From: an uncultured Clostridia bacterium
Lineage (GTDB): Bacteria > Bacillota > Clostridia > Oscillospirales > Acutalibacteraceae
Length of the DNA: 64,000 nt
Direction: 5' to 3'
Assembly: GCA_947585745.1 (NCBI GenBank)
Contig: CANPXF010000003.1
Coordinates: forward strand, 62,001 to 126,000
The translations under genes and the position numbers were made by a program. Shown piece after piece: positions 1-64,000 of this stretch. Within the stretch, counting starts at the first letter, position 1, and the number at the start of each line of letters is the position of its first letter. The notes beneath the pieces were generated by a model. It was given only the letters and a program-made list of their open reading frames with translations. It ran no database searches and was not told the origin of the DNA.

Positions 1-2
1 CC

Positions 3-50
3 GATTTGGACCACGAGAGAAAATATAATCCGCTTATGAGCAGTGTGTAA
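3..50 (+). CDS. C-terminal end of an upstream CDS, possibly an MBL-fold metallohydrolase (truncated by window edge)
   Basis: Open frame from base 3 ending in TAA at 48-50, reading DLDHERKYNPLMSSV; similar to tails of GloB/YqgX-like MBL hydrolases, but too short to be sure. Confidence 0.4.
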   Translation, partial: DLDHERKYNPLMSSV

Positions 51-51
51 T

Positions 52-1503
52 ATGAATCTATATATAGTTAACCATAATTTTCACTACGAGCTTGAAAATC
101 TTGTCCGACTGTTTTATCCGAATGAAAAAATAAATGTTGTAAAAGGAAGCTCAAAACTAATTTCACCCTATATTAAAACCGAAAAATCCAATGTTTTAAG
201 AGTGGAAGTAAATATCGGTGATTTTAACAAAATTTCGACTTCTCCCGTATTTGATGATGAAGAAAACGAGAGAATGTTGTGTGAATTGGTGTATAAAATA
301 CTATGCGAAAAAACCGATGTTACCGTACCGTGGGGTATGATAACAGGCGTCAGACCCGTAAAGCTTTACCGCGCGTTAAAGGAAAGTATGGGAGAAGAGA
401 GCGCTGATAGTTATTTTACGGACAAGCTTTTTGTAAGCGGGCAAAAGCTCTCTCTTGCTAAGCTGACGGAAAAGACAGAAAAGAAAATTATAGATTTGTC
501 CGATGAAAAGTCCTTCAGCCTTTATATCGCAATTCCGTTTTGTCCGTCAAGATGTAACTATTGTTCTTTTGTTCAGTCCTCTGTTGAGCGAAGTAAACAT
601 CTTGTAGAGCCGTACGTTGAGCTTTTGTGCAGGGAAATAAAATATACCGCCGATATTGCTTTAAAGCTCGGATTACGGCTTGAAACGGTCTATATGGGAG
701 GCGGTACTCCGACAACCTTGTCGGCAGAGCAAATGGACAGGGTTCTGAAAACGGTTAATAGCAGTTTTGATATGAGTTTATGCAGGGAGTTTACCGTAGA
801 GGCAGGCAGACCTGATACGATTACTGAAGAAAAATTAATTTCCTTAAAAGAAAATAATGTGGAAAGAATTTCTATAAATCCTCAAACCTTGAACGATTAT
901 GTTCTTTCCGTTATAGGAAGAAAACATTCTGCGAAAAATACGATTGACGCATATAATTTAGCTCGAAAAATCGGGTTTAACTGCATTAATATGGATTTAA
1001 TCGCAGGACTTCCCGAAGACAGTCTGGAAAGCTTTAAATCTACGCTTGACAAAATATGCGGGCTAAGCCCCGAATGTATAACGGTACATACTCTTTCAAT
1101 GAAACGCAGTTCATCATTAACTCAAGACGGAACTCAAATTAATAAAGACGACGCAAAGAGAACCGCCGAAATGTTAAGCTATGCCGAGAATAAGCTTAAA
1201 GCGGAGAATTACATTCCTTACTATCTGTACCGTCAGAGCCGAATGGTCGGCAATCTCGAAAATACCGGCTGGTCTAAAAAAGGTTTTGAAAGTCTTTACA
1301 ATATTTATGTTATGGACGAAACCCATACCATTTTAGGATGCGGAGCGGGAGCGGTCACAAAATTAAAAAATCCTTATACAAGGCACCTTGAACGTATATT
1401 TAATTTTAAATATCCATATGAATATATAAGCAGATATGACGAACAGCTTTTTAGGAAGGATAAGATTTATACATTTTATCAAAAATGTATAAAAGACAGT
1501 TAA
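52..1503 (+). CDS. hemZ: HemZ-like coproporphyrinogen III oxidase family radical SAM protein
   Basis: Radical SAM CxxxCxxC motif (CPSRCNYCSF), GGGTPTTL, HemN/HemZ-like organisation; ATG at 52 preferred over the GTG at 43. Confidence 0.85.
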   Translation: MNLYIVNHNFHYELENLVRLFYPNEKINVVKGSSKLISPYIKTEKSNVLRVEVNIGDFNKISTSPVFDDEENERMLCELVYKILCEKTDVTVPWGMITGVRPVKLYRALKESMGEESADSYFTDKLFVSGQKLSLAKLTEKTEKKIIDLSDEKSFSLYIAIPFCPSRCNYCSFVQSSVERSKHLVEPYVELLCREIKYTADIALKLGLRLETVYMGGGTPTTLSAEQMDRVLKTVNSSFDMSLCREFTVEAGRPDTITEEKLISLKENNVERISINPQTLNDYVLSVIGRKHSAKNTIDAYNLARKIGFNCINMDLIAGLPEDSLESFKSTLDKICGLSPECITVHTLSMKRSSSLTQDGTQINKDDAKRTAEMLSYAENKLKAENYIPYYLYRQSRMVGNLENTGWSKKGFESLYNIYVMDETHTILGCGAGAVTKLKNPYTRHLERIFNFKYPYEYISRYDEQLFRKDKIYTFYQKCIKDS

Positions 1504-1507
1504 AAGA

Positions 1508-1536
1508 TTGATATTTACTTTTTTCAGTGGTATAAT
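1508..1536 (+). promoter_or_regulatory. SigA-type promoter
   Basis: TTGATA (1508-1513), 17-bp spacer, TATAAT (1531-1536), just upstream of the zinc-ribbon gene. Confidence 0.65.
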
Positions 1537-1567
1537 ATATTAAAATTTTTGAGAGGATGTGCTAATT

Positions 1568-2008
1568 ATGGCAATTTTTGATGATGTTGTAATAAACGCA
1601 AAGTCAGCCGCTTCTGTTGTTTCCAAGAAAGCGGGAGAAATTTTTGATTTATCTAAGTTGAGAATATCTTTGGCAAGCCTCAGAGGCGAGCTTAACAAGC
1701 AGTATCAGGCTTTAGGCGACGCTGTTTATAATAACGCGTCAGAGGAGGAAACTGCTTCGATAAAGGCGGAAATTGATAATGTCAAGCAAAATATAGATGA
1801 TATTGAACAAATTCTTGCAAGCGCAAAAAATACCGTTACTTGTTCTGCGTGCGGAGAAAAGCTAAATAAAAACGCAAAATTCTGTTCAAGTTGCGGAACG
1901 GCTGTCCCGAAGTCTAAGGCTGTATGTTCGTCCTGCGGCGCAGAGCTTCAGGAGGACGCTAAGTTTTGCGCTAACTGTGGAAAACCAGTAGAAGAAACTG
2001 CCGAATAA
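1568..2008 (+). CDS. Double zinc-ribbon domain protein with N-terminal coiled-coil
   Basis: Two zinc-ribbon units, CSACGEKLNKNAKFCSSCG and CSSCGAELQEDAKFCANCG; RBS gagagga. Confidence 0.8.
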   Translation: MAIFDDVVINAKSAASVVSKKAGEIFDLSKLRISLASLRGELNKQYQALGDAVYNNASEEETASIKAEIDNVKQNIDDIEQILASAKNTVTCSACGEKLNKNAKFCSSCGTAVPKSKAVCSSCGAELQEDAKFCANCGKPVEETAE

Positions 2009-2027
2009 GCTTTAAAGGTGATACCCG

Positions 2028-3845
2028 GTGTCAAAAAAATATAACGCTATTGAAAATGCAAACACTAACGCGTCGACAACCTTTTTAAAGGGCGCTGCGG
2101 TAATGACAATGAGTATGATTGTCGTTAAGGTTTTGGGCTTTGTCGATAAGATTATGATTAGTAATCTTTATGCCTATTTCGGCGACAGCTACGCCGCGAT
2201 AGGTACAGGCCTATACAGCAATGCTTATGAAATTTATATACCGCTGTTTACAATTGCCACAGCAGGATTCCCGATTGCAGTGTCGAGGCTTATTTCGGAA
2301 AGCATTTCACAAAAACGCTATAATGATGTGCGCAGAATACATAAGGTTTCCATTCCGTTCTTTACAATAACAGGAACGGTTTGTTTCCTTATAATGTTTT
2401 GCTCAAGCTTTTTTTATATTAAAGTAATCAATTCCCCGTATTCGCTTTACGCAATGCTTATGCTCTCTCCGGCAATTTTGTTCGGATGCCTTGTGTCTAT
2501 TTACCGCGGATATTTTGAGGGTCAGCGCAATATGTTCCCGACCGCTGTTTCCGAGGTGATAGAGGCAGGTTCAAAGCTTTTGTTCGGACTTGGAATAGCT
2601 TATGTAATTATGAAAACAGGCAGTGACGGCTATAAGGCGACGGGAACTGTTTTCGGACTTACTTTCTCGGGCAAAAACGCAGAGCTTGACGCTATGTACA
2701 CGATTATGTCTTTCTCTGTCGCGGGAGCAATTTCGGGTATTGTGCTTGGAAGTATCGCTTGTTTTATTTTTCTTTTTCTCCGATATAAAATCGGAGGCGA
2801 CGGTATACCTGAGGAATATTACAGAAATTCCGTGGAGGCGCGTTCAAAAAAAGAAACCTTTGTCAGAATGTTCAAAACCGCGATACCGATAGGTCTAACC
2901 GCTTTGGTTATGAATATAGGAACCTTGGTTGACGCGGCTGTAATTCAGAATGTTCTCCATAGTCTTGCGATAACTAACGGCAAAGAGATTGTAGAGCAAT
3001 ATAAAGGTATGGGAGTTGATTTATCTGACCAAATACCCAAAAATCCCGATAAAATTACGCTTCATACCGCTTTATGGGGTTGCTACGGAGCGGCGCTTCC
3101 GCTTATGCAGCTTGTAACCGCGGTTACTCAGGCTTTCGGAACGGCGGCTATGCCTAATGTCGCGAGCGCGTGGACAAAGGGAGATAAGACTGAGCTTAAA
3201 ACATCTATCGAAACCGTTTTAAGGCTTACAATGCTTTTTACATTGCCCGCCGGACTTGGACTTACCGCTCTTGCTTTGCCTATTATGGATATTGTTTACG
3301 CAAGCTCAACTCAGGTTATTATCGGAGCGCAGGTATTAAAGGTTATGGGATTTACCTCTATAGTGATTGCGTGCGTCGTTCCTCTTTGCAGTATGCTTCA
3401 GGGAATAGGACGAGTTGATTTACCGCTCAAAATCTATACTGTAGGCATTTTAATCAAGGTTGCTACAACGTGGCTTTTTGTGCGCGTAGTTCCTATAAAT
3501 ATTCAGGGCGGTTCCGTAGGCTCGCTTATCGCTTACAGCGTAATGCTCGCGGTTTCAATGTATCTGCTTGTGAAACATTCGGGTGTAATGCCTGATTTTG
3601 TATCCACAGTTGTTAAGCCGTTGATTTCCGCCGTTTTCTGCGCGGTAGTTGCGTATTTCTCATATATTTTATTTGAAAAATACCTTCCGCTTATCGTTGC
3701 AACAGTACTTTCAATTTTACTTGCGGGAATTATTTATATTACATTTTTGTTATTATTAAAGACTTTCACCAGAAATGAGCTTAAATTCCTGCCAAAAGGT
3801 GAAAAAGTTGTAACTTTACTTGAAAAATATCATTTAATAGGGTAA
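2028..3845 (+). CDS. MurJ/SpoVB-type polysaccharide biosynthesis flippase (MATE/MOP superfamily)
   Basis: 605 aa polytopic protein with N-terminal KGAAVMTMSMIVVKVLGFVDKI; followed by mazG-hup-rqcP-yabP as in the spoVB neighbourhood. Confidence 0.85.
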   Translation: MSKKYNAIENANTNASTTFLKGAAVMTMSMIVVKVLGFVDKIMISNLYAYFGDSYAAIGTGLYSNAYEIYIPLFTIATAGFPIAVSRLISESISQKRYNDVRRIHKVSIPFFTITGTVCFLIMFCSSFFYIKVINSPYSLYAMLMLSPAILFGCLVSIYRGYFEGQRNMFPTAVSEVIEAGSKLLFGLGIAYVIMKTGSDGYKATGTVFGLTFSGKNAELDAMYTIMSFSVAGAISGIVLGSIACFIFLFLRYKIGGDGIPEEYYRNSVEARSKKETFVRMFKTAIPIGLTALVMNIGTLVDAAVIQNVLHSLAITNGKEIVEQYKGMGVDLSDQIPKNPDKITLHTALWGCYGAALPLMQLVTAVTQAFGTAAMPNVASAWTKGDKTELKTSIETVLRLTMLFTLPAGLGLTALALPIMDIVYASSTQVIIGAQVLKVMGFTSIVIACVVPLCSMLQGIGRVDLPLKIYTVGILIKVATTWLFVRVVPINIQGGSVGSLIAYSVMLAVSMYLLVKHSGVMPDFVSTVVKPLISAVFCAVVAYFSYILFEKYLPLIVATVLSILLAGIIYITFLLLLKTFTRNELKFLPKGEKVVTLLEKYHLIG

Positions 3846-3891
3846 AATACCATTGTTATCCGATAAATGCTGAATTGTTGAGGTGATTAAA

Positions 3892-4680
3892 GTGGATTTC
3901 ACAGAGAAAGAAAGCTTTAATTTTAACGACCTCGTTGAGATTATGAAATTTTTAAGGGCGCCGAACGGTTGCCCTTGGGACAGAGTTCAAACTCACGAAT
4001 CAATTCGCAGTAATTTTATTGAGGAAACCTATGAGGTTATAGAGGCAATTGACAATAAGGACAGCGAGTTATTAAAGGAAGAGCTTGGAGATGTCCTTTT
4101 GCAGGTTGTCTTTCACAGCGAGATGTCCGCTGAAGAAAATGAGTTTGATATAAACGACGTTATTAACGGAATTTGTAAAAAGCTTGTTGTAAGACATCCT
4201 CACGTTTTCGGCGATGTTAAAGCAGAAAACAGTGAAGAAGCTTTGAAAAGCTGGGATAACGTCAAGATGACGTCAAAATCCCAGAAAAAGCAGTCGGAGG
4301 CTATGGTAAGCGTGTCGAAAGCGTTGCCGTCTTTGATGAGGGCAACAAAAATTCAGCAGAAAGCTTCTAAGGTCGGTTTTGATTGGGTCAATGCAAACGA
4401 AGCCTTAGATAAGGTCGTCGAAGAAACGGACGAGCTTAAAGATGCGATAAATTCGGGCGATTGTAATCTTCAGTCCGAGGAGCTTGGAGATTTGTTGTTT
4501 TCCGTTGTTAATGTGTCGCGATTTCTTAATATAGATTCCGAAAAGGCTCTTTATGATGCCTGCGATAAGTTTACAGACCGTTTTAAGCATCTTGAGGAAT
4601 TGGCAGAAAAACGTGGAATTGATATTAAAACGGCTTCAATTGATGAACTTAATTCCCTTTGGGATGAAGTTAAAAAATAA
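3892..4680 (+). CDS. mazG: MazG nucleoside triphosphate pyrophosphohydrolase
   Basis: LRAPNGCPWDRVQTHESIRSNFIEETYEVIEAID plus ELGDVLLQVVFH motifs; second MazG half present. Confidence 0.93.
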   Translation: MDFTEKESFNFNDLVEIMKFLRAPNGCPWDRVQTHESIRSNFIEETYEVIEAIDNKDSELLKEELGDVLLQVVFHSEMSAEENEFDINDVINGICKKLVVRHPHVFGDVKAENSEEALKSWDNVKMTSKSQKKQSEAMVSVSKALPSLMRATKIQQKASKVGFDWVNANEALDKVVEETDELKDAINSGDCNLQSEELGDLLFSVVNVSRFLNIDSEKALYDACDKFTDRFKHLEELAEKRGIDIKTASIDELNSLWDEVKK

Positions 4681-4699
4681 ATTTTGGAGGAATTAAACT

Positions 4700-4975
4700 A
4701 TGAACAAAACAGAATTAATTGCTGCAGTTGCAGAGGCAAGCGGTATTTCTAAGAAAGACGCTGAAAAGGCAGTTTCCGCTACAGTAGATACAATTGTAAA
4801 TGCTATTGCTAACGGCGACAAGGTTCAGCTCGTAGGCTTTGGTACATTTGAGCAGCGTCAGAGAAACGCTCGCACAGGTGTTGACCCGAGAACAGGCAAC
4901 AAGATTGAGATTGCCGCTTCAAAGGTTCCTGCGTTTAAGGCTGGTAAGGCATTCAAGGATGCTGTAAACAAGTAA
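4700..4975 (+). CDS. hup: HU family DNA-binding protein
   Basis: 91 aa [25 protein letters not shown]...[26 protein letters not shown]. Confidence 0.97.
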
Positions 4976-4988
4976 TTAAACTATTCTT

Positions 4989-5018
4989 AAAAACTGCCTC
5001 TAAAGAGGCAGTTTTTTT
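4989..5018 (+). terminator. Rho-independent terminator after hup
   Basis: aaaaactgcctc-taaa-gaggcagttttttt. Confidence 0.92.
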
Positions 5019-5034
5019 CTGCGGGTGAGGTTAT

Positions 5035-5277
5035 ATGCGACTTGATAAATTTCTAAAGGTTTCAAGAATAATTAAACGGCGTACCGTCGCAAACGAGGCG
5101 TGCGACGCGGGAAGGGTTATGGTAAACGGAGCTGTTGCCCGCGCGTCTTATGCCGTAAAAGAGGGAGATATTATAGAAATTTCTCTCGGAACACGTCAGA
5201 TAAAAATACGCGTAAAACAGGTAAACGAGCACGCCACAAAAGAAAATGCGCCTATGATGTACGAAAACGCGACATAA
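5035..5277 (+). CDS. rqcP: RqcP (YabO) S4-domain RNA-binding protein
   Basis: 80 aa S4 domain MRLDKFLKVSRIIKRRTVANEACDAGRVMVNG; upstream of yabP/yabQ/divIC. Confidence 0.9.
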   Translation: MRLDKFLKVSRIIKRRTVANEACDAGRVMVNGAVARASYAVKEGDIIEISLGTRQIKIRVKQVNEHATKENAPMMYENAT

Positions 5278-5299
5278 ATATTTTTTTCCTCCATATAAT
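5271..5299 (+). promoter_or_regulatory. Candidate sporulation SigE promoter for yabPQ
   Basis: GACATA (5271-5276), 15 bp, CATATAAT (5292-5299); compare SigE consensus ATA ... CATACAAT; yabP/yabQ are SigE-controlled in B. subtilis. Confidence 0.45.
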
Positions 5300-5322
5300 T
5301 ATATAGATTTTTATATGGAGGA
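5287..5322 (+). promoter_or_regulatory. Hairpin sequestering the yabP ribosome-binding site
   Basis: Perfect 12-bp inverted repeat TCCTCCATATAA (5287-5298) / TTATATGGAGGA (5311-5322); 3' arm contains the GGAGG of yabP. Confidence 0.7.
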
Positions 5323-5329
5323 TTTTAAT

Positions 5330-5599
5330 ATGCAGGACAAAATGCCAAAGCCCCATAACGTAGTTTTGGATAACAGAAATAAACTAAGTTTAACGGGAGT
5401 TAATGATGTGTTGGGTTTTAATGAAGAAACCGTCAGCGTAAATACGTCTATGGGAGATTTAATCATCCGCGGAGCGCAGTTACATATAAACAAGTTAAAT
5501 CTTGACACGGGCGAGGTAGAGATAGACGGAAAAGTTAATTCCTTGCAATACACAGTGAGTAAATCGAATAAATCCTTTATGCAGAGGCTTTTGGGATAA
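5330..5599 (+). CDS. yabP: YabP sporulation protein
   Basis: PHNVVLDNRNKLSLTGVNDVLGFNEETVSVNTSMGDLIIRG; canonical gene order; RBS ggagg. Confidence 0.9.
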   Translation: MQDKMPKPHNVVLDNRNKLSLTGVNDVLGFNEETVSVNTSMGDLIIRGAQLHINKLNLDTGEVEIDGKVNSLQYTVSKSNKSFMQRLLG

Positions 5600-6129
5600 T
5601 GGAGTTTACTCTGTCACAGCTAATTACCGCTTTTTTGTTTTCAGCGGTATTGGGATTATTTCTCGGGGTAATCTATGAGCCGATACGGATTTTTCATAAA
5701 ATAGGCTTTAACAGTAAGCTTTACTATTTTATTACCGACGCATTGTTTATGGTAATATGCGGACTTATAACATTCTTTTTCTCACTATCTATGTTAGAGG
5801 GCAGAATAAGAGCATTTGTTATAATAGGTGAAATTTTAGGATTTATTTTATTTTATTATTCTGTAAGACCAATTACGGATAAAATTTACGACCCATTAAT
5901 AAAATTTTTAAAAAAAATATTAAAATATCTATTGAAAATCAGTAGAAAAGTAATGTATAATATAAAAAATAAGCTGGATAAATTTTTAGATTTTTTGTTA
6001 GATAAAGTAAAAAAGATTTTAAATAAGGTTTTTATATATGGAAAAAACAAAAAGAACAACGGAAAAAACAAAAGAAAAAAAGAAAAACGGATTAAAAGAA
6101 GTAATCCCCCAAAAAAGAAAAAGAAATAA
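5599..6129 (+). CDS. yabQ: YabQ spore cortex biosynthesis membrane protein
   Basis: Membrane protein directly after yabP, overlapping its stop by 1 nt; very Lys-rich C-terminus. Confidence 0.82.
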   Translation: MEFTLSQLITAFLFSAVLGLFLGVIYEPIRIFHKIGFNSKLYYFITDALFMVICGLITFFFSLSMLEGRIRAFVIIGEILGFILFYYSVRPITDKIYDPLIKFLKKILKYLLKISRKVMYNIKNKLDKFLDFLLDKVKKILNKVFIYGKNKKNNGKNKRKKEKRIKRSNPPKKKKK

Positions 6130-6403
6130 AAAATTTATTCTCCTTTATATTGTTGCGGCGGCTTTTGTAGTGTACGCCTCGTTTACCATAATCAATCAGA
6201 GTATTGAGATTAATGATAAAAAAGACGAGCTGAAGAAAATTGAGGACCAGCTTGAAATTGTTGAAATACAGAGCGATTATTTGAATCAGATAAAAAATTA
6301 TAAAGGTGATGATTTAAGCGAGTATATGGAGAATATTGCCCGCGAGGATCTTGATTATATAAAAAACGGCGAGCGTGTTTTTGTAAATGTTGCCGGAAAT
6401 TAG
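6038..6403 (+). CDS. divIC: DivIC/FtsB-family septum formation initiator
   Basis: Basic N-tail, one TM (FILLYIVAAAFVVYASFTII), coiled coil, DLDYIKNGERVF motif; canonical position. Confidence 0.85.
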   Translation: MEKTKRTTEKTKEKKKNGLKEVIPQKRKRNKKFILLYIVAAAFVVYASFTIINQSIEINDKKDELKKIEDQLEIVEIQSDYLNQIKNYKGDDLSEYMENIAREDLDYIKNGERVFVNVAGN

Positions 6404-6406
6404 AAA

Positions 6407-6907
6407 ATGGGGAGCATAATGAGTATAGAAATCGGTACAATAGTAGAGGGTAAAGTTTCGGGTATATCAAAATTCGGAGCATTTGTGGACTTGCCCGACG
6501 GTAGTACGGGTATGGTACATATTTCGGAGGTTTCGCAGTCGTATGTAAGCGAAATTAACGATTTTCTTTCGATAGGAGAAACCGTTAAGGTTAAAATCCT
6601 TTCAAAAGAAAACGGAAAAATTGTGCTTTCAATTAAGCAAACCCAACCCAAGCCGGAAAAGAAGAACAGAAATGAAAAGGACGCAAAGCCCTATAAATCA
6701 AAGCCTCGAAAGCCCTACAAGCCCGCTCCGCCCGTTACAGGGCCCGGAAATTTTGAGTGGCAAAGCTCCCGCCGGGATACTCCGTCATCTTTTGAAGATA
6801 TGATGTCTGTATTCAAGAGAACGAGCGAGGATAAAATGTCTGATTTAAAAAAGTCTTCAGGTGAATCCCGCGGGTACAGCCGCAGAGGAAACGGCTCAAG
6901 AAAGTAA
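6407..6907 (+). CDS. S1 RNA-binding domain protein (YabR-like)
   Basis: IGTIVEGKVSGISKFGAFVDLPDGSTGMVHISEVS; probable start at ATG 6419 (MSIEIG) or 6407. Confidence 0.88.
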   Translation: MGSIMSIEIGTIVEGKVSGISKFGAFVDLPDGSTGMVHISEVSQSYVSEINDFLSIGETVKVKILSKENGKIVLSIKQTQPKPEKKNRNEKDAKPYKSKPRKPYKPAPPVTGPGNFEWQSSRRDTPSSFEDMMSVFKRTSEDKMSDLKKSSGESRGYSRRGNGSRK

Positions 6908-6913
6908 AAATTC

Positions 6914-6938
6914 GGGTATCGGTTTTCCGATACCCTTT
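6914..6938 (+). terminator. Rho-independent terminator
   Basis: gggtatcgg-tttt-ccgataccctttgtt. Confidence 0.7.
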
Positions 6939-6951
6939 GTTGTGTGATATT

Positions 6952-8073
6952 ATGGAAAAATTAAAATTCAGCGCGCCCTGCCTTTTTGGCGCAGAAGGAA
7001 TATGCGCGAACGACTTAAAATTTAACGGAATAAAAGACGTTCAGGCTGAAAACGGACGTGTTGTATTCAGCGGGGATTTTAATACTCTGGCTTACGCAAA
7101 TCTTATTTCACGCTATAGCGAGCGGATACAGATTATTCTTTCGGAATTTAACGCTTATTCGTTTGATGAGCTTTTTGAAAATGTCAGGAGTATTCCGTGG
7201 GAGAATTTTATCGGTAAAGATGACGCGTTTCCCGTAAAGGGTAACTGTCTTGACTCAAGGCTTTATTCCGTGACAGATTGCCAGAAAATCATAAAAAAAG
7301 CGGTAGCGTACAGGTTAACGTCAAAATACGGGATAAGTTGGTTTGACGAAACAGGACCGATTCATCAAATTCAATTTCTTATAAGAAATGACAGGGTAAG
7401 TATTCTATTGGATACTTCGGGACATGGACTTCATAAACGCGGTTATCGTTCAAATTCAAACGACGCTCCGATAAAAGAAACTCTTGCCGCTGTTATGGTT
7501 GACCTTGCTCGTGTGAGACCAAATCATTTTGTTGTCGACCCGATGTGCGGAAGCGGAACAATTCTTATCGAAGCCGCTTTAAAGGCTTTGAAAATTGCTC
7601 CGGGACTTAATCGAGCGTTTTCAAGTGAAAAATGGGCGCAAATCCCGTCTTGCATATGGGAAAATGAGCGCGAAAGAGTCAGGTCTATGATTGACAGAGA
7701 TTGTTTATTTAGAGCTGTTGGATATGATATAGACGAAACCGCCCTTGAAACAGCCCGCCAAAACGCTGAAAAAGCAGGTGTTTCTGACAGGATTGAATTT
7801 AAAAAGCGTGATATCCGTGATTTTGAGTTTGACAGCGAGCTCCAAACAACGATTGTAAACCCTCCGTACGGCGAACGTCTACTTGATATCGACGAGGCGC
7901 GCAAAATTTATAAAATAATGGGAGAAAAATTTTTAAAGCAAAATGGAAAGAGCTACGTGGTTATTACTCCCGATGATGATTTTGAAAAAATTTTCGGCAG
8001 AAAAGCCGATAAACGACGAAAGCTTTACAATGGAATGTTAAAATGCCAGCTCTATATGTTCTTTAAGAATTGA
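6952..8073 (+). CDS. THUMP-containing class I SAM-dependent RNA methyltransferase (RlmL/YpsC-like)
   Basis: DPMCGSGTILIEAAL, NPPYGERL motifs; N-terminal THUMP-like region. Confidence 0.88.
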   Translation: MEKLKFSAPCLFGAEGICANDLKFNGIKDVQAENGRVVFSGDFNTLAYANLISRYSERIQIILSEFNAYSFDELFENVRSIPWENFIGKDDAFPVKGNCLDSRLYSVTDCQKIIKKAVAYRLTSKYGISWFDETGPIHQIQFLIRNDRVSILLDTSGHGLHKRGYRSNSNDAPIKETLAAVMVDLARVRPNHFVVDPMCGSGTILIEAALKALKIAPGLNRAFSSEKWAQIPSCIWENERERVRSMIDRDCLFRAVGYDIDETALETARQNAEKAGVSDRIEFKKRDIRDFEFDSELQTTIVNPPYGERLLDIDEARKIYKIMGEKFLKQNGKSYVVITPDDDFEKIFGRKADKRRKLYNGMLKCQLYMFFKN

Positions 8074-8181
8074 TTTTACATAATTACGGTTAAATGACAA
8101 AAATTTGACAGTATTCTATTGTATTTAAGGAAGAATTGTATTATAATATATTTCTAAAGTTATTCTCTTTGGAGGTAAAAT

Positions 8182-9150
8182 ATGAGTAAGAAGAAAATTG
8201 CAGTTTTAACAAGCGGCGGCGACGCTCCGGGTATGAATGCGGCGATAAGAGCCGTTGTGCGCTCCGCTATCGCTAAGGGAATGGATATTTACGGCGTATA
8301 CCGCGGTTATAACGGACTTTTAAACGGCGATGTTGAAAAAATGAATCTTCGCTCGGTTTCCGATATTATCGGCAACGGAGGTACAATGCTCTATACTGCG
8401 AGAAGCGAGGAGTTTAAAACTTTAGAAGGACAGAAAAAGGCGGCTAAGCATTGTCAGGAATTGGGTATTTCAGGCGTTGTTGTTATCGGCGGCGATGGTT
8501 CATTCGCGGGAGCGAGAGCATTGACAAACGCAGGAGTTAACTGTATAGGAGTGCCCGGTACAATTGATAATGATATTGCCTGCTCTGAGTACACAATCGG
8601 TTTTGATACCGCAATGAATACGGCAATTGAAATGATAGATAAAATACGCGATACAGCCCAATCACACGACCGTTGCTCCGTTGTTGAGGTTATGGGACGT
8701 CGATGCGGAGATATTGCTTTGCAGGTTGGAATTGCCTGCGGCGCGACGTCAATTTTGGTTCCCGAAGTTGAGCACGAAATTGAAAGAGACGTTATCTCAA
8801 GAATTGTTGATACCCAGAAAACAGGTAAAAAGCATTTTGTTATTGTCGTTGCCGAGGGCGTCGGCGGAGTTAACGACCTCGCTAAATATGTTGAAAGCCG
8901 TCTTGGAATTGAAACGAGAGCGACGATTCTCGGACACGTTCAGCGTGGAGGCTCTCCAACATTGAGAGATAGAGTTGTTGCCTCTCTTATGGGACATAAG
9001 GCAGTTGATTTGCTCGCGGAAGGCAAGGGCAACAGGGTTGTAGCTATGAAAAACGGTTTGATTGTTGATTACGATATAACCGAGGCGCTTGATATGCCCA
9101 GAGTATTCAATATTGACCTCTATAATATTGCAAAAACAGTTTCTATTTAA
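8182..9150 (+). CDS. pfkA: ATP-dependent 6-phosphofructokinase
   Basis: KIAVLTSGGDAPGMNAAIRAVVR, GVPGTIDNDI, LGHVQRGGSPT. Confidence 0.97.
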   Translation: MSKKKIAVLTSGGDAPGMNAAIRAVVRSAIAKGMDIYGVYRGYNGLLNGDVEKMNLRSVSDIIGNGGTMLYTARSEEFKTLEGQKKAAKHCQELGISGVVVIGGDGSFAGARALTNAGVNCIGVPGTIDNDIACSEYTIGFDTAMNTAIEMIDKIRDTAQSHDRCSVVEVMGRRCGDIALQVGIACGATSILVPEVEHEIERDVISRIVDTQKTGKKHFVIVVAEGVGGVNDLAKYVESRLGIETRATILGHVQRGGSPTLRDRVVASLMGHKAVDLLAEGKGNRVVAMKNGLIVDYDITEALDMPRVFNIDLYNIAKTVSI

Positions 9151-9163
9151 TAATAAATTTTCG

Positions 9164-9196
9164 GGCGCAATATATGAAAATATATTGTGCCTTTTT
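9164..9196 (+). terminator. Rho-independent terminator after pfkA
   Basis: ggcgcaatatat-gaaa-atatattgtgccttttt. Confidence 0.8.
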
Positions 9197-9206
9197 AGGG
9201 TAAGAT

Positions 9207-10487
9207 ATGGGAAACAAGGATATAATTTATTTTGGAATTACGTTTGAAAAATTTGATATTTTGGATTTTACCGATGATTTTCTTGCTGGAGTCCGTTCAA
9301 ATTTCTTTAAAAGCGGATTTGAAACGCAGTCAAATCGTTGCGTTCAGTATGTAGGCGATGTTGAATATCTTTTCGTTTATAATATGGAAAAGTCTAAACA
9401 GCTTAGCTGGAAGGTTAACAAAAACGGTAATGTATTTCAGAGCTCCGAAAGAGTAAATCCAAATTCATACAGAGTAAACACTTATGATGAAAACGGCAGA
9501 ATTTTTAAGCGACATTATTTTGACAATAATCATATTTGGCTAAAAAGCGAGTATTTAACAGATAATCTGAATAAACCCGAATATATACTTTATCCTTTTG
9601 AGGTAGATGATAATGAAGTCATTGTAAAAATTCACAACACGTCTGATTCGTCTGTTCAGACTTATCTTTATCCCAAAGAATCAATGCCCGAAGACGGAGA
9701 TTATTCCGTTCTTTCTTATACAGACAAAGGATTTTTGTTTTTTAACTCTGTACCGAATAATAAGTTCATTTCAAAGACAGTTATCCGGGATAATTCCGTT
9801 AATAACCTCGGCGGGTTTGAATTTAATTTAGTTGATTTTAATTTAAGCCGAAATTTAAATTCAACCTTTGATATAACTGACGCTGAATATTTAGATTATG
9901 AAAACGGCAAGCCGTATTACAAGGTTACTAACGAGAAATTGAATAATACCTCTTTTGAAAATGAGAGCGATATTGAAGAATTTGACGTTAAGGTTTACGA
10001 AAAAGAAACTGACGCCCCTGACGCTGTAATCGAAAGAAAGGGCGAGAGCTACAAGTATTACGGAGAGCTTGACGAAAATAAGAAACGTACAGGCTATGGA
10101 AGAACCGTAACGGATGAAGGAATTACGGCGTATGAGGGCGGATATTTTGACGATATGAGAAACGGCTTCGGTGCGTTCTATTTCAAAAACGGTAAAATAA
10201 ATTACGTTGGTAATTGGTATAATAACAGGCGTAACGGGTTTGGAGTAGGCTTCAGGGGCTCCGACGGCTCATCTCATATCGGTAAATGGAATAATAATTC
10301 TCCCGAGGGTTTGTCAGCCCGTTTTGATAAAAACGGTAATTTCGTTTTTCTCGGTAACTTTATTGACGGCAAAAAGCAGGGGAAAGGTATTACTGTCGAT
10401 GACGACGGTTCATTTGTTGTATCTGTGTTTAAAGATGACGAGGTTGTTTCGTCTTATAAAATTGATGAACTTTTAGAAAATTTATAA
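9207..10487 (+). CDS. MORN-repeat protein of unknown function
   Basis: Repeated YxGxWxxxxRxGxG-like units (YGELDENKKRTGYGR, YEGGYFDDMRNGFGAF, YVGNWYNNRRNGFGVG, FLGNFIDGKKQGKGI). Confidence 0.8.
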   Translation: MGNKDIIYFGITFEKFDILDFTDDFLAGVRSNFFKSGFETQSNRCVQYVGDVEYLFVYNMEKSKQLSWKVNKNGNVFQSSERVNPNSYRVNTYDENGRIFKRHYFDNNHIWLKSEYLTDNLNKPEYILYPFEVDDNEVIVKIHNTSDSSVQTYLYPKESMPEDGDYSVLSYTDKGFLFFNSVPNNKFISKTVIRDNSVNNLGGFEFNLVDFNLSRNLNSTFDITDAEYLDYENGKPYYKVTNEKLNNTSFENESDIEEFDVKVYEKETDAPDAVIERKGESYKYYGELDENKKRTGYGRTVTDEGITAYEGGYFDDMRNGFGAFYFKNGKINYVGNWYNNRRNGFGVGFRGSDGSSHIGKWNNNSPEGLSARFDKNGNFVFLGNFIDGKKQGKGITVDDDGSFVVSVFKDDEVVSSYKIDELLENL

Positions 10488-10543
10488 ATTTTGTATATTT
10501 TAAAATTTCGTGTCAATACTATTTACCGTACGAGGTGATTGTA

Positions 10544-10894
10544 TTGAAAAAGTTGATTACAGCTATTATCTTATCAATTGTTGCTGTATTCTCATTTGCA
10601 AGCTGCGGAATGGCTCAGGATGCGGCTGATGAGGCTACTGAAATGATGAACGACGCTTCCGACGGCGTTTCAGAGGCAGTTTCCGACGTTGATGACAACA
10701 ATGACAACAATGATAACAACGGTGACAACGCCGATATGAACGGCAACGAAAGCAAAGCAGATGAAAATGCAGGCAATGTTGATGACAACAAAAGTAATGC
10801 CGATGACAAAGATGACGCCGACGGTGAAGACGGCAGAGTTGATGACAATGACGGCATAATTGATAATGGCGACGACAACAATAGTAATAACTAA
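10544..10894 (+). CDS. Predicted lipoprotein with Asp/Asn-rich low-complexity tail
   Basis: Signal peptide with lipobox FASC; tail (D/N)-rich; TTG start behind gaggtgat RBS. Confidence 0.72.
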   Translation: MKKLITAIILSIVAVFSFASCGMAQDAADEATEMMNDASDGVSEAVSDVDDNNDNNDNNGDNADMNGNESKADENAGNVDDNKSNADDKDDADGEDGRVDDNDGIIDNGDDNNSNN

Positions 10895-10924
10895 AAAACA
10901 GCAAGCTTTACGCTTGCTGTTTTA
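10895..10924 (+). terminator. Rho-independent terminator
   Basis: aaaacagcaagc-tttac-gcttgctgtttt. Confidence 0.88.
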
Positions 10925-10958
10925 CTTTTATATATTTACATACTTTAAAATTAATTTA

Positions 10959-11660
10959 TTAAACTATTTTTTCTAAATCCCTTTTCAGCCTTTTAATTAT
11001 CTTTTTTTCAAGTCTTGAAATATATGATTGTGAAATTCCAAGATAATCGGCTACCTCCTTTTGCGTGTGTTCTTCTTTGCCGTTAAGTCCGAATCTCAAT
11101 TCCATAATAAGGCATTCTCTCTCATTTAAATTTGATACCGCATTCAAAAGCTGATTACATTCAAGCTCCGTTTCAATATCACGGTTAATTATATCGGGGT
11201 CTGAGCCGAGAACATCGCACAGCAAAAGCTCGTTTCCGTCCCAGTCGGTGTTGAGAGGCTCGTCAATGCTTATCTCATTTTTGAGTTGACTGCTTTTTCT
11301 TAAAAACATAAGGATTTCATTCTCGATACATCTTGATGCGTAAGTAGCAAGCTTTATGTTTTTTTCGGGATTAAATGTGTTGACCGCTTTAATAAGCCCG
11401 ATTGTGCCGATTGAGATTAAATCTTCAATATTAGCGCCCGCTGTTTCAAACCTTTTCGCTATATATACGACAAGCCTTAAATTATGTACGATAAGCTTTT
11501 CTTTATAGCTTTCGTCACCGTTTTTAATGTGATTGATAACGTCTGTTTCTTCTTCCTTGGTCAATGGAGGCGGGAGAGTATCGCTTCCGCCGATATAAAA
11601 TACCTGATTATCGTTAATAAATAATCGTAATATTTTTTCTTTAATATCTTTTAGCGTCAT
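10959..11660 (-). CDS. sigE: RNA polymerase sporulation sigma factor SigE
   Basis: Sigma-70 family regions 2 and 4; [18 protein letters not shown]-like start; paired with spoIIGA. Confidence 0.93.
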
Positions 11661-11664
11661 AAAA

Positions 11665-12465
11665 TCAATCCTTTACAATGTTCTGCGGGATTAAACCTTT
11701 TATTTCATATTTAAAAATACCGTCGCAAATCCCGATATATATTTCTTCGTTAACTTTTTTATCATCAATGAAAATTTCATCTGCTTTAAATCCGTATATT
11801 ATACCGTTCCCGCCCAGACTGTCAAACGGAATAACTCTCATAGTTTTTTCGTCTGTTTTTAAATTTTCAAGCTCGCTTTTTTCCGCTATTATTACGCTGG
11901 CTCCCGAAAACGGTTCTTTAACGTTGCAACCGCTGTCAGTTTTGCATTTTATATTATATTCTTTGTTATTATGCAGAATTTTAACTTTATGTATTAAACT
12001 CGAACCCGTATGGTTTTTATATAGCTTTTTAAATAGAAAAAGTATTACATAAATTACAAATGTTAAGATAATAAGCAACAATGGAGATACGTTAAAATAA
12101 ACTGCATTATTTATTATTATCATACCGTTTGGAAAAAAGGCGAGATAAATAAATATCATCGCGCCCGTATATAACAATGAAACTATGACGAGCGTTGCCG
12201 AGGTTTTAAGAAAGAGATTTTTGTTTTTATATCCAAAGCAGATTAATGTCAGCGCCAAGGATAAAATAATGTCGACCATAAAATTTACAGGGAATTGATT
12301 AAACGGCAAAAAAGCGGTAAAGCTAAATATAGCTCCTAAAAAGGCGGATAACAAAAGCCTTGTATATTTTATATTTGCGTGTATAATTCTTTTAACACAT
12401 AATAACAGTACAAAATCCTCAAACATATTTATAAAGAAAAATACATCTGCATAAATTGTATGCAA
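11665..12465 (-). CDS. spoIIGA: Sigma-E processing peptidase SpoIIGA
   Basis: [23 protein letters not shown] start, C-terminal [23 protein letters not shown] aspartic-protease-like domain; TTG start behind AAAGGGTGAT. Confidence 0.9.
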
Positions 12466-12534
12466 CTTAATCACCCTTTGCAAATATTATCTCACTGACA
12501 AATTGTAAAGTGTGTCACAAAAAGGGAGAGCAAA

Positions 12535-12621
12535 ATGTTTCTTAATGTCATTTTAGGAGTATTTATAGGCGCCTTTATCGGCGCAGGCACGATGTCAATG
12601 TATAATTATTTCAGGAGGTAA
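12535..12621 (+). CDS. 28-aa single-TM small protein (DUF3789-like)
   Basis: ATG..TAA reading MFLNVILGVFIGAFIGAGTMSMYNYFRR; RBS gggagag; GxFIGxFxG pattern resembling DUF3789 miniproteins (family from memory). Confidence 0.55.
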   Translation: MFLNVILGVFIGAFIGAGTMSMYNYFRR

Positions 12622-12624
12622 ATT

Positions 12625-12780
12625 ATGAAAGAGAAAAATGATGAAGTAAAGAAAAAGGCAGGAAAAACAGGCAAGAGCGCAGTTGAGCTTATTAATGAAA
12701 TTGTAGACAGAGCCCACGACTTTGCCGAGGATAAGCTTGATAAGCTTGAAAGTAAATTTAATGATTTAACAGTTGATTAA
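12625..12780 (+). CDS. 51-aa charged small protein
   Basis: MKEKNDEVKKKAGKTGKSAVELINEIVDRAHDFAEDKLDKLESKFNDLTVD; RBS aggaggt inside end of the preceding small ORF; followed by terminator. Confidence 0.65.
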   Translation: MKEKNDEVKKKAGKTGKSAVELINEIVDRAHDFAEDKLDKLESKFNDLTVD

Positions 12781-12781
12781 A

Positions 12782-12816
12782 AAAGCGTATGCACAAACTG
12801 TGCATACGCTTTTTTA
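12782..12816 (+). terminator. Rho-independent terminator
   Basis: aaaagcgtatgcac-aaact-gtgcatacgctttttt. Confidence 0.92.
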
Positions 12817-12835
12817 AGAAAATTATTTGTTTAAT

Positions 12836-13003
12836 ATAGAGGAAGAAAGGTTTGGGGGATATGGATTTCAGAGAGGGACTGCAATGTTTGCGTAAATATA
12901 AAAGCAGAACCTGTCCTCTTTATCCAAAGTGAGATAGAGGAAGAAAGGCTTGGGGGATATGGATTTCAGAAAGGGACTGCAATGTCTGACGTGGATATAT
13001 AAA
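12836..13003. repeat. Tandem direct repeat, 98-bp period (55-bp core copies at 12836-12890 and 12934-12988, 3 mismatches)
   Basis: atagaggaagaaagg(t/c)ttgggggatatggatttcaga(g/a)agggactgcaatgt(t/c)tg found twice. Confidence 0.9.
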
Positions 13004-13007
13004 AAAA

Positions 13008-13895
13008 TTACATTTGGAGATTTCTTTCCCCTGTAAAGGCCAAAGCCAACATTCCGCAACCCACGTGAGTTCCGATTATAGGTCCGATATCAAAGATTAA
13101 AGCGTCTTTAACCATTGGCTTAACTCTTTTTCTTAATTCTTTTGCGCCCTCAATGTTGTCCGCGTGTCCAACAATCACGGTTTGATTTTTGTAGTCAAAT
13201 CCATCTCTCTGCATTTTTTTAATAAGAGCGTCATAAATATTATTAGCGCCTCTTACTTTTCCGACGTTTATAAGCTTTCCGTCGTTGTCAAGGCTTATTA
13301 TAGGTCTGATTTGTAATGCCTTCGCAAATGTAGCCGTAAAAGATGAAATTCGTCCGCCTCTTTTAAGGTGTTCAATATCTTCAACAATAAACCAGTGGCA
13401 TACGTGCATTTTGAGGTCTTCTGTATATTTTGCAAGCTCCTCCAAATCGGGCTTATCGTTTTTGAATTTATTTGCGACATAATACATAAGCAAACCTTGT
13501 CCTACAGAAGCGCATTTTGAATCAAGAATAGTTATACTGCGGTCGGGATATTTTTCAAGCAAATCTCTTTTTGCAATTCTGCTTGTATTAAAGGTTCCGC
13601 TTAAACCTGAAGTAAAGCAGATGTAAAGAATATCCTTTCCCTCTTTTAAAAACGGTTCAAAAAATTCCAAATAAGAATTATAACTAATCTGTGTTGTTTG
13701 TGACATAATGCCGTTTTTTAAATTTGAATAAAATGTTTTCAAACTCATTTCTCTGCAATCAAGATAGTGGTTGTAGACCTTTTCCTGCATAAGAAATGCC
13801 AAAGGCATAACCTCTAAGTTGCATTTTTTCGCAAAGTCAGCAGGCAAATCGCAGGTTGAGTCGGTCATAAGTATATATTCTCCGTATTTACTCAT
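13008..13895 (-). CDS. DegV family (fatty-acid-binding) protein
   Basis: ILMTDSTCDLPADF, FTSGLSGTFNTSRIA, LKRGGRIS; start MSKYGEY behind GGAGGTTC. Confidence 0.92.
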   Translation of the reverse strand: MSKYGEYILMTDSTCDLPADFAKKCNLEVMPLAFLMQEKVYNHYLDCREMSLKTFYSNLKNGIMSQTTQISYNSYLEFFEPFLKEGKDILYICFTSGLSGTFNTSRIAKRDLLEKYPDRSITILDSKCASVGQGLLMYYVANKFKNDKPDLEELAKYTEDLKMHVCHWFIVEDIEHLKRGGRISSFTATFAKALQIRPIISLDNDGKLINVGKVRGANNIYDALIKKMQRDGFDYKNQTVIVGHADNIEGAKELRKRVKPMVKDALIFDIGPIIGTHVGCGMLALAFTGERNLQM

Positions 13896-13969
13896 AAGAA
13901 CCTCCAAAGTATAAATATACATAAATTATAATAAATCGAAAAATAAATGTCAATAAAGGGGTGTAGATT

Positions 13970-14257
13970 TTGAATTGCAGATTAGTGGAGCTTAGAAATA
14001 AAGAAGTCATAAGCTGTGATAACGGTTGCAGAATAGGGTGTGTTGACGATTTGGAGGTTGATACGTCAAACGCAAGGGTGAGAGCGATTGTCATATACGG
14101 CAGGCTTAAATGCTTCGGGCTATTGGGAAGAAAAGAAGATTGCGTTATTCCGTGGGAAAATATCGAGCTTATCGGAGAGGACACGATTCTTGTTAAATTT
14201 AAAGTTGACCGTCCTAAAAAGCATAGAAAGAAAGGAGGATTTTTAAAATATATTTAA
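13970..14257 (+). CDS. YlmC/YmxH-family PRC-barrel sporulation protein
   Basis: MNCRLVELRNKEVISCDNGCRIGCVDDLEVDTSNARVRAIVIYGR. Confidence 0.85.
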   Translation: MNCRLVELRNKEVISCDNGCRIGCVDDLEVDTSNARVRAIVIYGRLKCFGLLGRKEDCVIPWENIELIGEDTILVKFKVDRPKKHRKKGGFLKYI

Positions 14258-14525
14258 AAAACAGCTTTTCTACCTGTTTTAAAAAACTTTTTAATGTGTT
14301 TAATTTATTTTGTTAATTTTTTACAACAGTATTTTCATTTAAAAGAAATACAGTTACAGGAATTTTACTAAATGTCAGTATTGTAACCGTATTCAGGGGT
14401 ATAGGGATTTGCAATTTTTAAAAATTTATGTTTAAATGTCGTCGAAATGAAATTGTGTGAACAAAAAAATTAAGACGACTAAAGATGCGCGGTCAATTAC
14501 AGCGTGTTCGATAGGAGGAATAGTT

Positions 14526-15317
14526 TTGAGAAGTTCAAATTACAACCATTCAAAAAATACCCCTGAAAGAAAGATGTACAAGTACGCGAAGCCGAGAAAG
14601 AAAATCAAGAGAATTTCAAAGCTAAGCTCAATTATAGTTTCGGCTTTTATAGTTTTCGGCGTCGTTATTATTCCGAGTGTTACATACATTCAGGATGTTG
14701 AGGCTGTTACAGAAATAAGAAATTATATTGTTGATGTCACAGAATGTTTAACAACTCAGAGTGATAATAATAAGTCTGAAGAAGCTGTTGCAGAAAAAAA
14801 TACCGACGAAACACAGAAGCCGACAAAGCCTGTGAAACCTGAAATGAGTAAGTCTGTTAAAAACGAAGATAATGACTCGAACGACGGCGAAGCGGATAAA
14901 ACAGAAGACGAAAGTCTTGTCGATTCCGAAAAGACAGACAAGTCTTATGAACCAAAGCATATTTCTTTATCATCATACGACAGAGAAAAGCTTGAAAGAC
15001 TTGTTATGGGTGAGGCAGGCGGACTTGGCTACACAGGCGCGGCGCTTGTAGCGCAAACAATCCGCGATACTATGGAACTTGAAAATACAAGCTCTATTGA
15101 TTATATTATAAATTCATATCAGTACGAAGGAAGTACAGAGGGAGAGGCCACAAATGATGTAAAAAATGCCGTTTCATACATATTTGACGAGGACGGCTAC
15201 GTTGTAAGGCACAGAATACTTTACTTCTATGCGTCGGATATAGTTAAAAGTGAATGGCACGAAACTCAGCAGTTTATAACATCCTGCGGTAGCGAAAGAT
15301 TTTTTGACCGCTGGTAA
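14526..15317 (+). CDS. Cell wall hydrolase, SleB-like (Hydrolase_2) with N-terminal TM anchor
   Basis: C-terminal LERLVMGEAGGLGYTGAALVAQTIRDTM...; TTG start behind taggaggaatag fits better than the GTG at 14457. Confidence 0.75.
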   Translation: MRSSNYNHSKNTPERKMYKYAKPRKKIKRISKLSSIIVSAFIVFGVVIIPSVTYIQDVEAVTEIRNYIVDVTECLTTQSDNNKSEEAVAEKNTDETQKPTKPVKPEMSKSVKNEDNDSNDGEADKTEDESLVDSEKTDKSYEPKHISLSSYDREKLERLVMGEAGGLGYTGAALVAQTIRDTMELENTSSIDYIINSYQYEGSTEGEATNDVKNAVSYIFDEDGYVVRHRILYFYASDIVKSEWHETQQFITSCGSERFFDRW

Positions 15318-15342
15318 AATATAATAGAAATCAAATAGAAAT

Positions 15343-15380
15343 AAAAATCAGGTATTATCAAAAAATACTTGATTTTTTTC
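15343..15380 (+). terminator. Rho-independent terminator, overlapping the -35 of the rpsB promoter
   Basis: aaaaatcaggtatt-atcaaa-aaatacttgattttttt (one G-T pair). Confidence 0.7.
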
Positions 15381-15396
15381 TATTTTATGGTATAAT
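15369..15396 (+). promoter_or_regulatory. SigA-type promoter of rpsB operon
   Basis: TTGATT (15369-15374), 16 bp, TATAAT (15391-15396). Confidence 0.65.
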
Positions 15397-15417
15397 ATAT
15401 AGGCATTTCGCACGTTT

Positions 15418-15481
15418 GAGCCTATCGGTGAGGTGTACGGAAAGGATACATTCCGTAAAATATCCGATAAAATCAAGGCTC
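15418..15481 (+). ncRNA. Structured 5' leader upstream of rpsB (candidate r-protein autoregulatory leader)
   Basis: Three nested stems: GAGCC/GGCTC, TATCGG/CCGATA, TACGGAA/TTCCGTA. Confidence 0.6.
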
Positions 15482-15512
15482 GGCGGAGGTTTAACCTAAG
15501 GAGGAATTTATT

Positions 15513-16250
15513 ATGGCAGCAGTATCCATGAAACAGCTTCTTGAAGCAGGTGTTCATTTCGGACATCAGACAAGACGTTGGAACCCAAAAATGGCGGAGT
15601 ATATCTTTACAGAGCGTAACGGTATCTACATTATTGATTTGCAGAAAACCGTTAAAAAGCTTGACGAGGCGTATAACTTCGTAAAAGAATTATCAATGGA
15701 AGGCAAAAGCGTTCTTTTCGTTGGTACAAAAAAGCAGGCTCAGGATTCTATCAAAGAAGAGGCGGAGCGTGCGGGCGCGTACTATGTTAACGCAAGATGG
15801 CTCGGCGGTATGCTTACTAACTTCTCAACAATCCGCAAAAGAATCGCTCGTTTAAAACAGCTCAGAGCTATGCAGGAGGACGGCACGTTCGACCTTCTTC
15901 CCAAAAAGGAAGTTATTAAGCTTAATCTTGAAATTGATAAGCTCGAGAAATTTATGGGCGGTATTAAGGATATGCCCGAAATGCCCGGCGCAATGTTTAT
16001 TGTTGACCCGAGAAAAGAAAAGATTGCGGTTGCGGAGGCTAAAAAGCTTGACATTCCCGTTATTGCTATCGTTGACACAAACTGTGACCCCGATGAAATT
16101 GATTATGTTATTCCCGGAAACGATGACGCTATCCGCGCGGTAAAGCTTATTGCGGGCGCAATGGCTGACGCTATCATTGAGGGCCGTGAAGGTCAGATGG
16201 GCGCGGCGGCAGTTGAAGATGAAGACGAAGAAGAGGAAACAGAAGAATAA
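15513..16250 (+). CDS. rpsB: 30S ribosomal protein S2
   Basis: [41 protein letters not shown]. Confidence 0.98.
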
Positions 16251-16284
16251 TTTTATTTAATAAATATCGAAAGGATTGATATAA

Positions 16285-17193
16285 ATGAGTTTTACGGCTC
16301 AAGACGTTAAGGCGTTAAGAGAAAAGACCGGATGCGGTATGATGGACTGCAAAAAGGCTCTTGTAGAGGCTGACGGTGATATGGACAAGGCAGTCGACAT
16401 TCTTCGTGAACAGGGACTTGCCAAGGTTGCTAAAAAGGCGTCAAGAATTGCCGCGGAAGGCGTAGCGTACGCTACAACCTCCGATGATAATAAAACAGGC
16501 GTTGTAGTTGAGGTTAACGCTGAAACGGACTTCGTCGCGAAGAACGCTGATTTTATTGCATTTGTTGAAACAGTTGCAAAGACAATTTTAAACGAGAATC
16601 CCTCGGACATCGACGCTCTGTTAGCTCTTAAAGCCGACGGTATGGATGTAACGGTTGACGAGCTTTTGCGTGAAAAAATCCAGGTTATCGGAGAAAATAT
16701 TAAAATACGCCGTTTTGCCCGCTTTGAGGGCGCTTGCGTATCATACGTTCACGCAGGCGGTAAAATAGGTGTTCTTGTTAATTTTGATACAGACGTTTCG
16801 GATAAGGCAGAGTTTGTAACCTGCGGTAAGGATGTAGCAATGCAAATTGCCGCTTTAGGCACATTATATCTCAATCGTAACGAAGTACCGTCAGATGTAC
16901 TTGAACACGAGAAAGAGATTATGAGAGCTGAGGTTATCAACTCCGGTAAACCCGAGGCTATTGCTGATAAGATTGTTATGGGCAAAATCAATAAATACTA
17001 CAAGGAAAACTGTCTTGTTGACCAGGAATTTGTAAAGGACAATAAGCAGACAGTAAAGCAGTATGTTGATTCCGTAGCAAAGAGCTTAGGCGGTAAAATC
17101 GAAATTAAGCAGTTCGTTCGTTTTGAAAAAGGCGAGGGACTTGAAAAGCGTCAGGACGACTTCGCGGCTGAAGTTGCCTCAATGACAAAATAA
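16285..17193 (+). CDS. tsf: Elongation factor Ts
   Basis: DVKALREKTGCGMMDCKKALVEADGDMDKAVDILREQGLAKVAKKA. Confidence 0.98.
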   Translation: MSFTAQDVKALREKTGCGMMDCKKALVEADGDMDKAVDILREQGLAKVAKKASRIAAEGVAYATTSDDNKTGVVVEVNAETDFVAKNADFIAFVETVAKTILNENPSDIDALLALKADGMDVTVDELLREKIQVIGENIKIRRFARFEGACVSYVHAGGKIGVLVNFDTDVSDKAEFVTCGKDVAMQIAALGTLYLNRNEVPSDVLEHEKEIMRAEVINSGKPEAIADKIVMGKINKYYKENCLVDQEFVKDNKQTVKQYVDSVAKSLGGKIEIKQFVRFEKGEGLEKRQDDFAAEVASMTK

Positions 17194-17205
17194 TTATTAA
17201 AGTTT

Positions 17206-17239
17206 AAAAAGGTTATCTCTCACGGGATAACCTTTTTTT
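17206..17239 (+). terminator. Rho-independent terminator after tsf
   Basis: aaaaaggttatc-tctcacg-ggataaccttttttt. Confidence 0.93.
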
Positions 17240-17351
17240 ATTACAAAAATGTATCCAAAATATGGTTTATAATTCCTTTATAGCGTTATAATATTAGCGT
17301 GGTAGAGTAAAATTAATATAATTATATTTATATTATAATGGAGTGTAAAGA

Positions 17352-18056
17352 ATGGGACTTAAATATAAAAGAATTTTGTTAAAGCTTTCGGGTGAATCTC
17401 TTGCGGGAGATAAAAAACAGGGTATTGATTTCGATACCGTCACAAAAATATGCAAGCCTATTAGAAGACTCGTGGACGAGGGCGCACAAATTGCTATTGT
17501 TGTCGGAGGCGGTAACTTCTGGAGAGGTAGAAGCTCGGGCTCAATGGACAGAACAAGAGCCGACCATATCGGAATGCTTGCGACGGCAATAAACGCGTTG
17601 GGTGTTGCGGACTCTCTTGAGGCGCTCGGGGTTGACGTAAGAGTTCAGACGGCTATCTCAATGCGTCAGGTTGCCGAGCTTTACATTCGCGGAAAGGCTA
17701 TCCGCCACCTTGAAAAGGGCAGAGTTGTTGTATTCGGCTGCGGCACGGGTAATCCCTTTTTCAGCACTGATACAGCGGCGGCTTTAAGAGCGGCGGAGAT
17801 TGACGCAGATATTATTATGAAAGCAACTATGGTAGACGGTGTTTATGACTGCGACCCGAAAACTAACCCCAACGCCGTTAAATATGACCATATTACGCAC
17901 CACGAGGTTCTTAACAAAAGCCTTGCCGTTATGGACAGCACCGCGGCATCTCTTTGCAAGGACAACGGTATAGCAATTTTGGTTTTCAGTATTGATGACC
18001 CCGAAAATATTTATAAAGCTGTTAAAGGCGAGAATATCGGTACTCTCGTCGATTAA
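17352..18056 (+). CDS. pyrH: UMP kinase
   Basis: [30 protein letters not shown]; operon position. Confidence 0.97.
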
Positions 18057-18076
18057 TGATTTAGGAGGATTTTTCT

Positions 18077-18631
18077 ATGAAAGAATTATTAAACCATGCT
18101 GAAGAAAGAATGAAAAGAAGAATTAATCATCTTAACGAGGAATATAAGTCAATAAGAGCGGGCAGAGCCAATCCCTCTATTCTCGATAAGGTTAAGGTTG
18201 ACTATTACGGAACTCCCACTCCCGTAAATCAGGTTGCAAATGTTTCCGTAACCGAGGCGCGCACCATAACAATTCAGCCGTGGGACGCTTCAATTCTCGG
18301 AGATATTAATAAAGCGATTTTAACCTCCGATATAGGAATTAATCCGCAAAACGACGGAAAGCTTATCCGTCTTAATTTTCCTCCTCTCACAGAGGACAGA
18401 CGTAAAGAAATTGTTAAAGATGTCGCTAAAATCGCGGAGGGTACTAAGGTTCAGATTCGTAATGTCCGCCGTGACGCGCTTGATGACCTCAAAAAGATGA
18501 AGAAAAACGGTGATTTGACAGAGGACGATTTAAAGGACGGCGAGAAAAAAGTACAGGTTCTCACAGATAAATATATTAAAGAATCAGAATCTCTCTGTTC
18601 TGATAAGCAGAAAGAAATTATGGAGCTTTAA
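18077..18631 (+). CDS. frr: Ribosome recycling factor
   Basis: EYKSIRAGRANPSILDKVKVDYYGTPTPVNQVANVSV. Confidence 0.98.
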   Translation: MKELLNHAEERMKRRINHLNEEYKSIRAGRANPSILDKVKVDYYGTPTPVNQVANVSVTEARTITIQPWDASILGDINKAILTSDIGINPQNDGKLIRLNFPPLTEDRRKEIVKDVAKIAEGTKVQIRNVRRDALDDLKKMKKNGDLTEDDLKDGEKKVQVLTDKYIKESESLCSDKQKEIMEL

Positions 18632-18632
18632 T

Positions 18633-19373
18633 ATGGCTTTCTTTAAAAAGAAAAAGCAAAACGCTCAACATCCGAGAGTTTTGCCCGAGCATATCGGAAT
18701 AATTATGGACGGTAACGGACGCTGGGCAAAAAAGCGCAAGCTTCCCCGTTCCGCGGGACATAATGCAGGGGGCAAGGTCTTTCGTACTATATCGCGCTAT
18801 TGCAGTGATATAGGGATAAAGTATCTTACTGTATATGCGTTTTCTACCGAAAACTGGAAACGTCCCAAGGATGAAATTGACGCTCTTATGAAGCTTTTTA
18901 AGGATTACCTTGAGGAAGCTTTGAGAGATTTCAAAGACGACAGCATAGTAGTAAGATTTATTGGAGACAAATCCCCGTTTTCCGATGAATTAAGAGCTCT
19001 TATGATTGAAAATGAAGAGGGCTCCAAGGACAGAGACGGTATGGTTTTAAATATCGCTATGAATTACGGAAGCAGAGACGAGCTTGTCCGAGCGGTAAAA
19101 TTAATCTCGCAGGGTGTTAAAAACGGCGAGATTGACATAAATTCTATTGACGAGGATTTAGTTTCCTCAAATCTTTACACATCAGGACAGCCCGACCCCG
19201 ACCTTATTATAAGACCGTCGGGAGAATACCGTATTTCAAACTTTATGCTATGGCAGTCGGCATATACCGAATTTGTAATTATGAATAAGCTTTGGCCTGA
19301 TTTTACAACAGACGACCTTGATGAGGCTATCAATATTTTTAACAGCAGAAACCGTCGTTTTGGCGGAGTTTAA
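18633..19373 (+). CDS. uppS: Undecaprenyl diphosphate synthase
   Basis: PEHIGIIMDGNGRWAKKRKLPRSAGHNAGG. Confidence 0.97.
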   Translation: MAFFKKKKQNAQHPRVLPEHIGIIMDGNGRWAKKRKLPRSAGHNAGGKVFRTISRYCSDIGIKYLTVYAFSTENWKRPKDEIDALMKLFKDYLEEALRDFKDDSIVVRFIGDKSPFSDELRALMIENEEGSKDRDGMVLNIAMNYGSRDELVRAVKLISQGVKNGEIDINSIDEDLVSSNLYTSGQPDPDLIIRPSGEYRISNFMLWQSAYTEFVIMNKLWPDFTTDDLDEAINIFNSRNRRFGGV

Positions 19374-19381
19374 GGTGTATT

Positions 19382-20209
19382 ATGGACTCGATGAAATCCA
19401 GATTAATTACTTCAGCGGTGGGAATTCCTCTCGCTATATTACTTTTAATTCTCGGAGAACGCTTTCATTGGATAATGTATGTCATTATTTCCTTACTGTG
19501 TATTTTAATGATATTTGAACTTTTGTCCGCGAGAAGGCTTCATAAAAATTTGAATATTTTTATACCGTGTATGGTATTCGCTGTCGTTCAGCCATTGCTT
19601 GTACCGCTTAAAATGGGATTGTTGCCTACTTATTTGTTTTTACTTGTAATGTTTCTTGTTATGATAAACGCGAGTGAAAAAATTTCCTATCCCGATTTGT
19701 GTTTTGCGTTATTGGGAACAATTATTGTTGTTCTTGGAATGTCAAGTATTCTTTTACTTCCCCCGAGATATAACAACTATTTCACATTTTTCTTTGTGCT
19801 GTGCATCGGCACCCCCTGGTGCGCCGACGCGGGAGCATATTTTTTCGGAGTTTTTTTAGGACATCATAAGCTTTGCCCGAAAGTCAGTCCGAATAAAACT
19901 GTTGAGGGCTTTGCCGGAGGAATAGTTGTAGGTACTTTAAGCGCTTTAATTATCGGTTTTATTTATATGTTTATTTATCCTAACGCTGAATTTAACTATA
20001 TTTTACTTTTATTTATAGGACTTTTTTCAAGTGTTATTTCCGTACTCGGTGACCTTACGTTTTCGTTGATAAAACGCTCCTGCAAAATAAAGGATTACGG
20101 CGCGATTTTTCCGGGACACGGAGGCTTTCTTGACAGATTTGACAGCGTAATTTTTGCGGCGCCTTTAATTTATTTTATGGGAAAATATTTCGCTATATTT
20201 TTATTTTAG
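19382..20209 (+). CDS. cdsA: Phosphatidate cytidylyltransferase
   Basis: C-terminal KRSCKIKDYGAIFPGHGGFLDRFDSVIFAAP signature. Confidence 0.95.
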   Translation: MDSMKSRLITSAVGIPLAILLLILGERFHWIMYVIISLLCILMIFELLSARRLHKNLNIFIPCMVFAVVQPLLVPLKMGLLPTYLFLLVMFLVMINASEKISYPDLCFALLGTIIVVLGMSSILLLPPRYNNYFTFFFVLCIGTPWCADAGAYFFGVFLGHHKLCPKVSPNKTVEGFAGGIVVGTLSALIIGFIYMFIYPNAEFNYILLLFIGLFSSVISVLGDLTFSLIKRSCKIKDYGAIFPGHGGFLDRFDSVIFAAPLIYFMGKYFAIFLF

Positions 20210-20216
20210 GTGAGTT

Positions 20217-21362
20217 ATGATTAAAAATATTTCAATTCTCGGTTCAACGGGTTCCATCGGAACCCAGGCGTTGGATGTAGTAGATAATTTAGGCCTAAAT
20301 GTATCCGCGGTTACGGCGGGGACAAATATCAGATTACTTGAAGAGCAGGTTAGAAAATATAAGCCTGCTCTTGCAGTCGTTTTTAACGAAAGTAAATTTT
20401 TTGAATTTAAGACAAATATTGCGGATACTAATACTAAGGTTTCCTGCGGTATGGACGGTTTGATTGAGGCGGCAACAGTAAATGAAGCCGATTTAGTTTT
20501 AAATTCCGTTGTTGGTATGGTAGGCTTACAGCCCACAATATGCGCGGCAAACGCAAAAAAGAATATCGCACTTGCCAACAAGGAAACTCTTGTCGCGGGC
20601 GGAAGTCTTGTTATGAAGGCCGTAAGGGATAACGGTGTAAATCTTTATCCCGTGGACAGCGAACACTCCGCTATTTTTCAATGCTTGCAGGGCTGTCCCG
20701 AGAAAAAGGCGCTCAAAAGACTTATTTTAACCGCTTCTGGCGGACCGTTTTTCGGAAAAAAGACGGAAGATTTAAAATCAGTTACCGTAGAGCAGGCGTT
20801 AAATCATCCTAACTGGGATATGGGCGCAAAAATAACTATAGACTCCGCTACAATGATGAATAAAGGTCTTGAAATAATAGAGGCGTCTTGGCTTTTTGAT
20901 ATGCCTGCCGATAAAATTGATGTTGTTGTTCACCGGGAAAGCGTTATACATTCGATGATAGAATATGAGGACAATTCAGTTTTAGCACAGCTTGGAGTGC
21001 CGGATATGCGTATTCCAATCCAATACGCTGTCACATATCCCAAACGATTAAAGTCGCCGGTAAAACAGCTTTCTCTCACCGATTATGGTAAACTGACATT
21101 TTTTGAGCCTGATTATGAAACCTTTAAATGCCTTAATGCGTGCAAGCTCGCAATAGACAGGGGCGGACTTTGCGCGGCGGCGGCTAACGGAGCGAACGAG
21201 GTTGCGAACGCCTTATTCAGAGAAAGGAAAATCTCTTTTCTTGATATAGGAGAGTTGGTTACAAACGCTATGTTAAATCAGGCTAATACTGAAGCTGAAA
21301 ATGTTGAAGACGTTCTAAAAGCCGATAAAAGGGCAAGAGAATATGTACTTAACAGCATTTGA
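20217..21362 (+). CDS. dxr: 1-deoxy-D-xylulose 5-phosphate reductoisomerase
   Basis: ILGSTGSIGTQALDVV, DSEHSAIFQCLQG, TASGGPF. Confidence 0.97.
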   Translation: MIKNISILGSTGSIGTQALDVVDNLGLNVSAVTAGTNIRLLEEQVRKYKPALAVVFNESKFFEFKTNIADTNTKVSCGMDGLIEAATVNEADLVLNSVVGMVGLQPTICAANAKKNIALANKETLVAGGSLVMKAVRDNGVNLYPVDSEHSAIFQCLQGCPEKKALKRLILTASGGPFFGKKTEDLKSVTVEQALNHPNWDMGAKITIDSATMMNKGLEIIEASWLFDMPADKIDVVVHRESVIHSMIEYEDNSVLAQLGVPDMRIPIQYAVTYPKRLKSPVKQLSLTDYGKLTFFEPDYETFKCLNACKLAIDRGGLCAAAANGANEVANALFRERKISFLDIGELVTNAMLNQANTEAENVEDVLKADKRAREYVLNSI

Positions 21363-21380
21363 ATTTGGAGTTGAATTATT

Positions 21381-22751
21381 TTGGAAATTTTAACAATAAT
21401 AGCTTTAATAATTATCGGAGTACTTCTTTTTGAGCTTATTATTCTTTTCCATGAGGGCGGTCATTTTCTGACGGCAAAAAAAAGCGGAGTTCAGGTTAAC
21501 GAGTTTTCAATAGGAATGGGACCAAAGATTTTCGGCTTCAAAAAGGGAGAAACCCAATATTCATTCAGACTTTTTCCTATAGGCGGTTATTGCGCGATGG
21601 AGGGAGAGGACGAGGAAAGCGAAAATTCCCGTGCTTTCACAAACGCAAAGATTTGGAAAAGAATGATTATAATTGTCGCGGGGGCTTTTATGAATATTGT
21701 TCTCGGACTTATTATGATGTTCGTGATAGTCGTTCAAAGCTCCTCTTTTTCTTCCACTACAATAGACAGCTTTCCTCAAAACTCTTACTCGGCTAACAGC
21801 GGACTTGAAAAGGGCGATACAATAGTTAATATCAACAACTACAGTATATATAACGCGCAGGATATGTCGTTCGCCATAGCGACAATGCCCTGCAAAGACG
21901 TAGACGGAAAGACATTATCCGTTTATAAGCAGGATTGCGCCCTGACGCTTTGCAAGCTGTATACTGAAATTTATAATGATAAAAAATCCAAATACAGTGA
22001 AAAACAGCTTAATGAGATTGTAAATATTCTTTCCGAAGGTACAGATAAAATTAATGCCGTAACCTCAAAAACTTCCGCAAAGAAATTTATGGAAGAATAT
22101 TACGCTGAGATAGAAAAATATATCGGAGTAAATGACTATAAAATCCCAAAAATAGAAGTTAAAAAAACTCGTCAGCGTTATGAAGCGAATGTTGATGTAA
22201 TTCGTGATAATAAAAGAGTTTCCCTAAAAAACGTACAGTTCTACACATATCTTGAGTCGAAAGACGCCGAAAAGCCGTCGGTTGCTGTCGACTATTATGT
22301 TAAACCTATAGAAAAGAATTTTGCCACAGTTTTACAGCAAACAGGAAGCCAGACGGTTTCCGTAGTGCGAATGGTTTGGTCGTCGCTTGTGGGACTTGTG
22401 AGCGGACAATTTTCATTTAAAGATATTTCAGGGCCCGTAGGCGCGGCATCCGCGATTACGCAGGTTGCCTCAAAAGGACTTGAAAACAGTTTTTTAAGCG
22501 CGTTTAATAATATACTTTATATGATGATGGTCATATCCGTTAACCTCGGCGTGTTTAATATGTTGCCGTTTCCCGCGCTTGACGGCGGAAGATTTCTGTT
22601 TTTGCTGATTGAGTTTATATTCAGAAAACCGATTCCCCGAAAGGCGGAACAGGTTGTCAACGGAATTGGTCTTGCAATTCTTCTGACATTTATGGCGGTA
22701 ATTACCGTAAAAGATGTATGGATGCTTTTTCCTTTTGCTAAGGGAGGTTAA
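21381..22751 (+). CDS. rseP: RseP/RasP site-2 intramembrane metalloprotease
   Basis: HEGGHFLTAKKSGVQVNEFSIGMGP, PDZ region, NMLPFPALDGGRF; TTG start. Confidence 0.94.
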   Translation: MEILTIIALIIIGVLLFELIILFHEGGHFLTAKKSGVQVNEFSIGMGPKIFGFKKGETQYSFRLFPIGGYCAMEGEDEESENSRAFTNAKIWKRMIIIVAGAFMNIVLGLIMMFVIVVQSSSFSSTTIDSFPQNSYSANSGLEKGDTIVNINNYSIYNAQDMSFAIATMPCKDVDGKTLSVYKQDCALTLCKLYTEIYNDKKSKYSEKQLNEIVNILSEGTDKINAVTSKTSAKKFMEEYYAEIEKYIGVNDYKIPKIEVKKTRQRYEANVDVIRDNKRVSLKNVQFYTYLESKDAEKPSVAVDYYVKPIEKNFATVLQQTGSQTVSVVRMVWSSLVGLVSGQFSFKDISGPVGAASAITQVASKGLENSFLSAFNNILYMMMVISVNLGVFNMLPFPALDGGRFLFLLIEFIFRKPIPRKAEQVVNGIGLAILLTFMAVITVKDVWMLFPFAKGG

Positions 22752-22753
22752 TT

Positions 22754-23800
22754 ATGGGAAGTAAAATTCAGGTTACGGCAGGTGACGTAAAAATCGGCGG
22801 AGGCGCAAAAATCAGCGTTCAGTCTATGCTAAACGTTCCAGCTGACGATATTGACGGCAGTGTTAAACAAGCCGTCGCTCTTGAAAATGCAGGCTGTGAT
22901 ATTATAAGAGCCGCCATTCCCGATAAAAAATCAGTAAAGCTCATCCCTGCGCTTAAAGAAGCTGTAAGCGTTCCTATTGTCGCGGATATACATTTTGATT
23001 ATAAGCTTGCGTTAGAGGCTGTCGAGGCAGGAATTGACAAAATCCGCATTAACCCGGGAAATATAGGCTCTGATGACAGAGTGAAGGCAGTCGCAAATGC
23101 CTGTTCAAATAAAAACATTCCGATAAGAATAGGAGTAAACAGCGGTTCCATGGAAAAAGAAATCCTGAAAAAATACGGCGCTCCAACCGCGCAGGCGCTT
23201 TGCGACAGCGCATTGTACCACGCCTCTCTTCTCGAAAAGTTTGACTTTAACGATATTGTGCTTTCAATGAAAAGCTCAACTGTTTCAACAATGGTACAAG
23301 CTTATGAGCTTGCAAGCGAGAGATGTGACTATCCTTTACATCTCGGAGTTACAGAGGCAGGTACGGAAAGGTACGGTATTATAAAATCATCAGCCGGAAT
23401 CGGCTCGCTCTTACTCCACGGAATAGGCGATACTATCCGTGTTTCTCTGACTGCAGATCCCGTAAGGGAGGTTTATGCCGCAAGGGATATTTTAAAATGT
23501 CTTGACATTGAAAAGGGCGGAGTGCAGTTTATTTCCTGCCCGACCTGCGGAAGAACGAAGATTAATCTTATTGCTCTTGCAAATGAGGTTCAGGAACGTC
23601 TTCGCGACTGCAAAAAAAACATTAAGGTTGCCGTTATGGGTTGTGTTGTAAACGGCCCCGGAGAGGCTCGGGAGGCAGACTACGGAATCGCTGGCGGTGA
23701 CAAAATGGGACTAATTTTTAAAAAGGGAGAAATTCTCTGCAAGGTCAGCGAAGATAAGCTTGTTGACGCTTTGATTGAAGAAATTAACAAAGATAATTGA
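22754..23800 (+). CDS. ispG: (E)-4-hydroxy-3-methylbut-2-enyl-diphosphate synthase
   Basis: QSMLNVPADDIDGSVKQ, INPGNIG, CPTCGR, GCVVNGPGEA. Confidence 0.96.
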   Translation: MGSKIQVTAGDVKIGGGAKISVQSMLNVPADDIDGSVKQAVALENAGCDIIRAAIPDKKSVKLIPALKEAVSVPIVADIHFDYKLALEAVEAGIDKIRINPGNIGSDDRVKAVANACSNKNIPIRIGVNSGSMEKEILKKYGAPTAQALCDSALYHASLLEKFDFNDIVLSMKSSTVSTMVQAYELASERCDYPLHLGVTEAGTERYGIIKSSAGIGSLLLHGIGDTIRVSLTADPVREVYAARDILKCLDIEKGGVQFISCPTCGRTKINLIALANEVQERLRDCKKNIKVAVMGCVVNGPGEAREADYGIAGGDKMGLIFKKGEILCKVSEDKLVDALIEEINKDN

Positions 23801-23816
23801 TATTTAAGGAAGTACA

Positions 23817-26800
23817 ATGAAAGAATTTAAGGAAATATTCGGACAATTTATAGATGAAAACAGAATATCTCCGTCAATTTACAATTCATCAGTAAGCAAT
23901 GTTAAAGTAAATTCATCGCTTAGAACTGTTGAAATTTATCTTGATTTCAATGAACTTGTAAGCAGGGAGGATTTACATAAAACTGAGAATATACTGAGAA
24001 ATTCACCGCTTTCATTAACAAAGGCTGTTGTTTTTCCTCATTTTAAAAAGGAGCTTTTTTCAACAAGCTATTTTGACGAGCTTATATCGGAACTTAAATT
24101 AAAAATTCCGAGGATAAACGGCACTTTTAAAAACAGCGAGGCTGTTTTAAACGGAGATACGCTTAATATTACCCTTAATAACGGCGGTAAAGCGCTTCTT
24201 GACAGCGTCAATTTTGATATGGAGCTTGCAAGGCTCGTTTACAATGAATTTGACAGGGAAATAAAAATAATATATGACGGTGTAACTGCCGTAGACGGTG
24301 AAAGTAAGGATTATATAGAATCTCAAATCAATACCGAGAAAAAGCTCCAGAGAGAAAATCTTGAAAAAATCGCGGATATGTTTGACGAGAATGAAATGTC
24401 TGTAAAGAACAGCGCACAGGAACGTAAAATAAAATCCGCAAAGGAAATTGAAGTCAGAAAGGGAAAATTTTTAACTCCGCAGATTATAAACTCTTCAATC
24501 AGACCTCTTTACGGAAGAGTTGTAAAGGGTAAAATTATTCCTATTTCAAATGTTTCTTATGATTCGGGAAAGGTTACCGTTTGGGGCGATGTATTTGCGA
24601 CGGAGAAGAAGGTAACCCGCTCGGGAGATAAAAATATATTTACAATAGATATTACCGATTACACAGGTTCTATTACAGTTAAGGTTTTCGGGCTGATAAA
24701 GCAAACGCAAATTGTCGAAAATATTAAGACGGGCGACGCTGTTGTTGTAAACGGTGATGTCGAGTTTGATAAATTCGCGGGCGGACTTGTAATTAACGCG
24801 CGCAGTATTTCAACAGCTCAAAAAGTTAAAGTAGTTGATAACGCTCCAAAAAAGAGAGTGGAGCTTCATCTTCACACGAATATGTCGCAAATGGACGGTA
24901 TGACCTCCGCAAAGGAGCTTATTAACAGAGCCGTTTTATGGGGACACCCTGCAATCGCTATTACGGACCACGGAGTTGCGCAGGCATTTCCCGAGGCTAT
25001 GAACACAGCAAAGAAAATTAACAAAGACGGAGAAAAAATCAAAATCCTCTACGGAACGGAGGCGTATTTTGTTGACGACTTGGTTGAGTCTGTATCGGGA
25101 GAACAAAACGAAAGCTTAAAAGGAACCTTTATATGCTTTGATATAGAAACAACGGGTTTGTCAGCGCGCAAGGACAAAATAACGGAAATCGGAGCGGTCA
25201 AGGTAGTTAACGGCGAGGTTACGGATACATTCTCAACTTTTGCCAATCCGGAGATACCCATTCCTTCAAAAATCACGGAGCTTACGGGAATAACTGACGC
25301 AATGGTTAAGGACGCGCCGAGCCAGTCAGAAGCCGTAAAAGCATTTCTTGACTTTGCCGGCGAAAATATCCTTGTCGCTCATAACGCGCCGTTTGATACA
25401 AGCTTTATCCGTACTGCCTGCGAGAATATGGGAGTTGAGTACAACTATACCTCAATTGACACGGTAGTAATTTGCAGAAGTATTTTAAAGGATATTAAGA
25501 ATTGCAAGCTTGATACCGTAGCAAAATATATGAGGCTCGGTAATTTTAATCACCACAGAGCGACCGACGACGCTCAAATGCTTGCGAGTATTTTTGTTGA
25601 ACTCGGCAAAAGGCTCAGATATGATTACAATATAACTGAAGTTAAAGATATAAATACAAAAATTGTGGGAGGAGATTTAAAAAAGCTTCCTGCTTATCAT
25701 CAAATTATTTTAGTTAAAAATCTTACTGGACTTAAAAATTTATATAAGCTTATTTCTTACAGTCATCTGAATTATTTTTACAAAAAACCGAGAATACCCA
25801 AATCGGAGTTGATAAAGCACAGAGAAGGTCTTTTAATCGGTTCAGCCTGCGAGGCAGGTCAGCTTATGCGCGCGATTATCGGCGGAAAACCCAAGGAAGA
25901 AATTGAAGAAATCGCAAAATTTCACGATTATCTTGAAATTCAGCCTGTGGGTAACAACGCATTTATGCTTAGAAACGGTCAGGTTAAGTCAGAAGCTGAT
26001 TTACAGGATTTAAACCGTCAGGTTGTAAAGCTCGGTGAAAAACTCAATATTCCTGTTGTCGCAACCTGCGACGTTCATTTTATGGATCCTGAGGACGCGG
26101 ATTTCCGTATGATTTTGCAGGCGGGACAGGGATATACCGACGCTAAACAGCAAGCGCCTTTATATTATAGAACAACCGCCGAAATGCTTGAGGAATTTTC
26201 TTATCTCGGAAAAGAAAAAGCGTATGAAATTGTTGTTGAAAACACTAACGCAATTGCGGACAGCATAGAAAGTATTAGGCCCATACCCGACGGAAACTTT
26301 CCCCCGTTTATCGAGGGAGCGGAGCAACAGCTTAATGATATTACGTGGGAGAGAACAAAGAAAAGATATGGCGACCCCCTGCCCGAAATTGTTGAGGCGC
26401 GTCTGAAAAAAGAGCTTAACGCTATTAACACATACGGTTACTCGGTGCTTTATATGACGGCTCAGAAGCTTGTTGCTGACAGTGAGGCGCACGGATACCT
26501 TGTCGGTTCAAGAGGAAGCGTCGGTTCTTCGTTCGTAGCTACAATGTCGGGAATTTCCGAGGTGAATCCGCTTTGTCCGCACTATGTTTGTCCGAAATGT
26601 TGTCACAGCGAGTTTTTTGAACATGGCGAGTACGGCTCCGGCTTTGATATGCCCCCGAAGAACTGTCCCGAGTGCGGAACGCCTATGGACCGTGACGGAC
26701 ACGAAATTCCGTTTGAAACCTTCCTCGGTTTTAAGGGCGACAAGGTTCCCGATATCGACCTTAACTTCAGCGGAGAGTATCAGTCAAAGGCGCACAGATA

Positions 26801-28178
26801 TACAGAGGAGCTTTTCGGACGCGACCACGTATTTAAAGCGGGTACAATTTCAACGGTCGCTGATAAAACCGCTATCGGATTTGTAAAGAAATACGCTGAA
26901 GAAAACAATATCACGTACCACAAGGCAGAGGAAAAACGTCTTGCGATTGGCTGTACCGATATAAAGCGTACGACAGGCCAGCATCCGGGCGGAATGGTTG
27001 TTGTTCCCAAAGGATATGATATTTACGATTTTTGTCCTGTTCAGCACCCTGCCAATGATATGAAAAGCGATAACATTACAACACACTTTGATTTCCACTC
27101 AATTCACGATACTATCACCAAGCTTGACGAGCTCGGACACGATGTGCCGACGATTTATCATTATCTTGAGGAATTTACGGGCATTCCAGTAATGCAGGTG
27201 AGTATGAGCGACCCTCAGGTTATGTCGCTGTTTACCTCGCCCGAGGCTTTAGGCGTTACTGCGGAGGATATAGACTTTGAAACGGGAACTCTTTCGATTC
27301 CCGAGTGCGGAACCGATTTTGTTAAGGGTATGCTCATAGAGTCACAGCCGAAAACATTTTCCGACCTTCTCCAAATTTCGGGACTTTCACACGGTACCGA
27401 TGTTTGGCTCGGAAACGCGCAGGAACTTATAAAGCAGGGAATATGCACAATTTCAGATGTTATCGGAACTCGTGATTCAATTATGACTTATCTTCTCCAT
27501 AAGGGATTGGAGCCGGGAATGGCTTTTAAAATTATGGAGATTACGAGAAAGGGTAACGCGTCAAAGCTGTTTAACGAGGAGCATTACAAGGCTTTTAAGG
27601 AACATAATGTACCACAGTGGTATATTGATTCTTGTCTTAAAATCAAGTATATGTTTCCTAAGGCTCACGCCGCCGCGTATATGATTGCGGCGCTACGCCT
27701 CGGCTGGTACAAGGTTCACAGGCCCGTTGAATATTACGCGGCTTATTTTACCGTGCGAAACGACAATTTTGACGGCGCAACCGTAATGCGCGGCAGAAAC
27801 GCTGTTAGGGAAAAAATGCGCAATATCAAGCAAATGGGTTATGAAGCCTCCGCGAAGGATAACGCTGAATATGGAATGTTGCAGATTGTCAATGAAATGA
27901 TGGCAAGAGGTGTAGAGATTTTACCGATTGATATTTATAAATCAAAGGCAAAAACCTTTGCTGTAGAAGACGGTAAAATCAGAATGCCGTTTTGCGCTTT
28001 ATCGGGAGTGGGAGAGTCCGCGGCTATTTCCTTGGAGGAGGGCTGTAAAGACGGAGATTATCTCTCTATCGAAGAACTCCAAATGAAAACCAAGGCGTCA
28101 AAAACCATTATTGAACAATTAAAGGAATGCGGTGCAACGGGAGATTTGCCTGAAAGCGCACAAATGTCATTTTTCTAA
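23817..28178 (+). CDS. polC: DNA polymerase III subunit alpha, Gram-positive PolC type (PHP plus embedded 3'-5' exonuclease)
   Basis: 1453 aa; PHP motif VELHLHTNMSQMDGMTS, exonuclease FICFDIETTGLSARKDKITEIGAV, SRGSVGSSFVATMSGISEVNPL. Confidence 0.98.
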   Translation: MKEFKEIFGQFIDENRISPSIYNSSVSNVKVNSSLRTVEIYLDFNELVSREDLHKTENILRNSPLSLTKAVVFPHFKKELFSTSYFDELISELKLKIPRINGTFKNSEAVLNGDTLNITLNNGGKALLDSVNFDMELARLVYNEFDREIKIIYDGVTAVDGESKDYIESQINTEKKLQRENLEKIADMFDENEMSVKNSAQERKIKSAKEIEVRKGKFLTPQIINSSIRPLYGRVVKGKIIPISNVSYDSGKVTVWGDVFATEKKVTRSGDKNIFTIDITDYTGSITVKVFGLIKQTQIVENIKTGDAVVVNGDVEFDKFAGGLVINARSISTAQKVKVVDNAPKKRVELHLHTNMSQMDGMTSAKELINRAVLWGHPAIAITDHGVAQAFPEAMNTAKKINKDGEKIKILYGTEAYFVDDLVESVSGEQNESLKGTFICFDIETTGLSARKDKITEIGAVKVVNGEVTDTFSTFANPEIPIPSKITELTGITDAMVKDAPSQSEAVKAFLDFAGENILVAHNAPFDTSFIRTACENMGVEYNYTSIDTVVICRSILKDIKNCKLDTVAKYMRLGNFNHHRATDDAQMLASIFVELGKRLRYDYNITEVKDINTKIVGGDLKKLPAYHQIILVKNLTGLKNLYKLISYSHLNYFYKKPRIPKSELIKHREGLLIGSACEAGQLMRAIIGGKPKEEIEEIAKFHDYLEIQPVGNNAFMLRNGQVKSEADLQDLNRQVVKLGEKLNIPVVATCDVHFMDPEDADFRMILQAGQGYTDAKQQAPLYYRTTAEMLEEFSYLGKEKAYEIVVENTNAIADSIESIRPIPDGNFPPFIEGAEQQLNDITWERTKKRYGDPLPEIVEARLKKELNAINTYGYSVLYMTAQKLVADSEAHGYLVGSRGSVGSSFVATMSGISEVNPLCPHYVCPKCCHSEFFEHGEYGSGFDMPPKNCPECGTPMDRDGHEIPFETFLGFKGDKVPDIDLNFSGEYQSKAHRYTEELFGRDHVFKAGTISTVADKTAIGFVKKYAEENNITYHKAEEKRLAIGCTDIKRTTGQHPGGMVVVPKGYDIYDFCPVQHPANDMKSDNITTHFDFHSIHDTITKLDELGHDVPTIYHYLEEFTGIPVMQVSMSDPQVMSLFTSPEALGVTAEDIDFETGTLSIPECGTDFVKGMLIESQPKTFSDLLQISGLSHGTDVWLGNAQELIKQGICTISDVIGTRDSIMTYLLHKGLEPGMAFKIMEITRKGNASKLFNEEHYKAFKEHNVPQWYIDSCLKIKYMFPKAHAAAYMIAALRLGWYKVHRPVEYYAAYFTVRNDNFDGATVMRGRNAVREKMRNIKQMGYEASAKDNAEYGMLQIVNEMMARGVEILPIDIYKSKAKTFAVEDGKIRMPFCALSGVGESAAISLEEGCKDGDYLSIEELQMKTKASKTIIEQLKECGATGDLPESAQMSFF

Positions 28179-28229
28179 ATAAATCTATTATAAATTCAGC
28201 ACAAATATATCAGAGAGGATTGATATATA

Positions 28230-29480
28230 ATGAAAAAAAAGTTTAACAAAATGGCAGGGATACTTATTTGTATTACCTTTGCCGTATTCTTGCTTTTTAT
28301 CAAGGATAATGTTGACGTTATATGGGGCGCGATATGCAACTTTGCAACCATTCTTACTCCGTTTGTATATGCTTTCGGTATAGCGTATATCCTTAACTTT
28401 CCGTTTAGATTTATCCAGAATAAGCTTTTCGGAAAAATTAAATCACAGCATTTTGAAAAAATTAAAAAGCCCTTAGCGCTTTTACTGACATATCTTTTCT
28501 TCTTCGGTTTAATCGGATTTTTCCTCGCAATTCTTATCCCTCAGCTATCGGAAAACATAACGAAGCTTGTTACAAGCGTGCCGTCGTATGTGAAATCCTT
28601 CAGAGAGATAACAACAGGCTTAGTTACCTGGATTAACGAAAGATTCCATTTGAATTTAAGCTTTCTTGATAATATTAACGGAGCGGTTGAAAATTTCATA
28701 CGTTCTCTCTCGGACATCAATAATATCGGAAGAGTGTATACGGCCGCAATGAATACGGCGGGATTTGTTTACAATTGGGTTATGGCTCTTATTCTTTCGG
28801 CATATATGCTCGGTTCAAAGGAATATCTTTGCAAACAGCTCAAAAGGCTCGGCGCCGCTTTTCTTCCGACAAAATGGCTTCCGACAATCTATCAGATTAT
28901 AAATGTTTCCGATGATAAATGCGGTAAATTTTTAGTTGGAAAAATTCTTGATTCCACAATTATAGGTCTTATGGTATTCGTATATATGACGGTCAGAGCG
29001 ATTCCGTACGCGCCTTTAATCAGCGTTATTGTCGCCGTTTGTAATATTATCCCGTTTTTCGGACCGTTCATCGGGGGTATTCCCAGCGCGTTGCTCTTGC
29101 TATTGGTAAATCCGGCGTACTGCATCGAATTCGTTATTATGATATTTGTATTCCAGCAGATAGACGGAAACCTTATTGGACCGAAGATTGTCGGCTCGCA
29201 GGTTGGATTAATCGGATTTTGGTCACTGTTTTCAGTTATGGTCGCAGGAGGATTGTTCGGTATTGCGGGTATGATTTTGGGAACACCGATTTTTGCCGCT
29301 ATTTATACTCTTGTCGGAAGAAAAACAGGTTCAAGAATTGATATGAAGGGTGAAAACGCAACCCGTGTTATTGAAATGAACGTTGTTAAATCATCGGGAT
29401 TAACAAATATGAAGGCAAAAGTTATCAAAAAGCCCGTTAAAAGACCAAAAGACGCTGACGACAATAACAGCGAGAATTGA
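28230..29480 (+). CDS. AI-2E family transporter (PerM-like)
   Basis: 416 aa polytopic; NIIPFFGPFIGGIPSALLLLL, QQIDGNLIGPKIVGSQVGL. Confidence 0.9.
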   Translation: MKKKFNKMAGILICITFAVFLLFIKDNVDVIWGAICNFATILTPFVYAFGIAYILNFPFRFIQNKLFGKIKSQHFEKIKKPLALLLTYLFFFGLIGFFLAILIPQLSENITKLVTSVPSYVKSFREITTGLVTWINERFHLNLSFLDNINGAVENFIRSLSDINNIGRVYTAAMNTAGFVYNWVMALILSAYMLGSKEYLCKQLKRLGAAFLPTKWLPTIYQIINVSDDKCGKFLVGKILDSTIIGLMVFVYMTVRAIPYAPLISVIVAVCNIIPFFGPFIGGIPSALLLLLVNPAYCIEFVIMIFVFQQIDGNLIGPKIVGSQVGLIGFWSLFSVMVAGGLFGIAGMILGTPIFAAIYTLVGRKTGSRIDMKGENATRVIEMNVVKSSGLTNMKAKVIKKPVKRPKDADDNNSEN

Positions 29481-29535
29481 CAAATATAATTTTATATGTT
29501 AACATATTAGCACACTAAAGTACAGAGGTAATTTT

Positions 29536-30702
29536 ATGAAGAAAAATTTAAAAATAACTCCCGAGGGTACAAAGGATTATCTTTTCAAGGAATGTACCGC
29601 GGTTGATTATGTGTGCAAAAAAATTCAAAACGTATTTGATAATCATCAGTTTCACCGTGTAATTACGCCCGCTTTAGAGTATTACGACTTGTTTTCAACC
29701 GATTTAAGCGGAATTTCACCCGAATCAATGTTTAAAACTACCGACAACAACGGAAGACTTATAGCCGTTCGTCCCGATTCCACGCTTCCGATTGCCAGGC
29801 TCGTTTCAACTCGTATGCAGAATGAGGTTCTTCCCGTACGCCTTTACTATAATCAGGCTGTCTACAGGAACAATCCGAGTTTTACGGGCAGAAGTAACGA
29901 AATTATGCAGATGGGTATTGAACTTATCGGTTCAAGGGGAAAAAGAGCTGACCTCGAAGTAATTACAACAGCTATTCAGAGTATGCAGGCAGTATCGGAC
30001 GATTTCAGAATTGAAGTCGGACACTCAATGCTGTTTAATACGCTTTTGGATTCTCTTGATGCCGATGATGAAATAAAAGAGCATATCAGAATTTATATAG
30101 AAAATAAAAATTATTCCGCTCTTAATGATATTCTCGATAAACTCAAGCCGAGCGATACCGTAACGGCAATAAGAACCGTTCCGTCGCTGTTCGGCGGTGA
30201 GGAAGTTTTTGAAAGAGCCGAGAAAATTATAAATAATAAAAAAGCGTTAGACGCGATTGAATATCTTAAAAGCCTTTACAAGGACCTCTCTACTCTCGAT
30301 TTGGGCGATAAAATCATTATAGACCTGGGACTTGTCCAGCACAACGATTACTACAGCGGAATAGTTTTTACAGGCTATGTTTTGGGATACGGCGACGCAA
30401 TTTTGTCAGGGGGACGTTACGATAAAATTTTTGATGAATTTAACTGCTCTATCGGAGCGTCTGGCTTTGCCATAAATATTAATCACCTTGCGGAGCAGGC
30501 CCGCTATTACTCAAAAAGTAATATCCCGGAGGTACTTGTTTTTGCCAAGAACGACTGCGATATTATGAAAGCTATCAAATATACCTCAAAGCTTGTCGAA
30601 CAGGGAACAAAAGCGCAGTTTTCGGATTTATTCGATGAAGATGAGGCGCGGAAATTCGCGGAAAAGCTTGGTATAAAAAAGTTTGAGATAATAGGTGATT
30701 GA
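29536..30702 (+). CDS. hisZ: ATP phosphoribosyltransferase regulatory subunit
   Basis: HisRS-like paralog, TPEGTKDYLFKEC; adjacent to short-form HisG. Confidence 0.93.
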   Translation: MKKNLKITPEGTKDYLFKECTAVDYVCKKIQNVFDNHQFHRVITPALEYYDLFSTDLSGISPESMFKTTDNNGRLIAVRPDSTLPIARLVSTRMQNEVLPVRLYYNQAVYRNNPSFTGRSNEIMQMGIELIGSRGKRADLEVITTAIQSMQAVSDDFRIEVGHSMLFNTLLDSLDADDEIKEHIRIYIENKNYSALNDILDKLKPSDTVTAIRTVPSLFGGEEVFERAEKIINNKKALDAIEYLKSLYKDLSTLDLGDKIIIDLGLVQHNDYYSGIVFTGYVLGYGDAILSGGRYDKIFDEFNCSIGASGFAININHLAEQARYYSKSNIPEVLVFAKNDCDIMKAIKYTSKLVEQGTKAQFSDLFDEDEARKFAEKLGIKKFEIIGD

Positions 30703-30703
30703 T

Positions 30704-31333
30704 ATGAAACCGATTAGAATAGCTCTTACTAAGGGCAGACTTGAAAAATCAACGGTAGAGCTTTTTGAAAAACTCGGATATAACTGTGATGAGATACATA
30801 ATAAAGGTCGTCGTCTTATTCTTTCCGTAGGTGGCGGACAGTTTGAGGTCGTTCTTGCAAAAGCGGCTGACGTTATAACATATGTTGAGCACGGGGTTTG
30901 CGACCTCGGTGTTGTCGGCAAGGACACAATTCTTGAAAACGGAACATCCTTTTACGAGCTTCTTGATTTAGGCTTTGGCAAATGCAAATTTGCGTTAGCT
31001 TGTAAAAAAGGTTATGATTTTTACCACGGATACGGCGCTAAAACCATCGCTACAAAATATCCGAAAGTTACGCGTAATTTCTTTGAGGGGAAAAATATGG
31101 ACGTCCGCGTAATTAAAATCGAGGGTTCCGTAGAGCTTGCTCCCCTTGTAGGACTTGCGGACGGAATTGTAGATATTGTTGAAACAGGCTCAACTCTTAA
31201 AGCCAATGACCTTGAGGTTATAGAATATGTGACGGATATTTCCGCAAGATTAATCGCAAATACCGCGAGTTTAAAGCTTAGAAAGAACGAAATAGAGGAG
31301 CTTGTACGAAAAATGGAGGCAGAGGTAAAATGA
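30704..31333 (+). CDS. hisG: ATP phosphoribosyltransferase catalytic subunit (short form)
   Basis: IRIALTKGRLEKSTVELFEKLGY; VEHGVCDLGVVGKD; DIVETGSTLKAN. Confidence 0.96.
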   Translation: MKPIRIALTKGRLEKSTVELFEKLGYNCDEIHNKGRRLILSVGGGQFEVVLAKAADVITYVEHGVCDLGVVGKDTILENGTSFYELLDLGFGKCKFALACKKGYDFYHGYGAKTIATKYPKVTRNFFEGKNMDVRVIKIEGSVELAPLVGLADGIVDIVETGSTLKANDLEVIEYVTDISARLIANTASLKLRKNEIEELVRKMEAEVK

Positions 31334-32631
31334 TTACTACCGTAGTTGCAAACGGTAAAGATGAATACGCTTTTATAAAAAACCTGAAAGAACGCTCAAA
31401 CAGCGGGGCAAAGGATGTTTCGGGCATTGTCAATGATATTATTATCAATGTAAAAGAAAACGGAGATAAGGCTGTTTACGATTATACCGTTAAATTTGAC
31501 GGAAAAGCCCCCAAAAAAGTTGAAATTTCCGCTGATGAGATTGACAGTATTATCGCGAAATGCGATAAAAATTACATAGAAACCTTAAAAAAAGCGACGA
31601 AAAATATTGAGGATTTTCATAAAAGACAAATTCAGCAATCCTGGCTCACGACAAAAGAAAACGGAGTAATTATGGGTCAACGTGTCAGAGGACTTGCGAG
31701 GGTAGGACTTTATGTACCGGGCGGTACGGCGGCATATCCATCATCGGTTCTTATGAACGCCGTTCCCGCTAAGCTTGCGGGCTGTAAAGAAATTGTAATG
31801 ACAACCCCGCCTTCAAAAGACGGAAAACCCAATCCCGATATAATAGCCGCCGCTAAAATTGCAGGTGTTGACCGAATATTTCTTATGGGCGGGGCGCAGG
31901 CTGTTGCGGCTCTTGCATACGGCACAAAACAGGTTCCGAAGGTGGACAAAATTGTCGGTCCCGGGAATATATTTGTCGCAACGGCTAAAAAGCTTCTTTA
32001 CGGAGTTGTCGATATTGATATGATTGCGGGACCGAGCGAAATTCTCATTTTAGCAGATAAAACCGCTAATCCTAAATTTTTAGCGGCTGACCTTATGAGC
32101 CAGGCTGAACACGACCGACTTGCAAGCTCGATTCTTCTGACCGATTACGCGCCTTTAGCCGATAGGGTGAAAGAGGAGCTTAAAAAACAATGTGAAAAGC
32201 TTGAACGCAGGGATATTATTAAAGAGTCGCTTAAAAATTACGGAGCGGTTATCGTATGTTCGGATATGGAACAGGCGGTTAAATTCGCGAACGATTTAGC
32301 GCCCGAACATCTCGAGGTTTGCTGTGAAAGTCCTATGGAGTATATCGGCAGGCTCGATAACGCGGGTTCGGTATTTTTGGGAAGCTTCAGTCCCGAGCCT
32401 TTAGGCGATTATTTCGCGGGACCCAATCACGTTTTGCCTACAAGCGGTACGGCGCGTTTCTTCAGCCCGCTTTCGGTTGAAAGCTTTCTTAAAAAATCAA
32501 GCTTTATATATTATACCGAACAGGCTCTAAAAAACGACGCCGACGATATAGTCCGCTTTGCTCAGGTTGAGGGCTTAACCGCCCACGCAAATTCAATTAA
32601 AGTCAGATTTGATAATGGCCAGGGTGATTAA
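31330..32631 (+). CDS. hisD: Histidinol dehydrogenase
   Basis: VPGGTAAYPSSVLMNAVPAKLAG, MIAGPSEILI; 4-nt overlap with hisG. Confidence 0.98.
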   Translation: MITTVVANGKDEYAFIKNLKERSNSGAKDVSGIVNDIIINVKENGDKAVYDYTVKFDGKAPKKVEISADEIDSIIAKCDKNYIETLKKATKNIEDFHKRQIQQSWLTTKENGVIMGQRVRGLARVGLYVPGGTAAYPSSVLMNAVPAKLAGCKEIVMTTPPSKDGKPNPDIIAAAKIAGVDRIFLMGGAQAVAALAYGTKQVPKVDKIVGPGNIFVATAKKLLYGVVDIDMIAGPSEILILADKTANPKFLAADLMSQAEHDRLASSILLTDYAPLADRVKEELKKQCEKLERRDIIKESLKNYGAVIVCSDMEQAVKFANDLAPEHLEVCCESPMEYIGRLDNAGSVFLGSFSPEPLGDYFAGPNHVLPTSGTARFFSPLSVESFLKKSSFIYYTEQALKNDADDIVRFAQVEGLTAHANSIKVRFDNGQGD

Positions 32632-32632
32632 T

Positions 32633-33694
32633 TTGTCCTATGAATTAAATGATAAAATAAACAATTTAATACCGTACGAGCCGATAGAGGGAGATTATTC
32701 AATCAGGCTTGACGCTAACGAGTGTACGCTCGGCTACAGCGAGGATTTTATGAAAATCGTTGATAAGGCTGTTCATAGCGTTGAGTTTAACCGTTATCCC
32801 GACCCCGTGTGCTTAAAGCTAAGAAAATCCTTTGCGGATTACTATGAAATTAATTGTAAAAATGTAACGGTCGGCAACGGTTCTGACGAACTTATCTTTC
32901 TCATTGAGTCGGCGTTTTTACAAAAAGGGGATAGGTTGTCGGTTTTATCTCCCGATTTCAGTATGTATGAATTTTACAGCGGTATAACCGAAAATCCTTG
33001 TGTTAAATTTCAAAAAAATCCCGATTTATCTATTGACGTTGACAAGCTTATCAGCCACATAAACGATAATAAAATCAGCGCTTTAATTTTCTCAAATCCC
33101 TGCAATCCGACGGCGCAGGGAATGTTAAAGAAAGACGTAATTAAACTCTTAAATTCGGTTAACGCCCTTGTCGTTTTGGACGAGGCATATATGGATTTTT
33201 GGAATGAGGATAATTCACTTTTAAAGGATGTAGACAAATATTCCAATCTTATAGTTTTAAGAACCGCGTCAAAGGCTTTGGGCAGTGCGTCTTTAAGGCT
33301 TGGATTTGCAGTTTCCTGCGAGAAAATCAGCAGAGCCCTGTCCGCCGTAAAATCGCCTTATAATGTCAACAGTATTTCCCAGGCAATAGGCGCACAGCTT
33401 TATAGAAATAAAGAATTTTTAAAAAATCAGACAAAAACTATTGTTGAAAATACAAAAAGCCTGTATAATGAGCTTGTAAGACTCAGTAAAATGACAGAAA
33501 ACTTTTTTGTTTACCCGACAAAGACAAATTTTGTTCTTGTTAAAACAGATTTTGCGAAAGAAATTTGGGATTTTTTAAAAACGAAATCTGTTGCTGTAAG
33601 ATATATGGGTGAATATATCCGCATAAGTACAGGTACAGAAAAGGAAATAAACGCTGTAATTTCAGCGATAGAGCAGTTTATTTCGGAGAGATAA
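32633..33694 (+). CDS. hisC: Histidinol-phosphate aminotransferase
   Basis: PLP aminotransferase; RLDANECTLGY, NPCNPTAQG, RTASKALG; start uncertain (ATG 32609/32615 or TTG 32633). Confidence 0.94.
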   Translation: MSYELNDKINNLIPYEPIEGDYSIRLDANECTLGYSEDFMKIVDKAVHSVEFNRYPDPVCLKLRKSFADYYEINCKNVTVGNGSDELIFLIESAFLQKGDRLSVLSPDFSMYEFYSGITENPCVKFQKNPDLSIDVDKLISHINDNKISALIFSNPCNPTAQGMLKKDVIKLLNSVNALVVLDEAYMDFWNEDNSLLKDVDKYSNLIVLRTASKALGSASLRLGFAVSCEKISRALSAVKSPYNVNSISQAIGAQLYRNKEFLKNQTKTIVENTKSLYNELVRLSKMTENFFVYPTKTNFVLVKTDFAKEIWDFLKTKSVAVRYMGEYIRISTGTEKEINAVISAIEQFISER

Positions 33695-33695
33695 A

Positions 33696-34274
33696 ATGAG
33701 ATGTTCCAGTTTAAAAAGAAAAACTAAAGAAACAGATATTACTTTGAGCCTTAATCTTGACGGCGGAAATGTAAGTGTTAATACGGGAATCGGTTTTTTT
33801 GACCATATGCTTAATGCTTTTGCTGTTCACGGAGGATTCGGACTTGAAGTTAATGTGTCGGGAGATTTGAATGTCGACGACCACCACACGGTTGAGGATA
33901 CGGGAATTGTACTTGGAAAAGCTTTTAAAGACGCTCTCGGCGAGAAAAGCTCCATTGAGCGTTTCGGAAGTTTTTATGTTCCTATGGATGAGGCGTTGGC
34001 TTTTGTTTCCCTTGATATAAGCGGTCGTCCTTTTTTGGTTTTTGACGCGGATTTTCCCCAGGAAAGGTGCGGAGACTATACCTCCGCATTGACGGTGGAA
34101 TTTATGAGAGCGTTCGCGTATAACGCGGGAATTACTTTGCATATAAAATCAGAATACGGTTATAATTCCCACCATATTATTGAAGCTATTTTTAAAGCGG
34201 TCGCTCATTCGCTTAAAATCGCAGTTAAAGAAAACGATACAGGCGTACCGTTATCAACAAAAGGAGTTCTATAA
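33696..34274 (+). CDS. hisB: Imidazoleglycerol-phosphate dehydratase
   Basis: TGIGFFDHMLNAFAVHGGF, DDHHTVEDTGI. Confidence 0.98.
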   Translation: MRCSSLKRKTKETDITLSLNLDGGNVSVNTGIGFFDHMLNAFAVHGGFGLEVNVSGDLNVDDHHTVEDTGIVLGKAFKDALGEKSSIERFGSFYVPMDEALAFVSLDISGRPFLVFDADFPQERCGDYTSALTVEFMRAFAYNAGITLHIKSEYGYNSHHIIEAIFKAVAHSLKIAVKENDTGVPLSTKGVL

Positions 34275-34996
34275 TGATTGTTTTACCCGCCATTGATATT
34301 AAAGATGGCAATTGTGTAAGATTAGTTAAAGGAGATTATTCAACAGCCTCTAAGGTTGCCGACGACCCGTATGACGTTGCAGAAAGCTTTGTAAAAGCTG
34401 GCGCAGAGTGGATTCATATGGTGGATTTAGACGGCGCAAAGGACGGCAAACGTAAAAACAGCGAGCTTATTGCTGATGTTGCAAAAAGCGCGGATGTAAA
34501 GGTCGAAGTCGGCGGCGGAATAAGAGATATGGAAACTATTGAGTTTTATCTCGAAAACGGCATAGACCGCGTTATATTAGGCTCTGCGGCGGTAAAAGAC
34601 CAGCATTTTGTAATTGACGCCGTAAATAATTTTGATGACAAAATCGTTGTCGGAATTGACGCTAAAAACGGACTTGTTTGCGCCGAGGGCTGGACAGATA
34701 AGTCAGAGCTTAACTATATTAATCTTGCAAGGCAAATGGAACAGATAGGCGTTAAGACAATCGTGTTTACCGATATAGAGCAGGACGGTACTTTAGGCGG
34801 TCCTAATCTCATTCAGCTAAAAAAGCTTTCTGATAACGTAAGCTGTGATATTATCGCAAGCGGTGGAATATCTTCTTTGCAGGATATTATAAAACTTTCA
34901 GAATTAAATCTTTACGGCGCTATTACGGGTAAAGCTGTTTACAGCGGTAATCTTGACCTTGAAAACGCAATTAAAATTGCTTCAAAGGTGAAATAA
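34274..34996 (+). CDS. hisA: ProFAR isomerase
   Basis: [42 protein letters not shown]. Confidence 0.97.
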
Positions 34997-34997
34997 T

Positions 34998-35312
34998 ATG
35001 GAATTTGATAAATATTTTTTAAAATCCGATTTAATTCCCGCAATTGTTCAGGAGAAGTCAACGGGCGAGGTTTTAATGCTCGCCTATATGAATAAGGAAT
35101 CATTAAAAAAGACTTTTGAAACAGGCTATACCTGGTTTTGGTCGAGAAGCCGTAAGGAGCTTTGGAATAAAGGGGCTACTTCGGGACATTTTCAAAAGGT
35201 TGTTGAAATTTACTCCGACTGTGACGACGACACTTTACTTGTTATTGTTGAGCAGACGGGAGAGGCCTGCCACACGGGTCATCACTCCTGCTTTTTTAAG
35301 AAAATAAAATGA
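34998..35312 (+). CDS. hisI: Phosphoribosyl-AMP cyclohydrolase
   Basis: [46 protein letters not shown]. Confidence 0.97.
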
Positions 35313-35320
35313 GGTAATTT

Positions 35321-35650
35321 ATGGATGATAAGGTATTAAAGGCGCTGTATGAAACGGTGCTCAACAGACGTGATAATAAAAAAGAAGGTTCTTATACCTG
35401 CTATCTTTTTGAAAAAGGCATTGATAAGATATTAAAAAAAGTAGGGGAAGAGTGCAGTGAAACTATAATCGCCGCCAAAAACGGCGATAACAGTGAAACT
35501 GTTTACGAAATTGCCGACCTTATTTATCATCTTATGGTAATGATGGTTGAACAAGGGATTGAGCTTGACGAGGTTTTATCGGAGCTTGACAAACGAAGTG
35601 AAAAGACAGGCAACCTGAAAACATTTCATAAGGTTGATAAAAATACATAA
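35321..35650 (+). CDS. hisE: Phosphoribosyl-ATP pyrophosphohydrolase
   Basis: GSYTCYLFEKGIDKILKKVGEECSETIIAAKN. Confidence 0.96.
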   Translation: MDDKVLKALYETVLNRRDNKKEGSYTCYLFEKGIDKILKKVGEECSETIIAAKNGDNSETVYEIADLIYHLMVMMVEQGIELDEVLSELDKRSEKTGNLKTFHKVDKNT

Positions 35651-35661
35651 TAAAAAATAAA

Positions 35662-35692
35662 GGCTGTATCAAGGCAACGCTTTGATACAGCC
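35662..35692. other. Strong 14-bp hairpin between hisE and mtaB
   Basis: GGCTGTATCAAGGC-AAC-GCTTTGATACAGCC (one G-T pair); no T-tract on + strand, T-rich flank only on - strand. Confidence 0.75.
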
Positions 35693-35714
35693 GTATTAAA
35701 CAGGAAAGAAAATT

Positions 35715-37007
35715 ATGAACTTTAATATAATTACTCTCGGCTGTAAGGTTAATCAATATGAATCACAGCTTATGAGAGAGCTTTTGATAAAAAACGGATT
35801 TACGCCTTCCGAGGATAAGGATAAAGCGGATATAACCGTAATAAATACCTGTACGGTAACTGCGGTAACGGACTCGAAAAACAGAAAAATTATTCATAAA
35901 GTCCGCCGTAATAATCCCGACAAAATTGTCGTTTTAACGGGATGTATGCCGCAGGCTTTTCCTGATAGGAAAGGTGATTTTGAGGATTGTGATATTGTAC
36001 TCGGCAACAAGCGCAGAGCTGATTTAATTTCTAAAATTAACGAATATTTAACCTTTCGTCATCAGATTATAAGCATTGAGCCTCACGACAGTAAAAATGC
36101 GGAATATGAGGAGTTCAGCGTTAAAAATTTTGAGGGACATACAAGAGCGTTCGTTAAAATTGAGGACGGCTGTAACCGTTTCTGCTCCTATTGCATAATT
36201 CCGTATTCACGAGGAAGAGTGCGCAGTAAAAGCCCCGAAATTTTAAAAGAGGAGATAGAAAAGCTCGCTTTAAACGGTTATAAAGAAATTGTACTTGTCG
36301 GTATAAATCTTTCAGCTTACGGTCAGGGAGAAGATTTTGATTTAGCTGACGCGGTTGATATAGTATGTCAATTTGATGAGATAAAACGAGTCCGCTTAGG
36401 TTCTTTTGAACCTGAAATGATGTATGAGAGCCTAATAAAACGCTTTTCTGCGCAGGAAAAATTTTGTCCGCAATTTCATCTTTCCCTCCAAAGCGGTTGC
36501 AACGCTACGCTAAAGCGTATGCGCCGTCAGTATGATACTGATGAATATATGAAAATTGTAGAGGCGTTGCGCTCAAATTTTGATAATCCGTCTGTAACAA
36601 CAGATGTAATGGTGGGCTTTGCGGGAGAAACAGACGAGGAATTTAACGAGAGTTTAAAATTCGTAAAAAAAGTCGGGTTTTCAAAAATTCACGTTTTCCC
36701 GTATTCACAACGCAAAGGAACTTTGGCGGATACTATGGAAAATCAGGTTTCGGTTAGTGTTAAAGACAAACGAAGTAAAATTATGATTGAAACCGCCGAT
36801 AAATTGAGGCTTGATTTTCTGAAAACGCAAATCGGCAGAACAGAGAGCGTACTGGTTGAACGATTCAGAAAAAACGAATATTACGAAGGTTATACAATGA
36901 ATTATACACCCGTTCATATTTACTGCGACAATAATATTACAGGTGAAATTGTCAATGTAAAAATCACAGAATACGGTGATGATTTCTGTATAGGGGAGCT
37001 AATCTAA
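35715..37007 (+). CDS. mtaB: MtaB-like tRNA (N6-threonylcarbamoyladenosine) methylthiotransferase
   Basis: LGCKVNQYESQLM, CNRFCSYCIIPYSRG radical SAM, TRAM-like tail. Confidence 0.92.
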   Translation: MNFNIITLGCKVNQYESQLMRELLIKNGFTPSEDKDKADITVINTCTVTAVTDSKNRKIIHKVRRNNPDKIVVLTGCMPQAFPDRKGDFEDCDIVLGNKRRADLISKINEYLTFRHQIISIEPHDSKNAEYEEFSVKNFEGHTRAFVKIEDGCNRFCSYCIIPYSRGRVRSKSPEILKEEIEKLALNGYKEIVLVGINLSAYGQGEDFDLADAVDIVCQFDEIKRVRLGSFEPEMMYESLIKRFSAQEKFCPQFHLSLQSGCNATLKRMRRQYDTDEYMKIVEALRSNFDNPSVTTDVMVGFAGETDEEFNESLKFVKKVGFSKIHVFPYSQRKGTLADTMENQVSVSVKDKRSKIMIETADKLRLDFLKTQIGRTESVLVERFRKNEYYEGYTMNYTPVHIYCDNNITGEIVNVKITEYGDDFCIGELI

Positions 37008-38201
37008 AATTTCCACAAGGTTGCTTACCTCTTTTGCGGCCTTTTCACTTTCTAAATTTTCAAAGCTGTAGAACATAAATCCTTTAAGTTTCTTTTTTCT
37101 GACAAGCTTTACTTCCTCCTGAAGAATTTTATCGGAATACGACCATGTGCCTCCGTCTAATTCCGTTCCCGTTTTATATCCCGCGATTCCTATATATAGA
37201 GAAACATCTTCGTTATATTCAAGAGATGTCCAGTTTTTGAGCGCCCTTTCAAAGGTTAAGGCAGGATTTTTTAAACTGTAGTAAAGCTGGGGGCATATAT
37301 AATCTATATATCCCGATTTTGAACACCAGCTTTTAACGTCAGCGTACATTTTATAATCATTCTCGATATTTCCCTGTGGTGATATTCCGAAAACTATATC
37401 TTTACCTGTATTATGAATTACCGTGTAACATTCTGCAATCAGTATATTAACATTTGCAATTCTCCAGTCTTTAAGGGAAATCGCCTTATCATATCCGACG
37501 TTTTTACAGTATCTTTTATACTGTTCTTCATCAAAGCTTTTTTTAGACGTAGGGTAAAAATAATCGTCAAACTGTATCCCGTCTACGTCATAATTATTTA
37601 TTATTTCCTTAATTCCGTTTTCAATTAGCTTGCGTACCCCTGAAAGCGCGGGATTGTAATAAATTCCGTCGTCAACCTTTACACCGAGGTTTTTATTGTT
37701 TTTATAGGGATTATTCGCGGAAAGCTTCAAATCACTTGTACTTCTTACTCGGTACGGATTAATCCAGGCGTGGATTTTTAGTCCGAGCTTATGGGAATAC
37801 GCGCACATATATTTAAGCGGGTCATAGCCGGGATTTTTGCCCTGAGCGCCTGATATTATATGTGAATAAGGATAATATGAGGATTCATACAGCGCGTCTG
37901 AAAAGGGTCTTACCTGTACGATTAATGTATTAAATTTCTTATCTTTTGCCTTGTTCGCAATATTTTTAAATTTTCTTTTAAAGCTTTTATAGCTTCTGTC
38001 TGTTCCGTACATATCCAAATCCATATATGTAACCCAGACTCCGCGCATCTCCGTATCTATTTTAAGACTGCTTGTCTTTACGGCTTTTTTGTGGATTGAT
38101 ATTTTTTTGTCAGATGTTTTGGTATTTGTGCTTGAAATCGCGATAACGCCTATAAGAGCTATTATGCTTAAAAATATCGGAATTTTTTTAATTATTTTCA
38201 T
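36999..38201 (-). CDS. Secreted/anchored glycoside hydrolase family 10-like (GHL10/DUF187) protein
   Basis: EMRGVWVTYMDLDMYG, LIVQVRPFSDALYESSYYPYS, DGIQFDDYFYP; N-terminal signal/TM. Confidence 0.85.
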   Translation of the reverse strand: MKIIKKIPIFLSIIALIGVIAISSTNTKTSDKKISIHKKAVKTSSLKIDTEMRGVWVTYMDLDMYGTDRSYKSFKRKFKNIANKAKDKKFNTLIVQVRPFSDALYESSYYPYSHIISGAQGKNPGYDPLKYMCAYSHKLGLKIHAWINPYRVRSTSDLKLSANNPYKNNKNLGVKVDDGIYYNPALSGVRKLIENGIKEIINNYDVDGIQFDDYFYPTSKKSFDEEQYKRYCKNVGYDKAISLKDWRIANVNILIAECYTVIHNTGKDIVFGISPQGNIENDYKMYADVKSWCSKSGYIDYICPQLYYSLKNPALTFERALKNWTSLEYNEDVSLYIGIAGYKTGTELDGGTWSYSDKILQEEVKLVRKKKLKGFMFYSFENLESEKAAKEVSNLVEILD

Positions 38202-38225
38202 ATTACCATCCCTCGGAGTTTATTT

Positions 38226-38501
38226 ATGTTTCCTGAATTTTATGTCATTTATTTTGTTTTAATTAATCTTATTTCGGTTATTATAACTGTTTACGATAAA
38301 TACTGCGCGGTTAATAACAAATGGAGAGTGAAGGAGCTCACTCTGCTTTTGTTTTCCGCGTTGGGCGGAAGTATTTCAATGTATATAACTATGCAGATTA
38401 TACGCCATAAAACAAAAAAGCTGAAATTTATGCTTGGAATACCAATTATAATTGTTTTTCAATTTGTTATTTATCATATGGTGAGTTGTTATGTCGTCTA
38501 A
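38226..38501 (+). CDS. DUF1294 small membrane protein
   Basis: NLISVIITVYDKYCAVNNKWRVKELTLLLFSALGGSISMYITMQIIRHKTKKLKF. Confidence 0.85.
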   Translation: MFPEFYVIYFVLINLISVIITVYDKYCAVNNKWRVKELTLLLFSALGGSISMYITMQIIRHKTKKLKFMLGIPIIIVFQFVIYHMVSCYVV

Positions 38502-39360
38502 AAATCTTATATTTACCGTACCGAATGAATATGACAATGTTAACGCAAAAACATTTTTACGGAAGCATTGCGGTGTATCTGCCCGTATGATAGCACGTTT
38601 AAAGCGTGAAAAAAACGGAATTTTAAGAGATAAAAAAATTCTTAAAACAATAGATATTTTAAATGCGGGAGATATTGTTGTCCTCAATCTTCCTGAAGAT
38701 AAAAATGAAATTGCGCCCGTAAAAGGAGATTTAAAAATTCTTTTTGAAGATGAATACATCATTGTTATTGATAAGCCTGACGGTGTTGCCGTTCACCCGA
38801 CTAAAATTCATCAAAGGGATACTTTGGCTAATTTTTTAGCCTACAGACAAAAACAGCTCGGCGAGAGTTACACATTCCGCGCCGTTAACAGGCTCGATAA
38901 GGATACATCGGGAATAGTAGTTGTCGCAAAGGACAGATATACCGCTTCAAATCTTTTTAAAACGATTAATAAAAAATATATTGCCGTATGCGAGGGAATA
39001 ATTGAAAATTTTGGGACAATAGATAAACCGATTAAGATTCTTGAGGGACATACTATTCAACGCGTCTGCGCCGACGACGGAATAAAATCTGTTACGCGCT
39101 ATAAACCAATTTCGGTATATAAAAACCATACCATGCTTGAAATTACTCTTGAAACAGGTCATACTCATCAGATAAGATGCCACTTTTCTTCAATAGGACA
39201 TCCGCTTGCGGGTGACGATATGTATGGAGGCTCGCTTGAATTTATTAAGCGTCAGGCATTGCATTGCGCCTTTGTAAGCTTTATTCATCCCGTTACAAAG
39301 GAAAAGATTGATATAAGCAGTAAATTGCCAAAGGATATAGAAAAGCTGACTTCAATATAA
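38491..39360 (+). CDS. RluA-family pseudouridine synthase
   Basis: VNRLDKDTSGIVVVAKD; ETGHTHQIRCHFSSIGHPLAGDDMYGG. Confidence 0.94.
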   Translation: MSSKNLIFTVPNEYDNVNAKTFLRKHCGVSARMIARLKREKNGILRDKKILKTIDILNAGDIVVLNLPEDKNEIAPVKGDLKILFEDEYIIVIDKPDGVAVHPTKIHQRDTLANFLAYRQKQLGESYTFRAVNRLDKDTSGIVVVAKDRYTASNLFKTINKKYIAVCEGIIENFGTIDKPIKILEGHTIQRVCADDGIKSVTRYKPISVYKNHTMLEITLETGHTHQIRCHFSSIGHPLAGDDMYGGSLEFIKRQALHCAFVSFIHPVTKEKIDISSKLPKDIEKLTSI

Positions 39361-39372
39361 AGTCAGCTTTTT
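39341..39372. terminator. Terminator overlapping the RluA-family stop codon (convergent junction)
   Basis: aaaagctgactt-caatata-aagtcagctttttg. Confidence 0.75.
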
Positions 39373-39382
39373 GTTATAATGT

Positions 39383-39799
39383 TTATTTGAATTTTACCTT
39401 TTCCTTTTTGTTAACCCCGATTACTGCTCCGAGAGTTGAAAAAACAAGCAAAACCATAATTTTAAATAATATCAGAGGGGAAAAACTGCCCGTAAAAGAG
39501 TTAATCCCTGCCAGGAAAACAATAATAAACATTATAAATCCTGTGGCAAGACCGATAAAAAGCCCCGAGCTTTTGTAAATTCTACCGCCTATATATCCTC
39601 CGATATAACCGCCCGCGGCGAGAAGCCCTAAAGTAATGTATTCCAAAGCGCCGTCGGGAAGCCTTCCCATAGAAATAATTATAAGCGAGCAGATTATTAT
39701 AAGTATAATAGTAATCAGCGTGCCTACCAATGAGCCGAAAATCACGCTCTTGATTGCTTTTTTATTTATCGAATCAAATTTTGAGTTTATCGCTCTCAT
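39383..39799 (-). CDS. TIGR04086-like membrane protein
   Basis: Four-TM Gly-rich small membrane protein downstream of yajC. Confidence 0.7.
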   Translation of the reverse strand: MRAINSKFDSINKKAIKSVIFGSLVGTLITIILIIICSLIIISMGRLPDGALEYITLGLLAAGGYIGGYIGGRIYKSSGLFIGLATGFIMFIIVFLAGINSFTGSFSPLILFKIMVLLVFSTLGAVIGVNKKEKVKFK

Positions 39800-39805
39800 A
39801 AAAAT

Positions 39806-39844
39806 TCCCCCGAATATAATTCCTAAAAAATTATATTCGGGGGA
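39806..39844 (-). promoter_or_regulatory. 16-bp perfect hairpin between yajC and membrane protein gene; terminator-like and RBS-overlapping
   Basis: TCCCCCGAATATAATT (39806-39821) / AATTATATTCGGGGGA (39829-39844); on - strand followed by ATTTTTATG. Confidence 0.8.
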
Positions 39845-39852
39845 GCGTTTAA

Positions 39853-40242
39853 TTATTCACTTTTTTTGAATTTTGAGAAAAAGCCTTTTTTCTCTGCACT
39901 TTCTTCACTCGTTGGTTCTTTTAAGGTATTGATAGATGAAATTGACCATTTTTTCATTTTCATTTTATTTCTGTCAGAGCCTGTTTCTATAATAATAGAA
40001 TCCTCGTCTTCTTTAATAGCGACTACTCTTCCGATGATACCGCCGATTGTGGTAATTTCATCTCCGATTTCAAGGCTGTTTCTAAGCTCTGCTTCTTCTT
40101 TTCTTTTTTTTGAGTTAGGTCTTATTAAGAAGAAATACAGGGCTGCAAAAATCGCGGCGTAAATTAAAATCATAAAAATAAAAGAATTTCCTCCGCCTGC
40201 CGCCGCGGGCTGCGCTGCGTCTAAAAGGGGTAAACTGTGCAT
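39853..40242 (-). CDS. yajC: Preprotein translocase subunit YajC
   Basis: YFFLIRPNSKKRKEEAELRNSLEIGDEITTIGGIIGRVVAI. Confidence 0.95.
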   Translation of the reverse strand: MHSLPLLDAAQPAAAGGGNSFIFMILIYAAIFAALYFFLIRPNSKKRKEEAELRNSLEIGDEITTIGGIIGRVVAIKEDEDSIIIETGSDRNKMKMKKWSISSINTLKEPTSEESAEKKGFFSKFKKSE

Positions 40243-40353
40243 ATTGATTTTCCTTTCTTTTTTAATCCATATCGTAGTATAACAGATATTTCCAGTACTT
40301 GCAAGATTTTTATTTGTTTTAAAATAAACATTTTGAATATTTTGCAGGATAAT

Positions 40354-42518
<2,165 letters not shown>

Positions 42519-42684
42519 ATTTTTCCTTTCGTATAAAATTTTAATTTATAATTGACATTAAATTCTTATAATGGTATATTATAGGGTAGACAGTTATGGT
42601 TTAGCTTAGATACTTGTATATAATAACTTATTTTAGTTAAAGTTACAACCATTTTTAAAAAATTGTAATTTGTGGAGGGTCAAA

Positions 42685-43764
42685 ATGAAAAAATATAACG
42701 TAGGCGTAATCGGCGCCACAGGAATGGTGGGACAGCGCTTTCTTCTCTTGCTCGATAAGCACCCTTGGTTTAATATAACTACATTAGCCGCAAGCTCAAG
42801 AAGCGCGGGCAAAAAATACGGAGAGCTTATGGAAAAACGCTGGCTTCTTTCCGAGCCAATGCCCGAACAGGTTAAGGATATGACAGTTCTTGACGCGTCA
42901 AATATCGAGGAAGTGGCAAAAACGGTTGATTTTTGCTTTTGCGCGGTAAATATGCCTAAGGAAGATATTAAAGCGTTGGAGGAAGCGTACGCAAGGGCGG
43001 AATGTCCGATTGTTTCAAACAACTCCGCTCATCGTTTTACCCCCGATGTACCTATGGTTATTCCGGAAATTAACGCAGACCACATTGAGATAATAAAATA
43101 TCAGAGAAAACGTCTTGGTACAAAAAAAGGCTTTGTTGCGGTTAAATCCAACTGTTCTCTGCAGAGCTATGTGCCTGCTATTCATCCGCTTAAGAAATTT
43201 GGAGTTAATAAGGTTCTCGCTTGTACTTACCAGGCTATTTCGGGCGCGGGAAAAACATTTGAAACCTGGCCCGAGATGGTAGATAATCTTATTCCGTATA
43301 TCGGCGGAGAAGAAGAAAAATCCGAAAAAGAGCCTCTTAAAATCTGGGGTTCAATTGAAAACGGAAAAATTGTTGATAATAACGATATTGCGATTACATC
43401 ACAATGCCTCAGAGTTCCCGTATCGGACGGACATACGGCGGCGGTATTTATGTCATTTAAGGATAAAGCTCCGTCTGTTGACGAGGTAATTAAAGCTTGG
43501 GAATCTTATGAGGGCAGAGCGCAACAGCTGAAGCTTCCCAGCGCTCCTAAACATTTTCTGCATTATTATACAGAGCCTGACCAGCCTCAGATTAAGAGTT
43601 CAAGAGAAGTTGAGGGCGGTATGGCTGTTTCCGTAGGACGTTTAAGAGAAGATACACAGTATGATATGAAATTTGTTTGTATGTCGCACAATACCCTTAG
43701 AGGCGCGGCAGGCGGAGCTGTGCTTTTAGCCGAGCTCCTTTGCGCAGAGGGTTATATAGACTGA
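42685..43764 (+). CDS. asd: Aspartate-semialdehyde dehydrogenase
   Basis: NVGVIGATGMVGQRFLLLLDKHPWF; VKSNCSLQ; RBS ggagg before ATG 42685. Confidence 0.97.
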   Translation: MKKYNVGVIGATGMVGQRFLLLLDKHPWFNITTLAASSRSAGKKYGELMEKRWLLSEPMPEQVKDMTVLDASNIEEVAKTVDFCFCAVNMPKEDIKALEEAYARAECPIVSNNSAHRFTPDVPMVIPEINADHIEIIKYQRKRLGTKKGFVAVKSNCSLQSYVPAIHPLKKFGVNKVLACTYQAISGAGKTFETWPEMVDNLIPYIGGEEEKSEKEPLKIWGSIENGKIVDNNDIAITSQCLRVPVSDGHTAAVFMSFKDKAPSVDEVIKAWESYEGRAQQLKLPSAPKHFLHYYTEPDQPQIKSSREVEGGMAVSVGRLREDTQYDMKFVCMSHNTLRGAAGGAVLLAELLCAEGYID

Positions 43765-43786
43765 AATAATTGATTTGGAGGTTATT

Positions 43787-44689
43787 ATGAATAAGCCAAT
43801 TTTTACAGGTTCCGGTGTTGCTCTTATAACACCGATGAATGATGACTTGACAGTAAACTATGACGCTTTGGAAGAACTTTTAGAGTTCCATATAAAAAAC
43901 GGTACCGACGCGATTATTGCCTGCGGTACGACAGGAGAGGCGGCTACGCTTTCAGAGGAAGAACACAGCGAGGTTTTGAGATTTGTTGCCGAAAAGGTCA
44001 ACCGCAGAACTGTTGTAATCGGAGGAACGGGCAGTAACGATACAAGAACGGCCATTAAGCTTTCAAAGGAAGCTGAAAAGTCGGGCGTTGACGCTCTGCT
44101 TTGCGTAACTCCTTACTATAATAAAACATCTCAACAGGGTCTTGTAAAGCATTTTAGCACTATAGCCGATTCGGTAAATATTCCGATTATTCTCTACAAT
44201 GTTCCATCTCGTACGGGATGTAATATCAAACCCGAAACATACGCGGAGCTTTGCAAGCACCCGAATATTAAAGCCTGCAAGGAGGCGAGCGGAGATATTT
44301 CGCAGGTTGCGTTAATTCGTTCGCTTTGCGGTGATAATCTTGACGTATATTCGGGCAACGATGACCAGACGGTTCCTTTTATGTCGCTCGGAGCTCTCGG
44401 CGTTATCTCTGTATTTGCGAATATTTGTCCTAAGGAAATGCACGATATTTGCAAGCTTTGTCTTGACAATAATTTTGCTGAGGCGAGAAAGCTTCATTTC
44501 CACTACCTTGAACTTATGAACATTATGTTTAGTGATGTTAATCCCATTCCCGTTAAGACGGCTATGAATCTTTTCGGCTATAACGCGGGAGAATGCAGAC
44601 TTCCTCTTGTTCCTATGAATACAGTCGGCTATCATAATCTGAAGGATTGTCTTACAAAGTACGATTTAATTAACAAGTACAGTAAATGA
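43787..44689 (+). CDS. dapA: 4-hydroxy-tetrahydrodipicolinate synthase
   Basis: GTTGEAATLSEEEH; TPYYNKTSQQGLVKHF; YNVPSRTGCNI. Confidence 0.97.
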   Translation: MNKPIFTGSGVALITPMNDDLTVNYDALEELLEFHIKNGTDAIIACGTTGEAATLSEEEHSEVLRFVAEKVNRRTVVIGGTGSNDTRTAIKLSKEAEKSGVDALLCVTPYYNKTSQQGLVKHFSTIADSVNIPIILYNVPSRTGCNIKPETYAELCKHPNIKACKEASGDISQVALIRSLCGDNLDVYSGNDDQTVPFMSLGALGVISVFANICPKEMHDICKLCLDNNFAEARKLHFHYLELMNIMFSDVNPIPVKTAMNLFGYNAGECRLPLVPMNTVGYHNLKDCLTKYDLINKYSK

Positions 44690-44717
44690 TAATAAATATA
44701 AAGCGTAAGCGTAAAGT

Positions 44718-44751
44718 AAAAAGAGGCAATTGATATTTCGTTGCCTCTTTT
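44718..44751 (+). terminator. Rho-independent terminator between dapA and dapB
   Basis: aaaaagaggcaa-ttgatatttcg-ttgcctctttt. Confidence 0.8.
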
Positions 44752-44772
44752 CGCTAAAGGGGACGTAAAAAA

Positions 44773-45537
44773 ATGACAAATATAATATTATGCGGATGTA
44801 ACGGAAAAATGGGAAGTGTTGTTGTTAATTCTGTTTCGGCAAATGATGATTGCAAAATTGTTTGCGGAGTTGACGCATTCGGCGAAAACAATTATAATTT
44901 TCCGACTTATAAGGATTTTTCTAATATAAAGGATACGGTTGATGTCTTAATAGATTTTTCAAATCCGGCTTTGCTTAATTCACTTCTTGATTTTTCTATA
45001 AAAAATAAAATACCTGCTGTAATATGCACAACAGGTTACTCCCCGGAGCAGGTGGAAAAGATTAAATCGGCGTCAAAGAAAATTCCAGTATTTTATTCGG
45101 GAAATATGTCGCTCGGCGTCAATCTTTTGATTGAGCTTGCAAAACAGGCGGCAAAGGTTTTAAAATATGATTTTGATATTGAAATTATTGAAAAACACCA
45201 CAACCAAAAGGTAGATGCGCCTTCGGGAACGGCTCTTATGATAGCTGACGGAATCAGTGAAGAGCTTGAAAAAGAACCGCAATATATTTTTGACCGCCAC
45301 ACTTACCGCAGAAAGCGTTCCAAAAATGAAATTGGCATCCATTCCGTAAGGGGCGGTACAATAGTGGGCGAGCATGATGTTATTTTCGCGGGCCACGATG
45401 AGGTTGTAACAATTTCTCATCAGTCGCAGTCTAAGGAGCTTTTTGCAACAGGGGCAATCAATGCCGCGGTTTTTATAAAAGACAAACCCTGCGGTATGTA
45501 TAATATGAGTCAAATGCTTGCGGATAAATTAAAATAA
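44773..45537 (+). CDS. dapB: 4-hydroxy-tetrahydrodipicolinate reductase
   Basis: NIILCGCNGKMGSVV; EIIEKHHNQKVDAPSGTALMIAD. Confidence 0.96.
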   Translation: MTNIILCGCNGKMGSVVVNSVSANDDCKIVCGVDAFGENNYNFPTYKDFSNIKDTVDVLIDFSNPALLNSLLDFSIKNKIPAVICTTGYSPEQVEKIKSASKKIPVFYSGNMSLGVNLLIELAKQAAKVLKYDFDIEIIEKHHNQKVDAPSGTALMIADGISEELEKEPQYIFDRHTYRRKRSKNEIGIHSVRGGTIVGEHDVIFAGHDEVVTISHQSQSKELFATGAINAAVFIKDKPCGMYNMSQMLADKLK

Positions 45538-45552
45538 GTATTTTATAATTTT

Positions 45553-45582
45553 ACAGCGTGCTTTTAGGTCACGCTGTTTTTC
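45553..45582 (+). terminator. Rho-independent terminator after dapB
   Basis: acagcgtg-cttttaggt-cacgctgtttttc. Confidence 0.85.
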
Positions 45583-45633
45583 TTTATAAATTGCACCTTA
45601 TAAATTTTTTAGCATATTCTGTTACTAAATGAG

Positions 45634-45855
45634 GTGAAAGAAATGGACAACTTACTAAGATTGCCCTCGGTAACTCAGGCTATGAGAGCAAGAGATATAC
45701 TGAGGTCTTACGGTATAAATTCAAAATTACAACGAATACCCGCAGGCAGGGGACACACCTCCTGCAGTTACGGTCTTTTAATAAATAACAACATTTCGCG
45801 CGCTGTTGAAATATTAAGAAAAAATAATATAAAAGTGTTGGGACGAGCATTATGA
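45634..45855 (+). CDS. DUF3343-like putative Se/S carrier protein
   Basis: 73 aa, TQAMRARDILRSYGINSKLQRIPAGRGHTSCSYGLLI with single conserved-type Cys; overlaps next gene (ATGA). Confidence 0.75.
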   Translation: MKEMDNLLRLPSVTQAMRARDILRSYGINSKLQRIPAGRGHTSCSYGLLINNNISRAVEILRKNNIKVLGRAL

Positions 45856-47000
45856 TATATTTAGATAACGGCGCCACAACTTTCCCAAAGCCTCAATCTG
45901 TAGTAAATTCAGTAAACCTTGCTCTTAGAAATTACGGTGCAAATCCGGGACGAGGAGGTCACAGGCTGGCGATAAAAGCGTCGGAAATGGTTTATGAAAC
46001 AAGAAAATCCCTCGCTGATTTTTTTAATATATCCGACCCGTCAAATGTAATATTTACCCATAACTGTACTGAAGCCTTAAATTTTGTGATAAAAGGTCTT
46101 GTGAAAAGCGGGGAACATATTGTTATTTCCTCACTTGAACACAACGCTGTATCACGTCCCGTTGAAAAGCTTAAATCAAAGAACGTGTCTTACACAATAG
46201 CTGAGGTAGTTGAAGGTGATAACGAGAAGACGTTGAGTAATTTCAGAAACGCTATACGTGAAAATACAAAGCTTTTAGTATGCACCTATGCCTCCAATGT
46301 TTTCGGTATAAAGGTTCCTGTTGAGAGAATTTGCGCAATGTGTCATCAATACGGGATTTTGACGTGCGTAGACGCCGCGCAGGCGTCCGGAATTATCCCG
46401 ATAGACTTATCCGACTCATCTATAGATTATCTCTGCGTAGCAGGTCACAAGGGACTTTACGCTCCAATGGGAACGGGAGCTTTGATAATAAATTGTGAAA
46501 CTATCCCCGACAGTCTGGTTGAGGGCGGTACGGGAAGTAACTCGCAGAATTTAGTACAGCCTGATATTTTACCCGATAAATTTGAAAGCGGAACTCCTAA
46601 TTTTTCGGGTATAATCGGACTCAAAAGCGGAATTGATTTTGTAAACAGACGAGGTCCGTTAAATATATATCATCACGAAATTAAATTGATTAAACGCGCT
46701 TATAATAGTTTAAAATCAATGAAAAATGTCAAATTATATACTGATGAACCGAATATGAATTATTATGCGCCCGTACTTTCTTTTAACATCGAGGGAAAGG
46801 ACAGCGAAACTGTTTCGGATATTTTAAGCACAAGATATAATATTGCTACAAGAGCGGGATTGCACTGCGCTCCGTTAGCGCACAAAAGTCTCGGCACATT
46901 TGATATTGGAACCGTTCGGGTAGTCCCGTCTGTGTTTACGACAAATAACGATATAAATTCTTTAATTAACGCGGTTTATAAAATAAATATCAATCCCTGA
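45852..47000 (+). CDS. PLP-dependent aminotransferase class V / cysteine desulfurase family
   Basis: MIYLDNGATTFPKPQSVVNSV; AGHKGLYAPMGTGAL; RAGLHCAPLAHKSLGT. Confidence 0.9.
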   Translation: MIYLDNGATTFPKPQSVVNSVNLALRNYGANPGRGGHRLAIKASEMVYETRKSLADFFNISDPSNVIFTHNCTEALNFVIKGLVKSGEHIVISSLEHNAVSRPVEKLKSKNVSYTIAEVVEGDNEKTLSNFRNAIRENTKLLVCTYASNVFGIKVPVERICAMCHQYGILTCVDAAQASGIIPIDLSDSSIDYLCVAGHKGLYAPMGTGALIINCETIPDSLVEGGTGSNSQNLVQPDILPDKFESGTPNFSGIIGLKSGIDFVNRRGPLNIYHHEIKLIKRAYNSLKSMKNVKLYTDEPNMNYYAPVLSFNIEGKDSETVSDILSTRYNIATRAGLHCAPLAHKSLGTFDIGTVRVVPSVFTTNNDINSLINAVYKININP

Positions 47001-47086
47001 ATAACAAAAGAATAGTATAATAATCTCTTGAATAAGCCATACGATTATGATATAATTAATCTGTAAACTTATGTAAGGAGGTTATT

Positions 47087-47974
47087 ATGAATATATTATT
47101 AGAGTTATTTAATAATATTCTCGCAGTTTTTCGTACAATTCAGGTTAAAGACGTTGTCGATATTATTGCGATTACATTTATCATATTCAGCCTCTTTAAA
47201 CTTGTAAGGGAAACAAGAGCGGAACAGCTTTTAAAAGGAGTTGTTGTGCTTTTAGCCGTTTACCTTATTTCTTCGGTTTTCGGTTTAACAATGATGACCG
47301 GTTTGATGAGGCTGCTTTTTGAGTTTTCTGTTCTGATTATCGCTATAATTTTCCAACCGGAAATCAGAAAAGCGCTTGAACGCATAGGACAAAGCAACCT
47401 TGGAAAAAGATATTTTTCTTTTATTTTTAATAAAGGTAAGACGGACGAGGAAGTCAGAGCAATTAAAAGGTCCATAATAAATGTCGCGGACGCGGCAACT
47501 GTTTTTTCAAGTTCAAAAACAGGCGCTCTCATTGTATTTGAGCGTGATGTCAAGCTTTCCGATATCGCGGATACGGGAACTATTCTTGACAGCGAGCCGT
47601 CTGTAGCATTGCTTGGAAATATCTTTTTTAACAAAGCGCCTCTTCACGACGGAGCAACAATAATTAGAAACGGAAAGATATATGCCTGCGGCTGTATACT
47701 TCCCTTAACAGACAATAAAAATGTTGACATTAACCTTGGCACACGCCACCGCGCCGCTTTGGGAATGACCGAAATTTCCGACGCCGCGATTGTTATAGTA
47801 AGCGAGGAAACGGGCAATATTTCAATCGCGGTCAACGGCAAGCTTTCAAGAGATTATAACCGTGAAACTCTCATTGCTCAGCTTGAGAACCTTCTTATAG
47901 ATGATACAAAGGTTTATGTTAAAAATTCATCAAGATTTTCCTCAAAAAGAAAGGAGAATGAAGATGAAGAATAA
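47087..47974 (+). CDS. cdaA: Diadenylate cyclase CdaA (c-di-AMP synthase)
   Basis: DAC motifs DGA (APLHDGATII) and RHR (LGTRHRAALGM); N-terminal TMs. Confidence 0.97.
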   Translation: MNILLELFNNILAVFRTIQVKDVVDIIAITFIIFSLFKLVRETRAEQLLKGVVVLLAVYLISSVFGLTMMTGLMRLLFEFSVLIIAIIFQPEIRKALERIGQSNLGKRYFSFIFNKGKTDEEVRAIKRSIINVADAATVFSSSKTGALIVFERDVKLSDIADTGTILDSEPSVALLGNIFFNKAPLHDGATIIRNGKIYACGCILPLTDNKNVDINLGTRHRAALGMTEISDAAIVIVSEETGNISIAVNGKLSRDYNRETLIAQLENLLIDDTKVYVKNSSRFSSKRKENEDEE

Positions 47975-49229
47975 ACAGCGTTTCAGTATTTCCAGACTTT
48001 TCAGAAACAATAAATTTGTTCTCATAGTATCCGCTATGATAGCTGTATCAATTTGGGTGCTTATGAGCTTGAGCAACACAAACGAATCCGATAGAGTTAT
48101 AAGCAATATCCCGATTCAAATTAATTTATCTGATGAGGCTGTAAAAAACGGTCTTGAGATTTTTTCGGGAAATGACCAGACCGCGTCGGTAACCGTAAAG
48201 GGCAACCGTGTAACTCTCGGTTCAATTTCAAGCGATGATATTGTTGTATCCGCTCAAACAGCGAGTTCAATTTCAACGTCGGGAACCTATGCGCTTTCTT
48301 TAACTACGAGAAAGGCAAACAGCGCGGATAATTTTGAAATTGTTTCAACTGCAACGCCTTCGGTTATTACCGTTTACGCGGATTATCCGAAAGAGGCGCA
48401 GTTTGAGATTGAAAACAAAATTAAATATTCTGTTGCGGAAGATTATCACGCCGACGTAACCCTTTCCGCTGATGAAATAAAGGTTAACGGACCTCAATCC
48501 GAGGTTTCAAAAATTGCGTCTGTCGCTATTGAGGGAACCATCGGAGGGGAGATGCGCGAGGATAAATCCTCTGAATTTGACGTAAAGCTTTATGATAGTC
48601 TTGGTTCCGAGATTTCCAACGGTATGATAGATTTAAGCGAAAAAACCGTTACGGTTAATTTCTCTGTTCTTCCCGAAAAAGAAGTACCAATTAAGCTTGC
48701 CTATAAAAATATGGCAAAAGGGCTTAATGTTGACAGCTTTGCGAGCATTTCACCAAATAAAATTCTTGTATCGGGACCTTCGGATGTGCTTGAAAATCTT
48801 GAATATGTTTCTACTGAGGCTATAGATTTTACAAAGCTCTCAAATAAGAAAGAAAAGCTTAATTTAGCTTTAGATTTACCCGATAAGGTTGTAAATCTGA
48901 GTGAGAATGACAGTATAAGTGTAACTTTAGACCTTCGCTCATACAGGACTAAAACAATAAGGGTTTCTAATGACCGTTTTATTGTAAACGGACTTGATGC
49001 TTCCTATTCTTATACTTTTTCCACAGATGAACTGAATGTCGTTTTGAAAGGACCGAAAAGCAAGCTGGATGATATTAAAGCGTCGAATATAACCTGCAAA
49101 ATTGACGCTTCAGATATAGACGGAACGACAGGCTCAATATCTCTTCCCGTAAGGATTACATTTGACGACGCGGATTCCTGTTGGGCATACGGAGATTATA
49201 ATGTGAATATTATAGTTACTAAAGAGTAA
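47964..49229 (+). CDS. cdaR: YbbR-domain protein CdaR
   Basis: N-terminal TM then YbbR-like repeats; overlaps cdaA end. Confidence 0.9.
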   Translation: MKNKQRFSISRLFRNNKFVLIVSAMIAVSIWVLMSLSNTNESDRVISNIPIQINLSDEAVKNGLEIFSGNDQTASVTVKGNRVTLGSISSDDIVVSAQTASSISTSGTYALSLTTRKANSADNFEIVSTATPSVITVYADYPKEAQFEIENKIKYSVAEDYHADVTLSADEIKVNGPQSEVSKIASVAIEGTIGGEMREDKSSEFDVKLYDSLGSEISNGMIDLSEKTVTVNFSVLPEKEVPIKLAYKNMAKGLNVDSFASISPNKILVSGPSDVLENLEYVSTEAIDFTKLSNKKEKLNLALDLPDKVVNLSENDSISVTLDLRSYRTKTIRVSNDRFIVNGLDASYSYTFSTDELNVVLKGPKSKLDDIKASNITCKIDASDIDGTTGSISLPVRITFDDADSCWAYGDYNVNIIVTKE

Positions 49230-49230
49230 A

Positions 49231-49306
49231 AACCCACCGATTATTGATAAGTGCCCCAAAAGTGTCTAAACTTTGGGGCGCATTTCATATGTCGGTGGTT
49301 TTTTTA
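49231..49306. terminator. Nested-hairpin bidirectional terminator at cdaR/rodA convergence
   Basis: Outer ACCCACCGA/TCGGTGGTT and inner GTGCCCCAAA/CTTTGGGGCGC, with T-runs at both ends. Confidence 0.8.
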
Positions 49307-49327
49307 TAATGTTTCTGTAATGCAATG

Positions 49328-50497
49328 TTAAATTTTCGCTCTGCTTTGACTTCCAAGCCTGATTTTTGCTTTATCCATATCTTCCTCTTGATTATAAAGT
49401 ACGGATTGAACAAGCCCTATACTAATCATCATACTCATAACCGAGGTTCCGCCCGAACTGAAAAACGGGAGGGTAATTCCTATAACAGGAATAATTCCAA
49501 GCACCATTCCGATATTTATAATCACTTGTGATGCAATCATTGTAAAAACTCCGTAGCAAATATAAGAGCCTTTTAAATCGTAAGCATTTTTCGCGTTTAT
49601 AAGCACTCTTATAACTATTACAAAAAGAATAGCCAAAAGCACCGCGCATCCGATAAATCCAAATTCTTCTCCCGCGACGGTAAATATAAAGTCGTTTTCC
49701 TGTTCGGGAACTATTCCAAACTCAACTCTTCTTCCGTTGTAAAGCCCCGAGCCGAAAGCTTGTCCCGAAGCGATTGAAACTTTTCCTTGATACTGTTGCC
49801 AACCGTAGTTAGTAAGCGCGTTTCCGTCAAGGTCAAAAAGAGCGAGTATTCTGTTTCTGTGTTCATCGTTTAGGAAAAAGCTCCAAACTATAGGAAGTCC
49901 TACGGCAAGACATCCTCCGAGTATAGCGAAATACCTTGTCGGAACTCCTGCGAGAAAAGCCATACCTATCGCCATAATAAGAAATATAAGTACAGCGCCG
50001 TCATCGCCCTGCATATGAATTAATATAACAGGAACACAAACGTGAATTATAAGGCTTATAATTCCGCCGAACGATTTAATTTTATCCTTATCGTTAAGCA
50101 CGCATAAATGCTTTGTAAATGTAATAATAAAACATATTTTCATAAATTCAGACGGCTGAATTGTAAATCCTCCCGGCAGTTGAATCCACGCTGTATCGTC
50201 TGTGCCCGACACTGTTACGCCGAATAAAAATACAAGTCCCGCAAGTCCTATTCCGATTATAGCAAAAAGCCACCAAATTTTAACGATAAAATTATAATTA
50301 AAAAGTGAAATCAAAACCGCGGCAATAATTCCCGCAAATATCGCGATAGTTTGTGTAAAAAGGTAGTTATAATTGCCTGCGCGTTGCATATCGCTTATAA
50401 GTAGCAGACTGTAAACTGTAGCAAGCGCAGTAAAAATCCAGAGAATATAGTCGGTTTTATTAAAATAAGATTTTAAATTGTCTAAAATTTTCTCCAA
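49328..50497 (-). CDS. rodA: Rod-shape determining SEDS glycosyltransferase RodA
   Basis: FTWP-type SEDS family; IQPSEFMKI, GEEFGFIGC, FFSSGGTSVMS. Confidence 0.93.
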   Translation of the reverse strand: MEKILDNLKSYFNKTDYILWIFTALATVYSLLLISDMQRAGNYNYLFTQTIAIFAGIIAAVLISLFNYNFIVKIWWLFAIIGIGLAGLVFLFGVTVSGTDDTAWIQLPGGFTIQPSEFMKICFIITFTKHLCVLNDKDKIKSFGGIISLIIHVCVPVILIHMQGDDGAVLIFLIMAIGMAFLAGVPTRYFAILGGCLAVGLPIVWSFFLNDEHRNRILALFDLDGNALTNYGWQQYQGKVSIASGQAFGSGLYNGRRVEFGIVPEQENDFIFTVAGEEFGFIGCAVLLAILFVIVIRVLINAKNAYDLKGSYICYGVFTMIASQVIINIGMVLGIIPVIGITLPFFSSGGTSVMSMMISIGLVQSVLYNQEEDMDKAKIRLGSQSRAKI

Positions 50498-50643
50498 ATT
50501 TTCACCGCCTTTTTGGTATTTCTTATCTTATTATATAAAATTATCCTCTTAATATCAAGTATATTTTCAAATAAGAATATTTGTTATATATATTTATGAT
50601 AGAATAAACTCACGACTGTTATATTATGGAGGTGTATTTCAAT

Positions 50644-52308
50644 ATGCTTACAGATATTGAAATTGCTCAGCAGGCAGAACTTTTGCCTGTAAAAGAAATC
50701 GCAAAAAAATTAGACATCAGAGAAAATGAATTAGAGCCTTACGGCCATTATAAGGCTAAGCTTTCCGACAGTCTTGCGGAAAGGCTGAAAAATAAGCCTG
50801 ACGGCAAGCTTATTTTGGTTACCGCAATTAACCCTACTCCGGCAGGAGAGGGCAAAACAACAACGACAGCCGGACTTGGACAGGCTATGGCTAAAATAGG
50901 AAAGAACGCAATTATTGCTCTCAGAGAGCCGTCGCTCGGACCTGTTTTCGGAATTAAGGGAGGAGCCGCGGGAGGCGGATATGCTCAAGTGCTTCCTATG
51001 GAGGATATTAATCTTCACTTTACGGGTGATATGCACGCTATTACAGCCGCCAACAATCTTTGCTGTGCTATGCTTGATAATCACATTCAGCAGGGTAACA
51101 GTCTTGGAATTGACCCGAGACGTATTCTTATTAAGCGCTGTCTCGATATGAACGACAGAGCGTTAAGAAACGTAATTGTCGGTCTTGGCGGAAAAATTAA
51201 CGGAGTTCCGCGTGAGGACCATTTCATTATAACCGTTGCCAGCGAGGTTATGGCGATTCTTTGCCTTTCCAATGATATAGACGATTTAAAGAAAAGACTC
51301 GGAAATATCCTTGTGGCCTACAATTACAGCGGAGAACCTGTATACGCTCGTGATTTAAAGGCTGACGGCGCGATGACCGTACTTTTAAAGGACGCTATTA
51401 AACCTAATCTTGTTCAGACTCTTGAAGGAACTCCCGCTATTATGCACGGAGGTCCGTTTGCCAATATAGCCCACGGCTGTAACTCCGTAAGAGCAACAAA
51501 GCTTGCTTTAAAGCTTGCCGATTATTGCATTACAGAGGCAGGATTCGGTTCAGATTTGGGCGCCGAGAAATTCCTTGATATAAAATGCAGGTTTGCAGGT
51601 CTTAAACCAAATGCAATAGTTGTTGTCGCTACCGCGCGCGCATTAAAATACAACGCGGGTATTCCTAAGACCGAGTGCGGAGCGGTTAATCTTGAGGCGC
51701 TTAAAAAGGGAATAGTTAATTTGGGCGTTCATATTGAAAATATGAGAAAATACAATGTTCCCGTGGTTGTCGCAATAAACCGTTTTCTTACCGATTCGGA
51801 TGAAGAATTAGAATATATCAAACAGTATTGTATGGAAAAGGGCGCTGATTTTGCGCTTTCCGACGTATTCGCAAACGGCGGAGACGGCGGTGTTGAGCTT
51901 GCTGAAAAGGTTGTTGAGGCAGTAGAAAAACCGTCTGATTTTGCTCCGATTTATTCTCTCGATTTAACATTGGAAGAAAAAATCAAGGCTGTTGCAACAA
52001 AGATTTACGGCGCGAAGGATGTTGCGTACACGACGCAGGCTCTTAAGGCGATAAAAGAAGTGAAAGCCCTCGGCGCTGATAATCTTCCCGTCTGCATAGC
52101 GAAAACACAGTACTCGCTTTCCGACAATCCCGCGCTTTTGGGAGCGCCGAAAGATTTTACTATTACCGTAAGAAATGTTTCTCTTTCCAACGGAGCGGGC
52201 TTTGTTGTAGTTTATACAGGCGATATAATGACAATGCCGGGACTTCCTAAAGTTCCCGCGGCAGAGAAAGTCGATATTGAAAATGATAAGGTTGTTGGTT
52301 TATTTTAA
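50644..52308 (+). CDS. fhs: Formate--tetrahydrofolate ligase
   Basis: [46 protein letters not shown]. Confidence 0.98.
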
Positions 52309-52724
52309 TGGATGATTATTTATCAAAATCAGTTGAAGAAACTGAAAGGTTTGCACAAAATTTCAGCAAGCATTTAACAGGCAACGAAATAATCGCTATG
52401 TACGGAGGCTTGGGCGCAGGAAAAACTGCCTTTACAAGAGGACTTGCAAGGGGCCTGGAGGTTGAAGACAGCGTTTCAAGCCCGACATTTGCTATTGTAA
52501 ACGAATATTCGGGGGTTTATCCTCTTTATCATTTCGATATGTATCGTATTGAAAATTGGAACGACCTTGAATCTATCGGTTTTTTCGATTACATTGACAA
52601 CGGTATTGTTGTGATTGAGTGGAGCGAAAACATCGAGGGAGCGTTGCCGAGCGATGTAATTAAAGTATATATTGACAAAACCGACAATGAAAACGAAAGA
52701 ATTATAAAAATAGAGGGAATATAA
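52308..52724 (+). CDS. tsaE: tRNA t6A biosynthesis ATPase TsaE
   Basis: MYGGLGAGKTAFTRGLARGLE; SPTFAIVNEY. Confidence 0.95.
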   Translation: MDDYLSKSVEETERFAQNFSKHLTGNEIIAMYGGLGAGKTAFTRGLARGLEVEDSVSSPTFAIVNEYSGVYPLYHFDMYRIENWNDLESIGFFDYIDNGIVVIEWSENIEGALPSDVIKVYIDKTDNENERIIKIEGI

Positions 52725-53435
52725 TTGAAAATTCTTGCTGTTGATTCATCCGCAAAATCCTGTTCCACGGCAGTCATTGAGAACGATAAGATTCTCGGAA
52801 GCTTTTTTATAAATACTGCGTTAACCCATAGTCAGACACTGCTTCCTATGATTGACGCTTTGTTAAACAATATAGGTGAAGAAATCAACTCAATCGACGC
52901 GTTCGCAGTTTCCGCGGGACCGGGCTCATTTACAGGAGTCAGAATCGGGGTTGCCGCCGTTAAAGGTCTGGCGGCTCCGTCTGACAAACCTTGTATTGCT
53001 GTTTCCACTTTGGAGGCTATGCCGTATAACCTTATTACAGAGGATTGCACGGCTGTTTGTGTTATGGACGCGCGGTGCGGACAGGTATATAACGCTTTGT
53101 TTGAAATAAAAAACGAAAATATTACCCGTCTTTGCAAGGACAGAGCCGTTTCAATTGAAAATTTAGCAGATGAACTGCAAAAAATTAAGGGTAAATTAAT
53201 TCTTATCGGCGATGGGGCGGAATTGTGCTATAATTCATATAAAGAATTATTTGACAACATTTATATTGCTCCTGAAAACAGTAGATATCAAGATGCTGTC
53301 GGAGTAGCTTTATCTGCTCTAAATAAAGAAAAGATTACGGTGCAGGAGCTTATGCCGTTTTATCTGCGCTTACCGCAGGCTGAAAGGGAATTAAAGAAGA
53401 GAATGGGGAGTAAAAATGATTGCGATAGGCTGTGA
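52725..53435 (+). CDS. tsaB: tRNA t6A biosynthesis protein TsaB
   Basis: KILAVDSSAKSCSTAVI; SAGPGSFTGVRIGVAAVKGLA; TTG start. Confidence 0.94.
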   Translation: MKILAVDSSAKSCSTAVIENDKILGSFFINTALTHSQTLLPMIDALLNNIGEEINSIDAFAVSAGPGSFTGVRIGVAAVKGLAAPSDKPCIAVSTLEAMPYNLITEDCTAVCVMDARCGQVYNALFEIKNENITRLCKDRAVSIENLADELQKIKGKLILIGDGAELCYNSYKELFDNIYIAPENSRYQDAVGVALSALNKEKITVQELMPFYLRLPQAERELKKRMGSKNDCDRL

Positions 53436-53871
53436 CCACGGTGGAATAAACTTAAAAACCGCTGTAATGAAATACCTTGATGAAAATAATATCGAATATA
53501 AAGATTTCGGTTGTTACAGCGAGGAAAGCGTAGATTATCCGATTTATGCTTATAAGGTCGCAAAAGCTGTTTCAAACGGGGATTTTAAATACGGAATACT
53601 ATGTTGTGGTACGGGAATAGGAATTTCCATCGCCGCTAATAAAGTTAAGGGTATCCGTGCCGCTGTTGTGAGCAACGAATTCGGCGCGGAAATGACACGC
53701 CGTCACAATGACGCCAATATTCTTTGTATGGGCGGTCGCGTGACAAGTGAGAAAGACGCTGTAAAATTTGCAGATATTTTTCTTAATACTCCGTTTTCAA
53801 ACGATGAGGAACGCCACATTCGCAGGGTTAAGATGTTAAGCGACATAGAAAACGGCGATTTTGATGAGTAA
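53416..53871 (+). CDS. rpiB: Ribose 5-phosphate isomerase B
   Basis: IAIGCDHGGINLK; CGTGIGISIAANK; RHNDANILCMGGR. Confidence 0.96.
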   Translation: MIAIGCDHGGINLKTAVMKYLDENNIEYKDFGCYSEESVDYPIYAYKVAKAVSNGDFKYGILCCGTGIGISIAANKVKGIRAAVVSNEFGAEMTRRHNDANILCMGGRVTSEKDAVKFADIFLNTPFSNDEERHIRRVKMLSDIENGDFDE

Positions 53872-53989
53872 ATAAGACAAAATATCTTAATATACTAAAA
53901 TATGTAACAAATATTAACATTAATAAAACTTATTTGTAATAAAGAATAACAAAAAATTTCATTTTTTTAAATTTATTTACAAAAAGTAC

Positions 53990-54018
53990 TTGTTTTTTTT
54001 CTCTATTAGTATTATAAT
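53990..54018 (+). promoter_or_regulatory. SigA-type promoter of HTH regulator
   Basis: TTGTTT (53990-53995), 17 bp, TATAAT (54013-54018). Confidence 0.55.
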
Positions 54019-54078
54019 AATCTCACATTGTTTTTAAAGAATTATTTAAATGAATTAAAAATTTTAGGGAGATAGAAA

Positions 54079-54327
54079 ATGAGATTAAGAAAACAAGAAT
54101 TAGGTGATCGTAATCTGGTAGGACATCGTGTTGAAACCGTTAGAAAGAAAAAGGGTATGAAGCAGAAGGAATTATTAGCCCAGCTTCAGGTTAACGGTGT
54201 AGATATGAACGCCTCGGGATTATCAAAGCTTGAGGGACAGATTAGATTTGTAACAGATGTGGAGCTTGTTGCTCTTGCGGATATTTTAGAAGTGTCTGTT
54301 GATTATCTCCTTGGCAGAGAAAAATAA
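54079..54327 (+). CDS. XRE-type helix-turn-helix regulator
   Basis: VGHRVETVRKKKGMKQKELLAQLQVNGVDMNASGLSKLEGQIRFVTDVELVALADILEVSVDYLLG. Confidence 0.9.
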   Translation: MRLRKQELGDRNLVGHRVETVRKKKGMKQKELLAQLQVNGVDMNASGLSKLEGQIRFVTDVELVALADILEVSVDYLLGREK

Positions 54328-54334
54328 AAATTTT

Positions 54335-54363
54335 GGCAGCGGTTAAACCGCTGCCTTTCTTAT
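54335..54363. terminator. Rho-independent terminator
   Basis: ggcagcgg-ttaaa-ccgctgcctttctt. Confidence 0.82.
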
Positions 54364-55691
54364 TTTGTAAGATTATAAATTTCCTTGATACCTTTTTCAA
54401 TAAGCTCGCTTTCTATTTGTGAAAAATTAAGCCTCAAAATTTTATCTGTAGATGTGTTCATAAGCTTAATAGATTTTTTTTCGCACTTTTCAATAATATC
54501 TTTTTCAGCAATAGAAATTTCAACATACATTGCCGTTTCGTTAAAAATATATTCTTTAAAATATTTTTTTACATTACTTAAAAAATACTCGCTTTTTGTT
54601 AAATAATACTTTCTTGATTTTCTCAGATGCTTTTCAAGTTTTCCGTCTGAAATATATTTTGAAAGGGCAAGCTGTTCTATTTTTGATGTAGTTTGATTAT
54701 AATTTTCCTTAATTTTACTGTATTTTTTAATTAAAGCTTTGGGCAGAACCATATAACTTATCCTGACAGAAGGCAAAAGTATTTTTGAAAACGAGCCTAT
54801 ATATATGACCTGTTCGCTCGAATAACTCTGTATGCAGGATTTGGCGTGCGTGATGTACCTTAATTCACCGTTGTAATCGTCTTCAATAATTATGCAGTTG
54901 TTATTTTTTGCCCAGTTTAAAATTTCAATTTTTCTTGAAATCGGCATTGTTACTCCGTTTTTACTGTTATAATTCGGATTCAGAATTAAAATATCAGGTT
55001 TAATTTCATTTAAGGATTTAATTGTAATCCCTTTTTCATCATTTTCGGTATAGCAAATTTTATAGTTAAAATCATTAAATACCTGCTCCGCCTGCGGAAA
55101 TGAGTTTTTTTCAATTGCGACAGTTTTATTAATTCCAAACATTCCGCATAAAATAAAAATAAGAGTCTGCGAACCCGAACCGATTATAACATTATTATAG
55201 TCAGCGTTAACCCCTCTTGTTGTAAAAGCGTATTTTGAAATAGATTTTCTAAGTTCTTCTTCGCCTTGATTTTCGCTGTATGTATTTAAAAGATATTCCT
55301 TATTTAAAATATCCTTAACGTATTTACGCCATTCTTTAATGTTTGAACAGTTTTTATCTATTCCTTTTCCCGAAAAATCATATTTATAGTGATTTTTTTT
55401 ATTATTTTCATCAGCTTTTACAGAAACAGGCTTGTCTATGTAAAGACCTTTTTCAACATAATATCCTTTTTGCGGAGCGTTAATAATATATCCGTCAGCC
55501 AAAAGCAGTCCGTATGCGTTTTCAACTGTAGTTTTTGATATATATAAATCAGCGCTTAGCTTTCTGACTGAAGGAATTTTTTCATTTTCCTTAATGTTAC
55601 CGTTTTCTATAGCGTTTTTTATCTCGTTGTAAATCTGAATATATATAGGTTTATTTAATTTTTTATCAATGTTTATAAAATCGGAAATCAT
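54360..55691 (-). CDS. MocR-type GntR/aminotransferase fusion regulator (PdxR-like)
   Basis: N-terminal wHTH PIYIQIYNEIKNAIENGNIKENEKIPSVRKLSADLYISKTTVENAY plus class-I aminotransferase domain. Confidence 0.9.
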   Translation of the reverse strand: MISDFINIDKKLNKPIYIQIYNEIKNAIENGNIKENEKIPSVRKLSADLYISKTTVENAYGLLLADGYIINAPQKGYYVEKGLYIDKPVSVKADENNKKNHYKYDFSGKGIDKNCSNIKEWRKYVKDILNKEYLLNTYSENQGEEELRKSISKYAFTTRGVNADYNNVIIGSGSQTLIFILCGMFGINKTVAIEKNSFPQAEQVFNDFNYKICYTENDEKGITIKSLNEIKPDILILNPNYNSKNGVTMPISRKIEILNWAKNNNCIIIEDDYNGELRYITHAKSCIQSYSSEQVIYIGSFSKILLPSVRISYMVLPKALIKKYSKIKENYNQTTSKIEQLALSKYISDGKLEKHLRKSRKYYLTKSEYFLSNVKKYFKEYIFNETAMYVEISIAEKDIIEKCEKKSIKLMNTSTDKILRLNFSQIESELIEKGIKEIYNLTK

Positions 55692-55802
55692 ATAATCACC
55701 GTATCTATAATAACATATTTTAATAATTAATTAAAGGTTGATATTTACGGTATTTTTAAGTATAATAAAGAATTGGAAATAAATGGCTCAAGGAGAAGCA
55801 AT

Positions 55803-57191
55803 ATGAATAAAATTGATAGTTTTTTTGAAGGTGTAAAAGGGAAAAAAGTCTGCTTTGTCGGAATAGGCACAAGCAACCTCCCTTTAATAGAGCTTTTTTC
55901 TAAAAAAGGCGCTCTGGTTTCCGCGTGTGACAAGCAGAGCTTTGAATCACTCGGTGATAATGCGGTCAGGGCGGAAAAAGCGGGCGCGAGGCTCATTTTA
56001 GGCGATGATTATCTTAAAAATATTGATACCGATATTCTTTTCAGGAGCCCTGGAACACCATTTTACAGACCCGAACTTGAGGACGCCAGGAAAAAAGGCG
56101 TAGTTGTAACCTCTGAAATTGAAGTTTTTTTTGATTTATGTCCGTGTAAAATAATTGCCGTTACAGGTTCAGACGGAAAAACAACTACCACTACAATTAT
56201 TTCCGAGCTTTTGAAAGCGGAGGGGAAAACTGTTCATCTCGGCGGTAATATCGGAACGCCCCTTTTACCGATTATCGAAGATATAAAAGAAGAAGATTAC
56301 GCAGTTGTTGAGTTATCGAGCTTTCAGCTTATATCAATGAGGAAAAGTCCCGATATTGCTGTTGTCACTAATCTTGCGCCCAATCATCTCGACATACATA
56401 AGGATATGGACGAGTATGTCGATTCAAAGCGAAATATTGTTTTACATCAAAACGCGTTCTCAAAGGCTGTTTTAAACCTTGACAATAAAATTTCTGATAA
56501 TTTTTCAAGTGATGTTCGCGGAAAACTCGCTAAATTTTCACGAAAAAATCCCGTGGAAAACGGAGCTTATCTTGATAATGATACAATTTTCTACAACGAT
56601 TACGGAAAAATAACTGAAATTATGAATATTAAAGATATAAAGATACCGGGAATGCACAATGTTGAAAACTATCTTGCCGCCATTTCCGCCGTATGGGGGA
56701 TAGTCAGCGTTGAAAATATTGTAAAGGTCGCTGAATCCTTTAACGGCGTGGAGCATAGGGCTGAATTTGTACGTAAGCTTGACGGTGTTGAGTATTATAA
56801 TGATTCAATCGCCTCCAGTCCCACAAGAACGGCTATGGGAACCTTATCTCTTTATGAAAAAAAGATTATTATTATCGCAGGCGGTTATGATAAGCATATA
56901 CCGTATGAACCGTTAGGACCTGTAATCTGCGATAAGGTTAAGGTTTTGGTTCTTTTAGGCGATACAGCGCCTAAAATTGAAAAGGCAGTTAAAAATTCGG
57001 CTAATTACAGAGAAAATAATCCTATTATTATTAGAGTTAATAATATGGAAGAAGCGGTAAATACAGCGCGAAAAAATGCCGTTGAGGGCGATATAATTTC
57101 GCTTTCACCCGCAAGCGCGAGCTTTGGATTATATAAAAATTTCGCTCAGCGCGGAAATCATTTCAAAGAAATAGTAAACAATTTAAAGTAA
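55803..57191 (+). CDS. murD: UDP-N-acetylmuramoylalanine--D-glutamate ligase
   Basis: VTGSDGKTTTTTIISELLK; GGNIGTPLLP; HRAEFVRKLDGVEYYNDSIASSPTRT. Confidence 0.95.
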   Translation: MNKIDSFFEGVKGKKVCFVGIGTSNLPLIELFSKKGALVSACDKQSFESLGDNAVRAEKAGARLILGDDYLKNIDTDILFRSPGTPFYRPELEDARKKGVVVTSEIEVFFDLCPCKIIAVTGSDGKTTTTTIISELLKAEGKTVHLGGNIGTPLLPIIEDIKEEDYAVVELSSFQLISMRKSPDIAVVTNLAPNHLDIHKDMDEYVDSKRNIVLHQNAFSKAVLNLDNKISDNFSSDVRGKLAKFSRKNPVENGAYLDNDTIFYNDYGKITEIMNIKDIKIPGMHNVENYLAAISAVWGIVSVENIVKVAESFNGVEHRAEFVRKLDGVEYYNDSIASSPTRTAMGTLSLYEKKIIIIAGGYDKHIPYEPLGPVICDKVKVLVLLGDTAPKIEKAVKNSANYRENNPIIIRVNNMEEAVNTARKNAVEGDIISLSPASASFGLYKNFAQRGNHFKEIVNNLK

Positions 57192-57198
57192 GGTTAAT

Positions 57199-58218
57199 AT
57201 GGAAGAATTAATTTTTGATTTATTAGAACATAAAGGAATATCAGGAGATGAGAGCGGTATAGCAAGGTACTGCGAAAACCGTCTGAAAAATTTTTCTGAC
57301 AATGTTAAAATTGATTTCAATAATAATGTTGTTGCAGTTTTAGGTGATGAAAACGCTGATTATACCTTTCTTCTTGACGCACACATCGACAGAATAGGTT
57401 TTATTGTAACCGAAATTGACGACAGCGGCTTTATCAAGGTTGATAAGGTCGGCGGAGTTGATTTGCGGACGATTCTTGATGCTCCCGTAACCGTACACGC
57501 AAAAGAGGATTTAAACGGAATAGTTTGCTGTATGCCTCCGCATCTTTCAGACGGCAACGAGGACAAAGCCGTTAGTATTGATAAGGTTTGGATTGACGTT
57601 GGACTTCCCGCCGAAAAGGTTAAAAAAGCTGTAAGCCTTGGCGACAGCGTGACCGTCTTTTCTAAACCAAAAGAGCTTATAAATAATAGGATTTATTCCG
57701 CGGGACTTGACAATATGGCGGGAGTTTGCTCACTATTAAAGGTTGCCGAAAAATTATCCCGCGAAAAAATAAATTCAAGAGTAATTATTCTTTTATCCTG
57801 TCAGGAGGAAACCTTTGCCACAGGCGCAAAGACCGTGCCTTTTAACTACGAAATAGACGAATGTATCTGTGTTGACGTGAGCTTTGCCTCTCAACCCGAT
57901 ATTAATGACCAGTATTCAAGAATTAAGCTCGGAGAGGGACCGATGCTATGCGTTTCACCTAATTTGAATAAGGATATTTTAAACAAGCTGAAAGCTACGG
58001 CAAATAAATTAAACCAAAATTGTCAATTTGAAATATGCAATGGAAGAACGGGTACAAACGTCGACCATATTGTTGTAAATAAATCGGGTATAAAAACGGC
58101 TGTTATTTCGATACCTGAGAAGAATATGCACACACAGGCTGAAATAATTGATATGAGCGATATTGATAAAACAGCCGAATTAATAAGCGAATATATCTTG
58201 TGTGGAGGTGTAAAATGA
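57199..58218 (+). CDS. M42 family metallopeptidase (paralog 1)
   Basis: LDAHIDRIGFIVTEI; SAGLDNMAG; SCQEETFATGAK; GTNVDHIV. Confidence 0.9.
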   Translation: MEELIFDLLEHKGISGDESGIARYCENRLKNFSDNVKIDFNNNVVAVLGDENADYTFLLDAHIDRIGFIVTEIDDSGFIKVDKVGGVDLRTILDAPVTVHAKEDLNGIVCCMPPHLSDGNEDKAVSIDKVWIDVGLPAEKVKKAVSLGDSVTVFSKPKELINNRIYSAGLDNMAGVCSLLKVAEKLSREKINSRVIILLSCQEETFATGAKTVPFNYEIDECICVDVSFASQPDINDQYSRIKLGEGPMLCVSPNLNKDILNKLKATANKLNQNCQFEICNGRTGTNVDHIVVNKSGIKTAVISIPEKNMHTQAEIIDMSDIDKTAELISEYILCGGVK

Positions 58219-59243
58219 ATAATTTAGACCTTCTTAAAAAGCTCTGTACCGCAAACGGAATTTCGGGTGACGAAAACTCTGTGAGAGAGATAATTATAAA
58301 CGAAATAAGAGATTATGTAACCGAATATAAAATTGATAATTTAGGTAACATAATCGCCTTTAAAAAGGGCAGGAAAAAAGCGGTTAAAAGGCTTATGGTA
58401 TCCGCGCATATGGATGAGGTCGGATTTATAGTGACGGATATAACATCTGACGGACTTATTAAGTTTGATACGGTAGGCGGAATTGACAGACGTGTTATAC
58501 TCGGAAGAAGCGTCTTAATCGGCGGAAAAATCAACGGAGTTGCGGGTGTAAAACCGACTCACCTTTGTGACGCGGACGAGGGCAGTAAAATTCCCGAAAT
58601 TAATTCTATGTATATCGACATAGGCGCAGATACAAAAGAGGACGCAGAAAAATATATAAGCTTAGGGGACAGTATAAACTTTGAAGCTATGTATGAAGAC
58701 AACGGATATTCAATAAAATCAAAGGCGATTGATGACCGCGCGGGTTGTTTTATGCTTATACAAATGATAAAATCCGAGCTTGAATACGACGCATATTTCA
58801 CATTTGTTGTTCAGGAGGAAGTCGGACTTCACGGGGCAAAGGTTGCATCATATTCAGTTGAACCCGATTTCAGCATTGTCCTTGAATCAACAACAGCGGC
58901 GGATATTCCCGAGGTTTCAGGCTCAAAACAGGTTTGCAATGTCGAAAACGGCGCTGTAATCGGATATATGGATAAACGAACCATATACGATAAGGGTATG
59001 ATTAAACACGCTGTCTCTCTCGCTGAGAAAAATAATATAAAACTGCAGTTTAAGCGTTCGGTTGCGGGCGGTAATGACGCGGGAGTAATTCACGAATCAA
59101 GAGGAGGAGTGCGGACACTTGCAATTTCTCTACCTTGCCGTTATATCCATTCGCAGTTATCATTGATTTATAAATCGGATTTGGAAGACACCTATAATCT
59201 CGCTTGTATGCTTGCAAGCGACGTGGCAGGCGGTAAGCTATGA
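58215..59243 (+). CDS. M42 family metallopeptidase (paralog 2)
   Basis: VSAHMDEVGFIVTDI; KAIDDRAGC; VVQEEVGLHGAKVA; GGNDAGVIH; ATGA overlap with paralog 1. Confidence 0.93.
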   Translation: MNNLDLLKKLCTANGISGDENSVREIIINEIRDYVTEYKIDNLGNIIAFKKGRKKAVKRLMVSAHMDEVGFIVTDITSDGLIKFDTVGGIDRRVILGRSVLIGGKINGVAGVKPTHLCDADEGSKIPEINSMYIDIGADTKEDAEKYISLGDSINFEAMYEDNGYSIKSKAIDDRAGCFMLIQMIKSELEYDAYFTFVVQEEVGLHGAKVASYSVEPDFSIVLESTTAADIPEVSGSKQVCNVENGAVIGYMDKRTIYDKGMIKHAVSLAEKNNIKLQFKRSVAGGNDAGVIHESRGGVRTLAISLPCRYIHSQLSLIYKSDLEDTYNLACMLASDVAGGKL

Positions 59244-59995
59244 TAAAAATTGCTGACAGAGATTTCTCCGTAAAGGAACATATTGACTTATTATCCGTAA
59301 ATAATCCGTTTGGTTGCAGAATAAAAGCGCTTTACAACACCTATGATTATTCTCTTGCATTTGTGGATTTCTGGGTTCAGCTTGTTGATAATATGCCCGT
59401 ATCATTAATTGCAAGACTTGAAACTGCATTTATACTTTTATTAACCGATAATTCCGATTTGGAGGAAATGAGCGCGTTCATAAGAGTTTCGGGAGCGGAA
59501 AATATAATATGCGACGGAAAATATGAGCTTGACTGCCCGATGAAAAAAGCTACAGGACCTATTCTTGTAAGTGAAAGTGTTATGCGTAATGAGCGTGATT
59601 TCAGCGTTTTTTCTCCTCACATCAAAGACGTTTACAATCTTATTAACAAATGCCGAAGTGAAAATTTTGCTGTTCCGTCTTACGAAAGCTTCGCCCTTGA
59701 TGTAGCGCATAAAATAAGTAAAAAAACCGTCAGAATTTACGGGATAGGAGATTCAAAGCTTATATCCTGCATTATGACATTAGCCGAAACAGACGAAGGA
59801 GCAGTTCTCGGAGCATTGGCGACTGACAGTGATTTCCGCCGTCTTGGTCACGGAGCGTTTCTGATAAAATACATAAATAACGTTTTAGTTAATGAGGGGA
59901 AAAAGGTTTTTCTCCACCGCGCCCCGAATGAAAACATTGAATTTTACAATAAGCTTGGATTTAAACAGTATGGACTGTGGTCCGAATATTCATAA
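59240..59995 (+). CDS. GNAT family N-acetyltransferase
   Basis: C-terminal GAVLGALATDSDFRRLGHGAFLIKYINN...FYNKLGFKQYG acetyltransferase motif. Confidence 0.82.
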   Translation: MIKIADRDFSVKEHIDLLSVNNPFGCRIKALYNTYDYSLAFVDFWVQLVDNMPVSLIARLETAFILLLTDNSDLEEMSAFIRVSGAENIICDGKYELDCPMKKATGPILVSESVMRNERDFSVFSPHIKDVYNLINKCRSENFAVPSYESFALDVAHKISKKTVRIYGIGDSKLISCIMTLAETDEGAVLGALATDSDFRRLGHGAFLIKYINNVLVNEGKKVFLHRAPNENIEFYNKLGFKQYGLWSEYS

Positions 59996-59999
59996 AGGA

Positions 60000-60022
60000 A
60001 AGATAGTGTGAAACACTATCTT
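60000..60022 (+). terminator. Hairpin after the M42/GNAT operon (weak T-tract)
   Basis: AAGATAGTGT-GAA-ACACTATCTT followed by gatttata. Confidence 0.5.
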
Positions 60023-60030
60023 GATTTATA

Positions 60031-60175
60031 TTGCCCGCTCAGTTTATCCCTACGGGGCAACGAGCGATGGCAGAATTTCCATTACGCCTTATCAGCCCAC
60101 GGTAAGGTTATTGGGAATTTGAACTTTTGTTAAAAACAGAAACTTTGCAGGAAAATAAAACTTTTACTTGTGGGC
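60031..60175 (+). ncRNA. Candidate pseudoknotted structured RNA upstream of the methionine-gamma-lyase-like gene (possibly raiA-motif-like; unverified)
   Basis: TTGCCC/GGGCAA interleaved with GCTC/GAGC, hairpins GCGATGG/CCATtaCGC and CCTTA/TAAGG, loop GCCCAC complementary to distal GTGGGC. Confidence 0.5.
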
Positions 60176-60190
60176 AGAAAGGCTATGGAA

Positions 60191-61447
60191 ATGAACAAAT
60201 TTTTTGATATTTCCGAGGAAATACATAACGCTTCAAAAAAAGCTATGGAGCTTTGCGCTGATAAACTTAAAGAAATCGACGAAATTCAGGAATACAATCA
60301 ACATAGAATGATAAAGGCCTTTCAAACCGCTAAAATAAGCGAAAGTCATTTTGTCGGCTCAACAGGTTACGGATACGGCGACAGAGGACGCGACGCCCTT
60401 GATGAGGTTTATTCATATGTATTTGACGCAGAGGACGCTCTTGTCCGTCATAATTTTGTCAGCGGAACACACGCTTTAACGGTAGCTCTTTTCGGAGTTT
60501 TAAGACCGAATGATAAAATGCTTTGCGTTACGGGAACGCCTTATGATACTTTAAGAAGCGCAATCGGAATTGAGGGCAACTACTCAGGCTCTTTGATTGA
60601 TTTCGGTATCAAATATGAGGAAATTGATTTAAAGGACAACAAAACGGTTGATGTTGATGAAATTAAGAAAAGGCTTGATAACAGTTATAAAATGGTATAT
60701 ATTCAGCGCTCCCGCGGTTACAGTTTAAGACCGACGCTGACTTGCGACGACATTGAAAATATTGTTAAAGCAGTAAGAGAGAAAAATAAAGACGTCATAA
60801 TTATGCTTGATAACTGTTACGGCGAGTTTGTTGAAAAAAAACAGCCTCTCTCTGTCGGCGTTGATTTAATGGCGGGTTCGCTTATTAAAAATCCCGGAGG
60901 GGGAATTGCTCCGACAGGCGGATATATCGCGGGCAAGAAGGATTTAGTAGAAATGTGCTCGTACCGTCTGACAACGCCCGGAACAGGAAAGGAGCTCGGA
61001 GCCACGTTAAACGTGTCACGAGAGCTTTTTTTAGGAGCGTACCACGCTCCGTACGCAACTGGCGAGGCGTTGAAAACAGCGATATTTGCCTCTGCGTTAT
61101 TTGAAATTTTAGGCTATAAGGTTTCCCCTGAATATAATGAAAAAAGGGGGGATATTATTCAGGTTATTGAGCTTAAAAGTCCTCAGGTCCTTGAAAAATT
61201 TTGTGTCGGTATTCAGCACGCATCGGCTGTTGACAGTTTTGTCACTCCGTATCCCGATGATATGCCGGGTTACGAGGATAAGGTTATTATGGCGGCTGGC
61301 GCCTTTACATTGGGTTCATCAATCGAGCTTTCAGCCGACGCTCCGTTACGAGAGCCTTACGCGGTATGGATGCAGGGAAGTCTGAATTTTCATTCGGGAA
61401 AGCTTGGAGTTATGCTTGCGGCAAACGAAATTTTAAATGACAAGTAA
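60191..61447 (+). CDS. Methionine gamma-lyase family protein (YnbB / 'aluminium resistance' family)
   Basis: PLP-enzyme: GYGYGDRGRDALDEVYSYVF, QRSRGYSLRPTL, SLIKNPGGGIAPTGGYIAG. Confidence 0.92.
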   Translation: MNKFFDISEEIHNASKKAMELCADKLKEIDEIQEYNQHRMIKAFQTAKISESHFVGSTGYGYGDRGRDALDEVYSYVFDAEDALVRHNFVSGTHALTVALFGVLRPNDKMLCVTGTPYDTLRSAIGIEGNYSGSLIDFGIKYEEIDLKDNKTVDVDEIKKRLDNSYKMVYIQRSRGYSLRPTLTCDDIENIVKAVREKNKDVIIMLDNCYGEFVEKKQPLSVGVDLMAGSLIKNPGGGIAPTGGYIAGKKDLVEMCSYRLTTPGTGKELGATLNVSRELFLGAYHAPYATGEALKTAIFASALFEILGYKVSPEYNEKRGDIIQVIELKSPQVLEKFCVGIQHASAVDSFVTPYPDDMPGYEDKVIMAAGAFTLGSSIELSADAPLREPYAVWMQGSLNFHSGKLGVMLAANEILNDK

Positions 61448-61464
61448 TAATTTATTATAAAAAA

Positions 61465-61494
61465 CGGGAAGATTAGTTAAATCTAATCTTCCCG
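61465..61494. terminator. Bidirectional terminator between convergent genes
   Basis: cgggaagattag-ttaaat-ctaatcttcccg. Confidence 0.88.
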
Positions 61495-61512
61495 AATAAT
61501 TTTTATTAATAT

Positions 61513-62685
61513 TTATTTTCTCGCAACGCCTGTGTCTTTAGCGGCTTTTACAACTGCTTTTGCAACAGCCTGTCCGACTCTTTTATCAATTGCGTCGGGA
61601 ATTATATAATCAGGCGAGAGCTCTTTATCGGAAACCAATTCAGCAATTGCATAGGATGCCGCGACTTTCATTTCCTCGTTGATTTCAGTTGCCCTGCAAT
61701 CTAAAGCGCCTCTGAACATTCCGGGGAAACACAAAACATTGTTAATCTGATTGGGAAAGTCCGAACGGCCTGTACCGACAACGACCGCGCCTGCTTTTTT
61801 AGCCAAATCGGGCATTATTTCAGGGGTAGGGTTAGCCATTGCGAAAACAATTGGTTTATCAGCCATAGAACGTACCATTTCTTCGGAAACAATACTCGGA
61901 GCGGAAACTCCCAAAAATACGTCGGCTCCGACCATAGCGTCTGCTAAAGTGCCTTTTTTATGCTCTCTGTTAGTAATAGTAGCCATATAAGCCTGCTCAG
62001 AGTTAAGCGTGTCCAATCCCTCGCAAACTATACCTTTGCTGTTTACAAGAATAATTTTTTTAACGCCTATATTCATAATATGCTTGGCTATTGCGATACC
62101 TGCTGAACCCGCTCCGCTGATGACAACATTAATTTCGTCTATTTTTTTATCCACAATTTTAAGAGCGTTCATAAGAGCCGCCGCAACAATTACCGCTGTT
62201 CCGTGTTGGTCGTCGTGAAAAACAGGAATATCGCATACTTCTTTTAGCTTTCTCTCAATCTCAAAGCATCTCGGAGCGGCAATATCCTCAAGATTAATTC
62301 CGCCGAAGCTTCCGCTTATAAGGTAAATTGTCTTTGCTATTTCGTCAACGTCTTTACTTCTTACACAAATCGGAAAAGCGTCAACATCAGCAAATTCCTT
62401 GAACAAAGAGCATTTACCCTCCATAACGGGCATTCCCGCCTCGGGACCTATATCACCTAAGCCCAAAACAGCCGTTCCGTCAGTCACGACCGCAACAAGA
62501 TTTTTACGTCTTGTAAGCTCAAAGCTTTTATCGTAGTCGCGGTTGATTTCCATACATGGCTCCGCAACGCCCGGAGTATATGCAAGAGAAAGGTCCTCTT
62601 TGTTATTTATAGGTACTCTTGATACGACTTCAATTTTGCCGTCCCATTCATAATGCTTTTTAAGCGATTCCTGTCTGATATCCAT
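61513..62685 (-). CDS. NAD(P)-dependent malic enzyme
   Basis: [55 protein letters not shown]; start MDIRQES behind aaggagtaa. Confidence 0.95.
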
Positions 62686-62766
62686 AAAATTACTCCTTAA
62701 ATAAAATTCGATAATATTATACATTTATTTTTATTTTTGTTCAAGTATTAAGTAAGATAAATTTGT

Positions 62767-62795
62767 TTGACAATTAAATAAAAAGATATTATAAT
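62767..62795 (+). promoter_or_regulatory. Consensus SigA promoter of rnpB
   Basis: TTGACA (62767-62772), 17 bp, TATAAT (62790-62795). Confidence 0.85.
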
Positions 62796-62801
62796 ATTCG
62801 G

Positions 62802-63143
62802 GCGAGTAAATTGAACAGTCGCGGGATTATTTTGAAAAGAATTTTTCCGAGGAAAGTCCGGGCCCCATAGAGCGATAACAACGGCTAACGGCCGCCGAGG
62901 GTGACCTTAGGGATAGTGCAACAGAAAATAACCGCCGAATTATCGGTAAGGATGGAAAGGTGAGGTAAGAGCTCACCGCTGATGCGGAGACGCATTTGGC
63001 GTGTAAACCCTGTTTGGAGCAACACCGTGGAGGGATATTATGCCTGCTCGGCAATCCCGTGGAGGTGGCGTTGAGCAAGTCGGCAACGGCTTGTCAAGAT
63101 AGATGACTGTTCACGACAGAACCCGGCTTACAGATTTAGTCGC
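62802..63143 (+). ncRNA. rnpB: RNase P RNA component (bacterial class A type)
   Basis: GAGGAAAGTCCGGGC, ACAGAAAATAACCGCC, GGTAAGGATGGAAAGGTGAGGTAAGAGCTCACC, ACAGAACCCGGCTTACAG; P1 pairing GCGAGTAAAT / ATTTAGTCGC (one mismatch). Confidence 0.95.
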
Positions 63144-63149
63144 AATATG

Positions 63150-63178
63150 AAAAACTCCACCGCGCAGGTGGAGTTTTT
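63150..63178 (+). terminator. Rho-independent terminator of rnpB
   Basis: aaaaactccacc-gcgca-ggtggagttttt. Confidence 0.93.
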
Positions 63179-63216
63179 CTTCTATATTTGTATTTTTCAA
63201 TTTTTGTATGCCCCTT

Positions 63217-63999
63217 TTATGATAATAATATTTTTTCAGCGCATTTTATTCCGTCTACTGCCGCCGAAACAATTCCGCCTGCATATCCCGCTCCTTCTCC
63301 GCAGGGATAGAGTCCGCTTAAACCTATTGATTGTAATGTTTGGCTGTTTCTTGTAATTCTGACAGGAGAGGAGCTTCTCGTTTCAGCCCCTGTTAAAACC
63401 GCGTCAGGACTTGCAAAACCTTTTAACCTCTTGTCCATTTCAATTATTGCCTCACGCATACTATCGGTAATATAATCAGGCAGAAAACTATCAAGCCTTG
63501 CAAAGTTATATCCTCTTTTATAACTGGGTTTTACTTCACCGATAAATGATGAATTTCTGTTTTTCAGAAAGTCCTCAACCCTTTGAAAAGGCGCTGAGTA
63601 TCCGCCTCCGCCGAATTTAAAGGCGTTTTTTTCAATTTCTCTTTGAAATTCAATTCCTGCCAAGGGATTTTCGCTTTTATAATCGGAAGGGAAAACGCTT
63701 GCTAAAAGCGCGGAATTTGAATTTATCGCGTTTCTTTTAAACTCGCTCATACCGTTAGTGCAAACCATACCGATTTCGCTTGTTGCGGGTACAACCTCGC
63801 CTCCGGGACACATACAGAACGTATAAGCCCCTCGGCCGTTTTTTGTTTTAACATTCAGCTTATACGGCGCAGAGCCTAAAATTTTGTCGCCCGCGTATTT
63901 TCCATACTGGCTTTTATCAATATTTTCACGCAAATGCTCAATTCTCGCGCCCACGGAAAAGGGTTTTTGCTCCATAACAATATTGCTTTCATAAAGCAT
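63217..63999 (-). CDS. FAD-dependent dehydrogenase (COG2509-like), C-terminal part; truncated by window edge
   Basis: FCMCPGGEVVPATSEIGMVCTNGMSE; AETRSSSPVRITRN; GLYPCGEGAGYAGGIVSAAVDGI. Confidence 0.88.
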   Translation of the reverse strand: MLYESNIVMEQKPFSVGARIEHLRENIDKSQYGKYAGDKILGSAPYKLNVKTKNGRGAYTFCMCPGGEVVPATSEIGMVCTNGMSEFKRNAINSNSALLASVFPSDYKSENPLAGIEFQREIEKNAFKFGGGGYSAPFQRVEDFLKNRNSSFIGEVKPSYKRGYNFARLDSFLPDYITDSMREAIIEMDKRLKGFASPDAVLTGAETRSSSPVRITRNSQTLQSIGLSGLYPCGEGAGYAGGIVSAAVDGIKCAEKILLS

Positions 64000-64000
64000 T

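Follow-up and report, generated by a model that had tools for sequence, protein, structure and literature searches.

The intergenic region upstream of a methionine gamma-lyase family gene most probably contains one copy of a mobile, non-coding RNA leader of about 185 nt, which brings its own ribosome-binding site (RBS) and is predicted to act as a two-state translational switch. We estimate the probability of this reading at roughly three in four. The region is part of a stretch of 64,000 nucleotides from an uncultured Clostridia bacterium, referred to here as the window.

Results

A structured RNA upstream of a methionine gamma-lyase family gene

The gap at positions 60031-60175 lies between a GNAT gene ending at 59995 and the methionine gamma-lyase family gene starting with the ATG at 60191. 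A preliminary description had proposed an unannotated, structured RNA here, and all sequence strings that it quoted were found in place. The predicted folding energy of the gap is -49.8 kcal/mol compared to -39.2 kcal/mol for dinucleotide shuffles (z -3.0; 1 of 200 shuffles as good), in agreement with a structured RNA. It was also correct that the interval had no existing annotation and that no terminator is located between it and the next start codon. No family of Rfam 15 matched the interval at the gathering score or at E<=10. A resemblance to raiA had been suggested, and this suggestion is all that speaks for raiA/ModT or another known clostridial RNA. Against it, neither the interval nor divergent homologues of the element matched Rfam, and a search of the genome with RF03072 (raiA) was empty, as were the controls of that search. 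In the absence of a covariance model match, raiA and every other Rfam family were dropped, and the probability of this explanation is considered negligible.

The following features were defined in the window:

59994..59999, + strand: native Shine-Dalgarno (SD) sequence AAAGGA of the downstream gene, now 5' of the element and overlapping the GNAT stop codon; from empty orthologous sites
60005..60190, + strand: inserted element, boundaries +/- a few bases; from comparison of filled and empty sites
60000..60022, + strand: hp0, 5' hairpin AAGATAGTG/CACTATCTT, one arm of which pairs into the native flank beside the native SD; from the sequence
60033..60071, + strand: module A, hairpin GCC-CGCTC / GAGCG-(AU bulge)-GGC; from covariation; the stem recurs with different bases in other genera
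60044-60050 / 60054-60060, + strand: inner hairpin of module A, enclosed by the outer stem
60074..60193, + strand: module B in the sequestor state; from covariation and compensatory B2 changes
60074-60082 / 60185-60193, + strand: outer stem of module B, AATTTCCAT / ATGGAAATG
60086-60090 / 60179-60183, + strand: helix B2 of module B, GCCTT/AAGGC, burying the SD
60092-60100 / 60170-60178, + strand: helix B3 of module B
60087..60107, + strand: anti-sequestor S1 of module B, CCTTA 60087-60091 / TAAGG 60103-60107, excluding B2
60111..60169, + strand: apical loop of module B, about 35 nt longer than in most copies
60177..60182, + strand: GAAAGG, element-borne SD, exact in 153 of 176 copies
60191..61447, + strand: host gene, methionine gamma-lyase family PLP enzyme (PF06838, E 1.8e-174), start ATG 60191 by homology

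S1 together with B3 results in an H-type pseudoknot. The outer stem of module B, the 5' hairpin, the GCCTT/AAGGC pairing over the SD and the fact that the interval belongs to an insertion element, present in many copies and located between an SD and a start codon, had been overlooked in the preliminary description. Further downstream, a bacterial RNase P RNA of class A is present at 62803-63146 (RF00010, E 7.7e-86).

Distribution of the element and its host genes

In a blastn search, the interval matched 20 genomes of the genus (at most 26 times in a single genome) and none of 23 genomes from other families of the order. Thirty-two copies were aligned, and a covariance model was built from an alignment from which the window copy was left out. 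This model recovered the window copy (60027-60194; 110 bits, E 4e-23), the match comprising 168 bases compared to 130-135 in typical copies, and gave 10 matches in the source genome. In a sample of the genus, 60 of 100 genomes showed matches, with up to 34 per genome, figures that take in relatives with module A but without module B. A sample across the order yielded 9 positive genomes out of 396, eight of these in the same family, and another sample of the family 16 out of 300, belonging to 13 genera. The sole match outside the family (L088, E 7e-4) could be a chance hit. All genomes are drafts, most of them metagenome-assembled; named carriers are uncultured Ruminococcus sp., Eubacterium sp. 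and Clostridia MAGs, mostly from rumen and gut.

The 172 proteins encoded downstream of the copies fall into 152 clusters and have no shared function. The host genes are therefore arbitrary, and a conserved regulon was rejected. For the same reason, no significance can be attached to the placement beside a PLP enzyme gene, which had been thought worth noting. Among the hosts are alaS, eno, prfC, dnaK, ilvD, leuD, ddl, rimM and genes for lipoproteins, the names being read from N-termini; Pfam was run on the neighbors in the window. Tandem arrays of two to four full elements, about 155-160 nt apart, were observed before single genes (L169:4983-5592, L036, L038, L226, L292, L290).

Filled and empty sites

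Comparisons of orthologous sites revealed where the element resides. An SD-like motif is present 5' of hp0 in 97 of 132 copies and in 9 of 132 control windows. The alaS site reads AATTTAAGGAGAGATA-[element]-ATGCAG when filled and AATTTAAGGAGAGATATAAATGCAG in an empty orthologue; prfC is filled in G099 and empty in G059 (91% identical). The gene in the window is preceded by the element there, while the site is empty in at least nine relatives, reading ATTCATAAAGGATTGATTAAATG in G031 and L370 and likewise in L366, L367 and L369. At alaS, prfC and the window gene, the element is missing from outgroups, and insertion is thus the derived state. Of 20 further sites chosen in advance, the sister genome was empty at 19 and both genomes were filled at one. 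The cleanest pair is TGTACGGAGGATA-[element]-TTATGGAAAAA versus TGTACGGAGGATATTATGGAAAAG. Insertions are found in a single orientation, usually about 2 nt 5' of the AUG and with loss of a few nucleotides, and target site duplications are absent from the filled-versus-empty comparisons. As judged from these site comparisons, the element inserts before unrelated genes, 3' of the native SD and 5' of the start codon.

Several copies in the 20-site set have no hp0. Such copies (L052, L268, L040, L288, L289) begin near module A, apparently by 5' truncation, and their 3' junction is constant. In other copies (L127, L041, L328, L100), 5-10 nt of the host flank, which differ by site, show complementarity to the 3' arm of hp0. 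This match may have been templated at insertion or selected later.

An element-borne ribosome-binding site

A scored open reading frame follows 174 of 186 full copies. For 163 of these 174 copies, the distance from GAAAGG to the start codon is 11-16 nt, and for 110 it is exactly 14 nt, so that the 3' end of the element constitutes the SD of the next gene. Six of the remaining 12 occupy internal positions in tandem arrays, and short frames follow most of the others. The corresponding distance in the window copy is 8 nt. An ATG followed by a frame of at least 60 amino acids was found for 153 of 186 copies compared to 4% of random positions. Collection of copies demanded a GAAAGG-like motif near the end; therefore, this statistic describes intact copies and is somewhat favored, and decayed copies are under-counted. 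The exact GAAAGG motif noted above is retained also in copies with a changed pairing partner. Insertion together with replacement of the RBS is well supported. An internal ATG (GAAAGGCTATGG) is present 2 nt past the SD in most copies, at 60185-60187 in the window; it shares the reading frame of the start codon chosen here in 123 of 174 copies and could be an alternative start.

Excision from the mRNA, as by a mini-intron restoring the native spacing between SD and AUG, would rejoin the native RBS and explain why insertions are tolerated before essential genes such as alaS, eno and dnaK. An intron, however, would have no need for an SD of its own with constant spacing to the AUG, and the self-splicing families of Rfam showed no resemblance to the element, which makes this explanation very improbable.

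RNA structure and two-state folding

From 5' to 3', the element consists of hp0 (TAGTGTGA..TCACACTA), with a core GTGTGA..TCACAC recurring in most copies, module A and module B. In the consensus structure, 97% of the cells are paired, and 16 of 37 pairs show changes on both sides, more than in any of 500 shuffles or any slid version. The preliminary description had held that covarying pairs in homologues without an Rfam hit would support a new RNA, and this combination was found. From the alignments it is concluded that the structure of the element is under selection.

For the region of module A, an H-type pseudoknot had been proposed at 60031-60065. The comparison argues for a nested hairpin instead (98% versus 80% paired): TTGCCC/GGGCAA pairs in just 80% of the cells, and its last pair fails in 25 of 32 copies, while GCC/GGC (60033-35 / 60069-71) pairs in 98% with a C-G to U-A change. 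The pairing of GCTC with GAGC was retained, not as a pseudoknot partner but in the outer stem of this hairpin. In other genera module A is rebuilt as GCC-CTCAAAATT..AATTTTGAG-AU-GGC. A suggested pairing of GCGATGG with CCATTACGC found no support. Its alternative, AATTTCC/GGGAATT, is possible in the window copy, but weak across the family (61%), and an extended anti-sequestor S0 (AATTTCC with the loop GGAAATT), in which 61% of the cells pair, is not claimed.

In module B, the helix formed by GCCCAC (60095-60100) and GTGGGC (60170-60175) is paired in 97.7% of the cells in 32 copies, the partners being swapped for GGCTAC/GTAGCC and GGCAAC/GTTGCC in other genera, where B3 is also rebuilt as CAGGCTAC/GTAGCCTG or CAGGCAAC/GTTGCCTG. 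The CCTTA/TAAGG hairpin (97.5% paired) is replaced by CCTTG/CAAGG, CCTGC/GCAGG or TATGCCTTG/CAAGGCATA in other copies, largely from other genera. The proposal of a pseudoknot-capable CCTTA hairpin, with a loop pairing beside the RBS, could be upheld, and a function as cis-regulator is probable. Covariation backs the middle hairpin and the sequestor over GAAAGG, and the anti-sequestor re-pairs the same strand, so that the two are mutually exclusive. Compensatory changes in B2 are GTCTT/AAGAC, in copies with broken S1, and ACCTT/AAGGT; the extension pair was counted as U-A 14 and as C-G 12 times. In the comparison of RNA with DNA, G-U counts were 31 versus 20 for A-C. S1 left strands of divergent copies scored 4.73 with their own right strand, just slightly above the standard strand (4.46), and 4.10 with shuffled strands. 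Two divergent copies (L216, L227) keep B2 and have no S1; the switch is therefore not universal. The compensatory changes in B2 and S1 are the pattern of a two-state switch, and from this pattern we infer switching itself. In a model that leaves pseudoknots aside, the mean unpaired probability of the SD at equilibrium is 0.07 and the median cost of freeing the region from SD to AUG 17.5 kcal/mol. Much of this cost would presumably be recovered if CCTTA paired with TAAGG instead and B3 persisted as a pseudoknot.

A covarying structure burying the RBS and, by comparison, a mutually exclusive alternative helix (apart from the two divergent copies) are hallmarks of translational riboswitches. Together with the sense orientation 5' of genes, they would also fit an ordinary riboswitch or protein-binding leader of a vertically inherited regulon, with the absences representing losses. 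A coherent set of regulated genes, however, is missing, as 172 genes in 152 clusters have no common function. Moreover, positions are shared almost only among near relatives, and in nearly all other species the site is empty and the native RBS intact. Because of these empty sites in particular, inheritance of the leader is already disfavored and regarded as improbable.

Candidate mobilizing factors and related elements

Y1 transposases are present in 9 of 18 carriers and 44 of 82 other genomes (Fisher p 0.80), reverse transcriptases in 6 of 18 and 32 of 82 (Fisher p 0.79). Neither is associated with carriage. Judged by presence and absence, mobilization of the IS200/IS605 type or by reverse transcriptase was rejected, and a REP derivative or a derivative of a retroelement or group II intron finds no support here. 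Searches with 5' and 3' half patterns for an autonomous version with an open reading frame in the loop of module B revealed no pairs 1-4 kb apart among the matches listed, within the mismatch limits of the patterns, and this candidate was dropped. Carriage by phages or plasmids was also rejected; no copy was detected in viral contigs with the exact module A pattern, nor in phage and plasmid collections.

Related elements share module A, have no module B, and continue with a GC-rich, terminator-like hairpin (GAAAGCG..CGCTTTCTT). They were found in L010, L028 and many of L090-L209 (e.g. L153:5554-5813); the genomes of some species contain tens of them, and most follow a gene encoded on the same strand. 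In a third form, often located just 5' of genes, module A lies between hairpins containing GTATAAT / ATTATACC, which resembles a promoter -10 region (L072-L080, L175, L152, L218, L220). In L018, at about 1501-1540, a degenerate module A directly precedes a cas9-like frame, as judged by eye from its N-terminus.

The most serious competing explanation, unlikely on balance, sees the element as MITE- or REP-like DNA with hairpins that serve as transposase substrates; its position at the RBS would then be just a tolerated site, and the switch a by-product. Small size, repetitiveness, hairpins and lack of coding capacity agree with it, and so do the relatives without module B, which sit elsewhere, often 3' of genes. 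On the other hand, nearly all full copies are at start codons, terminal inverted repeats were not seen when the 5' and 3' ends of copies were compared by eye, target duplications are likewise absent, and Y1 transposases do not correlate. The near-invariant SD and the compensatory changes in B2 and S1 point to selection at the RNA level.

Discussion

The mobile leader with a translational switch remains the preferred reading. As the site comparisons show, the element lands in sense orientation between native SD and start codon and supplies an SD of its own (GAAAGG), as a rule 14 nt away from the AUG. The 5' hairpin would neutralize the native SD, and translation would come to depend on that of the element. 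In the OFF state, AAUUUCCAU-ACGCCUU-A-UCCGCCCAC would pair with GUGGGCGGA-AAGGC-UAUGGAAAUU and cover the SD and the spacer. In the ON state, the CCUUA strand would pair with UAAGG just 3' of it, leaving SD and AUG free, and the CCGCCCAC loop would keep its pairing with GUGGGCGG as a pseudoknot. Module A is most likely the recognition site for the trigger of the switch, for the mobilizing factor, or for both.

More tentatively, at somewhat less than even odds, the element could represent a new class of mobile elements, selfish riboregulators whose insertion machinery reads translation starts as DNA, or possibly as mRNA in initiation context. Such an element would always enter in sense orientation between SD and AUG, disable the native SD, and install one controlled by an RNA switch. 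If so, tens of unrelated genes per genome would be under common RNA control, and arbitrary genes would have a ready route to gain RNA regulation. The approximately 20 pairs of filled and empty sites provide test material for the evolution of leaders and the effect of insertion on expression.

We know of no mobile element with the SD-AUG gap as its target that also assumes control of translation initiation. None was found in the open-access literature searched, and it may have been described elsewhere; the main text of a survey of structured RNAs in the human microbiome does not describe such an element (PMC8040213). We regard the element as categorically new, a novelty that rests on insertion site and RBS replacement; on a stricter view, it could be called a variant of small interspersed repeats.

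SAM-II and preQ1-II riboswitches also use alternative pairings, with the SD beside or within a pseudoknot. The element shares these properties, but is mobile and has neither a metabolic regulon nor an Rfam match. Mobile group II introns are structured RNAs inserted without target duplication, as is the element, which differs in its size of about 185 nt and has neither an Rfam intron match nor an association with reverse transcriptase. Nearest in kind are the BOX, RUP and SPRITE repeats of Streptococcus pneumoniae (PMC3049150) and prokaryotic MITEs (PMC10969869). The former are short multicopy repeats with stable RNA structure, which are regarded as parasitic and may extend operon transcripts at the 5' or 3' end (PMC3049150). 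The element is also short, structured and multicopy, but its sequence is unrelated, and neither targeting of the SD-AUG gap nor an own SD within a switch has been described for these repeats. For prokaryotic MITEs, formation of riboswitches is considered conceivable in a review in which the words Shine-Dalgarno and start codon are absent (PMC10969869). Like MITEs, the element is small, non-autonomous and dispersed; unlike them, it is without terminal inverted repeats, target duplication or a matching transposase, and is fixed in orientation and position.
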